Made by a program: the position numbers and the translations under genes. This document shows, piece by piece, positions 1-41,131 of a DNA stretch of 41,131 nt. The stretch spans positions 1 through 41,131 of the forward strand of contig PLYQ01000036.1 of NCBI GenBank assembly GCA_003153415.1, given 5' to 3'. The notes beneath the pieces are model-generated. The model saw only the letters and a program-made list of their open reading frames with translations. It was not told the origin of the DNA and did no database searches. Within the stretch, counting starts at the first letter, position 1. The number at the start of each line of letters is the position of its first letter. This stretch comes from Rhodospirillales bacterium. GTDB taxonomy: Bacteria > Pseudomonadota > Alphaproteobacteria > Reyranellales > Reyranellaceae.

Positions 1-1097
1 TGGCGGCCGTCGGTGAAGGCGATCGAGGCCGGCCCGTCCCACGGCTCCATCAGGGCGGCGTGATATTCGTAGAAGGCCTTGCGCTTGGTATCCATCAGCG
101 GATTGCCGGCCCACGCCTCGGGGATCAGCATCATCATGGCGTGCGACAGCGAGTAGCCGCCGGCCAGCAGCAGTTCGAGCGCGTTGTCGACACAGGCCGT
201 ATCCGACTGGCCGTGCGGGATGATCGGCCACATCTTGTCGAGATCGGCGCCGATCAGGTCGGATTCCATGGTGCGGCGGCGGGCGTACATCCAGTTGACG
301 TTGCCGCGCACCGTGTTGATCTCGCCGTTGTGGGCGATGAAGCGATAGGGATGCGCCAGCTTCCACGAGGGGAAAGTGTTGGTCGAAAAGCGCTGGTGGA
401 CGAGGCAGAGCGCCGACTCGGTCAGCGGATTGCGCAGATCGGCGTAGAAGCTCTCGACCTGGGGTGCCAGCAGCAGGCCCTTGTAGACGACCGTGCGCGT
501 CGAGAAGGACGGCATGTAGAGCTGCGACAGGCCGGGCAGCTTGTGCTTCTTCTCGAGGTCGACCAGCGGGTTCTGGGTCTGCTTGCGGATGGCGAGGATC
601 TTGCGCTCGAAGGCGTCCTGGTCGGCGACCTTGGGGCCGCGACCGACGATGGCCTGACGGATCACCGGCATGCGCTCGATCACCGCCGTGCCGAGACCGG
701 TCGAATCGGTCGGGACGTCGCGCCAGCCGACCAGCTTCTGGCCCTCGACCTTAATGAAGTGTTCCAGCCGCTTGACCGCGAATTGCCGCGCCTTCTCGTT
801 CTGCGGCAGGAAGCACATGGCCACGGCATAGTGGCCAGGCGGCGGCAGGTCGGCGCCCGATTTGCGCGCCCAGTCGCGCAGCAGGGCGTCGGGGGTCTGG
901 ATCATGCACCCCGCGCCGTCGCCGACCAGCGGATCGGCCCCGACGGCGCCACGATGGTCGAGGTTGAGCAGGATTTGCAGGCCCTGACGGATGATGTCGT
1001 GGGACTTGGCGCCCTTGATGTTGGCAACAAAGCCTACGCCGCACGAATCGTGTTCGTTGCGTGGATCGTAAAGCCCTTGTTTAGCCGGCAGTCCCAT
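1..1097 (-). CDS. gltB: Glutamate synthase large subunit, N-terminal part (truncated by window edge)
   Basis: The minus strand reads MGLPAKQGLYDPRNEHDSCGVGFVANIKGAKSHDIIRQGLQILLNLDHRGAVGADPLVGDGAGCMIQ..., the GltB class-II glutamine amidotransferase N-terminus. It is open to the window edge, so it is missing from the ORF track. Confidence 0.93.
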   Translation of the reverse strand, partial: MGLPAKQGLYDPRNEHDSCGVGFVANIKGAKSHDIIRQGLQILLNLDHRGAVGADPLVGDGAGCMIQTPDALLRDWARKSGADLPPPGHYAVAMCFLPQNEKARQFAVKRLEHFIKVEGQKLVGWRDVPTDSTGLGTAVIERMPVIRQAIVGRGPKVADQDAFERKILAIRKQTQNPLVDLEKKHKLPGLSQLYMPSFSTRTVVYKGLLLAPQVESFYADLRNPLTESALCLVHQRFSTNTFPSWKLAHPYRFIAHNGEINTVRGNVNWMYARRRTMESDLIGADLDKMWPIIPHGQSDTACVDNALELLLAGGYSLSHAMMMLIPEAWAGNPLMDTKRKAFYEYHAALMEPWDGPASIAFTDGR

Positions 1098-1207
1098 TGC
1101 CCAAAGCCTCGATTTGCCCAGCCGGACGGGATCGCCAAGCGCGGCGATTCCCCCCGGAATATACTGCATGTCCAACATTAGCCGGGCCGACGCAAGAGGC
1201 GAAGTGG

Positions 1208-1861
1208 CTACTCTACGGGCTTGAAATCCCGGGTGATCCCCATGGTGGTATAGGTCACCATGTAGGTGTTATCGACGATGCGGGTGAACAACGCGGCCCG
1301 CAGCTCCGGCGACATCCAGATCTCGGAGCTATTCGACAGCGACTTGCCGCCGGCCGTTCCCTCAAATGTGCGGGCCACCTTGACCAGCTCGAAGCGGCAG
1401 CCCTGCGCCTCGCCCGATACCGTGCCGAGAAAGGCGATGGTCGCCCGGGCGGAAAGGAAGATCGTTCCATCGGCCTCCTTCTGCTCGGCCGTGAAGTCGA
1501 GCGGCTGGCGCCGGGCGACGTAGTCGACCGTCGGGTCGATCGAATAGCTCCAGGTGCGCGTCCGCGGGGGTTGGGAGAAATAGCTCTCGGTGGCCATAAG
1601 CGGGTGCACCGAGCGCACCCGGATATAGCGCCCTGGGCCGGACACGGTATAGGCGATGGTCTCGCCGGCGCGGCGGATGATCTGGCTCTGCCCGCTGGTC
1701 GGCGTGCCAACCGGTGAACCGTCGGCTTTGAGGCGCGTCACCTTGTAGTCGACCGCGAAGGGCACGAGCGTCGTCTTGAGCGCCGTGCGGTCGAGCGGCT
1801 GGCCGGCGGCGGGAAATGCCGCCAGCAGGGCCGCCCAACAGAAGAATGCCGCAGATCTCAT
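1208..1861 (-). CDS. Hypothetical secreted protein (217 aa)
   Basis: Start taken at MRSAAFFCWAALLAAFPAAGQP (signal-peptide-like) inside ORF 1208..1990. No family recognised. Confidence 0.7.
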   Translation of the reverse strand: MRSAAFFCWAALLAAFPAAGQPLDRTALKTTLVPFAVDYKVTRLKADGSPVGTPTSGQSQIIRRAGETIAYTVSGPGRYIRVRSVHPLMATESYFSQPPRTRTWSYSIDPTVDYVARRQPLDFTAEQKEADGTIFLSARATIAFLGTVSGEAQGCRFELVKVARTFEGTAGGKSLSNSSEIWMSPELRAALFTRIVDNTYMVTYTTMGITRDFKPVE

Positions 1862-1933
1862 GTCAGCCTTCGCCCGGCAGTGTAGCCGGAAGGCGGAACC
1901 AAAAGCGATTGTTGCAACGCAAAAGCCCCTGTA

Positions 1934-1947
1934 ACGTGGTACCACGT
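1934..1947. promoter_or_regulatory. 14-bp perfect palindrome ACGTGGTACCACGT in a divergent intergenic region (candidate operator)
   Basis: Exact self-complementary sequence between divergent genes starting at 1861 (-) and 1970 (+). Confidence 0.4.
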
Positions 1948-1969
1948 GCATTGCTGACGTGGAGTTTGG

Positions 1970-2275
1970 ATGTCGGAACGGTCGGTTCATCGGGCGGCGG
2001 CGGTCCTTTCGGCCCTGGCGCTGGCGGCCTCCCTGGGCGCCTGCGGCACCCCCACGGAGTGGACCGCGCCGGGCTGGTATCTCGAGCTGCCGCGGCCGCT
2101 GTTCATCGCGGGACCGCGGATCTTCGCTGGCCCCTTTTCCTACGACCAGTGCGAGGAGGAGCGGATGAAGGCGACGACGCCCGACCGCATGCTCTGCATC
2201 AGGGAGATGGTGAAGCCGGGGGCCGTGGGTCCGTACTCTCCGACGATCTCGCCCTTTGCGCCGCCGGGCGGATAG
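1970..2275 (+). CDS. Small putative lipoprotein (101 aa)
   Basis: MSERSVHRAAAVLSALALAASLGACGTPTEW... has a lipobox-like LGAC after a hydrophobic segment. Confidence 0.7.
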   Translation: MSERSVHRAAAVLSALALAASLGACGTPTEWTAPGWYLELPRPLFIAGPRIFAGPFSYDQCEEERMKATTPDRMLCIREMVKPGAVGPYSPTISPFAPPGG

Positions 2276-2280
2276 CTTTC

Positions 2281-5200
2281 CTAGCCGATCGCCATCAGGC
2301 TGGCGTTGCCTCCTGCGGCAGCGGTGTTGACGCTGAGCGACACTTCGTCGAACAGGAATTCCAGCGGGTACGGCTCGACATAGACCTGTACGATTGGCCC
2401 CTCGCGCTCGGCAAGGCGTCGATTGAGCGCTAGCAATTCAGCCGAGGTGCCGGAGAATAGCGCAGCTTCAATATGTTGCTCGCTTTCGTCGAATGTCGCA
2501 CGCCACACAGTGGCAGCCACGGCATCGAGCTGGAGTTGTCGCTTCGTCGCATCCCTGGCGATGCAAAGTACCGTTCCCTTGCGTCGAAACGAATAAGTGT
2601 TGCGTTCCCCGACCGGGCCCAATAATTCGGTTCCCACCGGAATAGCGGGGGCTGGCCGCTGTGAAAGCAGGCGCAGCAGATAAAGTGGCCCGCCCGCTTT
2701 CGGCCCAGTGCCGGATAGTCCGCGACCACCGAAAGGCTGCACGCCAACCACGGCGCCGATCACGGTGCGGTTAACATATTGGTTGCCGGCATCACTTGCG
2801 CTCGTCGCGCGCTCGATGTTCTCGTCGATACGGCTGTGCACCCCGAACGTAAGTCCGAAGCCAGTGGCATCGATCTGATAGACTATGTCTTCCATCCGCT
2901 CGCGCGGATAGCGCAGCACGTGCAGGACCGGACCGAAGACCTCGCCCGGCAGATCGGCGACGGCAGAAATCTCGATCAGGGTCGGCGGCACGAACAGGCC
3001 GTGCTGCGTTTCCGGCGGCAGGGTCGCCTGCTCGACGACGTGGCCACGCGCGCGCATGCGTTCGATGTGGTCGATCAGGCGCTGGCGGGCCTCGGCCGAA
3101 ATCACCGGACCGACGTCGACCGACAGGCGATCGGGATTGCCGATCCCGAGTTCGGCCACGGCGCCACGCAGCATCGACAGCACGCGGTCGGCGATATCGT
3201 CCTGCAGGCAGAGCACGCGCAAGGCCGAGCAGCGCTGGCCGGCAGAGTCGAAAGCCGAGACCAGCACGTCGCCCACCAGCTGCTCGGACAGCGCCGAGGA
3301 ATCGGCGATCAAGGCATTCTGCCCTCCGGTCTCGGCGATCAGCGGGATCGGCTTGCCGTCGCGGCCCAGCCGCTGGCTGAGCTGGCGCTGGGTCGAACGC
3401 GCCGCCTCGGTCGACCCGGTGAATACCACGCCCGCGATCGCCTGGTTGCCGACCAGCCGCGCGCCAACCTCGCCGTCGCCGGGCAGGAGTTGCAGGACAC
3501 CGGGCGGCAGGCCGGCGCCAAGGAAGAGCCTCACCATCTGCGCGGCAATCAGCGGCGTCTCTTCGGCCGGCTTGGCGATCACCGCGTTGCCCGCGGCAAG
3601 GGCGCCGGCAATCTGGCCGGTGAAGATCGACAGCGGAAAGTTCCACGGGCTGATGCAGGCCACGACGCCGAGCGGCCGATGTGTGTCGTTCGACCAGCTG
3701 CGAATTTGGCTGGCGTAGTAGCGCAGGAAGTCGACGGCCTCGCGGACCTCGCCGATCGCATTGCCCAGCGTCTTGCCCGCCTCGCGCACGATCAGCCCCA
3801 GCAGGGCCGGCATCCGTGCCTCCAGCCGATTGGCCACCCGTTCGAGACAGGCGGCGCGATCCTGGGGCGTCGCCTGCCACGGCACTGCCCGCGCGCAGGC
3901 GGCATCGACCAGCGCCGGCGAGGCTTCGACGACAGTGCCTACCAAATCGCGCAGGTCGGCGGGATTGCGCACCTCGCGCGCCACACCGTCGCGCGGCCCG
4001 TCGCCCAGCAGCGGCATCGCCCGCCACGGCTCGGTAGCACTGGCCAGCAGCGCCGCCGACAGCAACGCAAGCCGCTGCTCGTTAGAGAGATCAAGGCCCG
4101 CCGAGTTCGCGCGCTCGGTGCCGAACAGATCGCGCGGCAGGGCGATCTTGGGATGGGGCGCACCGACTGGCTGCAATGCCCGCGCCCTATCGACTGGATC
4201 GGCGAGCAGACGATCCAAAGGAAAGTCTGCGTCGGCGATCTGGTTCACGAACGAGGTGTTGGCGCCGTTCTCCAGCAGCCGGCGCACCAGATAGGCAAGC
4301 AGGGTCTCGTGCGTGCCGACCGGCGCATAGATGCGGCACGGCCGGTTGAGCCGGTCCGGCCCGACGACCTCCTCGTAGAGGCTTTCACCCATGCCGTGCA
4401 GGCACTGGAACTCGTACTGATCGCGCTGAAAATCCGGCCCGGCCATGGCGTGGACGGTCGCGAGCGTCAGCGCATTGTGGGTGGCGAACTGTGGATAGGC
4501 GGCGTCGGGTGCGGCCAAGAGTTTGCGCGCGCAGGCGAGATAAGAGACGTCGGTGTGGATCTTGCGCGTGAAGACCGGGAAGCCCTCCAGCCCGTCGACC
4601 TGCGCGCGCTTGATCTCGCCGTCCCAATAGGCGCCTTTGACCAGCCGCACCATCAGGCGATGGCCGCTGCGTCGAGCCAGGTCGATCAGCCAGTCGATCG
4701 TGAAGGGCGTGCGCTTCTGGTAGGCCTGCACGACGAAGCCGATGCCGTTCCAGCCCGCCAGCTCCGGCTCGAAACACAGTCGCTCGAGGAGATCGAGCGA
4801 GATCTCCAGCCGGTCGGCTTCCTCAGCATCGATGTTGAGGCCGATGTCGAAATCGCGCGCCAGTACGGCCAGCGCCTTCAGCCGCGGATAGAGCTCTGCC
4901 TGGACTCGCTCGAGCTGGCCGCGGTTGTAGCGCGGATGCAGCGCCGACAGTTTCACCGAAATGCCCGGACCCTCGTAGATGCCGCGGCCGGCCGACGCCT
5001 CGCCGATCGCCCGGATTGCCTGTTGGTACTCGCCGAGGTAGCGCTCGGCTTGCACGGCCGTGACAGCCGACTCACCCAGCATGTCGTAGGAATAGCGGAA
5101 ACCCTTGGCCACCCACGGCCGGCCGTTGTCGAGCGCCTCGTCGATCGTCTGGCCCGACACGAACTGCTCGCCCATCAGGCGCATGGCGAGATTGACGCCG

Positions 5201-5709
5201 TGGCGGATCAGGGGCTCGCCGCCTTTCGCCACCAGCCGCGTCAGCGCCGCCGACAGTCCCTGCTCGCTGTGGGTCGCGGCGAGCTTGCCGGTCAACAGCA
5301 AACCCCAGGTCGCGGCGTTGACGAACAGCGACGGGCTATGACCGAGATGGGCCTGCCAGTCACCGCCGCCGATCTTGTCGCGGATCAGTGCGTCGCGCGT
5401 GGCGTCGTCGGGAATGCGCAGCAGCGCCTCGGCCAGGCACATCAGCGCCACGCCCTCCTGACTCGACAAGGTATACTCGTGGATCAGCCCCTCGATGCCG
5501 CCGCCCCGGCTTTTGGCGCGCAGCTTCCCGACGAGCTGCCGGGCCAAACCGGTGGCCTCGGCCATGGTCGCGGCCGGCAAGGTGGCAACTGTGATCAGCG
5601 GCGGCAGGCACTCCGGCTCGGGCCGGCGATAAGCCGCAGTGATGGCGGCGCGCCGCGGACTTTGCGGCTTCAACGATTGCGCGAAAGCGAGAAAGGGCGC
5701 AGGGGACAT
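2281..5709 (-). CDS. putA: Bifunctional proline dehydrogenase / L-glutamate gamma-semialdehyde dehydrogenase PutA (long form)
   Basis: PRODH domain (GISVKLSALHPRY..., LMVRLVKGAYWDGEIKRAQ), ALDH domain (ISPWNFPLSIFTGQIAGALAAGN, DSAGQRCSALR), and a C-terminal extension ending EVSLSVNTAAAGGNASLMAIG. The ORF can extend to 5730. Confidence 0.96.
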   Translation of the reverse strand: MSPAPFLAFAQSLKPQSPRRAAITAAYRRPEPECLPPLITVATLPAATMAEATGLARQLVGKLRAKSRGGGIEGLIHEYTLSSQEGVALMCLAEALLRIPDDATRDALIRDKIGGGDWQAHLGHSPSLFVNAATWGLLLTGKLAATHSEQGLSAALTRLVAKGGEPLIRHGVNLAMRLMGEQFVSGQTIDEALDNGRPWVAKGFRYSYDMLGESAVTAVQAERYLGEYQQAIRAIGEASAGRGIYEGPGISVKLSALHPRYNRGQLERVQAELYPRLKALAVLARDFDIGLNIDAEEADRLEISLDLLERLCFEPELAGWNGIGFVVQAYQKRTPFTIDWLIDLARRSGHRLMVRLVKGAYWDGEIKRAQVDGLEGFPVFTRKIHTDVSYLACARKLLAAPDAAYPQFATHNALTLATVHAMAGPDFQRDQYEFQCLHGMGESLYEEVVGPDRLNRPCRIYAPVGTHETLLAYLVRRLLENGANTSFVNQIADADFPLDRLLADPVDRARALQPVGAPHPKIALPRDLFGTERANSAGLDLSNEQRLALLSAALLASATEPWRAMPLLGDGPRDGVAREVRNPADLRDLVGTVVEASPALVDAACARAVPWQATPQDRAACLERVANRLEARMPALLGLIVREAGKTLGNAIGEVREAVDFLRYYASQIRSWSNDTHRPLGVVACISPWNFPLSIFTGQIAGALAAGNAVIAKPAEETPLIAAQMVRLFLGAGLPPGVLQLLPGDGEVGARLVGNQAIAGVVFTGSTEAARSTQRQLSQRLGRDGKPIPLIAETGGQNALIADSSALSEQLVGDVLVSAFDSAGQRCSALRVLCLQDDIADRVLSMLRGAVAELGIGNPDRLSVDVGPVISAEARQRLIDHIERMRARGHVVEQATLPPETQHGLFVPPTLIEISAVADLPGEVFGPVLHVLRYPRERMEDIVYQIDATGFGLTFGVHSRIDENIERATSASDAGNQYVNRTVIGAVVGVQPFGGRGLSGTGPKAGGPLYLLRLLSQRPAPAIPVGTELLGPVGERNTYSFRRKGTVLCIARDATKRQLQLDAVAATVWRATFDESEQHIEAALFSGTSAELLALNRRLAEREGPIVQVYVEPYPLEFLFDEVSLSVNTAAAGGNASLMAIG

Positions 5710-5812
5710 ATCGCTCACTCCAAGACGCAACTATAGCCGGCGCGACACAAGTCGCCTTGTTGTGAACTCAATCAGCCGGTGTTTTCAAGGATGACAGGGA
5801 CCCCCAACAGAC

Positions 5813-6634
5813 ATGCCTATCAGCTGGACAGGTGCGAAGAACGCCGTTCGAGGCGTCATTGGACGAAATCGACGGTCGGCGCTCGTCACGGCAATGCATC
5901 AAGCAGCATCGTTCTTCGAGTCAGCGTGGCGCAACGAGGGCCTGGAACTCTCGACCAATGGCGAGAGATTCGTTCTCGAGCGATTGGAGTCGGCTGACTT
6001 TCGTCTCGCTATCGATGTCGGAGCCCACGTCGGTGATTGGTCTCGCGCAGCACTGCAGCTCTGGCCGACGTGTCGCGTACACGCCGTTGAAGTAGCGCCA
6101 CAGATCTACCCGCTCTTGGAGGCGGAATCGCGCGCCACGCCGCTCGGCTCTCGGCTCGAGTCGCACAACGTTGGGCTTTCCGATCGAGTCGGCCTCCAGA
6201 CGATGTACTATTTCCCCGATCACCCCGACCTGACCTCCGACATGCCGCGGCATGACGACTACAAGGTCATTCCGTTCGAAGCCTATCTGACGACCTTGGA
6301 CGCCTTCTGCCGCGAACGTCGGATTGAAGCCATTGACTTCCTGAAGATCGACGTCGAGGGAGCCGAACACCGCGTGCTTGAGGGGGCTCGTGAGCTCCTG
6401 GAAGCGCAAAAGATCGACTGCATCCAGTTCGAATACGGCGCCTTTTCGATCGAGACGCGCTTCCTGCTGAAGGACTACTTCGCCTTGTTGTCCGGCCAGT
6501 ACTTCATTGGGAAGATCTTCCCCAATCACATCGCGTTCACGGACTACGACTGGATGGCCGAAGACTTTCGATTCAGCAACTATCTCTGCGTCTCGCGAAG
6601 TCGTCCCGATCTGCTCCAGCTGTTGCAAGCTTGA
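5813..6634 (+). CDS. FkbM family methyltransferase
   Basis: DVGAHVGDWSRAALQLWP... and IDFLKIDVEGAEHRVLEGA are FkbM-type SAM-dependent methyltransferase motifs. Confidence 0.88.
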   Translation: MPISWTGAKNAVRGVIGRNRRSALVTAMHQAASFFESAWRNEGLELSTNGERFVLERLESADFRLAIDVGAHVGDWSRAALQLWPTCRVHAVEVAPQIYPLLEAESRATPLGSRLESHNVGLSDRVGLQTMYYFPDHPDLTSDMPRHDDYKVIPFEAYLTTLDAFCRERRIEAIDFLKIDVEGAEHRVLEGARELLEAQKIDCIQFEYGAFSIETRFLLKDYFALLSGQYFIGKIFPNHIAFTDYDWMAEDFRFSNYLCVSRSRPDLLQLLQA

Positions 6635-6674
6635 CCGAACAACGGCACCATCGCCGGCAAAACAGGGACCCGGG

Positions 6675-7655
6675 ATGGTGACGCCGATGATGGGGCTGCT
6701 TCGTGCGAGCGTTGCCGCGGTGCTGCTGGCCGCGGCACCGGCCCTTGCCCAGACCCCCTATCCCCAGAAGCAGGTGCGCGTGATCGTGCCCTTTCCGGCC
6801 GGCGGTTCGGCCGACACGCTGTGCCGCCTCGTGGCCGAGAAGCTCGGCAGCGCCTGGAACCAGCCAGTCATCATCGACAACCGCGCCGGCGCCGGCGGCA
6901 ATGTCGGGGCCGAGATCGCCTTCCGCGCCGAGCCCGATGGCTATACCCTGCTGTGCAGCCCGCCCGGCCCGCTGTCGATCAACCACAATCTCTACAAGAC
7001 GCTGCCCTACGACTGGGCGAAGTTCATGCCCATCACCGTGCTGGCCGTCGTGCCCAACGTCATCACCGCCCGCAAGGACCTGCCGGCGAACACCGCGCAG
7101 GAGCTGATCGCCTACGCCAAGGCCAACCCCGGCAAGGTGACCTATGCAAGCCAAGGCAACGGCTCGACCTCGCATCTGTCCGCACAGATGCTGGCGACCA
7201 TGGCCGGCATCGAGATGGTGCATGTGCCCTACAAGGGCGAGGGTCCGGCGCTGATCGACATCATCGCCGGCCGGGTCGACATCTTCATTGGCAACATCTC
7301 GGCTGCACTTCGCTTCGAGAAGGCCAAACAGGTGAAGTTCCTTGGCCTTGCCAGCAGGAGCCGCAGCCCTGTGGCGCCCGATGTGCCGGATGCCGCCGAA
7401 ATCGGCCTGCCCGACCTTTTAGCCAGCGCCTGGTTTGCCCTGGTGGCGCCGCCCGGCACGCCTGACACCATCGTGCAAAAGATCAATGCTGATGCGGCCG
7501 CGGCGCTGAAGCAGCCCGACGTCCGCGCCAAGTTCCTCGAACAGGGGGCCGAGCCGCAGGGCGGCACCAGCAGTGCAACTGCGGCCTTCATAAAAGAGGA
7601 AGAAGCCCGCTGGCGCGACGTCATCAAGTCGGCCAACGTAAGCTTGAGTGACTGA
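6675..7655 (+). CDS. Bug/TctC family tripartite tricarboxylate transporter substrate-binding protein
   Basis: Signal peptide then YPQKQVRVIVPFPAGGSADTLCRLVAEKL...VIIDNRAGAGGNVGAEIAFRAEPDGYTLL. Start placed at the ATG at 6675. Confidence 0.93.
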   Translation: MVTPMMGLLRASVAAVLLAAAPALAQTPYPQKQVRVIVPFPAGGSADTLCRLVAEKLGSAWNQPVIIDNRAGAGGNVGAEIAFRAEPDGYTLLCSPPGPLSINHNLYKTLPYDWAKFMPITVLAVVPNVITARKDLPANTAQELIAYAKANPGKVTYASQGNGSTSHLSAQMLATMAGIEMVHVPYKGEGPALIDIIAGRVDIFIGNISAALRFEKAKQVKFLGLASRSRSPVAPDVPDAAEIGLPDLLASAWFALVAPPGTPDTIVQKINADAAAALKQPDVRAKFLEQGAEPQGGTSSATAAFIKEEEARWRDVIKSANVSLSD

Positions 7656-7665
7656 GGAGGTCTGC

Positions 7666-8937
7666 ATGGACATCCGCCACGACGCGAGCATTCACGAACC
7701 CGCCACGACCCCGCACGGTCCGTGGCCCGAGGACTCGCTCGCCCGCGTGCCCTACTGGGTCTACCAGGACCAGGACAATTACGCCCGCGAGATGCAGCGC
7801 ATTTTCGAGGGCGCCACCTGGAACTTCGTCTGCCTCGAGGCCGACATCCCCAACAAGGGCGACTACCGCACCAACTCGGTCGGCGGCATGCCGGTGATCG
7901 TGGTGCGCGACGCCGACGGCTCGGTCAACTGCTTCGAGAACCGCTGTGCCCATCGCGGCGCGCTGATCGCCTTTGACGATGCCGGCAACGTCCAGAACAA
8001 CTTCAAGTGCATCTACCACGCCTGGAGCTACGACCTCGCCGGCAACCTCAAGGGCATCGCCTTCGAGCGCGGCATCAACGGCACCGGCGGCATGTCCAAG
8101 GACTTCAATCGCCAGACCCACAGCCCGCGCAAGCTTCGGACCACGACCCTGTGCGGCCTGGTGTTCGTCACCCTGTCGCCCGACACGCCGCCGATCGAGG
8201 ATTATCTCGGCAGCGATATCCTGGGCCGCGTGAGGCGCGTGCTCAACCGGCCGATCCGCATCATGGGCCGCTTCAGCCAGCCGCTGCCCAACAACTGGAA
8301 GCTCTATGTCGAGAACGTCAAGGACACCTACCACGCGAGCCTGCTGCACCTCTTCTTCGCCACCTTCCGCATCACGCGCCTGACCCAGGCGGGTGGCGTG
8401 CTGGTCAGTCCCGACGGCGCCCATCACGCGAGCTACACCATCGGCAATACCGACGTCGCCGGCACCGAGGCCTTCCGTGAGAAGGACCTGCGCACCGAGC
8501 GCGACGACTACAAGCTGGCCGATCCCAGCCTGCTCGATCCGGTGGTCGAATTCGGCGATGACATCCAGCTGCAGATCCTGTCGATCTTTCCCGGCCTGAT
8601 CCTGCAGCAGATCCACAACTGCCTGGCCGTGCGCCAGGTCGTGCCCAAGGGCATCGACAGGATGGAACTGCTGTGGACCTACTTCGGCTTCGCCGACGAC
8701 ACGCCGGAGATGAACAAGCGGCGACTGAAGCAGCAGAACCTGGTTGGGCCGGCCGGTTTCGTGTCGATGGAAGACGGCTGCGTCGGCGGCTTCGTGCAGC
8801 GCGGCATTGCCTCGGCCGGCGACAAGATCTCCGTCGTCGAGATGGGCGGCAGGGGCGCCGAAAGCCAGGCGACGCGCGCCACCGAATCCTCGGTACGCGG
8901 CTTCTGGAAAGCCTATCGCCGGTATATGGGCTTTTAG
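7666..8937 (+). CDS. Aromatic ring-hydroxylating (Rieske) dioxygenase alpha subunit
   Basis: Rieske motif CAHRGA...CIYHAWSYD and mononuclear iron motif ENVKDTYHASLLHLFF. RBS gaggag before the ATG at 7666. Confidence 0.93.
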   Translation: MDIRHDASIHEPATTPHGPWPEDSLARVPYWVYQDQDNYAREMQRIFEGATWNFVCLEADIPNKGDYRTNSVGGMPVIVVRDADGSVNCFENRCAHRGALIAFDDAGNVQNNFKCIYHAWSYDLAGNLKGIAFERGINGTGGMSKDFNRQTHSPRKLRTTTLCGLVFVTLSPDTPPIEDYLGSDILGRVRRVLNRPIRIMGRFSQPLPNNWKLYVENVKDTYHASLLHLFFATFRITRLTQAGGVLVSPDGAHHASYTIGNTDVAGTEAFREKDLRTERDDYKLADPSLLDPVVEFGDDIQLQILSIFPGLILQQIHNCLAVRQVVPKGIDRMELLWTYFGFADDTPEMNKRRLKQQNLVGPAGFVSMEDGCVGGFVQRGIASAGDKISVVEMGGRGAESQATRATESSVRGFWKAYRRYMGF

Positions 8938-8938
8938 G

Positions 8939-9403
8939 ATGGACGTCGCGCGTCTGGTCGAACTGAACGCCGCCTACGCGCGCGCCATCGACAACGAGCA
9001 GTTCGAGCAGTGGCCGGAGTTGTTCCATGACCCCTGCCTCTACAAGCTGACGACCGCCGAGAATGTCGCCAAGGGCCTCGAGGCCGGCATCATGTACGCC
9101 GATTCGCGCGCCATGCTGCAGGACCGCGTGTCGGCGCTGCGCAAGGCCAACATCTACGAGCGCCACCGCTACCGCCATATCGTCGGGCTGCCGACCGTAT
9201 TGGGCGAGGCCAGCGGCACCGCCGACGTCGAGACGCCCTTCCTAATCGTGCGCATCATGCGCGACGGCGCCATGGATGTGTTCGCCACCGGCTGCTACCG
9301 TGACAAGATCTTGGCCACCGGCACCGGCGCGCTGCGCTTCAGCGAACGCATCGTGGTCTGCGACGGTGGTCGCTTCGACACGCTCGTCGCGATCCCCTTC
9401 TAG
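8939..9403 (+). CDS. Aromatic ring-hydroxylating dioxygenase beta subunit
   Basis: 154 aa directly downstream of the alpha subunit. YADSRAMLQDRVSALRKANIYERHRYRHIVG is typical of beta subunits. Confidence 0.88.
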   Translation: MDVARLVELNAAYARAIDNEQFEQWPELFHDPCLYKLTTAENVAKGLEAGIMYADSRAMLQDRVSALRKANIYERHRYRHIVGLPTVLGEASGTADVETPFLIVRIMRDGAMDVFATGCYRDKILATGTGALRFSERIVVCDGGRFDTLVAIPF

Positions 9404-9441
9404 GGCGCCATGCGCGTCGCCATAATGCCGGGCGCTGAGAG

Positions 9442-9849
9442 CTACTTGTACGAAGAGATTTCGATCAGGCTGCCGTCGGGATCGCGGCAATAGACCGAGA
9501 CGATCGTCCCCATCGCGCCCCGCTTCTCCGTCGGGCCTTGCTCGATCGCAACGCCGCAGGCCCGCAGATGGTCGGCCACCGCCTGCGGCGTCGCCTTGGT
9601 GAGGAAGCACAGATCGTCGCTGCCGGGCGCCACCTGGCTGCCCGTGAACCATTGCTTCTGGGTCGCCGCGATCGGCCGCAAATTGATCTTCTGCCGGCCG
9701 AACTTCATCGCCGTGGCGTGGCCCCTGCCCGGCCCGGCGTCCCAGTCCTCGCGCGTCATGCCGAGCACACGCTGGTACCAGGCGGCGGCGACCTCAACGT
9801 CGCGCACGTTGATGACGATATGGTCGAAGGCTTCGACGACGACGGCCAT
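9442..9849 (-). CDS. VOC family (glyoxalase/bleomycin-resistance fold) protein
   Basis: DHIVINVRDVEVAAAWYQRVLGM...DDLCFLTK...VYCRDPDGSLIEISSY. Confidence 0.9.
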   Translation of the reverse strand: MAVVVEAFDHIVINVRDVEVAAAWYQRVLGMTREDWDAGPGRGHATAMKFGRQKINLRPIAATQKQWFTGSQVAPGSDDLCFLTKATPQAVADHLRACGVAIEQGPTEKRGAMGTIVSVYCRDPDGSLIEISSYK

Positions 9850-9852
9850 GGT

Positions 9853-11583
9853 TCAGAGCCTCGTTACCTTGGCATGCAGTACCGCCGAGCGGCCTTCCTT
9901 GAGGGCGGTGAGGCAACGCGCGACGGCGCCCTCGACCGCGTCGGGGTCGGACACCAGCTCACCGTGCGCGCCGGCGGCCTGGGCGACCATGGCAAAGTTC
10001 ATGTCGGGCGACAGGGTGGCGCCATAGTCGTCGCCGGCCTTGGCCTCGCCGTCGGGATAGACGCGCAAGGTCGCCTCCTTGACCGCGGCCCAGCCGGTGT
10101 TGTCGAGCACCACGGTCAGCACCGGCAGCTTGTATTGCCGCGACACCGCGAGCGTCGATTGCGGGTTGGAGAAATAGAAGGTGCCGTCGCCCACGATCTG
10201 CACGACCGTGCGCTCCGGCTGGGCGAGCTTCAGTCCCAGCGCCATGCCGCCGGAGAAGCCGAGGCCGCCGCCAGCCAGGCCGACCAAAGTGCCCGCCTGG
10301 GTGCGCGGCATCTGGCCGAACACGACGGGTCCGTTGCGGATCGCCTCGTTGAGCACGATGGCCGACGGATCGAGCGCCTTGGCGAGCGTCGCGCAGAGAT
10401 AGTGCGGGCTGATCTGGCCCGGCACGCCGCGATTGGCCGCCGTCTTGGCCGCCTGCTCGCGCCGCGCCTTGCCCTCCTCGGCGAGCTTGGCGACGCGCGC
10501 GGCGGCGCGGCTCTTGAAGCCCGCATCGGCGCGCGCCTTCAGCGCCGCCAAAAGGTCGGCGAGGATACGGTGGCTGTCGCCGTTCAGGCGCAAATTGCCC
10601 GGGAAGGTCCACATCGGGAAATTGCGCTTCTCGGAGTCGATATCGATCTGCGCCCACCAGGTCGCGGGATTGTCCGGCATGTCGCTGGGGATCCACGGCA
10701 CGTCGACATCGACCATCAGACCGACGTCGGCGTCGCTCAGCGCCTTGGCCGACGTGAAGCCGCCATGGCAGGGCGAGTTGTGCGGCAGATTGACGTAGAG
10801 CGGATTGAATTCGACGACGCGGATGCCGGCGAAGCGCGCCAGCTCGTCGAGCACGGCCACGGTGGCATGGTTGCGCCCCGAATAGGCGGTGATCAGCAAC
10901 GGCCGCTCGGCGGCCAGCAGCTTGGTCGCGATGGCGTCGATCGACCCGGCATCGAGCCCGCGCGCCGCAACGGCGCCGAAGCGCTCGGCCGGGTAGGAGC
11001 GGATCTGGCCTTCCGACCAGCTCTCGGTCAGCGTCTCGCGTGGGAAGGTCATGTAGACCGGGCCCTTGGGGTCGCTCTGCATCACCGTGTGAGCGCGGCG
11101 CAGCGCCTCCTTGGCGATCACGCCGGACGGCAGATTGTATTCCCACTTGGTGTAGGGCCGCACGACGCTCGCCTGGTCGAACGGCTCCTGCACGAAATGC
11201 ACGTAGGTGTCGCGCGTGCCCAAAAGTTCGCCGCGCGTCGTGTAGGGCGCCTTGCCGGCCATCAGCAGCACGGGGATGCGGGCACGGCAGAGATTGTGCA
11301 GCGCCATCGCCGAGTTGGCGGTGCCGGCATCGACATGGACCATGACGCCCTGGCCGCGGCCGGTGGCGACCGCATAACCCGCCGCCATGTGCACGGCGGT
11401 GTTCTCGTGCGGGCAGAGGATCGTCTGGGGCATCTCCCGTCCGGCGCGCTTGAACGAGGCCATGGCCTCGATCAGCGGCGCATGGTCCGTGCCGAAATTG
11501 CAGAACAGATAGTCGAAGCCCAGCTCCTCCAGGCCTTCGAGGAAATAATGCGCCGTCGAGTGGCGGCCTTCGTTGCTGTCCAT
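9853..11583 (-). CDS. Thiamine-pyrophosphate-requiring enzyme, acetolactate-synthase-like
   Basis: CPHENTAVHMAAGYA (catalytic Glu region), GPVYMTFPRE, and TPP motif QIVGDGTFYFSNPQSTLAVSRQYKLPVLTVVLDN. Confidence 0.9.
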   Translation of the reverse strand: MDSNEGRHSTAHYFLEGLEELGFDYLFCNFGTDHAPLIEAMASFKRAGREMPQTILCPHENTAVHMAAGYAVATGRGQGVMVHVDAGTANSAMALHNLCRARIPVLLMAGKAPYTTRGELLGTRDTYVHFVQEPFDQASVVRPYTKWEYNLPSGVIAKEALRRAHTVMQSDPKGPVYMTFPRETLTESWSEGQIRSYPAERFGAVAARGLDAGSIDAIATKLLAAERPLLITAYSGRNHATVAVLDELARFAGIRVVEFNPLYVNLPHNSPCHGGFTSAKALSDADVGLMVDVDVPWIPSDMPDNPATWWAQIDIDSEKRNFPMWTFPGNLRLNGDSHRILADLLAALKARADAGFKSRAAARVAKLAEEGKARREQAAKTAANRGVPGQISPHYLCATLAKALDPSAIVLNEAIRNGPVVFGQMPRTQAGTLVGLAGGGLGFSGGMALGLKLAQPERTVVQIVGDGTFYFSNPQSTLAVSRQYKLPVLTVVLDNTGWAAVKEATLRVYPDGEAKAGDDYGATLSPDMNFAMVAQAAGAHGELVSDPDAVEGAVARCLTALKEGRSAVLHAKVTRL

Positions 11584-11590
11584 CTGTTCC

Positions 11591-12547
11591 TCACTCGACC
11601 TTGATATTGGCAGTGGCGGCGACCGCTTTCCAGCGCGCCGCGTCGCGGGCGATCAGCGCGCGGTATTCGTCGGGCGTCGTGCTGCGCGGCTCGACGGCGA
11701 TCGCCAGCAGCGCGGCTTTCACCTCAGGCATTGCGATCGTGTCGGCGATCGCCTTCTGCAACAGGGTCACGATCTCAGCCGGCGTGCCCGCCGGCGCCAC
11801 AATGCCGGTCCACAGCGAGATGTCCATTTCCGGGATGCCAGCTTCGGCCATGGTCGGCACGTCGGGAAAGGTCGGATTGCGCTTGGCCGCAGTCAGCGCC
11901 AGCGCCCGTATTTTGCCACCCTTGATCGGCCCGGCCATCGGTCCGGAATCGGCCACCGTCATCAGCACCTGGCCGGCCATCACCGCCTGTACCGCATCGC
12001 CGCTGCCGCGATAGGGGATGTGCTGGAACGTCGAGCCGGTGCGCTGGTTGAACAGCTCGGCCGCGAGCTGGAACGGCGTGGCGCTGGAGGCGTAGTTGGC
12101 GAGCCTGGGGTTGGCCTTGCCGTATTCGACCAGCTCGCGCACCGACTTGATAGGCTGCTCGGCGCCGACCGCCAGCAGCAGCGGGAACTCCGCCAATAGC
12201 GACACCGGCACGAAGTCGCGCTGCGGGTCATAGGGCAGCTTGGCATAGACCGCGGGGTTAATGGTGAGCGCCCCACTGGCGGCGATCAGCAGCGTGTACC
12301 CATCGGGCGCTGCCCTGGCGACCAGCTCGGTCGCCACGATCGACTGGGCGCCCGGCTTGTTGTCGACCACGATTGGCTGGCCGAGCTTGTCCTGCAGCCG
12401 GGCGGCAACGATGCGGGCGATCAGGTCGTTGCCGCCGCCCGGCGAGAAGCCCACGACGAGGCGGATCGGCCTGGCCGGATAGGATTGTGCCAGCGCCGGT
12501 CCGGCGACCAGCACGGCGGCGCAGAGGCCGAGAAGGATGCGCAGCAT
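11591..12547 (-). CDS. Bug/TctC family tripartite tricarboxylate transporter substrate-binding protein
   Basis: Signal peptide then YPARPIRLVVGFSPGGGNDLIARIVAARLQDKLGQPIVVDNKPGAQSIVATELVARAAPDGYTLL. Confidence 0.93.
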   Translation of the reverse strand: MLRILLGLCAAVLVAGPALAQSYPARPIRLVVGFSPGGGNDLIARIVAARLQDKLGQPIVVDNKPGAQSIVATELVARAAPDGYTLLIAASGALTINPAVYAKLPYDPQRDFVPVSLLAEFPLLLAVGAEQPIKSVRELVEYGKANPRLANYASSATPFQLAAELFNQRTGSTFQHIPYRGSGDAVQAVMAGQVLMTVADSGPMAGPIKGGKIRALALTAAKRNPTFPDVPTMAEAGIPEMDISLWTGIVAPAGTPAEIVTLLQKAIADTIAMPEVKAALLAIAVEPRSTTPDEYRALIARDAARWKAVAATANIKVE

Positions 12548-12630
12548 GATGGCGGCGAGCCTAGCCGGCCCCTGCCGGATTGGCCACGATCACCTCCTCG
12601 GACGCCGGCATTAGGCTATAAGCCCTCGCC

Positions 12631-15096
12631 ATGGACTCGCTGCCCGTCGACGAAGCCCTGCCGCGCCTGAAGGAGGCGCTGGCGGCGCTCAATGCGGCCG
12701 TGCTGGTCGCCCCGCCCGGCGCCGGCAAGACGACGCATGTGCCGCTGGCCTTGCTCGGCGCGCCATGGCTGGCGGGACGCAAGATCGTCATGCAGGAGCC
12801 GCGCCGGCTGGCCGCCCGCGCCGCCGCCCGTCGCATGGCGGCGACCTTGGGCGAAGCCGTCGGCGAGACCGTGGGCTACCGCGTGCGCTTCGACAGCAAG
12901 GTCGGACCGCGCACCCGCATCGAAGTCGTCACCGACGGGCTGTTCCTGCGCCTGCTGCAGGACGACCCGTCGCTCGACGGCATCGGCTGCGTGATCTTCG
13001 ACGAGCTGCACGAACGCGGACTGGAGACCGATCTTTCCTTTGCGCTGGTGCGCGAGGCGCAGACGGCGCTGCGCGATGACCTCAGAGTGGTCGCCATGTC
13101 GGCGACGCTCGATCCCGGGCCGGTGGTCGAGCGGCTGGGTGGCGCAACACTGATCGAGTCGTCCGGCCGTATGTTCCCTGTCGAGACGCGCTACCTCGAT
13201 CGCGAGCCTGCCGGCCGGGTGGAAGACATCGTTGCCTCAACGATCCGGCGCGCGTTGTCCGAAGAGAGCGGCAGCGCACTGGTGTTCCTGCCTGGCGTCG
13301 GGGAAATCCGCCGCGTCGAGGAGCGTCTGCAGGGCGTTGGCGCTGGCATCGACGTGGCGCCGCTCTACGGCGACCTGTTGCCCGCCGATCAGGATCGCGC
13401 CATCGCGCCCTCGCCTCCCGGGCGGCGCAAGATCGTGCTGGCGACCTCGATCGCCGAGACCAGCCTGACCATCGAGGGCGTGCGCATCGTGATCGACAGC
13501 GGCCAGATGCGCGTGCCGCGCTTCTCGCCGCGCTCGGGCATGACGCGGCTGGAGACGGTGCGGGTGAGCCAGGCCTCCGCCGACCAGCGCCGCGGCCGCG
13601 CCGGTCGGCTCGAGCCGGGTGTCTGCTACCGGCTGTGGACCGAGGAGGCGCAGCGCGGCCTCTTGCCCTTCACGCCGCCGGAAATTCTGGACGCTGATCT
13701 GGCGCCGCTCGCACTCGAGCTCGCGGCCTGGGGCGTCAACGATGCCGCGACGCTGCCCTGGCTGACGCCGCCACCCGCCTCCTCGCTCGCCACCGCCCGC
13801 GCGCTGTTGCTCGATCTCGGGGCGATCGATGCTGCCGAGGCCATCACCCCGCATGGCCGGGCCATGGCGCGACTGGGCCAGCATCCGCGTCTCGCGCATC
13901 TCGTGCTCAAGGGCCGCGAACTCGGTCAAGGCCGCGTCGCCGCCCTGCTGGTCGCCATCCTCAGCGAGCGCGATTTCCTGCGCCTGCCGCCGGGCCAGCG
14001 TGACGTCGATCTGCGCCATCGCGTCGACATCGCCTTGAGTGGCAAACGCGATGGCGCGTTGCGGCTCATCCAGGAGTCCGCGCGCCGGTTGATGCCGCGC
14101 GACGCCAAGAACGAGACGCCCGACATTTCCATGACCGGGCCGCTGCTGGCGCTGGCCTATCCCGACCGCATCGGCCGCCGCCGGCCCGGCACGGGGGGAC
14201 GCTATCTGCTGTCCGGCGGCCGCGGCGCGGCGTTGCCCGAGGGCGACCCGATGGCCAATGAGGAGTTCGCGGTCGTGGCTGACCTCGACGGCTCGACACA
14301 GGACTCGCGTATCTTCCTCGCTGCGCCCATCGCCGCCGCCGAGATCGAGGAACTCTATGCCGGTCGCATCATCGCCGAGGAGATCGTGCAGTGGAGCGCG
14401 CGCCACGGCGCCGTGCTGGCACGACGGCGACGGCGGCTGGGTTCGCTGATCCTCGAGGACAAGCCGCTCGCCAAGCCCGATCCGGACAAGCTCAAGTCCG
14501 CGATGCTCGATGGCGTGCGCCAACTCGGTCTCGGCGCGCTGCCGTGGAACGACGACCTTGGCAAATGGCGCGAGCGCATCGCCTTCCTGCGCCGGCAGGA
14601 CGAAAGCTGGCCCGATCTTTCCGACGAAGCGCTGTTGAGGTCGGTCGAGCACTGGCTGGCGCCGTTCCTCGACGGGGTATCTCGGCGCGATCATCTGGCG
14701 CGGATCGACCTCGCGGCGGCGCTCAAGGCGCTGCTGCCATGGGACCGCCAGCGCTTGGTCGACTCGCTCGCGCCGACCCATATCGAGGTGCCGAGCGGCA
14801 GCCACGTGCCGGTCGACTACAGCAATCCTGTCGAGCCGACGCTGTCGGTGCGCCTGCAGGAGATGTTCGGCCTCACCGACACGCCGCGTGTCGGCGGCGG
14901 CAAGGTGGCGGTCACGATCCATCTGCTGTCGCCCGCGCGCCGGCCGGTCCAGGTGACGCGCGACCTCGCAAGCTTCTGGGCCAACGGCTACAAGTCGGTG
15001 AAGGCAGAGCTGAAAGGTCGCTATCCGCGGCACTACTGGCCCGACGATCCTCTGATCGCCGAGCCGACGGCGCGTGTGCAGCCGAGAGCAAAATGA
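12631..15096 (+). CDS. hrpB: ATP-dependent helicase HrpB
   Basis: PPGAGKTTHVPLALL (Walker A), FDELHERGLETDLSF (DEAH-like), SATLDP, ATSIAETSLTIEGVRIVIDSG, DQRRGRAGRLEPGVCYRLW. Confidence 0.95.
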   Translation: MDSLPVDEALPRLKEALAALNAAVLVAPPGAGKTTHVPLALLGAPWLAGRKIVMQEPRRLAARAAARRMAATLGEAVGETVGYRVRFDSKVGPRTRIEVVTDGLFLRLLQDDPSLDGIGCVIFDELHERGLETDLSFALVREAQTALRDDLRVVAMSATLDPGPVVERLGGATLIESSGRMFPVETRYLDREPAGRVEDIVASTIRRALSEESGSALVFLPGVGEIRRVEERLQGVGAGIDVAPLYGDLLPADQDRAIAPSPPGRRKIVLATSIAETSLTIEGVRIVIDSGQMRVPRFSPRSGMTRLETVRVSQASADQRRGRAGRLEPGVCYRLWTEEAQRGLLPFTPPEILDADLAPLALELAAWGVNDAATLPWLTPPPASSLATARALLLDLGAIDAAEAITPHGRAMARLGQHPRLAHLVLKGRELGQGRVAALLVAILSERDFLRLPPGQRDVDLRHRVDIALSGKRDGALRLIQESARRLMPRDAKNETPDISMTGPLLALAYPDRIGRRRPGTGGRYLLSGGRGAALPEGDPMANEEFAVVADLDGSTQDSRIFLAAPIAAAEIEELYAGRIIAEEIVQWSARHGAVLARRRRRLGSLILEDKPLAKPDPDKLKSAMLDGVRQLGLGALPWNDDLGKWRERIAFLRRQDESWPDLSDEALLRSVEHWLAPFLDGVSRRDHLARIDLAAALKALLPWDRQRLVDSLAPTHIEVPSGSHVPVDYSNPVEPTLSVRLQEMFGLTDTPRVGGGKVAVTIHLLSPARRPVQVTRDLASFWANGYKSVKAELKGRYPRHYWPDDPLIAEPTARVQPRAK

Positions 15097-15280
15097 GATC
15101 TCTTCCGCAGCGGTCCAGCTTCCCGACGCTATCGAATCTTGTTGCTCTTTCACTGATACAATTAGCGGTGGATCGACGCCGGCGCCGGCTTGACAGCGCA
15201 CCCTGCCCTAACAACTCTGGGTAGAGCAACCGGGGGAGGAGCCAGCATGAGCCCGATCACGCAACTGATCTTGCGGTTGA

Positions 15281-16306
15281 CGCGGTTCTCGGGATTTGCA
15301 CGGTCACCTGTCGGCAGGGCTGCGCCGGATCGTCGGCGCGGTCGGCTTGCCCTTGGCCGCTGTCGTCGCGACGCCGGCCTACGCGGTGGATCTGTGCAAC
15401 AACACCAATGGCAACGCGGTGCAAAACAATCCGGCAAGCCACCGCACCCCCTGCCACCTCAGCGCGCCTGCACACATCACCCAACTCGTCACCTACCACT
15501 GGAACAACGGCCAGGGCGCTAAGCCTGGGACGATCATGTTCTTCCAGCCCTCGACCGGCATACAGTTCGGGCCATTTGCCGCGACCGGCTCGCCCGGCCA
15601 GGGAGGCGCTCCAAACGTCAATTGGGTTGCGGATGTGAACATCGTTGTTCCGCCAGGCGACTACCAGGTAATCGACTCCGAGTTCGCCACCTGGTCCTGG
15701 AATGCCGGGTCACAAAACAACGGATTCGCAATCGTCCGCGGCGACCTCGGCGTGCCAGCGGCGACGGCCCTGAATCCAGAGCACTACCACTGCTACGCCT
15801 TGAAGCCGATACACACGCCGCCGAAGACGGTCATGCTGCATGACCAGTTCCAGACGGCCCCGAAGGTAGTGGTCGGCGATCCGGTGATGCTCTGCGCGCC
15901 GGTGCAGAAGAACGAGGAGCCGTCTCCCGACATGACCACCCACTTGGTGTGCTACCAGATCGAGGGAGCAAAGCCCGCGAACAAGAGAGTCCGGGTCGAC
16001 AATCAATTCGGCACGCAAATTCTCGACGTCACCAATTCCCAGCTGCTCTGCGTTCCGAGCCTGAAGACGCTCGATCTCAGCTCGACTGGCGCAGGAACGG
16101 CCAACTGCCCAGCAGGACCGAACGACAAGGGTCAACCGGTCGAGGGGCTGCGTTGTCCTTGCAATTTCCCGGTGGGCTGGGGCACGCCCAATGTGCTGAT
16201 CACGAATCCCGGGCTGGTCAACTGGTGGGGCTCGTGCAGGGCGCCCCTGCAATGCCTCGGCAACCAGCCAGGCACCAACCCGTTCGGCAATTCTTCCTGC
16301 CAATAG
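15281..16306 (+). CDS. Secreted protein with two tandem Cys-containing 'CY...DQFG...LCxPxxK' repeats (start unresolved; possible frameshift near 15290)
   Basis: Signal-peptide-like SAGLRRIVGAVGLPLAAVVATPAYAVDL. Repeats are HCYALKPIHTPPKTVMLHDQFQTAPKVVVGDPVMLCAPVQKN and HLVCYQIEGAKPANKRVRVDNQFGTQILDVTNSQLLCVPSLK. The only in-frame start is TTG at 15296, while a strong RBS/ATG at 15247 lies in another frame. Confidence 0.75.
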   Translation, partial: RGSRDLHGHLSAGLRRIVGAVGLPLAAVVATPAYAVDLCNNTNGNAVQNNPASHRTPCHLSAPAHITQLVTYHWNNGQGAKPGTIMFFQPSTGIQFGPFAATGSPGQGGAPNVNWVADVNIVVPPGDYQVIDSEFATWSWNAGSQNNGFAIVRGDLGVPAATALNPEHYHCYALKPIHTPPKTVMLHDQFQTAPKVVVGDPVMLCAPVQKNEEPSPDMTTHLVCYQIEGAKPANKRVRVDNQFGTQILDVTNSQLLCVPSLKTLDLSSTGAGTANCPAGPNDKGQPVEGLRCPCNFPVGWGTPNVLITNPGLVNWWGSCRAPLQCLGNQPGTNPFGNSSCQ

Positions 16307-16342
16307 CGCTGAGCCGGCGCGGGTGAGGCCGAGATAGCGACC

Positions 16343-16375
16343 TCCTTCCCTTCGCATGGTCCGCGAAGGGAAGGA
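16343..16375. terminator. Hairpin with 13-bp perfect stem (TCCTTCCCTTCGC-ATGGTCC-GCGAAGGGAAGGA)
   Basis: Exact inverted repeat 37 bp downstream of the stop at 16306. No T-tract, so the terminator role is inferred. Confidence 0.55.
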
Positions 16376-16383
16376 AAGCAGAA

Positions 16384-16542
16384 CTAGGACAACCCCAACC
16401 TTGATGTGCTGGAGCGATAGGTCGAAGTCGCCAGACACCCCGGCTCGGCCCGCGCTTTCAGGACCTGCTCGCCGAGCATCGCCGCAACCGCCTTCTACTG
16501 CCTCTCGCGGGCGTGAAAGCGGGCGAAGATGACGAGCTCCAT
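16384..16542 (-). pseudogene. Degenerate antibiotic-biosynthesis-monooxygenase (ABM)/putative quinol monooxygenase fragment
   Basis: The minus strand reads MELVIFARFHARERQ*KAVAAMLGEQVLKARAEPGCLATSTYRSSTSRLGLS*. This is an ABM-like N-terminal half with an internal TAG and loss of the C-terminal half. Confidence 0.65.
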
Positions 16543-16543
16543 C

Positions 16544-16789
16544 CTATTCTTCCTCGACCACGAGGTTGAGCCAGCGCCGCACCACGGGCATCATGAAATA
16601 CATGGTGGGAGCGGCAATCGCCCAGGAGATGATCCACGACGTCATCCAGGTATTGACCATGTGCCAGCCCAGCCCCAGCGCGCGGTAAGTGGCGACGCCG
16701 GGGACCAGGAACGTCATGAAAAACGACGTGCCCAGCGGCACGGCAAAACGAAAGTAGGACGCGGGGAGTTTCTTCACGACGCCGGGCAC
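16544..16789 (-). CDS. DUF2798-like two-TM small membrane protein (81 aa)
   Basis: FFMTFLVPGVATYRALGLGWHMVNTWMTSWIISWAIAAPTMYFMMPVVRRWLNLVV matches the DUF2798 pattern. Confidence 0.75.
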   Translation of the reverse strand: MPGVVKKLPASYFRFAVPLGTSFFMTFLVPGVATYRALGLGWHMVNTWMTSWIISWAIAAPTMYFMMPVVRRWLNLVVEEE

Positions 16790-16838
16790 AATATGGTACG
16801 GCCTCTATCGTCGTCCATCGCCGCAACGGAACCCCTCC

Positions 16839-18293
16839 ATGTCCCTTGACCTGCCCTTCCAGACCGCCAAGCAGCTCGCCGCGGCGGTCCGGAAGAAAAA
16901 GATCGGCTGCGTCGAACTGCTCGACCTCTATCTCAAGCGCGTCGAGATGCACAATCCCAAGCTCAACGCCATCATCGCCACCGACATCGAGGGCGCCCGC
17001 AAGCGCGCCAAGGCGGCGGACAAGGCAGTGAAGGCCCGCAAAAAGCTCGGGCCGCTGCACGGCGTGCCGATGACCATCAAGGAGTCCTACGACGTCGCTG
17101 GTTACCCCACGACCTTTGGCGATCCCACATTCAAGGACAATATTGCCAAGACCAATTCGCTGGTCGCCCAGCGCATGATCGATGCCGGCGTGACGCTGTT
17201 CGGCAAGACTAACGTCCCGCTGAACCTGGCCGACTGGCAGAGCTACAACGAGATCTACGGCAGCACCAACAACCCGTGGGACCTGTCACGCACGCCGGGC
17301 GGCTCGTCGGGCGGTTCGGGCGCGGCGCTGGCCGCCGGCCTGACCGGCATCGACGCCGGCAGCGATGTCGGCGCTTCGATCCGCAATCCGGCGCACTATT
17401 GCGGCGTCTACGGCCATAAGCCGACCTACGGCGTGGTTTCATATAAGGGCCACACCCGCGGCAATGTCGGCGTGGGCGACATTACCGTGGTCGGCCCGCT
17501 GGCGCGCGGCGCCGAGGATCTCGAGATCGCCATGAATGCCATCGCCGGCCCCGACGAGATCGACGGCCGAGGCTGGAAGCTCAGCCTGCCGCGCTCGAAG
17601 AAAAAGAGGCTTCGCGACTTCAAGGTCGGTGTGCTGCTCTCCGATCCCAATGCCGAGGTCGACAACTCGGTGCAGGAGCAGATTCAGGTGCTCGCCGACT
17701 TCCTCGACAAGAAGAAGGCCAGGGTGAGCGACAAGGCGCGACCGGCCATCGACACCGCCGAGCTGAACGACGTCTTCATTCGCCTATTGCGCGCCGCGAC
17801 GTCGGGCCGGCTATCCGACGAAGACTATCGCAAGGCGCTGGCCGACTCCCAGACGCGGCCGGCGTCGGACATGAGCTACTACGCCCAGATGCAGCGCGGC
17901 AATTCCCTGTCGCATCGCACCTGGATCCAACTCAACGAAAAGCGGCACCGGATGCGACTCGCCTGGGATGCGTTCTTCAAGGACTACGACCTGATGCTCT
18001 GCCCGGTCTCGGTAACGGCGGCCTTCCCGCACGACCAGACGGGCCTGCGCCACAAGCGCACCATCGTGGTCAACAACAGACAAGTGCCGGTGGTCGACCA
18101 GATTTTCTGGGCGGGTTACGCGGGCCTCGCCTACCTGCCCGCGTCGGTCGCGCCGATCGGCCAGAGCAAGGAAGGGCTGCCGATCGGCGTGCAGATCATC
18201 GGCCGGCAGTATGGCGATTACGACTGCATCCAGTTCGCCAATCTGCTCGAGCAGGAATACCGCAGCTTCGTGCCGCCACCGGCCTTCGCTTAG
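16839..18293 (+). CDS. Amidase (amidase signature family)
   Basis: GVPMTIKESYDVAGYPTTFG, TPGGSSGGSGAALAAGLTGIDAGSDVGASIRNPAHYCGVYGHKPTYG (Ser-Ser-Lys signature). Confidence 0.95.
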   Translation: MSLDLPFQTAKQLAAAVRKKKIGCVELLDLYLKRVEMHNPKLNAIIATDIEGARKRAKAADKAVKARKKLGPLHGVPMTIKESYDVAGYPTTFGDPTFKDNIAKTNSLVAQRMIDAGVTLFGKTNVPLNLADWQSYNEIYGSTNNPWDLSRTPGGSSGGSGAALAAGLTGIDAGSDVGASIRNPAHYCGVYGHKPTYGVVSYKGHTRGNVGVGDITVVGPLARGAEDLEIAMNAIAGPDEIDGRGWKLSLPRSKKKRLRDFKVGVLLSDPNAEVDNSVQEQIQVLADFLDKKKARVSDKARPAIDTAELNDVFIRLLRAATSGRLSDEDYRKALADSQTRPASDMSYYAQMQRGNSLSHRTWIQLNEKRHRMRLAWDAFFKDYDLMLCPVSVTAAFPHDQTGLRHKRTIVVNNRQVPVVDQIFWAGYAGLAYLPASVAPIGQSKEGLPIGVQIIGRQYGDYDCIQFANLLEQEYRSFVPPPAFA

Positions 18294-18308
18294 GAGTTGG
18301 AAGACGAC

Positions 18309-18836
18309 ATGCCTCACACGATGGACCTCAAGAAGCACATCCGCTCAATCCCGGATTTTCCCAAGCCGGGAATTTTGTTCTACGACATCTCGACCCTGCT
18401 GGCGCACGCCAAGGCCTGGCACGAGACGATCGAACGGATGGCCGCCGCCATCCGTCCCTACAAGCCCGACGTTCTGGCCGGCATCGAATCGCGCGGCTTC
18501 CTGCTGGCGGCGCCGCTCGCGCTCGCACTCGGCACCGGCTTCGTGATGATGCGCAAGCAGGGCAAGCTGCCCGGCACCACGGTGCGCCACACTTATGCGC
18601 TGGAGTACGGCACCGACACGATCGAGATCCAGCAGGATGCCTTCAAGAAGGGCGCGCGGGTCGTGCTGGTCGACGACCTGCTCGCCACCGGAGGCACCCT
18701 GGCGGCGGCGGTGACGCTGCTGGAGACGCTGGGTGGCCATGTTTCGGCGGCGGCGTGCGTGATCGAACTCACCTTCCTCGAAGGCCGCAGCAAACTCAAG
18801 GTGCCGGTCGAGACGCTGCTGAAATACGATAGCTGA
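18309..18836 (+). CDS. apt: Adenine phosphoribosyltransferase
   Basis: [21 protein letters not shown]..., [31 protein letters not shown] (PRPP-binding motif). Confidence 0.95.
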
Positions 18837-18898
18837 AGCAACTGCCAGGGTGAAGAACGCCACCCCCTCTCCGTGCTAGCATGGCCGGGGGGAAATCA

Positions 18899-19990
18899 AT
18901 GGTTTCAATTTCCGAGTGCTTTTCCGAGAGCTACGCCGAGGCGCGGGCCAAATTCTGCAGCGCCGCGGCCAACGCCAACGGTGCGCTGCGCTCGTGGCTC
19001 AACCCCAAGGCCAAAGGGCCGAACGGCGAGCTGCTCTACCTCGACACGGCGCGCTTTGGCCCCGCCGACGCTACCAACATACTGGTATTGATCTCGAGCA
19101 CGCACGGCGTCGAGGGCCACTGCGGCTCGGGGGCGCAGATCGCCTGGCTGAGGACCGGCGGCCCGACCAAGCTGCCCAAAGACACCGGCGCATTGCTGAT
19201 CCACGCCATCAACCCCTACGGCTTCGCCTGGACGCGCCGCGTGACCGAGGACAACGTCGACCTCAACCGCAACTTCGTCGACCACGACAAGGGCTACCCC
19301 AAGAACGACGGGTACCTCGCCATCGCCAAGGCCGTCCTGCCCCGAGAATGGAACGACGCGAGCCGCGCCGAGACCGAGCGCGTGTTCGCCGATTACGCCC
19401 AGAAGCACGGCGCCTACGGCCTGCAGGGCGCCATCAGCAGCGGCCAGTACACCCATCCCGACGGCATCTTCTTCGGCGGCAGCACGCCGACCTGGAGCAA
19501 CCGCACGCTGCGCGCCATCGCCCGCAAGGAATTGGCGCGCGCGCGCCGGGTCGGGATAATCGACTTCCACACCGGGCTAGGCCCGTTTGGCCATGGTGAG
19601 CTGATCTGCGCGGTGCCGCCCACCTCCAAGTCGTTCGCCCGTGCCAAGGCCTGGTACGGCGACGAGATGACCTCGCCCGAGGGCGGCACTTCGACGTCGG
19701 CGGTGGTGGTTGGCATCATGACCGATGCGTTCCCGCAGGAGCTGCCCGACGCTGAGATAACGCCGATCGCGATCGAGTACGGTACCTACACGGTGCCCGA
19801 GGTGCTGGGCGCGGTGCGCGCCGACAACTGGCTGCACCATCGCGGCGATCTCAAGTCGGAACTGGGCCACGCGCTCAAGGCCGACATGAAGGAGCGCTTC
19901 TTCCCGGCCGGCAACAAGTGGCGCGAAATGGTCTGGGCGCGCGCCGATCAAACGATCGGTTGGGCACTCAAGGGGATGACGGGTCCATGA
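18899..19990 (+). CDS. DUF2817 family (M14-like carboxypeptidase) protein
   Basis: ISSTHGVEGHCGSGAQI, LIHAINPYGFAWTRRVTEDNVDLNRNF, IDFHTGLGPFGHGELIC. An upstream in-frame ATG at 18881 is also possible. Confidence 0.85.
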   Translation: MVSISECFSESYAEARAKFCSAAANANGALRSWLNPKAKGPNGELLYLDTARFGPADATNILVLISSTHGVEGHCGSGAQIAWLRTGGPTKLPKDTGALLIHAINPYGFAWTRRVTEDNVDLNRNFVDHDKGYPKNDGYLAIAKAVLPREWNDASRAETERVFADYAQKHGAYGLQGAISSGQYTHPDGIFFGGSTPTWSNRTLRAIARKELARARRVGIIDFHTGLGPFGHGELICAVPPTSKSFARAKAWYGDEMTSPEGGTSTSAVVVGIMTDAFPQELPDAEITPIAIEYGTYTVPEVLGAVRADNWLHHRGDLKSELGHALKADMKERFFPAGNKWREMVWARADQTIGWALKGMTGP

Positions 19991-20017
19991 AGGCAACGGC
20001 CCAATGAGGGCAGCGCG

Positions 20018-21838
20018 ATGAGCGTCAGCACCACTACGCCGAACGAGGACTCCGCTCGGCTGCGGCTGCGGCGGGCGTTGCAGCGCGCGCCGCTGTTTGC
20101 CGATCTCGACTCTGCCAGCATGGCGGTCATCGAGCGCGAGCTGACGCCGCTCGTCCTGCCCGGCGGCGCGCCGCTGTTCCGCCAAGGCGAGGCCGCCGAC
20201 GCCGTCTATGTCGTGGCGAGCGGCTGCCTCGGCGTGTTCCGCCATGACGACGAGGAAGGCGACGAGGAGCCGGGCCTGATCGCCGAGATCACGCCGGGCA
20301 ACATCGTGGGCGAGATGTCTCTGCTGTCGCATAGCCAGCGCACGCGCAGCGTCGCGGCCCTGCGCGACACCGAGGTGTGGCGCCTGGCGCGGTCCAGCTT
20401 CGACGCGTTGACCGCCCAGCACCCCGAGGTGCTGCCGGCGCTGATGCGCAACGTGGCGGTGCGCAACGCCATGGGACCGGCCAAGCGCCGGCGCCAGCCG
20501 CGCACCTTCGCCCTCCTGCCCGCCGGCTCCGACGTGCCGTCCGCGCGTTTTGCTGTACTGTTGGCGGGCGCGCTCGGCCGCCTCGGCGATCAGGTGCAGA
20601 TGCTCGGCCCTGAATCGCTGCATGAAGAGCCGGAATGGTTCGCGCGTGCTGAGATGGAGTCGTCATTTGTCCTCTACCGCGCTGACCCGACGCTGAGCTC
20701 CTGGACCGAACTTTGCCTGCGCCAGGCCGATTGCCTGGTCGTGGTGCGCAACGCCGACAACGACCTGCCGACCCGGCTGCCGTTCGAGATCGAGACGGCC
20801 CAACCCGGTGCCGTCTTCCACCGCCGTCGCGAACTCGTCCTGCTGCATGAAGGCCACGACCCGCGCTCCGGCGCGACCTCGCCTCTGCTGGCCGGCGGCG
20901 TCTACGGCCAGCACCATCATGTCCGGCTCGACATCCACAGCGATTTCGACCGCCTGGCGCGGCTGATCACCGGCCACGCCGTCGGCATCGTCATGGCGGG
21001 TGGCGGCGCACGCGCCTTCACCCACGTCGGCGTCGTCAAGGCACTGCGCGCGTCAGGCGTGCCGATCGACCTGATCGGCGGCACCAGCATGGGCGCCATC
21101 GTTGCCGCCGGCGTAGCTGCGCGCTGGACCGACGAGGAACTGAGCGAACGCTTCCGGCACTCCTTCGTCGACGTCAATCCGCTCTCGGACTACACGCTGC
21201 CGTTCGTCTCGCTGTTCGGCGGCCGGCATGTCACCCGCCTGCTGCGCATGGCGTTCGGCGAAAAGGACATCGAGGACCTGATCCTGCCCTTCTACTGCGT
21301 CACCGCCAACCTCACGACGGCCAACGCCGACATCCACACGGTCGGCAAACTGTGGCGCTGGCTGCGCGCGTCGGTGTCGCTGCCCGGGGTGCTGCCGCCC
21401 TTCAACGATGCCGGCGAAGTCCATGTCGACGGCGGCGTCATCGACAACCTGCCGGTGCGGGCGATGCGCAAGCTGGGCCGCGGCCTCACCATCGGCGTCG
21501 ACATCGACACCGGCGGCGCCTTGTCGGCCGGCGCCGGCGTCGAGGAGCCGTGGTCGGCCTGGGAGTTCTTCCGGCGCCTGGTGTGGAAGCGCAAGGAGAC
21601 GCTGCCGATTCCGTCGATCGTGCGCATCCTGCTGCGCTCGGCCCTGGTGGCCAGCGCCGAGCGCGCCAAGGACGACCGCGCCGCCTCCGACCTGCTGATC
21701 GTGCCGCCGATGGACCGGTTTGACCTGCTCGACTGGACGAGCTTCGACGCCGCCATCGAGGCCGGTTACCGCTCCACCATGGAAGAGCTCGACAAGGCGC
21801 GCTCCCTGCCGACCGGCGCCCGCCTTTTCGTCGCCTGA
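20018..21838 (+). CDS. Patatin-like phospholipase with N-terminal cyclic-nucleotide-binding domain (NTE/RssA type)
   Basis: cNMP domain (LPGGAPLFRQGEAADAVYVVASG...GNIVGEMSLLSHSQRTRSVAALRD), patatin motifs GGGARAFTHVGVVKAL, GGTSMGAI and VDGGVIDNLPV. Confidence 0.92.
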   Translation: MSVSTTTPNEDSARLRLRRALQRAPLFADLDSASMAVIERELTPLVLPGGAPLFRQGEAADAVYVVASGCLGVFRHDDEEGDEEPGLIAEITPGNIVGEMSLLSHSQRTRSVAALRDTEVWRLARSSFDALTAQHPEVLPALMRNVAVRNAMGPAKRRRQPRTFALLPAGSDVPSARFAVLLAGALGRLGDQVQMLGPESLHEEPEWFARAEMESSFVLYRADPTLSSWTELCLRQADCLVVVRNADNDLPTRLPFEIETAQPGAVFHRRRELVLLHEGHDPRSGATSPLLAGGVYGQHHHVRLDIHSDFDRLARLITGHAVGIVMAGGGARAFTHVGVVKALRASGVPIDLIGGTSMGAIVAAGVAARWTDEELSERFRHSFVDVNPLSDYTLPFVSLFGGRHVTRLLRMAFGEKDIEDLILPFYCVTANLTTANADIHTVGKLWRWLRASVSLPGVLPPFNDAGEVHVDGGVIDNLPVRAMRKLGRGLTIGVDIDTGGALSAGAGVEEPWSAWEFFRRLVWKRKETLPIPSIVRILLRSALVASAERAKDDRAASDLLIVPPMDRFDLLDWTSFDAAIEAGYRSTMEELDKARSLPTGARLFVA

Positions 21839-21852
21839 CCCGGGGACGGGCG

Positions 21853-22263
21853 TCAGGCGAGGAATTTCAGGCTGTTGGTGACCTTGTCGATCGTCTTGCG
21901 CGGCCCATGCACGCCGATACCGACGAAATCCAGCGCATCGGCCGGCGCCGCCGCCAGCGCGGCGCGGTTGTCGGCGTCGTTGGTCGTCTTGAACATCGCC
22001 TCGATGTAGATCGCCGGCACGAGCTCGCGCGACAATGCGCGCTGATGGGTGCGACGCAATTCTTCGAGCGAGGCGCCGAACACGAACACCGGCTCGCGGA
22101 TCAGCGCCGTATAGGCCCGCCCGCCGCCGTCACGGTACGGCTCGCCCTTGAGATGGGGATGGGTCCCGACCAGCCCGCCGGCCAGGAAGGCTGCAACGTT
22201 GGCGGACTGCCAGGCGGCGAGGTTGCGGCGCAGGATGAGCGCCGTCTTGGTATCGTAGATCAT
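21853..22263 (-). CDS. DUF2000 family protein
   Basis: MIYDTKTALILRRNLAAWQSANVAAFLAGGLVG...GEPYRDGGGRAYTALIREPVFVFGAS...IEAMFKTTNDADNRAAL matches the DUF2000 pattern. An upstream start at 22281 is possible. Confidence 0.78.
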   Translation of the reverse strand: MIYDTKTALILRRNLAAWQSANVAAFLAGGLVGTHPHLKGEPYRDGGGRAYTALIREPVFVFGASLEELRRTHQRALSRELVPAIYIEAMFKTTNDADNRAALAAAPADALDFVGIGVHGPRKTIDKVTNSLKFLA

Positions 22264-22310
22264 GGCCCCCATATCGGGCATCGTGGCACGGATGTCTTGA
22301 AGGTTTGTGC

Positions 22311-23129
22311 ATGAGTGAGGACGAGATCCGCTTCGACGACCCGCGCGACGGCCTGCAGCGCCTGGCGGCGCGGTTCGGCGCCCACGCCTACGGTCTGCAC
22401 CGCCACGAGACCTACGCCATCGGCCTGACCCTGTGGGGCGCCCAGGCCTTCCGCTATCGCGGCGCCCTTCGGACCAGCCGCGGCGGCCAGGTCATGGTCA
22501 TTCATCCCGACGAGGCGCATGACGGCCACGCTGGCGTCGCCGACGGTTTTGCCTACCGCATGCTCTACGTCGATCCGGCCTCGATCTCGGCGGCGCTCGG
22601 CGAAGCCGCGACCCCCTTCGTGCCCGATGTCGTCGCCGACGATCCGGCCCTCGCCGGCCTGCTGCGCGAGGCATTCGCCGATTTTCCACGGGCACTGGAG
22701 CCGCTGGCCGTCGATGCGGCGGTGGCACGGCTGGCCGAGCTGCTGGTGCGACGCAGCGATGGCGACGCCAGGCCACGGCGCGGCACGACGGCCGGCCGAG
22801 TGGCTTACCTGGCGGTCGGCCGGGCCCGCGACTTCCTGGTCGCCGAGGCGCATCGCACGGTGGCGTCGGAGGAGCTGGAACGGGTGAGCGGGCTCGACCG
22901 CTTTGCGCTGGCCCGCCATTTCCGCGCTGCCTTCGGGACCTCGCCGCACCGCTTCCAGGTCGGCCGCCGTCTGGCCCGGGCGCGGGCGATGATCGCCGAG
23001 GGCGTAGCCTTGTCGGAGGCTGCGGCGGCGACGGGCTTCGCCGACCAAAGCCACCTTACCCGGCACTTTTCGGCACGTTTCGGCCTCACCCCCGGCCGCT
23101 GGGCGGCGCTGGCGCGACACGCGGCATGA
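22311..23129 (+). CDS. AraC family transcriptional regulator
   Basis: N-terminal AraC-type binding domain (HRHETYAIGLTLWGAQAFRYRG) and C-terminal HTH (LSEAAAATGFADQSHLTRHFSARFGLTPGRW). Confidence 0.93.
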   Translation: MSEDEIRFDDPRDGLQRLAARFGAHAYGLHRHETYAIGLTLWGAQAFRYRGALRTSRGGQVMVIHPDEAHDGHAGVADGFAYRMLYVDPASISAALGEAATPFVPDVVADDPALAGLLREAFADFPRALEPLAVDAAVARLAELLVRRSDGDARPRRGTTAGRVAYLAVGRARDFLVAEAHRTVASEELERVSGLDRFALARHFRAAFGTSPHRFQVGRRLARARAMIAEGVALSEAAAATGFADQSHLTRHFSARFGLTPGRWAALARHAA

Positions 23130-23184
23130 TCCGGGCCGGTTCTGCCCGAATCTTGCATAGCCTCGTCTGCAGGAAGGAAAAACC

Positions 23185-24432
23185 ATGGACCAGTCGATCG
23201 TCAGCCGCCGAAAGACGGCCAAGCCCCGCTCCCCGGTGGTCGAGGCGCTGCTTGCCGAAGTGGCCGCGCTGGACGCGGCGGCGGTGCAGCAGCAGATGAT
23301 GCCGGCGGGCTGCTACACCGCGCCGGAGTTCTTCGCCTTCGAGCAGGAAGAAGTGTTCAGCCGCACCTGGATCTGCGTCGGCCGGGTCGAGCAAGTGGCC
23401 GAGCCGGGCGATTGCCTGGCGACCGAGGTCGCCGGCGAGCCGATCCTGGTGGTGCGCGGCGACGACGGCACGATCCGGGCGCTGAGCGCCATCTGCCAGC
23501 ACCGCGGCGAGATCATCCCCTGCCCGGAGAAAGGCAACGCTCTTCGCTGCCCACTCCATTTCTGGACCTACGACTTCGAGGGCCGACTGGCCGGCGCGCC
23601 GCGCATGGGAGACGCCGAGGAGACGCTGCGGCTGCGCAAGACGGTGCGCCTGCCGTTGCTGCGCCTCGAACTGTGGCATGGCTTCATCTTCGTCAACCTC
23701 GACCCGCAGGCAGCACCGCTCGACCCCACCCTCGCCAAGCTCGAGCCGTTGTGGGCGGGCTACGAGGCGACCGGGCTGAAGGCCCTGCCGCCGGTGATGA
23801 GCGACACGCCGCTGCCGTGGAACTGGAAGGTCCAGGTCGAGAACTTCACCGACGCCTACCATCCCGAGTTTGTCCATATCGGCACGCACGACTTCGCGCC
23901 GAGCGTCATGGCGGGCGACGGCGTGCGCTTCACCGAGATGGCACCGGACGACAATGCCATCGTGCGCAGCGTGCCGATGCGCAAGCCGGACGGCGGCATG
24001 AACGGCAACGGCTGGGGCGAGAACGCGGCCTTCCCGGCGATTGCGACGCTGCCGCCGGAGCAGCGCTCGCGGATCACCTTCGCCATGCTGCCGCCCAGCC
24101 TCACCCTGATGTTCGCAGCCGGCACCGTCGCCTACACCCTGATCCGTCCCACTGGTCCCGAAGCAACGCTGGCCGGCAGCGACCGCGTGACCTACGGCGG
24201 CTGGCTGTTGCCGCAAAGCACACTCGACCTGCCGGATCTCAACGCGCGGTGCGCTGCCGTAAGCCAGGGCGGCTCGAAGATCTGGGCCCAGGACGTGCCG
24301 ATCAACCGCGGCATGCAGGCGGCGAAGCGTTCGCGCTTCCTGCCCGACGGCGCCTACGGGCCGCTGGAAATCACGTTGCAGCAGTTCAATCTCTGGCTGC
24401 TCAACGCCTATCGCCGCGCCATGGCAGGTTAG
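23185..24432 (+). CDS. Rieske 2Fe-2S aromatic ring-hydroxylating oxygenase alpha subunit
   Basis: Rieske motif CQHRGE...CPLHFWTYD and mononuclear iron motif ENFTDAYHPEFVHIGTHD. Confidence 0.92.
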   Translation: MDQSIVSRRKTAKPRSPVVEALLAEVAALDAAAVQQQMMPAGCYTAPEFFAFEQEEVFSRTWICVGRVEQVAEPGDCLATEVAGEPILVVRGDDGTIRALSAICQHRGEIIPCPEKGNALRCPLHFWTYDFEGRLAGAPRMGDAEETLRLRKTVRLPLLRLELWHGFIFVNLDPQAAPLDPTLAKLEPLWAGYEATGLKALPPVMSDTPLPWNWKVQVENFTDAYHPEFVHIGTHDFAPSVMAGDGVRFTEMAPDDNAIVRSVPMRKPDGGMNGNGWGENAAFPAIATLPPEQRSRITFAMLPPSLTLMFAAGTVAYTLIRPTGPEATLAGSDRVTYGGWLLPQSTLDLPDLNARCAAVSQGGSKIWAQDVPINRGMQAAKRSRFLPDGAYGPLEITLQQFNLWLLNAYRRAMAG

Positions 24433-24463
24433 AAATGACCCTACTTTTCTACCAGCTTCTCAC

Positions 24464-24540
24464 GATGTCTCACCGATGTCTCACTCCGGTGAGACCAATC
24501 CGATGCCGATGGCATCGGCACTTTCCTTGATTTGGTCTCA
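24464..24540. repeat. Compact structured intergenic element: 11-bp direct repeats followed by nested hairpins
   Basis: GATGTCTCAC at 24464-24473 and 24475-24484. TGAGACCAA 24490-24498 / TTGGTCTCA 24532-24540. Inner CCGATGCC 24500-24507 - GAT - GGCATCGG 24511-24518. Confidence 0.65.
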
Positions 24541-24737
24541 TTTCTCGCCACCCCCTCCCCCTTGAAGCCGGCAACGGCCCCCGACGTCGAGCGCGGCCGA
24601 CGAGAGCCACCCACAACGCAGGCCGGCCAGCGTGGTCGCCATCAGCGACCGCATTCCCGGCACATGGCAGGCGGTCCCCATGAAGGCGTCGCGCAACAGG
24701 CCGAGCGGCTTAGAAGGCTGCTCGTCAATCTACTTCG

Positions 24738-24908
24738 CTAGCGCCAGAAGTAAGTAGTGTCCCTGCGTCGTTCGCGGAGCCGCTCCTCTAGCGCCGCTTG
24801 GTCGGGACTCAGCGGGCGGCGAAGGATCAATCTTATGATCCACACTAGCGCTGGCATCCCGACGAAGATGATGAGAACGGCTCCGACAACCAAAAGCGAA
24901 TACATCAT
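24738..24908 (-). CDS. Small single-TM membrane protein, 56 aa (not in supplied ORF track)
   Basis: Translation MMYSLLVVGAVLIIFVGMPALVWIIRLILRRPLSPDQAALEERLRERRRDTTYFWR*. A hydrophobic N-terminus precedes a charged C-terminus. Confidence 0.55.
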   Translation of the reverse strand: MMYSLLVVGAVLIIFVGMPALVWIIRLILRRPLSPDQAALEERLRERRRDTTYFWR

Positions 24909-25009
24909 GCGCCTCGCATCTTAGTGCTGCGCTTCGGGGGGGCCTTTTTCTTTGCTTTCCGACTCAACTCAACGTGTGGAATCGATCTCCTCTGCCAGGA
25001 GCTGACTTC

Positions 25010-25225
25010 ATGGGCGCCAATCCCGCCGATCTCGCTGAGCTCATCACCGAAGAAAAGCTGGATCTCATTTCAGAACTCTGGGACAGCATCGAGTCGTCGG
25101 CGACAGCGCCTCCTTTGTCGGAGGCGCAATCGCTCGAATTGGCACGCCGCCGCGCCGAGGAGTTGAGCGATCCCGCGGCAATGATCGATCGGTCAGTCGT
25201 GCGCAAAGAGCTTCGCACCACCTGA
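25010..25225 (+). CDS. Putative addiction-module antitoxin (TIGR02574/Unstab_antitox-like), 71 aa, no adjacent toxin
   Basis: ELITEEKLDLISELWDSIESSATAPPLSEAQSLELARRRAEELSDPAAMIDRSVVRKELR matches the addiction-module component pattern (LxLxxxLWDSI...L...ELxRRxxE). Confidence 0.75.
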   Translation: MGANPADLAELITEEKLDLISELWDSIESSATAPPLSEAQSLELARRRAEELSDPAAMIDRSVVRKELRTT

Positions 25226-25260
25226 CCTACAATCGAGAACGCCCGCCATTCAGCCCAAAC

Positions 25261-25288
25261 GGACCGCGGGCCTGGAGGGCCGCGGTCC
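25261..25288. terminator. GC-rich hairpin (GGACCGCGG-N10-CCGCGGTCC) between convergent genes
   Basis: 9-bp perfect inverted repeat between stops at 25225 (+) and 25296 (-). No long T-tract. Confidence 0.55.
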
Positions 25289-25295
25289 AAATGAC

Positions 25296-26120
25296 TCACA
25301 GCCCGCCGTTCACCACCAGACACTGGCCGCTGACATAGTCGCTGTCCGGGCTGCAGAACAGGTAGACCGAACCCGCGGCCTCGGTCGGCAGGCCGCCGCG
25401 GCCGAGCGGGATCATCTGGTTCATGGCGGCGATCCGGCCGCCCTGGACGCCGATCTTGACCTTGCGGCCCTGCACTTCGATCTCGCCCGACTCGCCCTGC
25501 GACAGCGGCTGGGTGAGGCGCGTCTGGATGTAGCCGAAGGCCACGGCGTTCACTGTGACGTCATAACGGCCGAACTCCTTGGCCAGGGTCTTGGTGAGGC
25601 CGATGATGCCCGCCTTGCCGGCCGAATAGTTCGACTGGCCAGCATTGCCGTTGACGCCCGAGGTCGAGGAGATGTTCACGACCTTACGCACGACCCGCTT
25701 GCCCTCGGAGCGCTCCTTCTCGACGGCCTGGCGGAAATGCTGCTGAAAGGCGCGCAGCACGCGGAACGGCGCAGTCAGATGGACGTCGAGAATGGCGTAC
25801 CACTGCTCGTCGCTCATCTTCTGAATGACCGAGTCCCAGGTGTAGCCGGCGTTGTTGACCACGACATGGCAGTCGCCGAAGGCGTCGACCGCGGTCTTGA
25901 CGATGCGGTCGCCGAAGTCGGGCTTGGCGACGTCGCCGTTGCAGGCCACCGCCTTGCCGCCCATCTTGATGATCTCGGCGACGGTTTCCTGGGCCGGCGC
26001 ATCGTCGATGTCGTTGATCACCACCCTGGCGCCGTCGCGCACCAGGCGCAGCGCGATCTCCTTGCCAATGCCGCGTCCCGAGCCGGTGACGATCGCCACC
26101 TTGCCATCCATCTGACCCAT
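25296..26120 (-). CDS. SDR family 3-hydroxyacyl-CoA dehydrogenase/oxidoreductase
   Basis: VAIVTGSGRGIGKEIALRL, NNAGYTWD, SNYSAGKAGIIGLTKTLAKE (intact YxxxK), C-terminus SGQCLVVNGGL. Confidence 0.93.
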   Translation of the reverse strand: MGQMDGKVAIVTGSGRGIGKEIALRLVRDGARVVINDIDDAPAQETVAEIIKMGGKAVACNGDVAKPDFGDRIVKTAVDAFGDCHVVVNNAGYTWDSVIQKMSDEQWYAILDVHLTAPFRVLRAFQQHFRQAVEKERSEGKRVVRKVVNISSTSGVNGNAGQSNYSAGKAGIIGLTKTLAKEFGRYDVTVNAVAFGYIQTRLTQPLSQGESGEIEVQGRKVKIGVQGGRIAAMNQMIPLGRGGLPTEAAGSVYLFCSPDSDYVSGQCLVVNGGL

Positions 26121-26140
26121 CTGATGTCTCTCCCTGAAAA

Positions 26141-26563
26141 CTAGGCGGCGGCCACGGTGGCGTGGCCCTGCAGCGTGTCCTGGCCGTTCTGGTTGGTGCA
26201 ACGCACTTCGAGGTCGATCAGCTTCTCGCCGTTCTCCTCGCGCTTGCCCGTGACTTTGCCATTCAACGTAATGACGTCACCCACCCAGGTGATCGAGGTG
26301 AAGCGCGTACCGAGCTTGCGAATGCGGTCGCGCGGCGCGTAGCTGGTGACGAGGCGACCGAGGAAGCCCATCGACAGCATGCCGTGGGCGAACACGTCCT
26401 TGAAGCCGAACTTCTTGGCGAAGTCGAGATCGACATGGATCGGATTGTGGTCGCCCGAGCCGCCGCAATAGAGCGCGAGCTGGTGGCGGCTGATCGGCGG
26501 CAGGACGATCGGCTTGATCGGATCGCCCACCTTGACCTGGTCGAACTTGGGAACGGTTGCCAT
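26141..26563 (-). CDS. MaoC-like dehydratase/hydratase
   Basis: GGSGDHNPIHVDLDFAKKFGFKDVFAHGMLSMGFLGRLV carries the hydratase-2 motif. Confidence 0.9.
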   Translation of the reverse strand: MATVPKFDQVKVGDPIKPIVLPPISRHQLALYCGGSGDHNPIHVDLDFAKKFGFKDVFAHGMLSMGFLGRLVTSYAPRDRIRKLGTRFTSITWVGDVITLNGKVTGKREENGEKLIDLEVRCTNQNGQDTLQGHATVAAA

Positions 26564-26574
26564 GATGCCCTCCC

Positions 26575-27036
26575 TCACTTCTTGGCCGCATCGGGGTTGC
26601 GCACGACGGTGATGCCGGTGGCCTTGGCCACCAGCTTGCCCGCCTGGTCCTTCATCGAGGTCTCCGAGACCACGAACCACAGGGCGCCGCCCTTCTTGTC
26701 GTACATGTCGACCACCTTCTGCTGACAGGTGATCTTGTCGCCGACGAACACCGGCGCGAAATAGTCGTAGTGCTGCTCGCCGTGCAGGATCAGGCCGATA
26801 TCGACGTTGAGCAGCTTCAGCAGCCCGCCCTTCTCGGGGTCGTCATTGGTGATCGCCTGCAGGAAGGTCGGCGGCACCGGCAGGGCGCGGTAGCCGGCGG
26901 CCTTGGCGGCCGACTCGTCGACGTAGACCGGATCTTCCTCACCGATGGCCTTGCAGAACAGCTTCACCCGGCCGGCCTCGACCGTGGTGCTGAACGCCTT
27001 GAATTCGTGGCCGATAACCTTCTTGTCGAGCTGCAT
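26575..27036 (-). CDS. FAS1_DH-like / MaoC N-terminal-type dehydratase subunit
   Basis: FCKAIGEEDPVYVDESAAKAAGYRALPVPPTFLQAI...LHGEQHYDYFAPVFVGDKITCQQKVVDMYDKKGGALWFVV. Confidence 0.9.
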   Translation of the reverse strand: MQLDKKVIGHEFKAFSTTVEAGRVKLFCKAIGEEDPVYVDESAAKAAGYRALPVPPTFLQAITNDDPEKGGLLKLLNVDIGLILHGEQHYDYFAPVFVGDKITCQQKVVDMYDKKGGALWFVVSETSMKDQAGKLVAKATGITVVRNPDAAKK

Positions 27037-27062
27037 GGCCGCGTCCTCCCTCCTTGAATGAA

Positions 27063-27099
27063 AAACCCTCTCTCCGGCCCACGGGGCCAGAGAGAGGGT
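27063..27099. terminator. Strong two-tier hairpin AACCCTCTCTC-c-GGCCC-acg-GGGCC-a-GAGAGAGGGTT
   Basis: 11-bp outer stem and 5-bp inner stem with one mismatch, between two same-strand (-) genes. It could be a terminator or an mRNA-processing/stability element. Confidence 0.6.
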
Positions 27100-27114
27100 T
27101 GTCCGTTTCGGGTG

Positions 27115-28314
27115 CTATTCGTAGCGGCCGACGATGGCCACGCTCGAGATGTTCTCGCGCGGCGCGCCGCCGAGATTGTGCGTCATGCCGATGCGCGGGT
27201 TCTTGAGCTGGCGGGGGCCCGCCTTGCCCTGGATCTGCAGGTACATCTCGTAGAGCATGCGCAGGCCCGAGGCGCCGATCGGATGGCCGAAGCACTTCAG
27301 CCCGCCGTCGATCTGGCAGGGGATCTTGCCGTCGGCGTCGTAGAAGCCGTCGAGCACGTCCCTCCAGCCCTTGCCGGTCTCGGAGATGTGCAGGTCTTCC
27401 ATGGTGACCAGCTCGGTCACCGAGAAGCAGTCATGGACCTCGAACATCGAGATCTCGTCGCGCGGGCTCTTGATGCCGGCTTCTTCATAGGCCTTCTTCG
27501 AGGCGATGCGCGTGGTGTGGAAGTAGCTGCCGTCCCACGAATTATGGCCCGACTCCGAGCCGTTGGAGACCGAGAGCTGCAGCGCCTTGACCGAGACGAT
27601 GTCATGCTTGCCCATCACCTTGGCGATCTCAGGCGTGGTCACGATGGCGGCGGCCGCACCGTCCGACACGCCGCAGCAGTCGAACAGGCCGAGCGGCGAG
27701 GCGATCATCGGCGCGTTCAGGATGGTCTCCATCTCGACGGCCTTCTGGAGGTGAGCCTTGGGGTTCTTGGCGCCGTTCTGATGGCTCTTCCAGGAAACGT
27801 GGCCGATCGCCTTCTTGAGGTCCTCGCCGCTGACGCCATGCGCGGTCATGTAGGCGGTGGCGAGCTGGGCGAAATTGCCCGGCGCGGTGCCGCTGGCGTT
27901 CCACAGGGCCTGCAGCGGGCCGCCGCGGCCGCCGGGAAGGCCGCCGTAACCGGTGTCCTTAAGCTTCTCGACGCCGAGCGCCAGCGCGAAGTCGGCCGCG
28001 CCGGAGGCCACGGCATAGCAGGCGCCGCGGAAGGCTTCGGTACCCGAGGCGCACATGTTCTCGACATGCGTGACCGGAATGTTGGGCAGGCGAAGCGTCG
28101 TCGATAGCGGAATGCCCGACTTGCCGACATGAACTTCATCGATGGCGGTGGAGAACCACGCCGCCTGCAGCTGGTTCTGGTCGATGCCGGCGTCCTTCAG
28201 GCACTCCTTGTAGGCCTCGAGCATCAGCTCTTCGGCGCCGCTGTCCCAGCGTTCGCCGAACTTCGAGCAACCCATTCCGAGAATAGCGACCTTGTCCTTG
28301 ATGCCCCGAGCCAT
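27115..28314 (-). CDS. Thiolase (acetyl-CoA acetyltransferase-like, archaeal/SCP2-type)
   Basis: ENMCASGTEAFRGACYAVASG (active Cys), FEVHDCFSVTELV, LKCFGHPIGASGLRM, GGAPRENISSVAIVG. Confidence 0.92.
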   Translation of the reverse strand: MARGIKDKVAILGMGCSKFGERWDSGAEELMLEAYKECLKDAGIDQNQLQAAWFSTAIDEVHVGKSGIPLSTTLRLPNIPVTHVENMCASGTEAFRGACYAVASGAADFALALGVEKLKDTGYGGLPGGRGGPLQALWNASGTAPGNFAQLATAYMTAHGVSGEDLKKAIGHVSWKSHQNGAKNPKAHLQKAVEMETILNAPMIASPLGLFDCCGVSDGAAAAIVTTPEIAKVMGKHDIVSVKALQLSVSNGSESGHNSWDGSYFHTTRIASKKAYEEAGIKSPRDEISMFEVHDCFSVTELVTMEDLHISETGKGWRDVLDGFYDADGKIPCQIDGGLKCFGHPIGASGLRMLYEMYLQIQGKAGPRQLKNPRIGMTHNLGGAPRENISSVAIVGRYE

Positions 28315-28362
28315 GGCTGGCCTCCTGTAGTGGGGTTGGAATTCTACTCGCTTGAATATCTT

Positions 28363-28461
28363 ACTCCTCTCCCCCGCTAGGAGGAGAGGCCGGGTGAGGG
28401 GGTTACGCACTGCTTTCGAGGCCCCCTCACCTAACCTCTCCCCCTAACGGGGGAGAGGAAT
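28363..28461. repeat. Inverted pair of about 40-bp CCTCTCCCCC/GTGAGGGGG palindromic units
   Basis: ACTCCTCTCCCCCGCTAGGAGGAGAGGCCGGGTGAGGGGG (28363-28402) and the reverse complement of 28422-28461 match at 34/40 by hand count, separated by 19 bp. Confidence 0.75.
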
Positions 28462-28471
28462 ATGAGACGAC

Positions 28472-29914
28472 TCAGACCGGTGCCGCCTTCCAGAAATAAC
28501 GCTTGAAGCCGCCGCGCATGGTGTCGTTGTCGCGGATGCGGAAAGTCATGCGCATCTTGGCGCCGACCTTGACCTGTTCCTTGTCGCTGTCGGTGAAGTC
28601 GGCCATGAAGCGCCCACCCTCGGCAAAGGTGATCATGCCGTAGTAGCCGGGCGGGTCCGGCGAATAGACCAACGAATCGGCGGTGAACGACATGACCGCG
28701 CATTCGAGCCCGGCCATCGCGTAGGGATCCTGGCTGTCGATGGCGTGGCAGTTGGGATTGACGCAGACCTGGCTGCGCGGGAACTGGGCAGTGCCGCACA
28801 CCCGGCACTTGCCGCCGACCAGGCCGTAGATCATGTCGCGCTTGCGCCACAGGACGCTCAACGCGGTCTTCTTGTCGAACTCGGCGCGCATGCCCTTCTC
28901 GATCGGCAGCATTTCGTTGAAAGCGAGGAACTTCAGGTAGTTCTTCTCTTCCTTGCGCCGCGCCATCCAGCCCGACAGGCCCTTGCGCTTGGGCAGCTTG
29001 TCCTTCTCGGCGGTGACTTCGAACACCAGGATGTCGACGCCCTGGCCGAAGGCCACGACCATGATCTTGTCGCCGGCCTTGGCCGCCTCGAGCGCGTCGA
29101 CCAGCATGATCAGCGCGTGTGCTGCACCTGTGTCGCCGAGATTGGCGCCCAGCAAGTCGCGCACCGCGCCCTCGCCGATGCCGCAGATCTTGGCCATCTG
29201 CTTCGGGACGGCGGGCATCAGGCTCGGCATGATGAAGTGAGTGACGTCGCTGCCCTTGATCTTGCAGGCCGCAAGTGCCCCCTTGATCGCCGGCGGCACG
29301 ATCTTCGAGTAGCCCTCGTCGCGGATCCAACGCTCTTCCCAGCCATAGTCGAAGTCGGATTCATCGCCGCGGAAGTGATCGACGAAGTCCATCGACACGG
29401 AGTGATGGCCAACCAGCTTGGCGATGACGTTCTCGGTGCCGCACAGCAGCGCCGCCGCGCCGTCGCCGTAGTTCAGCTCATTCGACGAGGCGACGCGCGC
29501 CATGCGTTTGTCGGCAGCTGCCACGAGAGAGGGCGCGCCGTCCTTCGAGGCGTTGAGCCCGGCGATCAGCGCCGAGGTACCGGCCTTCAGCGAGCCGCCG
29601 ATGTCGGTGGCCGACAGGTTCTGTTCGACATTGAGCGCGGTGCCAATGACGCCGGCGTTCTGGCGATCCTTGAAGGGATGCGTCGTCGAGGCGAAGTAGA
29701 TGTTGCGGACGTCTTCGGCCTTGTGGCTGGTCAGGCAATCGCGTGACGCCTCGACTGCCATGGTGATCGAATCCTCGTCCCAGTTGGCCATCGAGCGCTC
29801 GCCCTTGGCGAGGCCACGCAGGCCGGCAGCGAACCACTTGTTGGCGTCGTAGACGGCCTGACGGTTGAGCCGCAGGCGCGGCACGTAAGCCCCGAAGGCG
29901 ACGATTCCGACCAT
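28472..29914 (-). CDS. HMG-CoA-synthase-like thiolase-fold protein fused to a C-terminal DUF35 zinc-ribbon/OB domain
   Basis: N-terminus MVGIVAFGAYVPRLRLNRQAVYDANKWFA resembles archaeal/bacterial HMGCS. The C-terminal CRVCGTAQFPRSQVCVNPNC zinc ribbon plus OB domain is DUF35-like. Confidence 0.85.
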   Translation of the reverse strand: MVGIVAFGAYVPRLRLNRQAVYDANKWFAAGLRGLAKGERSMANWDEDSITMAVEASRDCLTSHKAEDVRNIYFASTTHPFKDRQNAGVIGTALNVEQNLSATDIGGSLKAGTSALIAGLNASKDGAPSLVAAADKRMARVASSNELNYGDGAAALLCGTENVIAKLVGHHSVSMDFVDHFRGDESDFDYGWEERWIRDEGYSKIVPPAIKGALAACKIKGSDVTHFIMPSLMPAVPKQMAKICGIGEGAVRDLLGANLGDTGAAHALIMLVDALEAAKAGDKIMVVAFGQGVDILVFEVTAEKDKLPKRKGLSGWMARRKEEKNYLKFLAFNEMLPIEKGMRAEFDKKTALSVLWRKRDMIYGLVGGKCRVCGTAQFPRSQVCVNPNCHAIDSQDPYAMAGLECAVMSFTADSLVYSPDPPGYYGMITFAEGGRFMADFTDSDKEQVKVGAKMRMTFRIRDNDTMRGGFKRYFWKAAPV

Positions 29915-29952
29915 TCTTGTCTTCCTCCAGCTGCCCGGCGGTTAGCCGGTTC

Positions 29953-29968
29953 ATGAACGTGCGTTCAT
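29953..29968. promoter_or_regulatory. 16-bp palindrome ATGAACG-TG-CGTTCAT, candidate TetR-family operator
   Basis: Exact 7-bp arms located 39 bp upstream of the HMGCS/DUF35 start codon. Confidence 0.55.
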
Positions 29969-30034
29969 TGGCTCTTAGCGCGCCAGCCCGCGACGGGCGA
30001 GCCGGTTTTCGGCATGGCTGCCGTTCGGCCGAAA

Positions 30035-30880
30035 TTATCTTCCGGTGTGCGGAACCCCGCCTTGTGGCGGTATTTCGCGCACGAGGTTGCGATAGCCGGC
30101 GTCGGGCGGGATGTGCAGGAAGCGCTTGCCGTCACGCACCTCGACCCACGGCGCAACGGTGACCACCTTGCGCTTCGTCGCCTGAGCGATGGCGCTGGCG
30201 ACCGTGCCGCCTTCAGCCAGCAGCTCGAGATTCTTCTGCGTGGCATGGACCAGCATGCGCTTGCCGCCCTTGGCCTCGTCGATCGCCGCCTGAGCACCGA
30301 TCCAGACAGAGTCCACCGATTCAGAACCGTCGTGCAGCGCCACCTGATCGGCCGGCGCTTCCGCAAGGAAAAACCAGGTGTCGAAACGCTTGGGCACAAA
30401 GGTCGGCGTAATCCAGTGGGCGAACGGCGTCATGAATTCGGTGGCCAGTTCGAGATCCTCGGCTTCGACCAGATCGACGATGCTGGCCTCGTCCTTGGTG
30501 AGCCTAGCGCGCCAGCGGTCTTCGATGGGCTTCAAGTCCGCCGCGCCGATCAGTTCCTTGTGACTGCGCTTGTGGGCCAACAGGACTCCACATTCCTCGA
30601 AGGCCTCGCGGATGCCGGCAATGCGGAATTTCAGCTCGTCGTCGGACAGGGAAGCAGCGCCCGTCGAGCGGGCGCGCAACCTCTTGTCGCCGTCGGCGTC
30701 CTCGAGCTTGCCGCCGGGGAACACCAGGGCGCCGGAGAAGGAATCGATCTGGTGGTGGCGCACCACCATGAAGACCTCGAGCAGCGAGGCGGCGTCGTCA
30801 GGCTTGGACGGCCGCAGCAGCAGCACGGTCGTGGCGGGACGGGGTGGCGAAGGTTCCTTCTTTGGCGTGGCGTTCATCAT
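30035..30880 (-). CDS. NUDIX hydrolase (with insertion in the Nudix box)
   Basis: GALVFPGGKLED...FRIAGIREAFEECGVLLA. The spacing between GGK and REAFEECG is expanded, as in NUDT7/NUDT19-like proteins. Confidence 0.85.
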   Translation of the reverse strand: MMNATPKKEPSPPRPATTVLLLRPSKPDDAASLLEVFMVVRHHQIDSFSGALVFPGGKLEDADGDKRLRARSTGAASLSDDELKFRIAGIREAFEECGVLLAHKRSHKELIGAADLKPIEDRWRARLTKDEASIVDLVEAEDLELATEFMTPFAHWITPTFVPKRFDTWFFLAEAPADQVALHDGSESVDSVWIGAQAAIDEAKGGKRMLVHATQKNLELLAEGGTVASAIAQATKRKVVTVAPWVEVRDGKRFLHIPPDAGYRNLVREIPPQGGVPHTGR

Positions 30881-30982
30881 TTCCTGCATTTCTGTGTGCG
30901 CTGAGTGTCCCACACCGACCGGGACAGTGTCATCGGCCGGGTGTAGGCTTGGCCGTCCCGTTTCGCAGTGAAAGAGAGCGCC

Positions 30983-31555
30983 ATGTCCACCACAGACAAT
31001 ACCGGTTCGCACAGCCTGGCCGACGGCATCAAGGCGCTGCGCGCCAAATGGGGATGGATCGTGGCCTTCGGCGTCATCTCCATGATCGCCGGCGTCATCG
31101 CGCTGGGCAGCGTCGTGATGGCGACCGCGTCGGCGGTGATGATCGTCGGCATCATGATGCTGATCGCAGGCTTTGCGGAGGTCTTCGCTGCCTTCAACGT
31201 CAAGGACTGGGGACACCGCCTGTTCTGGCTGCTGCTGGGCGCGCTCTATGTGTTCGCGGGTCTCGTCTGCCTGCAGAACCCGTTCGAGGCCGCCACCATC
31301 CTCACCCTGTTTCTCGGCATTTCGCTGGTGATCGGCGGCCTGCTGCGCATCTTCCTGGCGACGCGCATGAAGCACGAGGCGCCGTGGGGCTGGGTGGCCT
31401 TCTCCGGCGTCGTGACCGTGCTGCTGGGCGCCATGATCATCGCCAAATGGCCGGCCTCGAGCTTCTACGTGCTCGGCATTTTCCTCGGCATCGACCTGAT
31501 CTTCTTCGGCTCGACCTGGCTGACGATGGGCCTGGCGCTGCGCAAGCGCGCCTGA
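30983..31555 (+). CDS. HdeD family acid-resistance-type membrane protein
   Basis: Six hydrophobic segments; WGWIVAFGVISMIAGVIALGSVVMATASAVMIVGIMMLIAGFAEVFAAF matches the HdeD pattern. Confidence 0.88.
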   Translation: MSTTDNTGSHSLADGIKALRAKWGWIVAFGVISMIAGVIALGSVVMATASAVMIVGIMMLIAGFAEVFAAFNVKDWGHRLFWLLLGALYVFAGLVCLQNPFEAATILTLFLGISLVIGGLLRIFLATRMKHEAPWGWVAFSGVVTVLLGAMIIAKWPASSFYVLGIFLGIDLIFFGSTWLTMGLALRKRA

Positions 31556-31558
31556 CGC

Positions 31559-32584
31559 CTACTTGCGCGTCGGGTCGTCGGAGACCTGCACCAGGAGCTT
31601 GCCGAAGTTCTTGCCCTTGAGCAGGCCCATGAAGGCTTCGGGCGCCTTGTCGATGCCCTTCACGATGTCCTCGCGATACTTGATCTTGCCGGCCTTCACC
31701 GCAGCCGGGACTTCCTTCCAGAAGCCCTCCATCTGGCCGAAGTGATCGGACACGATGAAGCCGGTCACGGTGGCGCGCTTGACCAGCAGCAGGCGCCAGT
31801 CGGGGCCGGGATTCATCTGCATCTCGTTGTACTGCGAGATCAGGCCACAGAGCGGCACGCGGGCGAAGTCGTTGAGCTGCGGCACGACGGCGGCCTGCAC
31901 GGCACCGCCGACATTCTCGAAGTAGACGTCGATGCCCTTGGGGGCAGCGTCGCGGATCTCCTTGAACAGGTTGGCGCCGGCCGCGCGATAATCGACGCAG
32001 GCGTCGAAGCCCAGTTCCTTCACGACGTAGTCGCATTTGTCGCGCCCGCCGGCGATGCCGACGGCGCGGCAGCCGTGCAGCTTGGCGAGCTGGCCGACCA
32101 CCGAGCCGACGGCGCCCGACGCTGCCGAGACGACAACGGTCTCGCCCGTCTTGGGCTTGCCGATCGACATCAGGCCCCACCACGCCGTCATGCCCGGCAT
32201 GCCGAGCACCGACAGCGTCAGCGACAGCGGCGCGGTGTTGGGGTCGAGCTTCATGCTCATGGCGCCGTTCGATACGGCGTAGCTCTGCCAGCCTGAGTAT
32301 TCGGCGACGAAGTCGCCTTCCTTGAACCGCGAATTCCTCGACGTCACCACTTGACCGACCGTGCCGCCGACCATGGCATCGCCCAGCCCGACATTGGCGG
32401 CATAACCCTTGGTCTCGGCCATGCGGCCGCGCATGTAGGGGTCGAGCGACATCCAGATGGTGCGCGACAAGTACTCGCCGTCCTTGGGCTCGGGGATCGG
32501 TGAATCGACGACGTCGAAATTGGCATGGGTCGGTTCGCCCTGCGGGCGCGACTTCAGCAACACGCGGCGATTGGTGGCGGCCAT
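31559..32584 (-). CDS. NADP-dependent oxidoreductase (MDR/leukotriene B4 dehydrogenase-like)
   Basis: RRVLLKSRPQGEPTHANFDVVDSPIPEP..., LGMPGMTAWWGLMSIGKPKTGETVVVSAASGAVGSVVGQLAK. Confidence 0.92.
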   Translation of the reverse strand: MAATNRRVLLKSRPQGEPTHANFDVVDSPIPEPKDGEYLSRTIWMSLDPYMRGRMAETKGYAANVGLGDAMVGGTVGQVVTSRNSRFKEGDFVAEYSGWQSYAVSNGAMSMKLDPNTAPLSLTLSVLGMPGMTAWWGLMSIGKPKTGETVVVSAASGAVGSVVGQLAKLHGCRAVGIAGGRDKCDYVVKELGFDACVDYRAAGANLFKEIRDAAPKGIDVYFENVGGAVQAAVVPQLNDFARVPLCGLISQYNEMQMNPGPDWRLLLVKRATVTGFIVSDHFGQMEGFWKEVPAAVKAGKIKYREDIVKGIDKAPEAFMGLLKGKNFGKLLVQVSDDPTRK

Positions 32585-32624
32585 GGAGTCCTCCTGTTTC
32601 GCGGATGTGCTAACACACGAGGCA

Positions 32625-33338
32625 ATGCGTACCTACCTCTGTCTTCCCGGTGCCTGGATGGGCGCGTGGTCCTGGCAATTCGTCGTCGAGCGGCTCAAAG
32701 CGGCGGGACACGACGCCCGCGCCCTGGCCTTTCGCGGCGTCGGCGAGCGCGCCGCCGAACTCGCGCCCGAACTCGATAACGACGCCTTCCTGGCCGATAC
32801 GGTCGACTATCTCGAAATAGAGAACCTGCGCGACGTCGTGCTGGTCGGTCACAGCTTCGGCAGCTTGATCGCCGGTCTCGTGACCGACCGGGTGCCCGAG
32901 CGGGTCGCCCACCTGGTGATCATCGACGGCGGCATCCCGACCGACGGTCAGTCGATCTTCGGCCGCATCCCGCCCGAGATCGTGGCCAAACGAAAGAAGC
33001 TGGTGACGATCGTGAACGGCACCGAGGTGCTGCCCTTCGCGCCGGTCGGCAGCCTGATCATCGACGATCCCGAACTCGCCGCCTGGACGCACCGCCAGCT
33101 CACGCCGCATCCCGTCGCCTGCTACACCAAGCCGATCCGGCTCCGCCATGCGGCGGGCAACGGAAGGCCGATGACCTACATCGCCTGTACCAGGCCGCGC
33201 TATCCTGTTTCGGCCGGCATGCACGAGAAGGTGCAGACGATGAGCCACATCCGCTTTCGCCCCATCGAGGCCGGCCACAACTGCATCATCTCCGCGCCCG
33301 ATCTCGTGACCACGGAACTGCTGGAAATCCCGCGATGA
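32625..33338 (+). CDS. Alpha/beta hydrolase
   Basis: YLCLPGAWMGAWSWQFVVERLKAAGHD..., LVGHSFGSLIAGLV nucleophile elbow. Confidence 0.9.
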   Translation: MRTYLCLPGAWMGAWSWQFVVERLKAAGHDARALAFRGVGERAAELAPELDNDAFLADTVDYLEIENLRDVVLVGHSFGSLIAGLVTDRVPERVAHLVIIDGGIPTDGQSIFGRIPPEIVAKRKKLVTIVNGTEVLPFAPVGSLIIDDPELAAWTHRQLTPHPVACYTKPIRLRHAAGNGRPMTYIACTRPRYPVSAGMHEKVQTMSHIRFRPIEAGHNCIISAPDLVTTELLEIPR

Positions 33339-33718
33339 GCGCAAACGACAGTGAGCAACTGATGATCCTGGTCGCCGGACCTTATCGCGGCGGCACCAAT
33401 GACGATCCCGTTCTGATCCAGCGCAATGTCGACGCGATGGAGGACATGGCGCTGAAGGTTTTCCGCCGCGGCCATCTGCCCGTGATAGGCGAATGGTTCG
33501 CGCTGCCTCTGCTGAAGCATGCCGGCTCGAAGAAGATCGGCGACGCGGTGTTCGACGAGATCTTCCACCCCATCGCCCGCGAGTTGATCGGCAAGTGCGA
33601 CGCCGTGCTGCGCATCGGCGGCCCCTCGACCGGCGCCGACGACATGGTCGCCACCGGCCAGCGGTTGGGCAAACGCATCTATCGCGATCTGACCGAAATT
33701 CCCGAGCGCCGTCGCTGA
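33335..33718 (+). CDS. DUF4406-like (nucleoside 2-deoxyribosyltransferase-like) protein
   Basis: MILVAGPYRGGTNDDPVLIQRNVDAMEDMALKVFRRGHLPVIGEW...CDAVLRIGGPSTGADDMVATGQRLGKRIY. Overlaps the upstream stop by ATGA. Confidence 0.75.
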   Translation: MSANDSEQLMILVAGPYRGGTNDDPVLIQRNVDAMEDMALKVFRRGHLPVIGEWFALPLLKHAGSKKIGDAVFDEIFHPIARELIGKCDAVLRIGGPSTGADDMVATGQRLGKRIYRDLTEIPERRR

Positions 33719-33724
33719 GACTCT

Positions 33725-33778
33725 CCCCCTCCCTGCCTCCCCCGTCTGACGGGGGAGGTGCCCGAAGGGCGGAGGGGG
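33725..33778. repeat. Three-way-junction palindromic intergenic element (interspersed-repeat-like)
   Basis: Outer CCCCCTCC 33725-33732 / GGAGGGGG 33771-33778. Inner hairpins are CCTCCCCCG-TCTGA-CGGGGGAGG (33736-33758) and GCCC-GAA-GGGC (33760-33770). Confidence 0.7.
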
Positions 33779-33784
33779 AAAGCC

Positions 33785-34528
33785 TCAGAAAGACTCCTTG
33801 TACGGCCGGAGATCGATCTCGTGGCTCCAGGCGCTGCGCTGTTGGCGATGGAGGTGCCAGTAGTTGTCGACGATCGCCTCGACGTTCAGCAATCCATCCG
33901 GTCCGGCCTTTTCCAGGCGGTCGGGCATACGCGACAGCAGCCGGTCGCCGGCGATGCCGCCGTCGATGATGACATGGGCGACATGAATGCCGTGCGGGCC
34001 GAACTCGCGGGCCATAGACTGGACCAGGAGCCGCAGCCCCCCCTTGGTGGCATTGAAGGCGGCAAAGCGCGGCCGCCCGCGCAGCGAACCCGAGGCGCCG
34101 GTGAAGATCGCCGTGCCGCGTCCCAGCGGCGCCAGCCGGCGCATCGCCTCGCGGCCGAACAGGAAGCCGGCAAAGCAGCCGACCCGCCAGGAGTCCTCGA
34201 AATGCTGCGCCGTCATCTCGCGGAAATCGACGGGCGCATTGTTGCCCATGTTGAACACAGCGAGGTCGGCAGGCGATCCGTCGGCATCGTCGGCCATCGC
34301 CCGGTCGAACAGGGCGATCACGTCGACCTCCGTGGTGCCGTCGACCACGACGGCCGTTGCCGAGCCACCGCTCTGGCGGATGGTGTCGACCACCTTGTCG
34401 ATCTTGGCCGCCGTGCGGCCGGCCACCAGCACGTGATGACCCTCCTTGGCGAAACGACGGCTCGCGGCGCCGCCGATGCCGCGTTCCGCGCCGACGCCCA
34501 ATACGACTGCCTTCGGTTTCTTGGCCAT
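33785..34528 (-). CDS. SDR family protein with atypical active site (FxxxK)
   Basis: AVVLGVGAERGIGGAASRRFAKEGHHVLVAGRT..., FTGASGSLRGRPRFAAFNATKGGLRLL. Confidence 0.88.
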   Translation of the reverse strand: MAKKPKAVVLGVGAERGIGGAASRRFAKEGHHVLVAGRTAAKIDKVVDTIRQSGGSATAVVVDGTTEVDVIALFDRAMADDADGSPADLAVFNMGNNAPVDFREMTAQHFEDSWRVGCFAGFLFGREAMRRLAPLGRGTAIFTGASGSLRGRPRFAAFNATKGGLRLLVQSMAREFGPHGIHVAHVIIDGGIAGDRLLSRMPDRLEKAGPDGLLNVEAIVDNYWHLHRQQRSAWSHEIDLRPYKESF

Positions 34529-34599
34529 GTGAATTCCCCGAGGAAAGTGGTTTGAGGGAACTTGCGGTGCGGCGGCCGGCTTCGCTACGGTCCGCCCGC

Positions 34600-35115
34600 A
34601 TGAAATTACCTCCCTACCCCATGATCGATCTCGATCTTGGCGCCCCGCTCGACCGTCACCGCGCCACTGTCCAGAAGGAGTGGATCGACTGGAACGGCCA
34701 CATGAACGTGGGCTTCTATGTCGTGGCCTTCGACAAGGCGACCGACGTGCTGTGCGAACAGTTCGGCTGCAGCTGGGACTACACCAAGCAGAAGATCGGT
34801 ATGACCTTCGTGCTCGAGGCCCACGTCACCTACGACCAGGAGGTCAAGGAGGGTGACCCGCTGCGCTTCACCAGCCAGATCCTCGACCACGACGCCAAGC
34901 GCCTGCACTACATTCACGCGATGTATCACGGCACCGAGGGCTACCTCGCCGCGACCAACGAGCTGATGCTGATGAACATCGACTACGCCAGCCGCCGGTC
35001 GGCAGCGTGGCCGGACTTCGCCATGGAGCGTATCGAAAAGCTCGCCGCCGCCCACGCCGCACTGCCCAAGCCGAAGCAGGCCGGCCGCCTCATCGGCATT
35101 TCCAAGAAGAAGTAG
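34600..35115 (+). CDS. Hot-dog-fold acyl-CoA thioesterase-like protein (copy 1)
   Basis: EWIDWNGHMNVGFYVVAFDKATD...MTFVLEAHVTYDQEVKEGDPL...AATNELMLMNIDYASRRSAAWP. Confidence 0.88.
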   Translation: MKLPPYPMIDLDLGAPLDRHRATVQKEWIDWNGHMNVGFYVVAFDKATDVLCEQFGCSWDYTKQKIGMTFVLEAHVTYDQEVKEGDPLRFTSQILDHDAKRLHYIHAMYHGTEGYLAATNELMLMNIDYASRRSAAWPDFAMERIEKLAAAHAALPKPKQAGRLIGISKKK

Positions 35116-35120
35116 AGTCC

Positions 35121-35636
35121 ATGCTTGTCACCTTGCCGTACGAACTGCCGGAACTCGTCACGAGCGCGCCGCTCGACATCCACCGCTCGACCGTGCTGCC
35201 CGAATGGGTCGACTGGAACGGCCACATGAACGTCGCCTTCTACGTCACGGCCTTCGACCAAGCGTCGGGCGCCTTCATGCGCAACATGGGGCTCGGCCGG
35301 CCCTACGTCGACGGCAAGCACGGCATGACCTTCGTGCTGGAGACTCACGTCACCTACGACCGCGAGATGAGGCAGGGCGCGCCGATGCGCTTCACCACAC
35401 AGCTCCTCGAACGCGACGCCAAGAAGGTCCATCTCTTTCACGAGATGTACCACGCCGAACACGGTTACCTGGCCGCCACCAACGAAACGATCGTGATGAA
35501 CATCGACTACGCCTCGCGCCGCTCCGCGCCGTGGCCCATGCAGGCGGGCGAGCGGCTGGAAGCGATCTGGGACGCCCACCGTCCGCTGCCGCGCCCGGCC
35601 AAGGCCGGCCGGGTGATGGGGCTCACGAAGAAGTAG
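35121..35636 (+). CDS. Hot-dog-fold acyl-CoA thioesterase-like protein (copy 2, tandem paralog)
   Basis: EWVDWNGHMNVAFYVTAFDQASG...MTFVLETHVTYDREMRQGAPM...AATNETIVMNIDYASRRSAPWP. Confidence 0.88.
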   Translation: MLVTLPYELPELVTSAPLDIHRSTVLPEWVDWNGHMNVAFYVTAFDQASGAFMRNMGLGRPYVDGKHGMTFVLETHVTYDREMRQGAPMRFTTQLLERDAKKVHLFHEMYHAEHGYLAATNETIVMNIDYASRRSAPWPMQAGERLEAIWDAHRPLPRPAKAGRVMGLTKK

Positions 35637-36108
35637 CGAGCTTCGCCAGCGCCTCGCCGCTCAGCCGATAGGGCAGCCAGTTCTTGATCCATTTGAAGCC
35701 GATCTTCTCGTAGAAGCCGCGGGCCGGATTCCAGTCGAGCACGTTGAGGTCGATGCGCTTAAAACCGTTGGCGGCGCATTCTTTGGCCAGCGCCACCATC
35801 AGGGCGCGAGCGACGCCGCCGCGACGCTCCTCGGGCACCACCCAGATATCCTCGATGAAAATGCCGCGCGCCGCCGTCCATACCGAGTAGTTGAAGGTAT
35901 AGAGCGCGAAGCCGACCGGCTTGCCGGCCCGCTCGGCGATCAGCGCGCCAAACTGCGGGTCGTTGCCGAAGCCGTCGCGCGCCAGGGTCGCGGGCGTCGA
36001 GGTGACGGCGTGCGGCTCGTCCTCGTAGGTCGCGAGGTCGATCGAAAAGCGGTGCAGCAGATCGACGTCGGCCACCGTCGCGGGGCGGACGACTACAGGA
36101 TTGCTCAT
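35623..36108 (-). CDS. GNAT family N-acetyltransferase
   Basis: IFIEDIWVVPEERRGGVARALMVALAKECAANGFKRIDLNVLDWNPARGFYEKIGFK. Confidence 0.92.
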   Translation of the reverse strand: MSNPVVVRPATVADVDLLHRFSIDLATYEDEPHAVTSTPATLARDGFGNDPQFGALIAERAGKPVGFALYTFNYSVWTAARGIFIEDIWVVPEERRGGVARALMVALAKECAANGFKRIDLNVLDWNPARGFYEKIGFKWIKNWLPYRLSGEALAKLATSS

Positions 36109-36287
36109 GCCGCGGCCTCCTTCAGCGCCTCACGGATCACCGCCTCGTCGCCGATGTGGTTGACCAGCAGCAGGATCAGCCTGGCATCGAAGGCCCGGCA
36201 CTGCTCGTCGTCGAGGCCTTTGTGGGCATCAACGACGGCATTGTAGACATCGTCGGGCCGCTCGAGATTCAGCGTTCGCCGAAGCAT
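36105..36287 (-). CDS. DUF2783 family protein (60 aa)
   Basis: LERPDDVYNAVVDAHKGLDDEQCRAFDARLILLLVNHIGDEAVIREALKEA matches the DUF2783 pattern. Confidence 0.8.
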   Translation of the reverse strand: MLRRTLNLERPDDVYNAVVDAHKGLDDEQCRAFDARLILLLVNHIGDEAVIREALKEAAA

Positions 36288-37879
36288 GTTGCCTCCTTGC
36301 CCATCGCCCGTGCGACGGAAGTCGCCACAGCAGCTTGATCGAATTTACGCCAGCGCGCCGCGACATAGCGATCCGGGCGGATCAGGTAGGTCGTGCCCGG
36401 CCGCGCATCGTAGCGCTGCAGTGCCAACGTTTCCTCTCCGACATCGACCGCAGTCACACCCGCCGGCGCCACGATAGGGCCGCCGAACGCCAGCAACGTG
36501 AAATCGCGACCGAGCCGGTCGATCAGCCATCCTCTACCCAGCGGCGCGTCGACCATGGCTCGCCCCGGCGCCGGTCCACCGGCCCAATCGCCGTCGGCGT
36601 CCGGCGTGTCGAGCGGCGAGCCCGATTGCGTCGTCGGCACCGACAGCCGGCCGCTGTTGATCAACGCGCGCGCGAAGGGAAAGTCCTTGGCCAGCGCGAG
36701 CGTGGCGTCGCGGAAGGCGCGGGCGGCGGGGAATTTGGGTGTGATGAAGTCGGTGCTGCGCGTCGAATTCAGGATGTTCTCGCGCGAGGCGGCGCGGCGC
36801 TCGCTGTCGTAGCTGTCGAGCAGCGACACCGGCGCCTGGCCTCCCAGAACCAGCGCCAGCTTCCAGGCGAGATTGTCGGCGTCGGCGACCGCGGCATTGC
36901 CGCCGCGCGCGCCGAACGGCGAGACGACGTGCGCAGCATCGCCGACGAAAATCGTTCGGCCGTGCATAAAGCGCTCCATCATCCGGCAGGTGAAGGTGTA
37001 GACGCTGGTCCATTCGTGCTCCCAGCGCGCGTCGGGGCCGAACATCTGGCGCAGCCGGCGGTTGACATTCTCCGGCTTCTTCTCCTCCTCGGGATCGGCA
37101 TCGCGGCCGAGCTGGAAGTCGGCGCGCATCACGTCGTCGGCCTGGCGGTGCAGCAGCACCGAATTGGTGGGATGGAACGGCGGATAGAACCAGAAGCGCC
37201 GCTCCTTCGGCAGGTCGCCCTTCATGCGGATGTCGGCAATCAGGAACTGGTCGTGGAAGACCTCGCCGGGATAGGGCAGGCCGAGCAGGTGCCGGACCGC
37301 GCTGCGCACGCCGTCGCAGGCGACCAGCCAGTCGGCCTCGAGACTGTAGTTTCCATCCGGCGTCTCGACCTCGACCGTGACGCCATCGTTGCGCTGCTGC
37401 ACGCCAACGACCTTGTTGCGCACCCTCAGCTCGATCAGCGGCTCGGCGAGGCAGCGGTCGTAGAGAAATTCCTCGACGTAGTACTGCTGCAGGTTGACGA
37501 AGGCCGGGAACTTGTGGCCGGGCTCGGGCTGCAGGTTGAAGCGATAGATTGCCTGGTCGCGGAGATAGACCTCGCCCTGCTCCCAGGTGATGCCCTTGTC
37601 GACCATGCGCTGGGCGATGCCGAAGCGGTCCCAGATTTCCAGGCTGTGCTTGGCCTGGCAGATCGAGCGGCTGCCGAGACTCACCGTGTCGTCCTCGTCG
37701 AGCACCAACGACGGCACGCTCCGCGCGGCGAGCAGCAGCGCAAGCGTCGGCCCGGCGAGGCCCGCGCCCACGATCACGACCGGCCGGCGTTCTCCCGGAC
37801 CGTCGAGTTCGGCCGGCCGGCGATAAGGATAGTGACGATAGTCGTAGGAGCTCAGGCCCTCTTCTCCAGCGCCGCCCAC
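36269..37879 (-). CDS. FAD-dependent aromatic hydroxylase-like monooxygenase (MhpA/PheA type)
   Basis: RRPVVIVGAGLAGPTLALLLAARSVPSLVLDEDD, DWLVACDGVRSAVRHLLG, IFVGDAAHVVSPFGARGGNAAVADADNLAWKLALVL. GTG start at 37879 is a guess because no ATG lies near the Rossmann motif. Confidence 0.9.
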   Translation of the reverse strand: MGGAGEEGLSSYDYRHYPYRRPAELDGPGERRPVVIVGAGLAGPTLALLLAARSVPSLVLDEDDTVSLGSRSICQAKHSLEIWDRFGIAQRMVDKGITWEQGEVYLRDQAIYRFNLQPEPGHKFPAFVNLQQYYVEEFLYDRCLAEPLIELRVRNKVVGVQQRNDGVTVEVETPDGNYSLEADWLVACDGVRSAVRHLLGLPYPGEVFHDQFLIADIRMKGDLPKERRFWFYPPFHPTNSVLLHRQADDVMRADFQLGRDADPEEEKKPENVNRRLRQMFGPDARWEHEWTSVYTFTCRMMERFMHGRTIFVGDAAHVVSPFGARGGNAAVADADNLAWKLALVLGGQAPVSLLDSYDSERRAASRENILNSTRSTDFITPKFPAARAFRDATLALAKDFPFARALINSGRLSVPTTQSGSPLDTPDADGDWAGGPAPGRAMVDAPLGRGWLIDRLGRDFTLLAFGGPIVAPAGVTAVDVGEETLALQRYDARPGTTYLIRPDRYVAARWRKFDQAAVATSVARAMGKEATCFGER

Positions 37880-38808
37880 ATCTCGATATCGCGTTCGGCC
37901 GTCCAGATGCGCGGATGGTCGAGGCCTTTGGCCTCGTCGTAGGCGCGCGACACATCGAACGGCATGCAATGCTCGAAGATCACCCAGTTGCCGTAGCGCG
38001 GCTGCAACGCGACCATCGCCTTGTCGTAGGCGTCCTTCAGCGACTCGCCGGCCTGGGCGCTGGCCGACACCGCCTTGTAGAGGTCCGACAGGAACTGCTG
38101 GGTGCCGGCAATGCCCTCTTCAACGGCAGTCTCGCCGACCAGCGCGTCGCCTCGGCCCGGCACCAACGCCTCGGCCCTGAGGTCGCGCAGCTTCTGCAGC
38201 GTGTCGGGCCAATCCTTGTAATGCGCGTCGCCGCAATAGGGCGTGGCGCCGTACTCGACCAGGTCGCCGCTGAACAGCGTGCGCTCCTCGGGCAACCAGA
38301 CGATGGTGTCGCCCTTGGTGTGGCCGCGGCCAGCATGGATGATGTCGACCTGCAGCTTGCCCAGCCAGATCGACATGCGGTCGTTGAAAGTGAGCGTGGG
38401 CCAGGTCAGGCCGGGAATGGTCTCGGCCGCCTGAAACAGCCGTGGGAAGCGCTGCAGCTCGGATTTGTAGTCCTGCGCGCCGCGCTCGACGATCATATCG
38501 CGCGTGGCCTCGCTGCAGATGATGTGCTCGGGATTGTATCCGCTGGCGCCGAGCACGCGCACGGCGTGATAGTGCGAGAGCACGACGTATTTGATCGGCT
38601 TGTCCGTGACGGTGCGGATGTGCTCGATCACCTGCTCGGCCATCTTGGGTGTCGCTTGCGTATCGACCACCATGACAGCGTCGTCGCCGACCACGATGCC
38701 GGTGTTGGGATCGCCCTCGGCGGTGAAGGCGTAGGCATGTTCGCTTAGACGGCTGAAGGTGATCTTCTTCTCCGCCATGTCCGCCTGGGAGGCGAAGGCT
38801 CTGGCCAT
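37852..38808 (-). CDS. MBL-fold metallohydrolase-like protein with altered metal-binding motif
   Basis: VVLSHYHAVRVLGASGY, IIHAGRGHTKGDTIVWLPEERTLFSGDLVEYG. Confidence 0.88.
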   Translation of the reverse strand: MARAFASQADMAEKKITFSRLSEHAYAFTAEGDPNTGIVVGDDAVMVVDTQATPKMAEQVIEHIRTVTDKPIKYVVLSHYHAVRVLGASGYNPEHIICSEATRDMIVERGAQDYKSELQRFPRLFQAAETIPGLTWPTLTFNDRMSIWLGKLQVDIIHAGRGHTKGDTIVWLPEERTLFSGDLVEYGATPYCGDAHYKDWPDTLQKLRDLRAEALVPGRGDALVGETAVEEGIAGTQQFLSDLYKAVSASAQAGESLKDAYDKAMVALQPRYGNWVIFEHCMPFDVSRAYDEAKGLDHPRIWTAERDIEMWAALEKRA

Positions 38809-38819
38809 TGGGTTCCCCT

Positions 38820-38849
38820 AGTCTTGATTATTGGAGTCTTGCTTGTTGG
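38820..38849. repeat. Two tandem 15-bp direct repeats upstream of the MBL gene
   Basis: AGTCTTGATTATTGG / AGTCTTGCTTGTTGG, 13/15 identical. Confidence 0.5.
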
Positions 38850-38865
38850 TCGATCCGCCCCGAGC

Positions 38866-39885
38866 CTAGTCGGAACCGTACTTGTGATACTTCGACCGAT
38901 CGCCTGAACGCACCGTGACCTCGAAGGCGTCGTTGTCACGCTCCATGCGCAGCGTCACCGCCGTGCCGGCCGGCCCCGAGGCCCACAGCTTCCTGTAGAA
39001 GTCCGCGACGTCGTCGAGCACATCGCCGTTCAGGGACTGCAGGATGTCGCCGCGCCGCAAACCGGCGCGATCGGCCGGGCCGCCGTCGGAAATGCCGCCG
39101 ACCACGAGCTGGCCCATATGCTCGACCGTGTAGAGACCGAGCCACGGCCGCGCCGGCGTCGACAGATGGCCGGTCTCGACCAGCTCGGCAAAGATCGGCT
39201 TCAGCCGGTTGATCGGCACATACATGTTGCCGGGGAAGGCCGGTGCACCTGGCCCCAGCGCCTCCTGCACGAGCAGCGAGCCGACGCCCAGCAGCGAGCC
39301 GTCGATGCCGATCAGCGCCGAGCCGCCCCACAGCGGATAGGCCGGCACGGTGAAGATGGCGTTGTCGAGCAGGTACTCCCAGTAGCCGGCGAATTCGCGC
39401 CGGCCGGCGACCTTGACCTTGAGTGTCGCCTTCTCGCCGCCCAGCCCCGCGACATAGGCTTCGCTGCGCAGCGACAGCGTGTCGGAGTCGCCCAGGCGCA
39501 TCGGCTTGACCTTGGGCGGCACGCCGGTGCGCACCAGGCCGAAGCCGCTTTCATAGTCGTAGCCGACGATGGTGGCCGGCAGCTTGCGGTCGTCGATGTC
39601 GGTGATGGTGATCGTGTCGGCTTCCGTGATCAGGTAGCCGATGGTGACGATCAGGCCCTCGTCGTCGATCACCGTGCCATGGCCTTCGCGCTCTGAGCCC
39701 AGCGTCTGGGCCGAGCGGCGGTTCTCGGGAATGGTGGTGTGCACGCCGACCACGGCCGGCAGCGCCTCGGCCACGCCCGACGGAAGACTGGAGCTTTCGA
39801 TGCCCGGCCGCAGCGCCTCGACGCCGCCTTGGCCGGTCGGCAAGTGGCTCGAGCCGTTCGCCGAACCGTTCAACCCTCGGGCCAT
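38866..39885 (-). CDS. S1C (HtrA/DegP-like) PDZ protein, probable pseudoprotease
   Basis: Trypsin-like layout (GHGTVIDDEGLIVTIGYLITEADTI...) followed by a PDZ domain (ISDGGPADRAGLRRGDILQSLNGDVLDDVADFYRKLWASGPAGTAVTLRMERD). Confidence 0.8.
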   Translation of the reverse strand: MARGLNGSANGSSHLPTGQGGVEALRPGIESSSLPSGVAEALPAVVGVHTTIPENRRSAQTLGSEREGHGTVIDDEGLIVTIGYLITEADTITITDIDDRKLPATIVGYDYESGFGLVRTGVPPKVKPMRLGDSDTLSLRSEAYVAGLGGEKATLKVKVAGRREFAGYWEYLLDNAIFTVPAYPLWGGSALIGIDGSLLGVGSLLVQEALGPGAPAFPGNMYVPINRLKPIFAELVETGHLSTPARPWLGLYTVEHMGQLVVGGISDGGPADRAGLRRGDILQSLNGDVLDDVADFYRKLWASGPAGTAVTLRMERDNDAFEVTVRSGDRSKYHKYGSD

Positions 39886-39957
39886 TTGAGTACCTCCGCT
39901 GCCAGAAGTCGGCGCGTCCACCGGGGAAAGATAGGCGTCCGCCGCGCCGATTGCTAT

Positions 39958-41131
39958 ATGACGCTGATGGCGCCCCCCGCCGATCCGTTCGAAATCACCG
40001 ACGACCCCGTTCCGGCCCCCAACACGCCTGAAGCGGGGCCGGCGCGGCGCGCCGTGGCGTCCATGGCCCATCTCGACGGACTGAACGAGGAGCAGCGCAA
40101 GGCAGTTATCCACGAGGACGGCCCGCTGCTGGTGCTGGCCGGCGCGGGAACCGGCAAGACCCGCGTGCTCACCACCCGCATTGCCCATCTATTGATCACC
40201 GGCCGCTCCCGGCCGTCGCAGATCCTCGCGGTGACGTTTACTAACAAGGCCGCCCGCGAAATGCTCGACCGCGTCGCCAGTCTGATCGGCGGGGCCGCCG
40301 ACGGCATGTGGCTGGGCACCTTTCATGCGATCGGTGTGCGCGTGCTGCGCCGCCACGCCGAGCTGGTGGGCTTGAAGAGCAATTTCACCATCCTCGACAC
40401 CGACGACCAGACGCGGCTGATCAAGCAGCTCCTGCAGGCCGAGGGCATCGACGACAAGAAATGGCCGGCGCGTGTGCTCTCCGGCATCATCCAGCGCTGG
40501 AAGGACCGCGCGCTCACACCCGACAAGGTCTCGGGCGACGATGCGGGTGAGTTCGCCAACGGCAAGGCGGCCGACATCTACCGCCAGTACCAGGCCCGCC
40601 TCGCCGAGGTGAACGCCGTCGATTTCGGCGACCTGGTCATGCTCTGCGTCACCCTGTGGCAACAGCATCCCGACGTGCTGGCACAGTATCACCGCCGCTT
40701 CCGCCACATCCTGGTCGACGAATACCAGGACACCAACGTCGCCCAGTATCTCTGGCTGCGCCTGCTCGCCCAGGGCACGGTCGACGTCTGCTGCGTCGGC
40801 GACGACGACCAGTCGATCTACGGATGGCGCGGTGCCGAGGTCGGCAACATCCTGCGCTTCGAGAAGGACTTCCCGGGGGCCACCATCGTGCGGCTGGAGC
40901 GCAACTACCGCTCGACGCCCCATATCCTGGCGGCCGCCTCACACCTGATCTCGCACAACGAAGGCCGGCTCGGCAAAACCCTGTGGACTGAATTGAAGGA
41001 AGGCGAGCGTATCTCGGTGCGCGGCGTGTGGGACGGCGACGAGGAAGCCCGCACCATCGGCGAGGAGATCGAAGCGCTGCAACGCGACAAGCACAAGCTG
41101 GCGCAGATCGCCATCCTGGTGCGCGCCGGCT
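39958..41131 (+). CDS. uvrD: UvrD/PcrA-type ATP-dependent DNA helicase (truncated by window edge)
   Basis: LNEEQRKAVIHEDGPLLVLAGAGTGKTRVLTTRIAHLL, LAVTFTNKAAREM, GTFHAIGVRVLRRH, HILVDEYQDTN, CVGDDDQSIYGWRGAEVGNIL, RLERNYRSTP. No stop before the window end. Confidence 0.95.
   Translation, partial: MTLMAPPADPFEITDDPVPAPNTPEAGPARRAVASMAHLDGLNEEQRKAVIHEDGPLLVLAGAGTGKTRVLTTRIAHLLITGRSRPSQILAVTFTNKAAREMLDRVASLIGGAADGMWLGTFHAIGVRVLRRHAELVGLKSNFTILDTDDQTRLIKQLLQAEGIDDKKWPARVLSGIIQRWKDRALTPDKVSGDDAGEFANGKAADIYRQYQARLAEVNAVDFGDLVMLCVTLWQQHPDVLAQYHRRFRHILVDEYQDTNVAQYLWLRLLAQGTVDVCCVGDDDQSIYGWRGAEVGNILRFEKDFPGATIVRLERNYRSTPHILAAASHLISHNEGRLGKTLWTELKEGERISVRGVWDGDEEARTIGEEIEALQRDKHKLAQIAILVRAG

Follow-up and report, generated by a model that had tools for sequence, protein, structure and literature searches.

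In the PhlABC complexes of P. protegens (PpATase, 5m3k) and C. sphagni (9skh), PhlA, an HMG-CoA synthase (HMGCS)-like subunit without the catalytic Cys, His and Glu, is encoded together with a DUF35 bridge, PhlB, and an active thiolase, PhlC, in the gene order A-C-B. The complex acylates phenols independently of CoA in antibiotic synthesis. The subunits of PpATase are arranged as Phl(A2C2)2B4, the substrate is contacted by PhlC residues only, and activity requires co-expression of all three subunits (PMC6392133). Cys88 is essential (PMC6392133; for the C88S result see PMC12955522). MucABC, the mutanocyclin complex (9vbo/9vbt), likewise consists of three unfused parts with an HMGCS-like subunit lacking Cys, and acylates tetramic acids in a biosynthetic cluster. 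The same three folds are found in the archaeal acetoacetyl-CoA thiolase/HMGCS/DUF35 complex (6esq), whose separate subunits channel the intermediate to HMG-CoA. Archaeal HMGCS is active and uses Cys114 and Glu82 for catalysis, both of which PhlA lacks (PMC6392133). Two further systems share part of this architecture. The benzoylsuccinyl-CoA thiolase BbsAB (7pxp) combines DUF35 and thiolase at the thiolytic end of a CoA-dependent β-oxidation, without an HMGCS-like subunit. The steroid aldolases Ltp2-ChsH2 and Sal-Shy are DUF35-linked thiolase-fold complexes that act with MaoC hydratases in side-chain degradation; here, the thiolase-type subunit has lost its Cys chemistry and performs retro-aldol cleavage.

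We analyzed a window of 41,131 nucleotides from a member of the Reyranellaceae, which encodes an HMGCS-like protein without Cys, His and Glu, a DUF35 part and a thiolase with intact catalytic residues side by side. In contrast to PhlABC, the counterparts of PhlA and PhlB are fused in Reyranella, and the thiolase belongs to another subfamily and to catabolic operons. Compared to 6esq, with which the locus shares ancestry, the HMGCS-like part is the one that lost its catalytic residues, and compared to Ltp2 and Sal, the thiolase keeps its Cys while the dead partner is HMGCS-like. We consider it probable that the fusion is a non-catalytic subunit, i.e. a PhlA-like pseudoenzyme of the HMGCS fold joined to a PhlB-like DUF35 bridge, in a PhlABC-like complex with the neighbouring thiolase.

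Domain layout and catalytic residues of the fusion protein

The features of the fusion gene are as follows; the plus-strand reading of the same interval is not the gene.

28472-29914, minus strand: HMGCS-like/DUF35 fusion gene, 480 aa, stop codon included; homologues in more than 120 loci
29009-29914, minus strand: HMGCS/KASIII-like domain, residues 1-302; PhlA and archaeal HMGCS by phmmer, PhlA and 6esq_I by Foldseek
29684-29686, minus strand: Thr77, aligned with the catalytic Glu (Glu82 in archaeal HMGCS)
29588-29590, minus strand: Leu109 (codon CTG) in the slot of the nucleophilic Cys, from alignments
29312-29389, minus strand: residues 176-201 with the family motif DFVDHFRG..FDYGWEERWIRDEG, where HMGCS has its DFWRR..YP loop
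29231-29233, minus strand: Ile228, aligned with the catalytic His, so that HQP reads IMP
28475-28894, minus strand: DUF35 part, residues 341-480, with a conserved GMRAE..DKKTA segment, zinc ribbon and OB fold; matches 6esq_E and PhlB
28748-28807, minus strand: zinc ribbon C370/C373/C384/C389; all four Cys in 41 of 58 family members

Pfam matches were obtained to zf-ChsH2 (PF12172, zinc ribbon) and OB_ChsH2_C (PF01796, OB fold), both above the gathering score, as well as to the KASIII C-terminal domain. The built-in DUF35 fusion proposed in an earlier note on this DNA is therefore real. A misreading of two ORFs as one was rejected, since almost every locus examined encodes the homologue as a single ORF; in a few alphaproteobacterial relatives (L140-L142), the OB part may be a separate ORF. 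A larger fusion at L157, suggested by an 845-aa open frame, was rejected as well, since the extra length is merely a GC-rich lead-in free of stop codons. About a quarter of the family has partly or wholly lost the ribbon Cys (residues matching 370-389) and retains the OB part (L101, L105, L110, L149, L154, L157, L125 and L143-L145). A sigma-70 promoter scan gave no match.

Homologues were collected from genome contigs, 385 genomes of the class, 399 of the phylum, and plasmids. Homologues were present in 67 of the 385 and in 10 of the 399 sampled genomes, and include proteins from Variovorax, Azoarcus, Paraburkholderia, Rhodococcus, Mycobacterium, Streptomyces and haloarchaea. The 58 non-redundant members used below come from alpha- and betaproteobacteria, Actinomycetota and haloarchaea.

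When aligned with the archaeal HMGCS 6esq_I (...AADLEFACKAGT...), the protein places Leu109 in the slot of Cys114 and Ile228 in that of the His of VFHQP. With S. aureus MvaS, aligned by MAFFT, the slots fall on identical columns, and their positions agree across the independent alignments with archaeal HMGCS, MvaS, PhlA and MucA. The earlier note had read Leu for Cys and Ile for His from the letters alone, quoting the codons GGC GGC TCG CTG AAG GCC GGT ACC; these are present on the minus strand with CTG encoding Leu109, and both replacements are borne out by the alignments. The third loss, of Glu to Thr77, had been missed. Throughout the 58 members, the Cys slot never holds Cys (33 Q, 8 L, 6 R, 4 P, 2 A, 2 T, one M, one G and one gap), the His slot never holds His (23 V, 19 I, 10 A, 6 C), and the Glu slot is occupied by T in 52, S in four, and A and C in one member each. 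The closest relatives of the Reyranella protein (88-96% identity) have L, Q or M in the Cys slot, never Cys.

Two readings in which the old active site would still work are addressed by these slots. The protein could be an ordinary HMGCS or KASIII, with its active residues merely shifted out of register in the alignment, given that it matches the curated HMGCS profiles NF003274 (177.8 bits) and TIGR00748 (124.2 bits). Both scores are below the respective cut-offs (244 and 353.35), the independent alignments agree, and 54 of 58 members have no Cys at the slot or up to three residues away from it, which makes this reading extremely improbable. What is found, an HMGCS fold that has lost Cys, Glu and His, corresponds to a PhlA/MucA-type subunit and not to an HMGCS. 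Alternatively, the protein might resemble the KSQ domains of polyketide synthases, which are known for their decarboxylation chemistry, and act as a malonyl-type decarboxylase that feeds an enolate to the thiolase. Gln is indeed the commonest residue in the Cys slot, and the FabH C112Q structure (9ka5) is among the fold matches. However, the Reyranella protein has Leu and other members have Arg, Pro or Ala, the gene contexts are catabolic, and the His required for decarboxylation is replaced in every member. We rejected this very unlikely possibility because the His slot never holds His.

The fusion genes are under purifying selection, with dN/dS values of 0.07-0.13 among the closest relatives, which is of the same order as for the thiolase. 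Together with the sequences of the close relatives, this rules out a sequencing error or a pseudogene. The Cys and His slots show about average variability, which is not what a functional site would display, and large parts of the domain are strongly conserved. The combination of ordinarily variable slots, a conserved domain and low dN/dS indicates that the loss is old and that the protein is still needed.

Structural relatives, descent and the conserved loop

A phmmer search of the PDB with the N-terminal part gave PhlA (9skh, 5m3k) as the best match, followed by the archaeal HMGCS 6esq_I, and also retrieved 9vbo_A; the C-terminal part matched 6esq_E and PhlB. We built an AlphaFold2 model of the fusion protein from 19 input sequences (mean pLDDT 71, pTM 0.73), in which the linker 328-362 and the loop 178-193 are poorly defined. 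Foldseek with this model returned PhlA, archaeal HMGCS and MucA on top, ahead of bacterial HMGCS and KASIII. In a maximum-likelihood tree rooted on bacterial MvaS, PhlA, MucA, the Priestia homologue and all fusions form one Cys-less clade (UFBoot 99) that adjoins archaeal HMGCS. Sequence, fold search and tree thus agree on PhlA and MucA as the nearest solved relatives, with archaeal HMGCS next. The topology is consistent with the catalytic residues having been lost once, prior to the fusion, although the point of Cys loss is only roughly placed, as just one of the five Cys-bearing references in the tree is an archaeal HMGCS. The Priestia homologue belongs to a PhlACB-like triplet on a Priestia megaterium plasmid (L158:3992-6770; Cys-less HMGCS-like protein, thiolase and zinc-ribbon protein), which adjoins NRPS genes and resembles published muc-like Type IV clusters.

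The loop of residues 176-201 covers the old active site and is rich in charged or aromatic residues. Across 19 alphaproteobacterial members, most of the loop residues do not vary or hardly do so. Such conservation may exceed what a pure scaffold needs, and the loop might have a ligand-binding or new catalytic role. A repurposed enzyme, for instance a retro-aldolase or hydrolase using new residues such as those of the DFVDHFR/WEERW motif, would account for this conservation, and Cys-less DUF35-linked proteins of the thiolase fold can be aldolases (PMC12329534). On the other hand, the motif is reduced to WEER in actinobacteria and gone in haloarchaea, the Cys and His slots vary, and PhlA, the closest solved relative, plays no part in acyl transfer (PMC6392133). 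We thus regard a repurposed enzyme as unlikely. The retro-aldolase that the earlier note had offered by analogy to Ltp2 was rejected for the HMGCS-like subunit. It belongs to another fold lineage and has no YDxF, its partner thiolase has Cys, and the known DUF35-linked aldolases Ltp2 and Sal are thiolase-type subunits with a YDHF or YDCY motif (PMC12329534).

A related reading, in which the dead HMGCS pocket has been rebuilt as a new functional site around the WEERWIRDEG loop, has a somewhat better though still small chance of being correct. Such a site would bind a CoA ester or support a reaction free of Cys and His, and the fusion would then take part in the chemistry or substrate choice of the thiolase complex, beyond a structural role.

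The thiolase partner and its operon

In Reyranellaceae, five genes follow each other on one strand in the order fusion, thiolase, MaoC1, MaoC2 and SDR. The features around the fusion gene in the window are:

30035-30877, minus strand: 280-aa protein directly upstream of the fusion
28359-28465: palindromic GC-rich repeats CCTCTCCCCC...GGGGGAGAGG, two copies in a 107-bp inverted pair in the gap between fusion and thiolase
27115-28314, minus strand: thiolase of the PRK06157 type, 399 aa (NF004810, 692 bits, over the cut-off)
27057-27107: another palindromic GC-rich repeat, between thiolase and MaoC1
26575-27036, minus strand: MaoC1, hot-dog hydratase-like subunit (FAS1_DH region) without the D-H motif, as read from the sequence
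26141-26563, minus strand: MaoC2, hydratase subunit with the motif SGDHNPIH
25296-26117, minus strand: SDR, probable 3-hydroxyacyl-CoA dehydrogenase

The palindromic repeats inside the operon are like REP/BIME elements. The upstream protein is conserved in 52 of 62 close loci and shows by eye a Nudix-like motif, REAFEECGVLL; searches of Pfam and NCBIfam gave no match for it.

The catalytic residues of the thiolase are intact (VENMCASG, EVHDCFS and GGLKCFGHPIGASG), and its relatives in the PDB are 7yvy, 6esq_A and BbsB (7pxp). Since it has Cys and HDCF, and not YDHF or YDCY, the Reyranella thiolase is not of the Ltp2/Sal kind. None of the sampled partners, among them those of actinobacteria and haloarchaea, has lost Cys or HDCF. 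All 62 close loci and 63 of the 75 distant ones have a thiolase within 300 bp of the fusion, some of the loci being near-duplicates; in the other 12 distant loci it is farther off or was not seen in the stretch covered. Judged by gene content, the locus thus resembles the PhlA/MucA type, in which the HMGCS-like subunit is encoded with an active-type thiolase and DUF35, the latter being fused here. The genome itself has four other DUF35 genes, each beside a thiolase-like gene, and carries the HMGCS-like fusion only here.

By analogy to PhlABC, the fusion and the neighbouring thiolase, as the counterpart of PhlC, would assemble into a complex in which the fusion would be needed to fold or shape the active-site cavity and the CoA entrance of the thiolase, and not to produce HMG-CoA. 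A scaffold for the thiolase had been among the suggestions of the earlier note, and it appears to be the one that holds: the nearest solved relatives are the non-catalytic PhlA and PhlB, and a thiolase is adjacent in nearly all loci and keeps its catalytic residues in the sampled partners. Channelling of an intermediate between two active sites in the archaeal style, also suggested there, is unlikely, as the second site is devoid of every catalytic residue.

Thiolysis by the thiolase is probably the last step of a β-oxidation module, with hydration by MaoC1/MaoC2 and oxidation by the SDR before it, and the substrate is probably a bulky or branched acyl-CoA. SGDHNPIH is the hydratase D-H motif that marks the active subunit. 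As read from the sequences, MaoC2 is probably the active and MaoC1 the inert partner, which suggests a second pair of active and inert paralogues beside that of the thiolase. A biosynthetic complex, in which the thiolase would form a C-C bond by Claisen condensation or Friedel-Crafts acylation with the fusion as scaffold, would agree with the closest solved complexes, PhlABC and MucABC, being C-acyltransferases, and a set of MaoC and SDR can also operate reductively. Yet the thiolase keeps GGLKCFGHP and has its nearer relatives among archaeal, SCP2-type and BbsB thiolases, PhlC being more distant, and in other genomes the fusion-thiolase pair lies beside acyl-CoA dehydrogenases, ETF, CoA ligases, CoA transferases, SDR and MaoC. 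This renders a biosynthetic role quite improbable. Based on the β-oxidation setting and the kinship of the thiolase, we infer that thiolysis is the likelier direction. On a Mycobacterium avium plasmid (L162:5001-7548), the pair adjoins ring-hydroxylating dioxygenase genes.

Implications for the family and the estradiol cluster

The kind of protein described here is known in principle: a DUF35 structure paper from 2010 already regarded PhlA as an inactive member of the thiolase superfamily and gave cases of DUF35 fused to proteins of that superfamily (PMC2954200). We found no description of the fusion as a family in the open literature. It is a widespread protein that carries the labels HMG-CoA synthase, KASIII or OB-fold protein in annotations, despite missing the residues for that chemistry. 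In the Reyranellaceae genome, whose assembly is about 88% complete, a search for a canonical HMG-CoA synthase elsewhere returned only the fusion gene and a weak thiolase match.

The family bears on a puzzle in estradiol degradation. In the edc cluster of Caenibius/Novosphingobium tardaugens, earlier authors were unable to assign a step to the "HMG-CoA synthase" EGO55_13555. A locus of Novosphingobium sp. ES2-1 (L131) matches the edc gene set, with a P450, a lipid-transfer protein, an OB-fold protein and an EdcC-like oxidoreductase, and encodes an HMGCS-DUF35 fusion without Cys next to a Cys-bearing thiolase, as well as a separate lipid-transfer protein bearing YDxF. The ES2-1 fusion (H27) is about 31% identical to the Reyranella protein; EGO55_13555 is likened to it via the ES2-1 cluster alone. 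This suggests a fused, non-catalytic subunit of a thiolase complex as a possible answer to the edc puzzle, and in thiolase assays the fusion partner should be co-expressed. Overall, the separate PhlA and PhlB, the fused protein, and the fused protein without zinc ligands provide a natural series in which the role of a dead paralogue beside an active enzyme can be probed.
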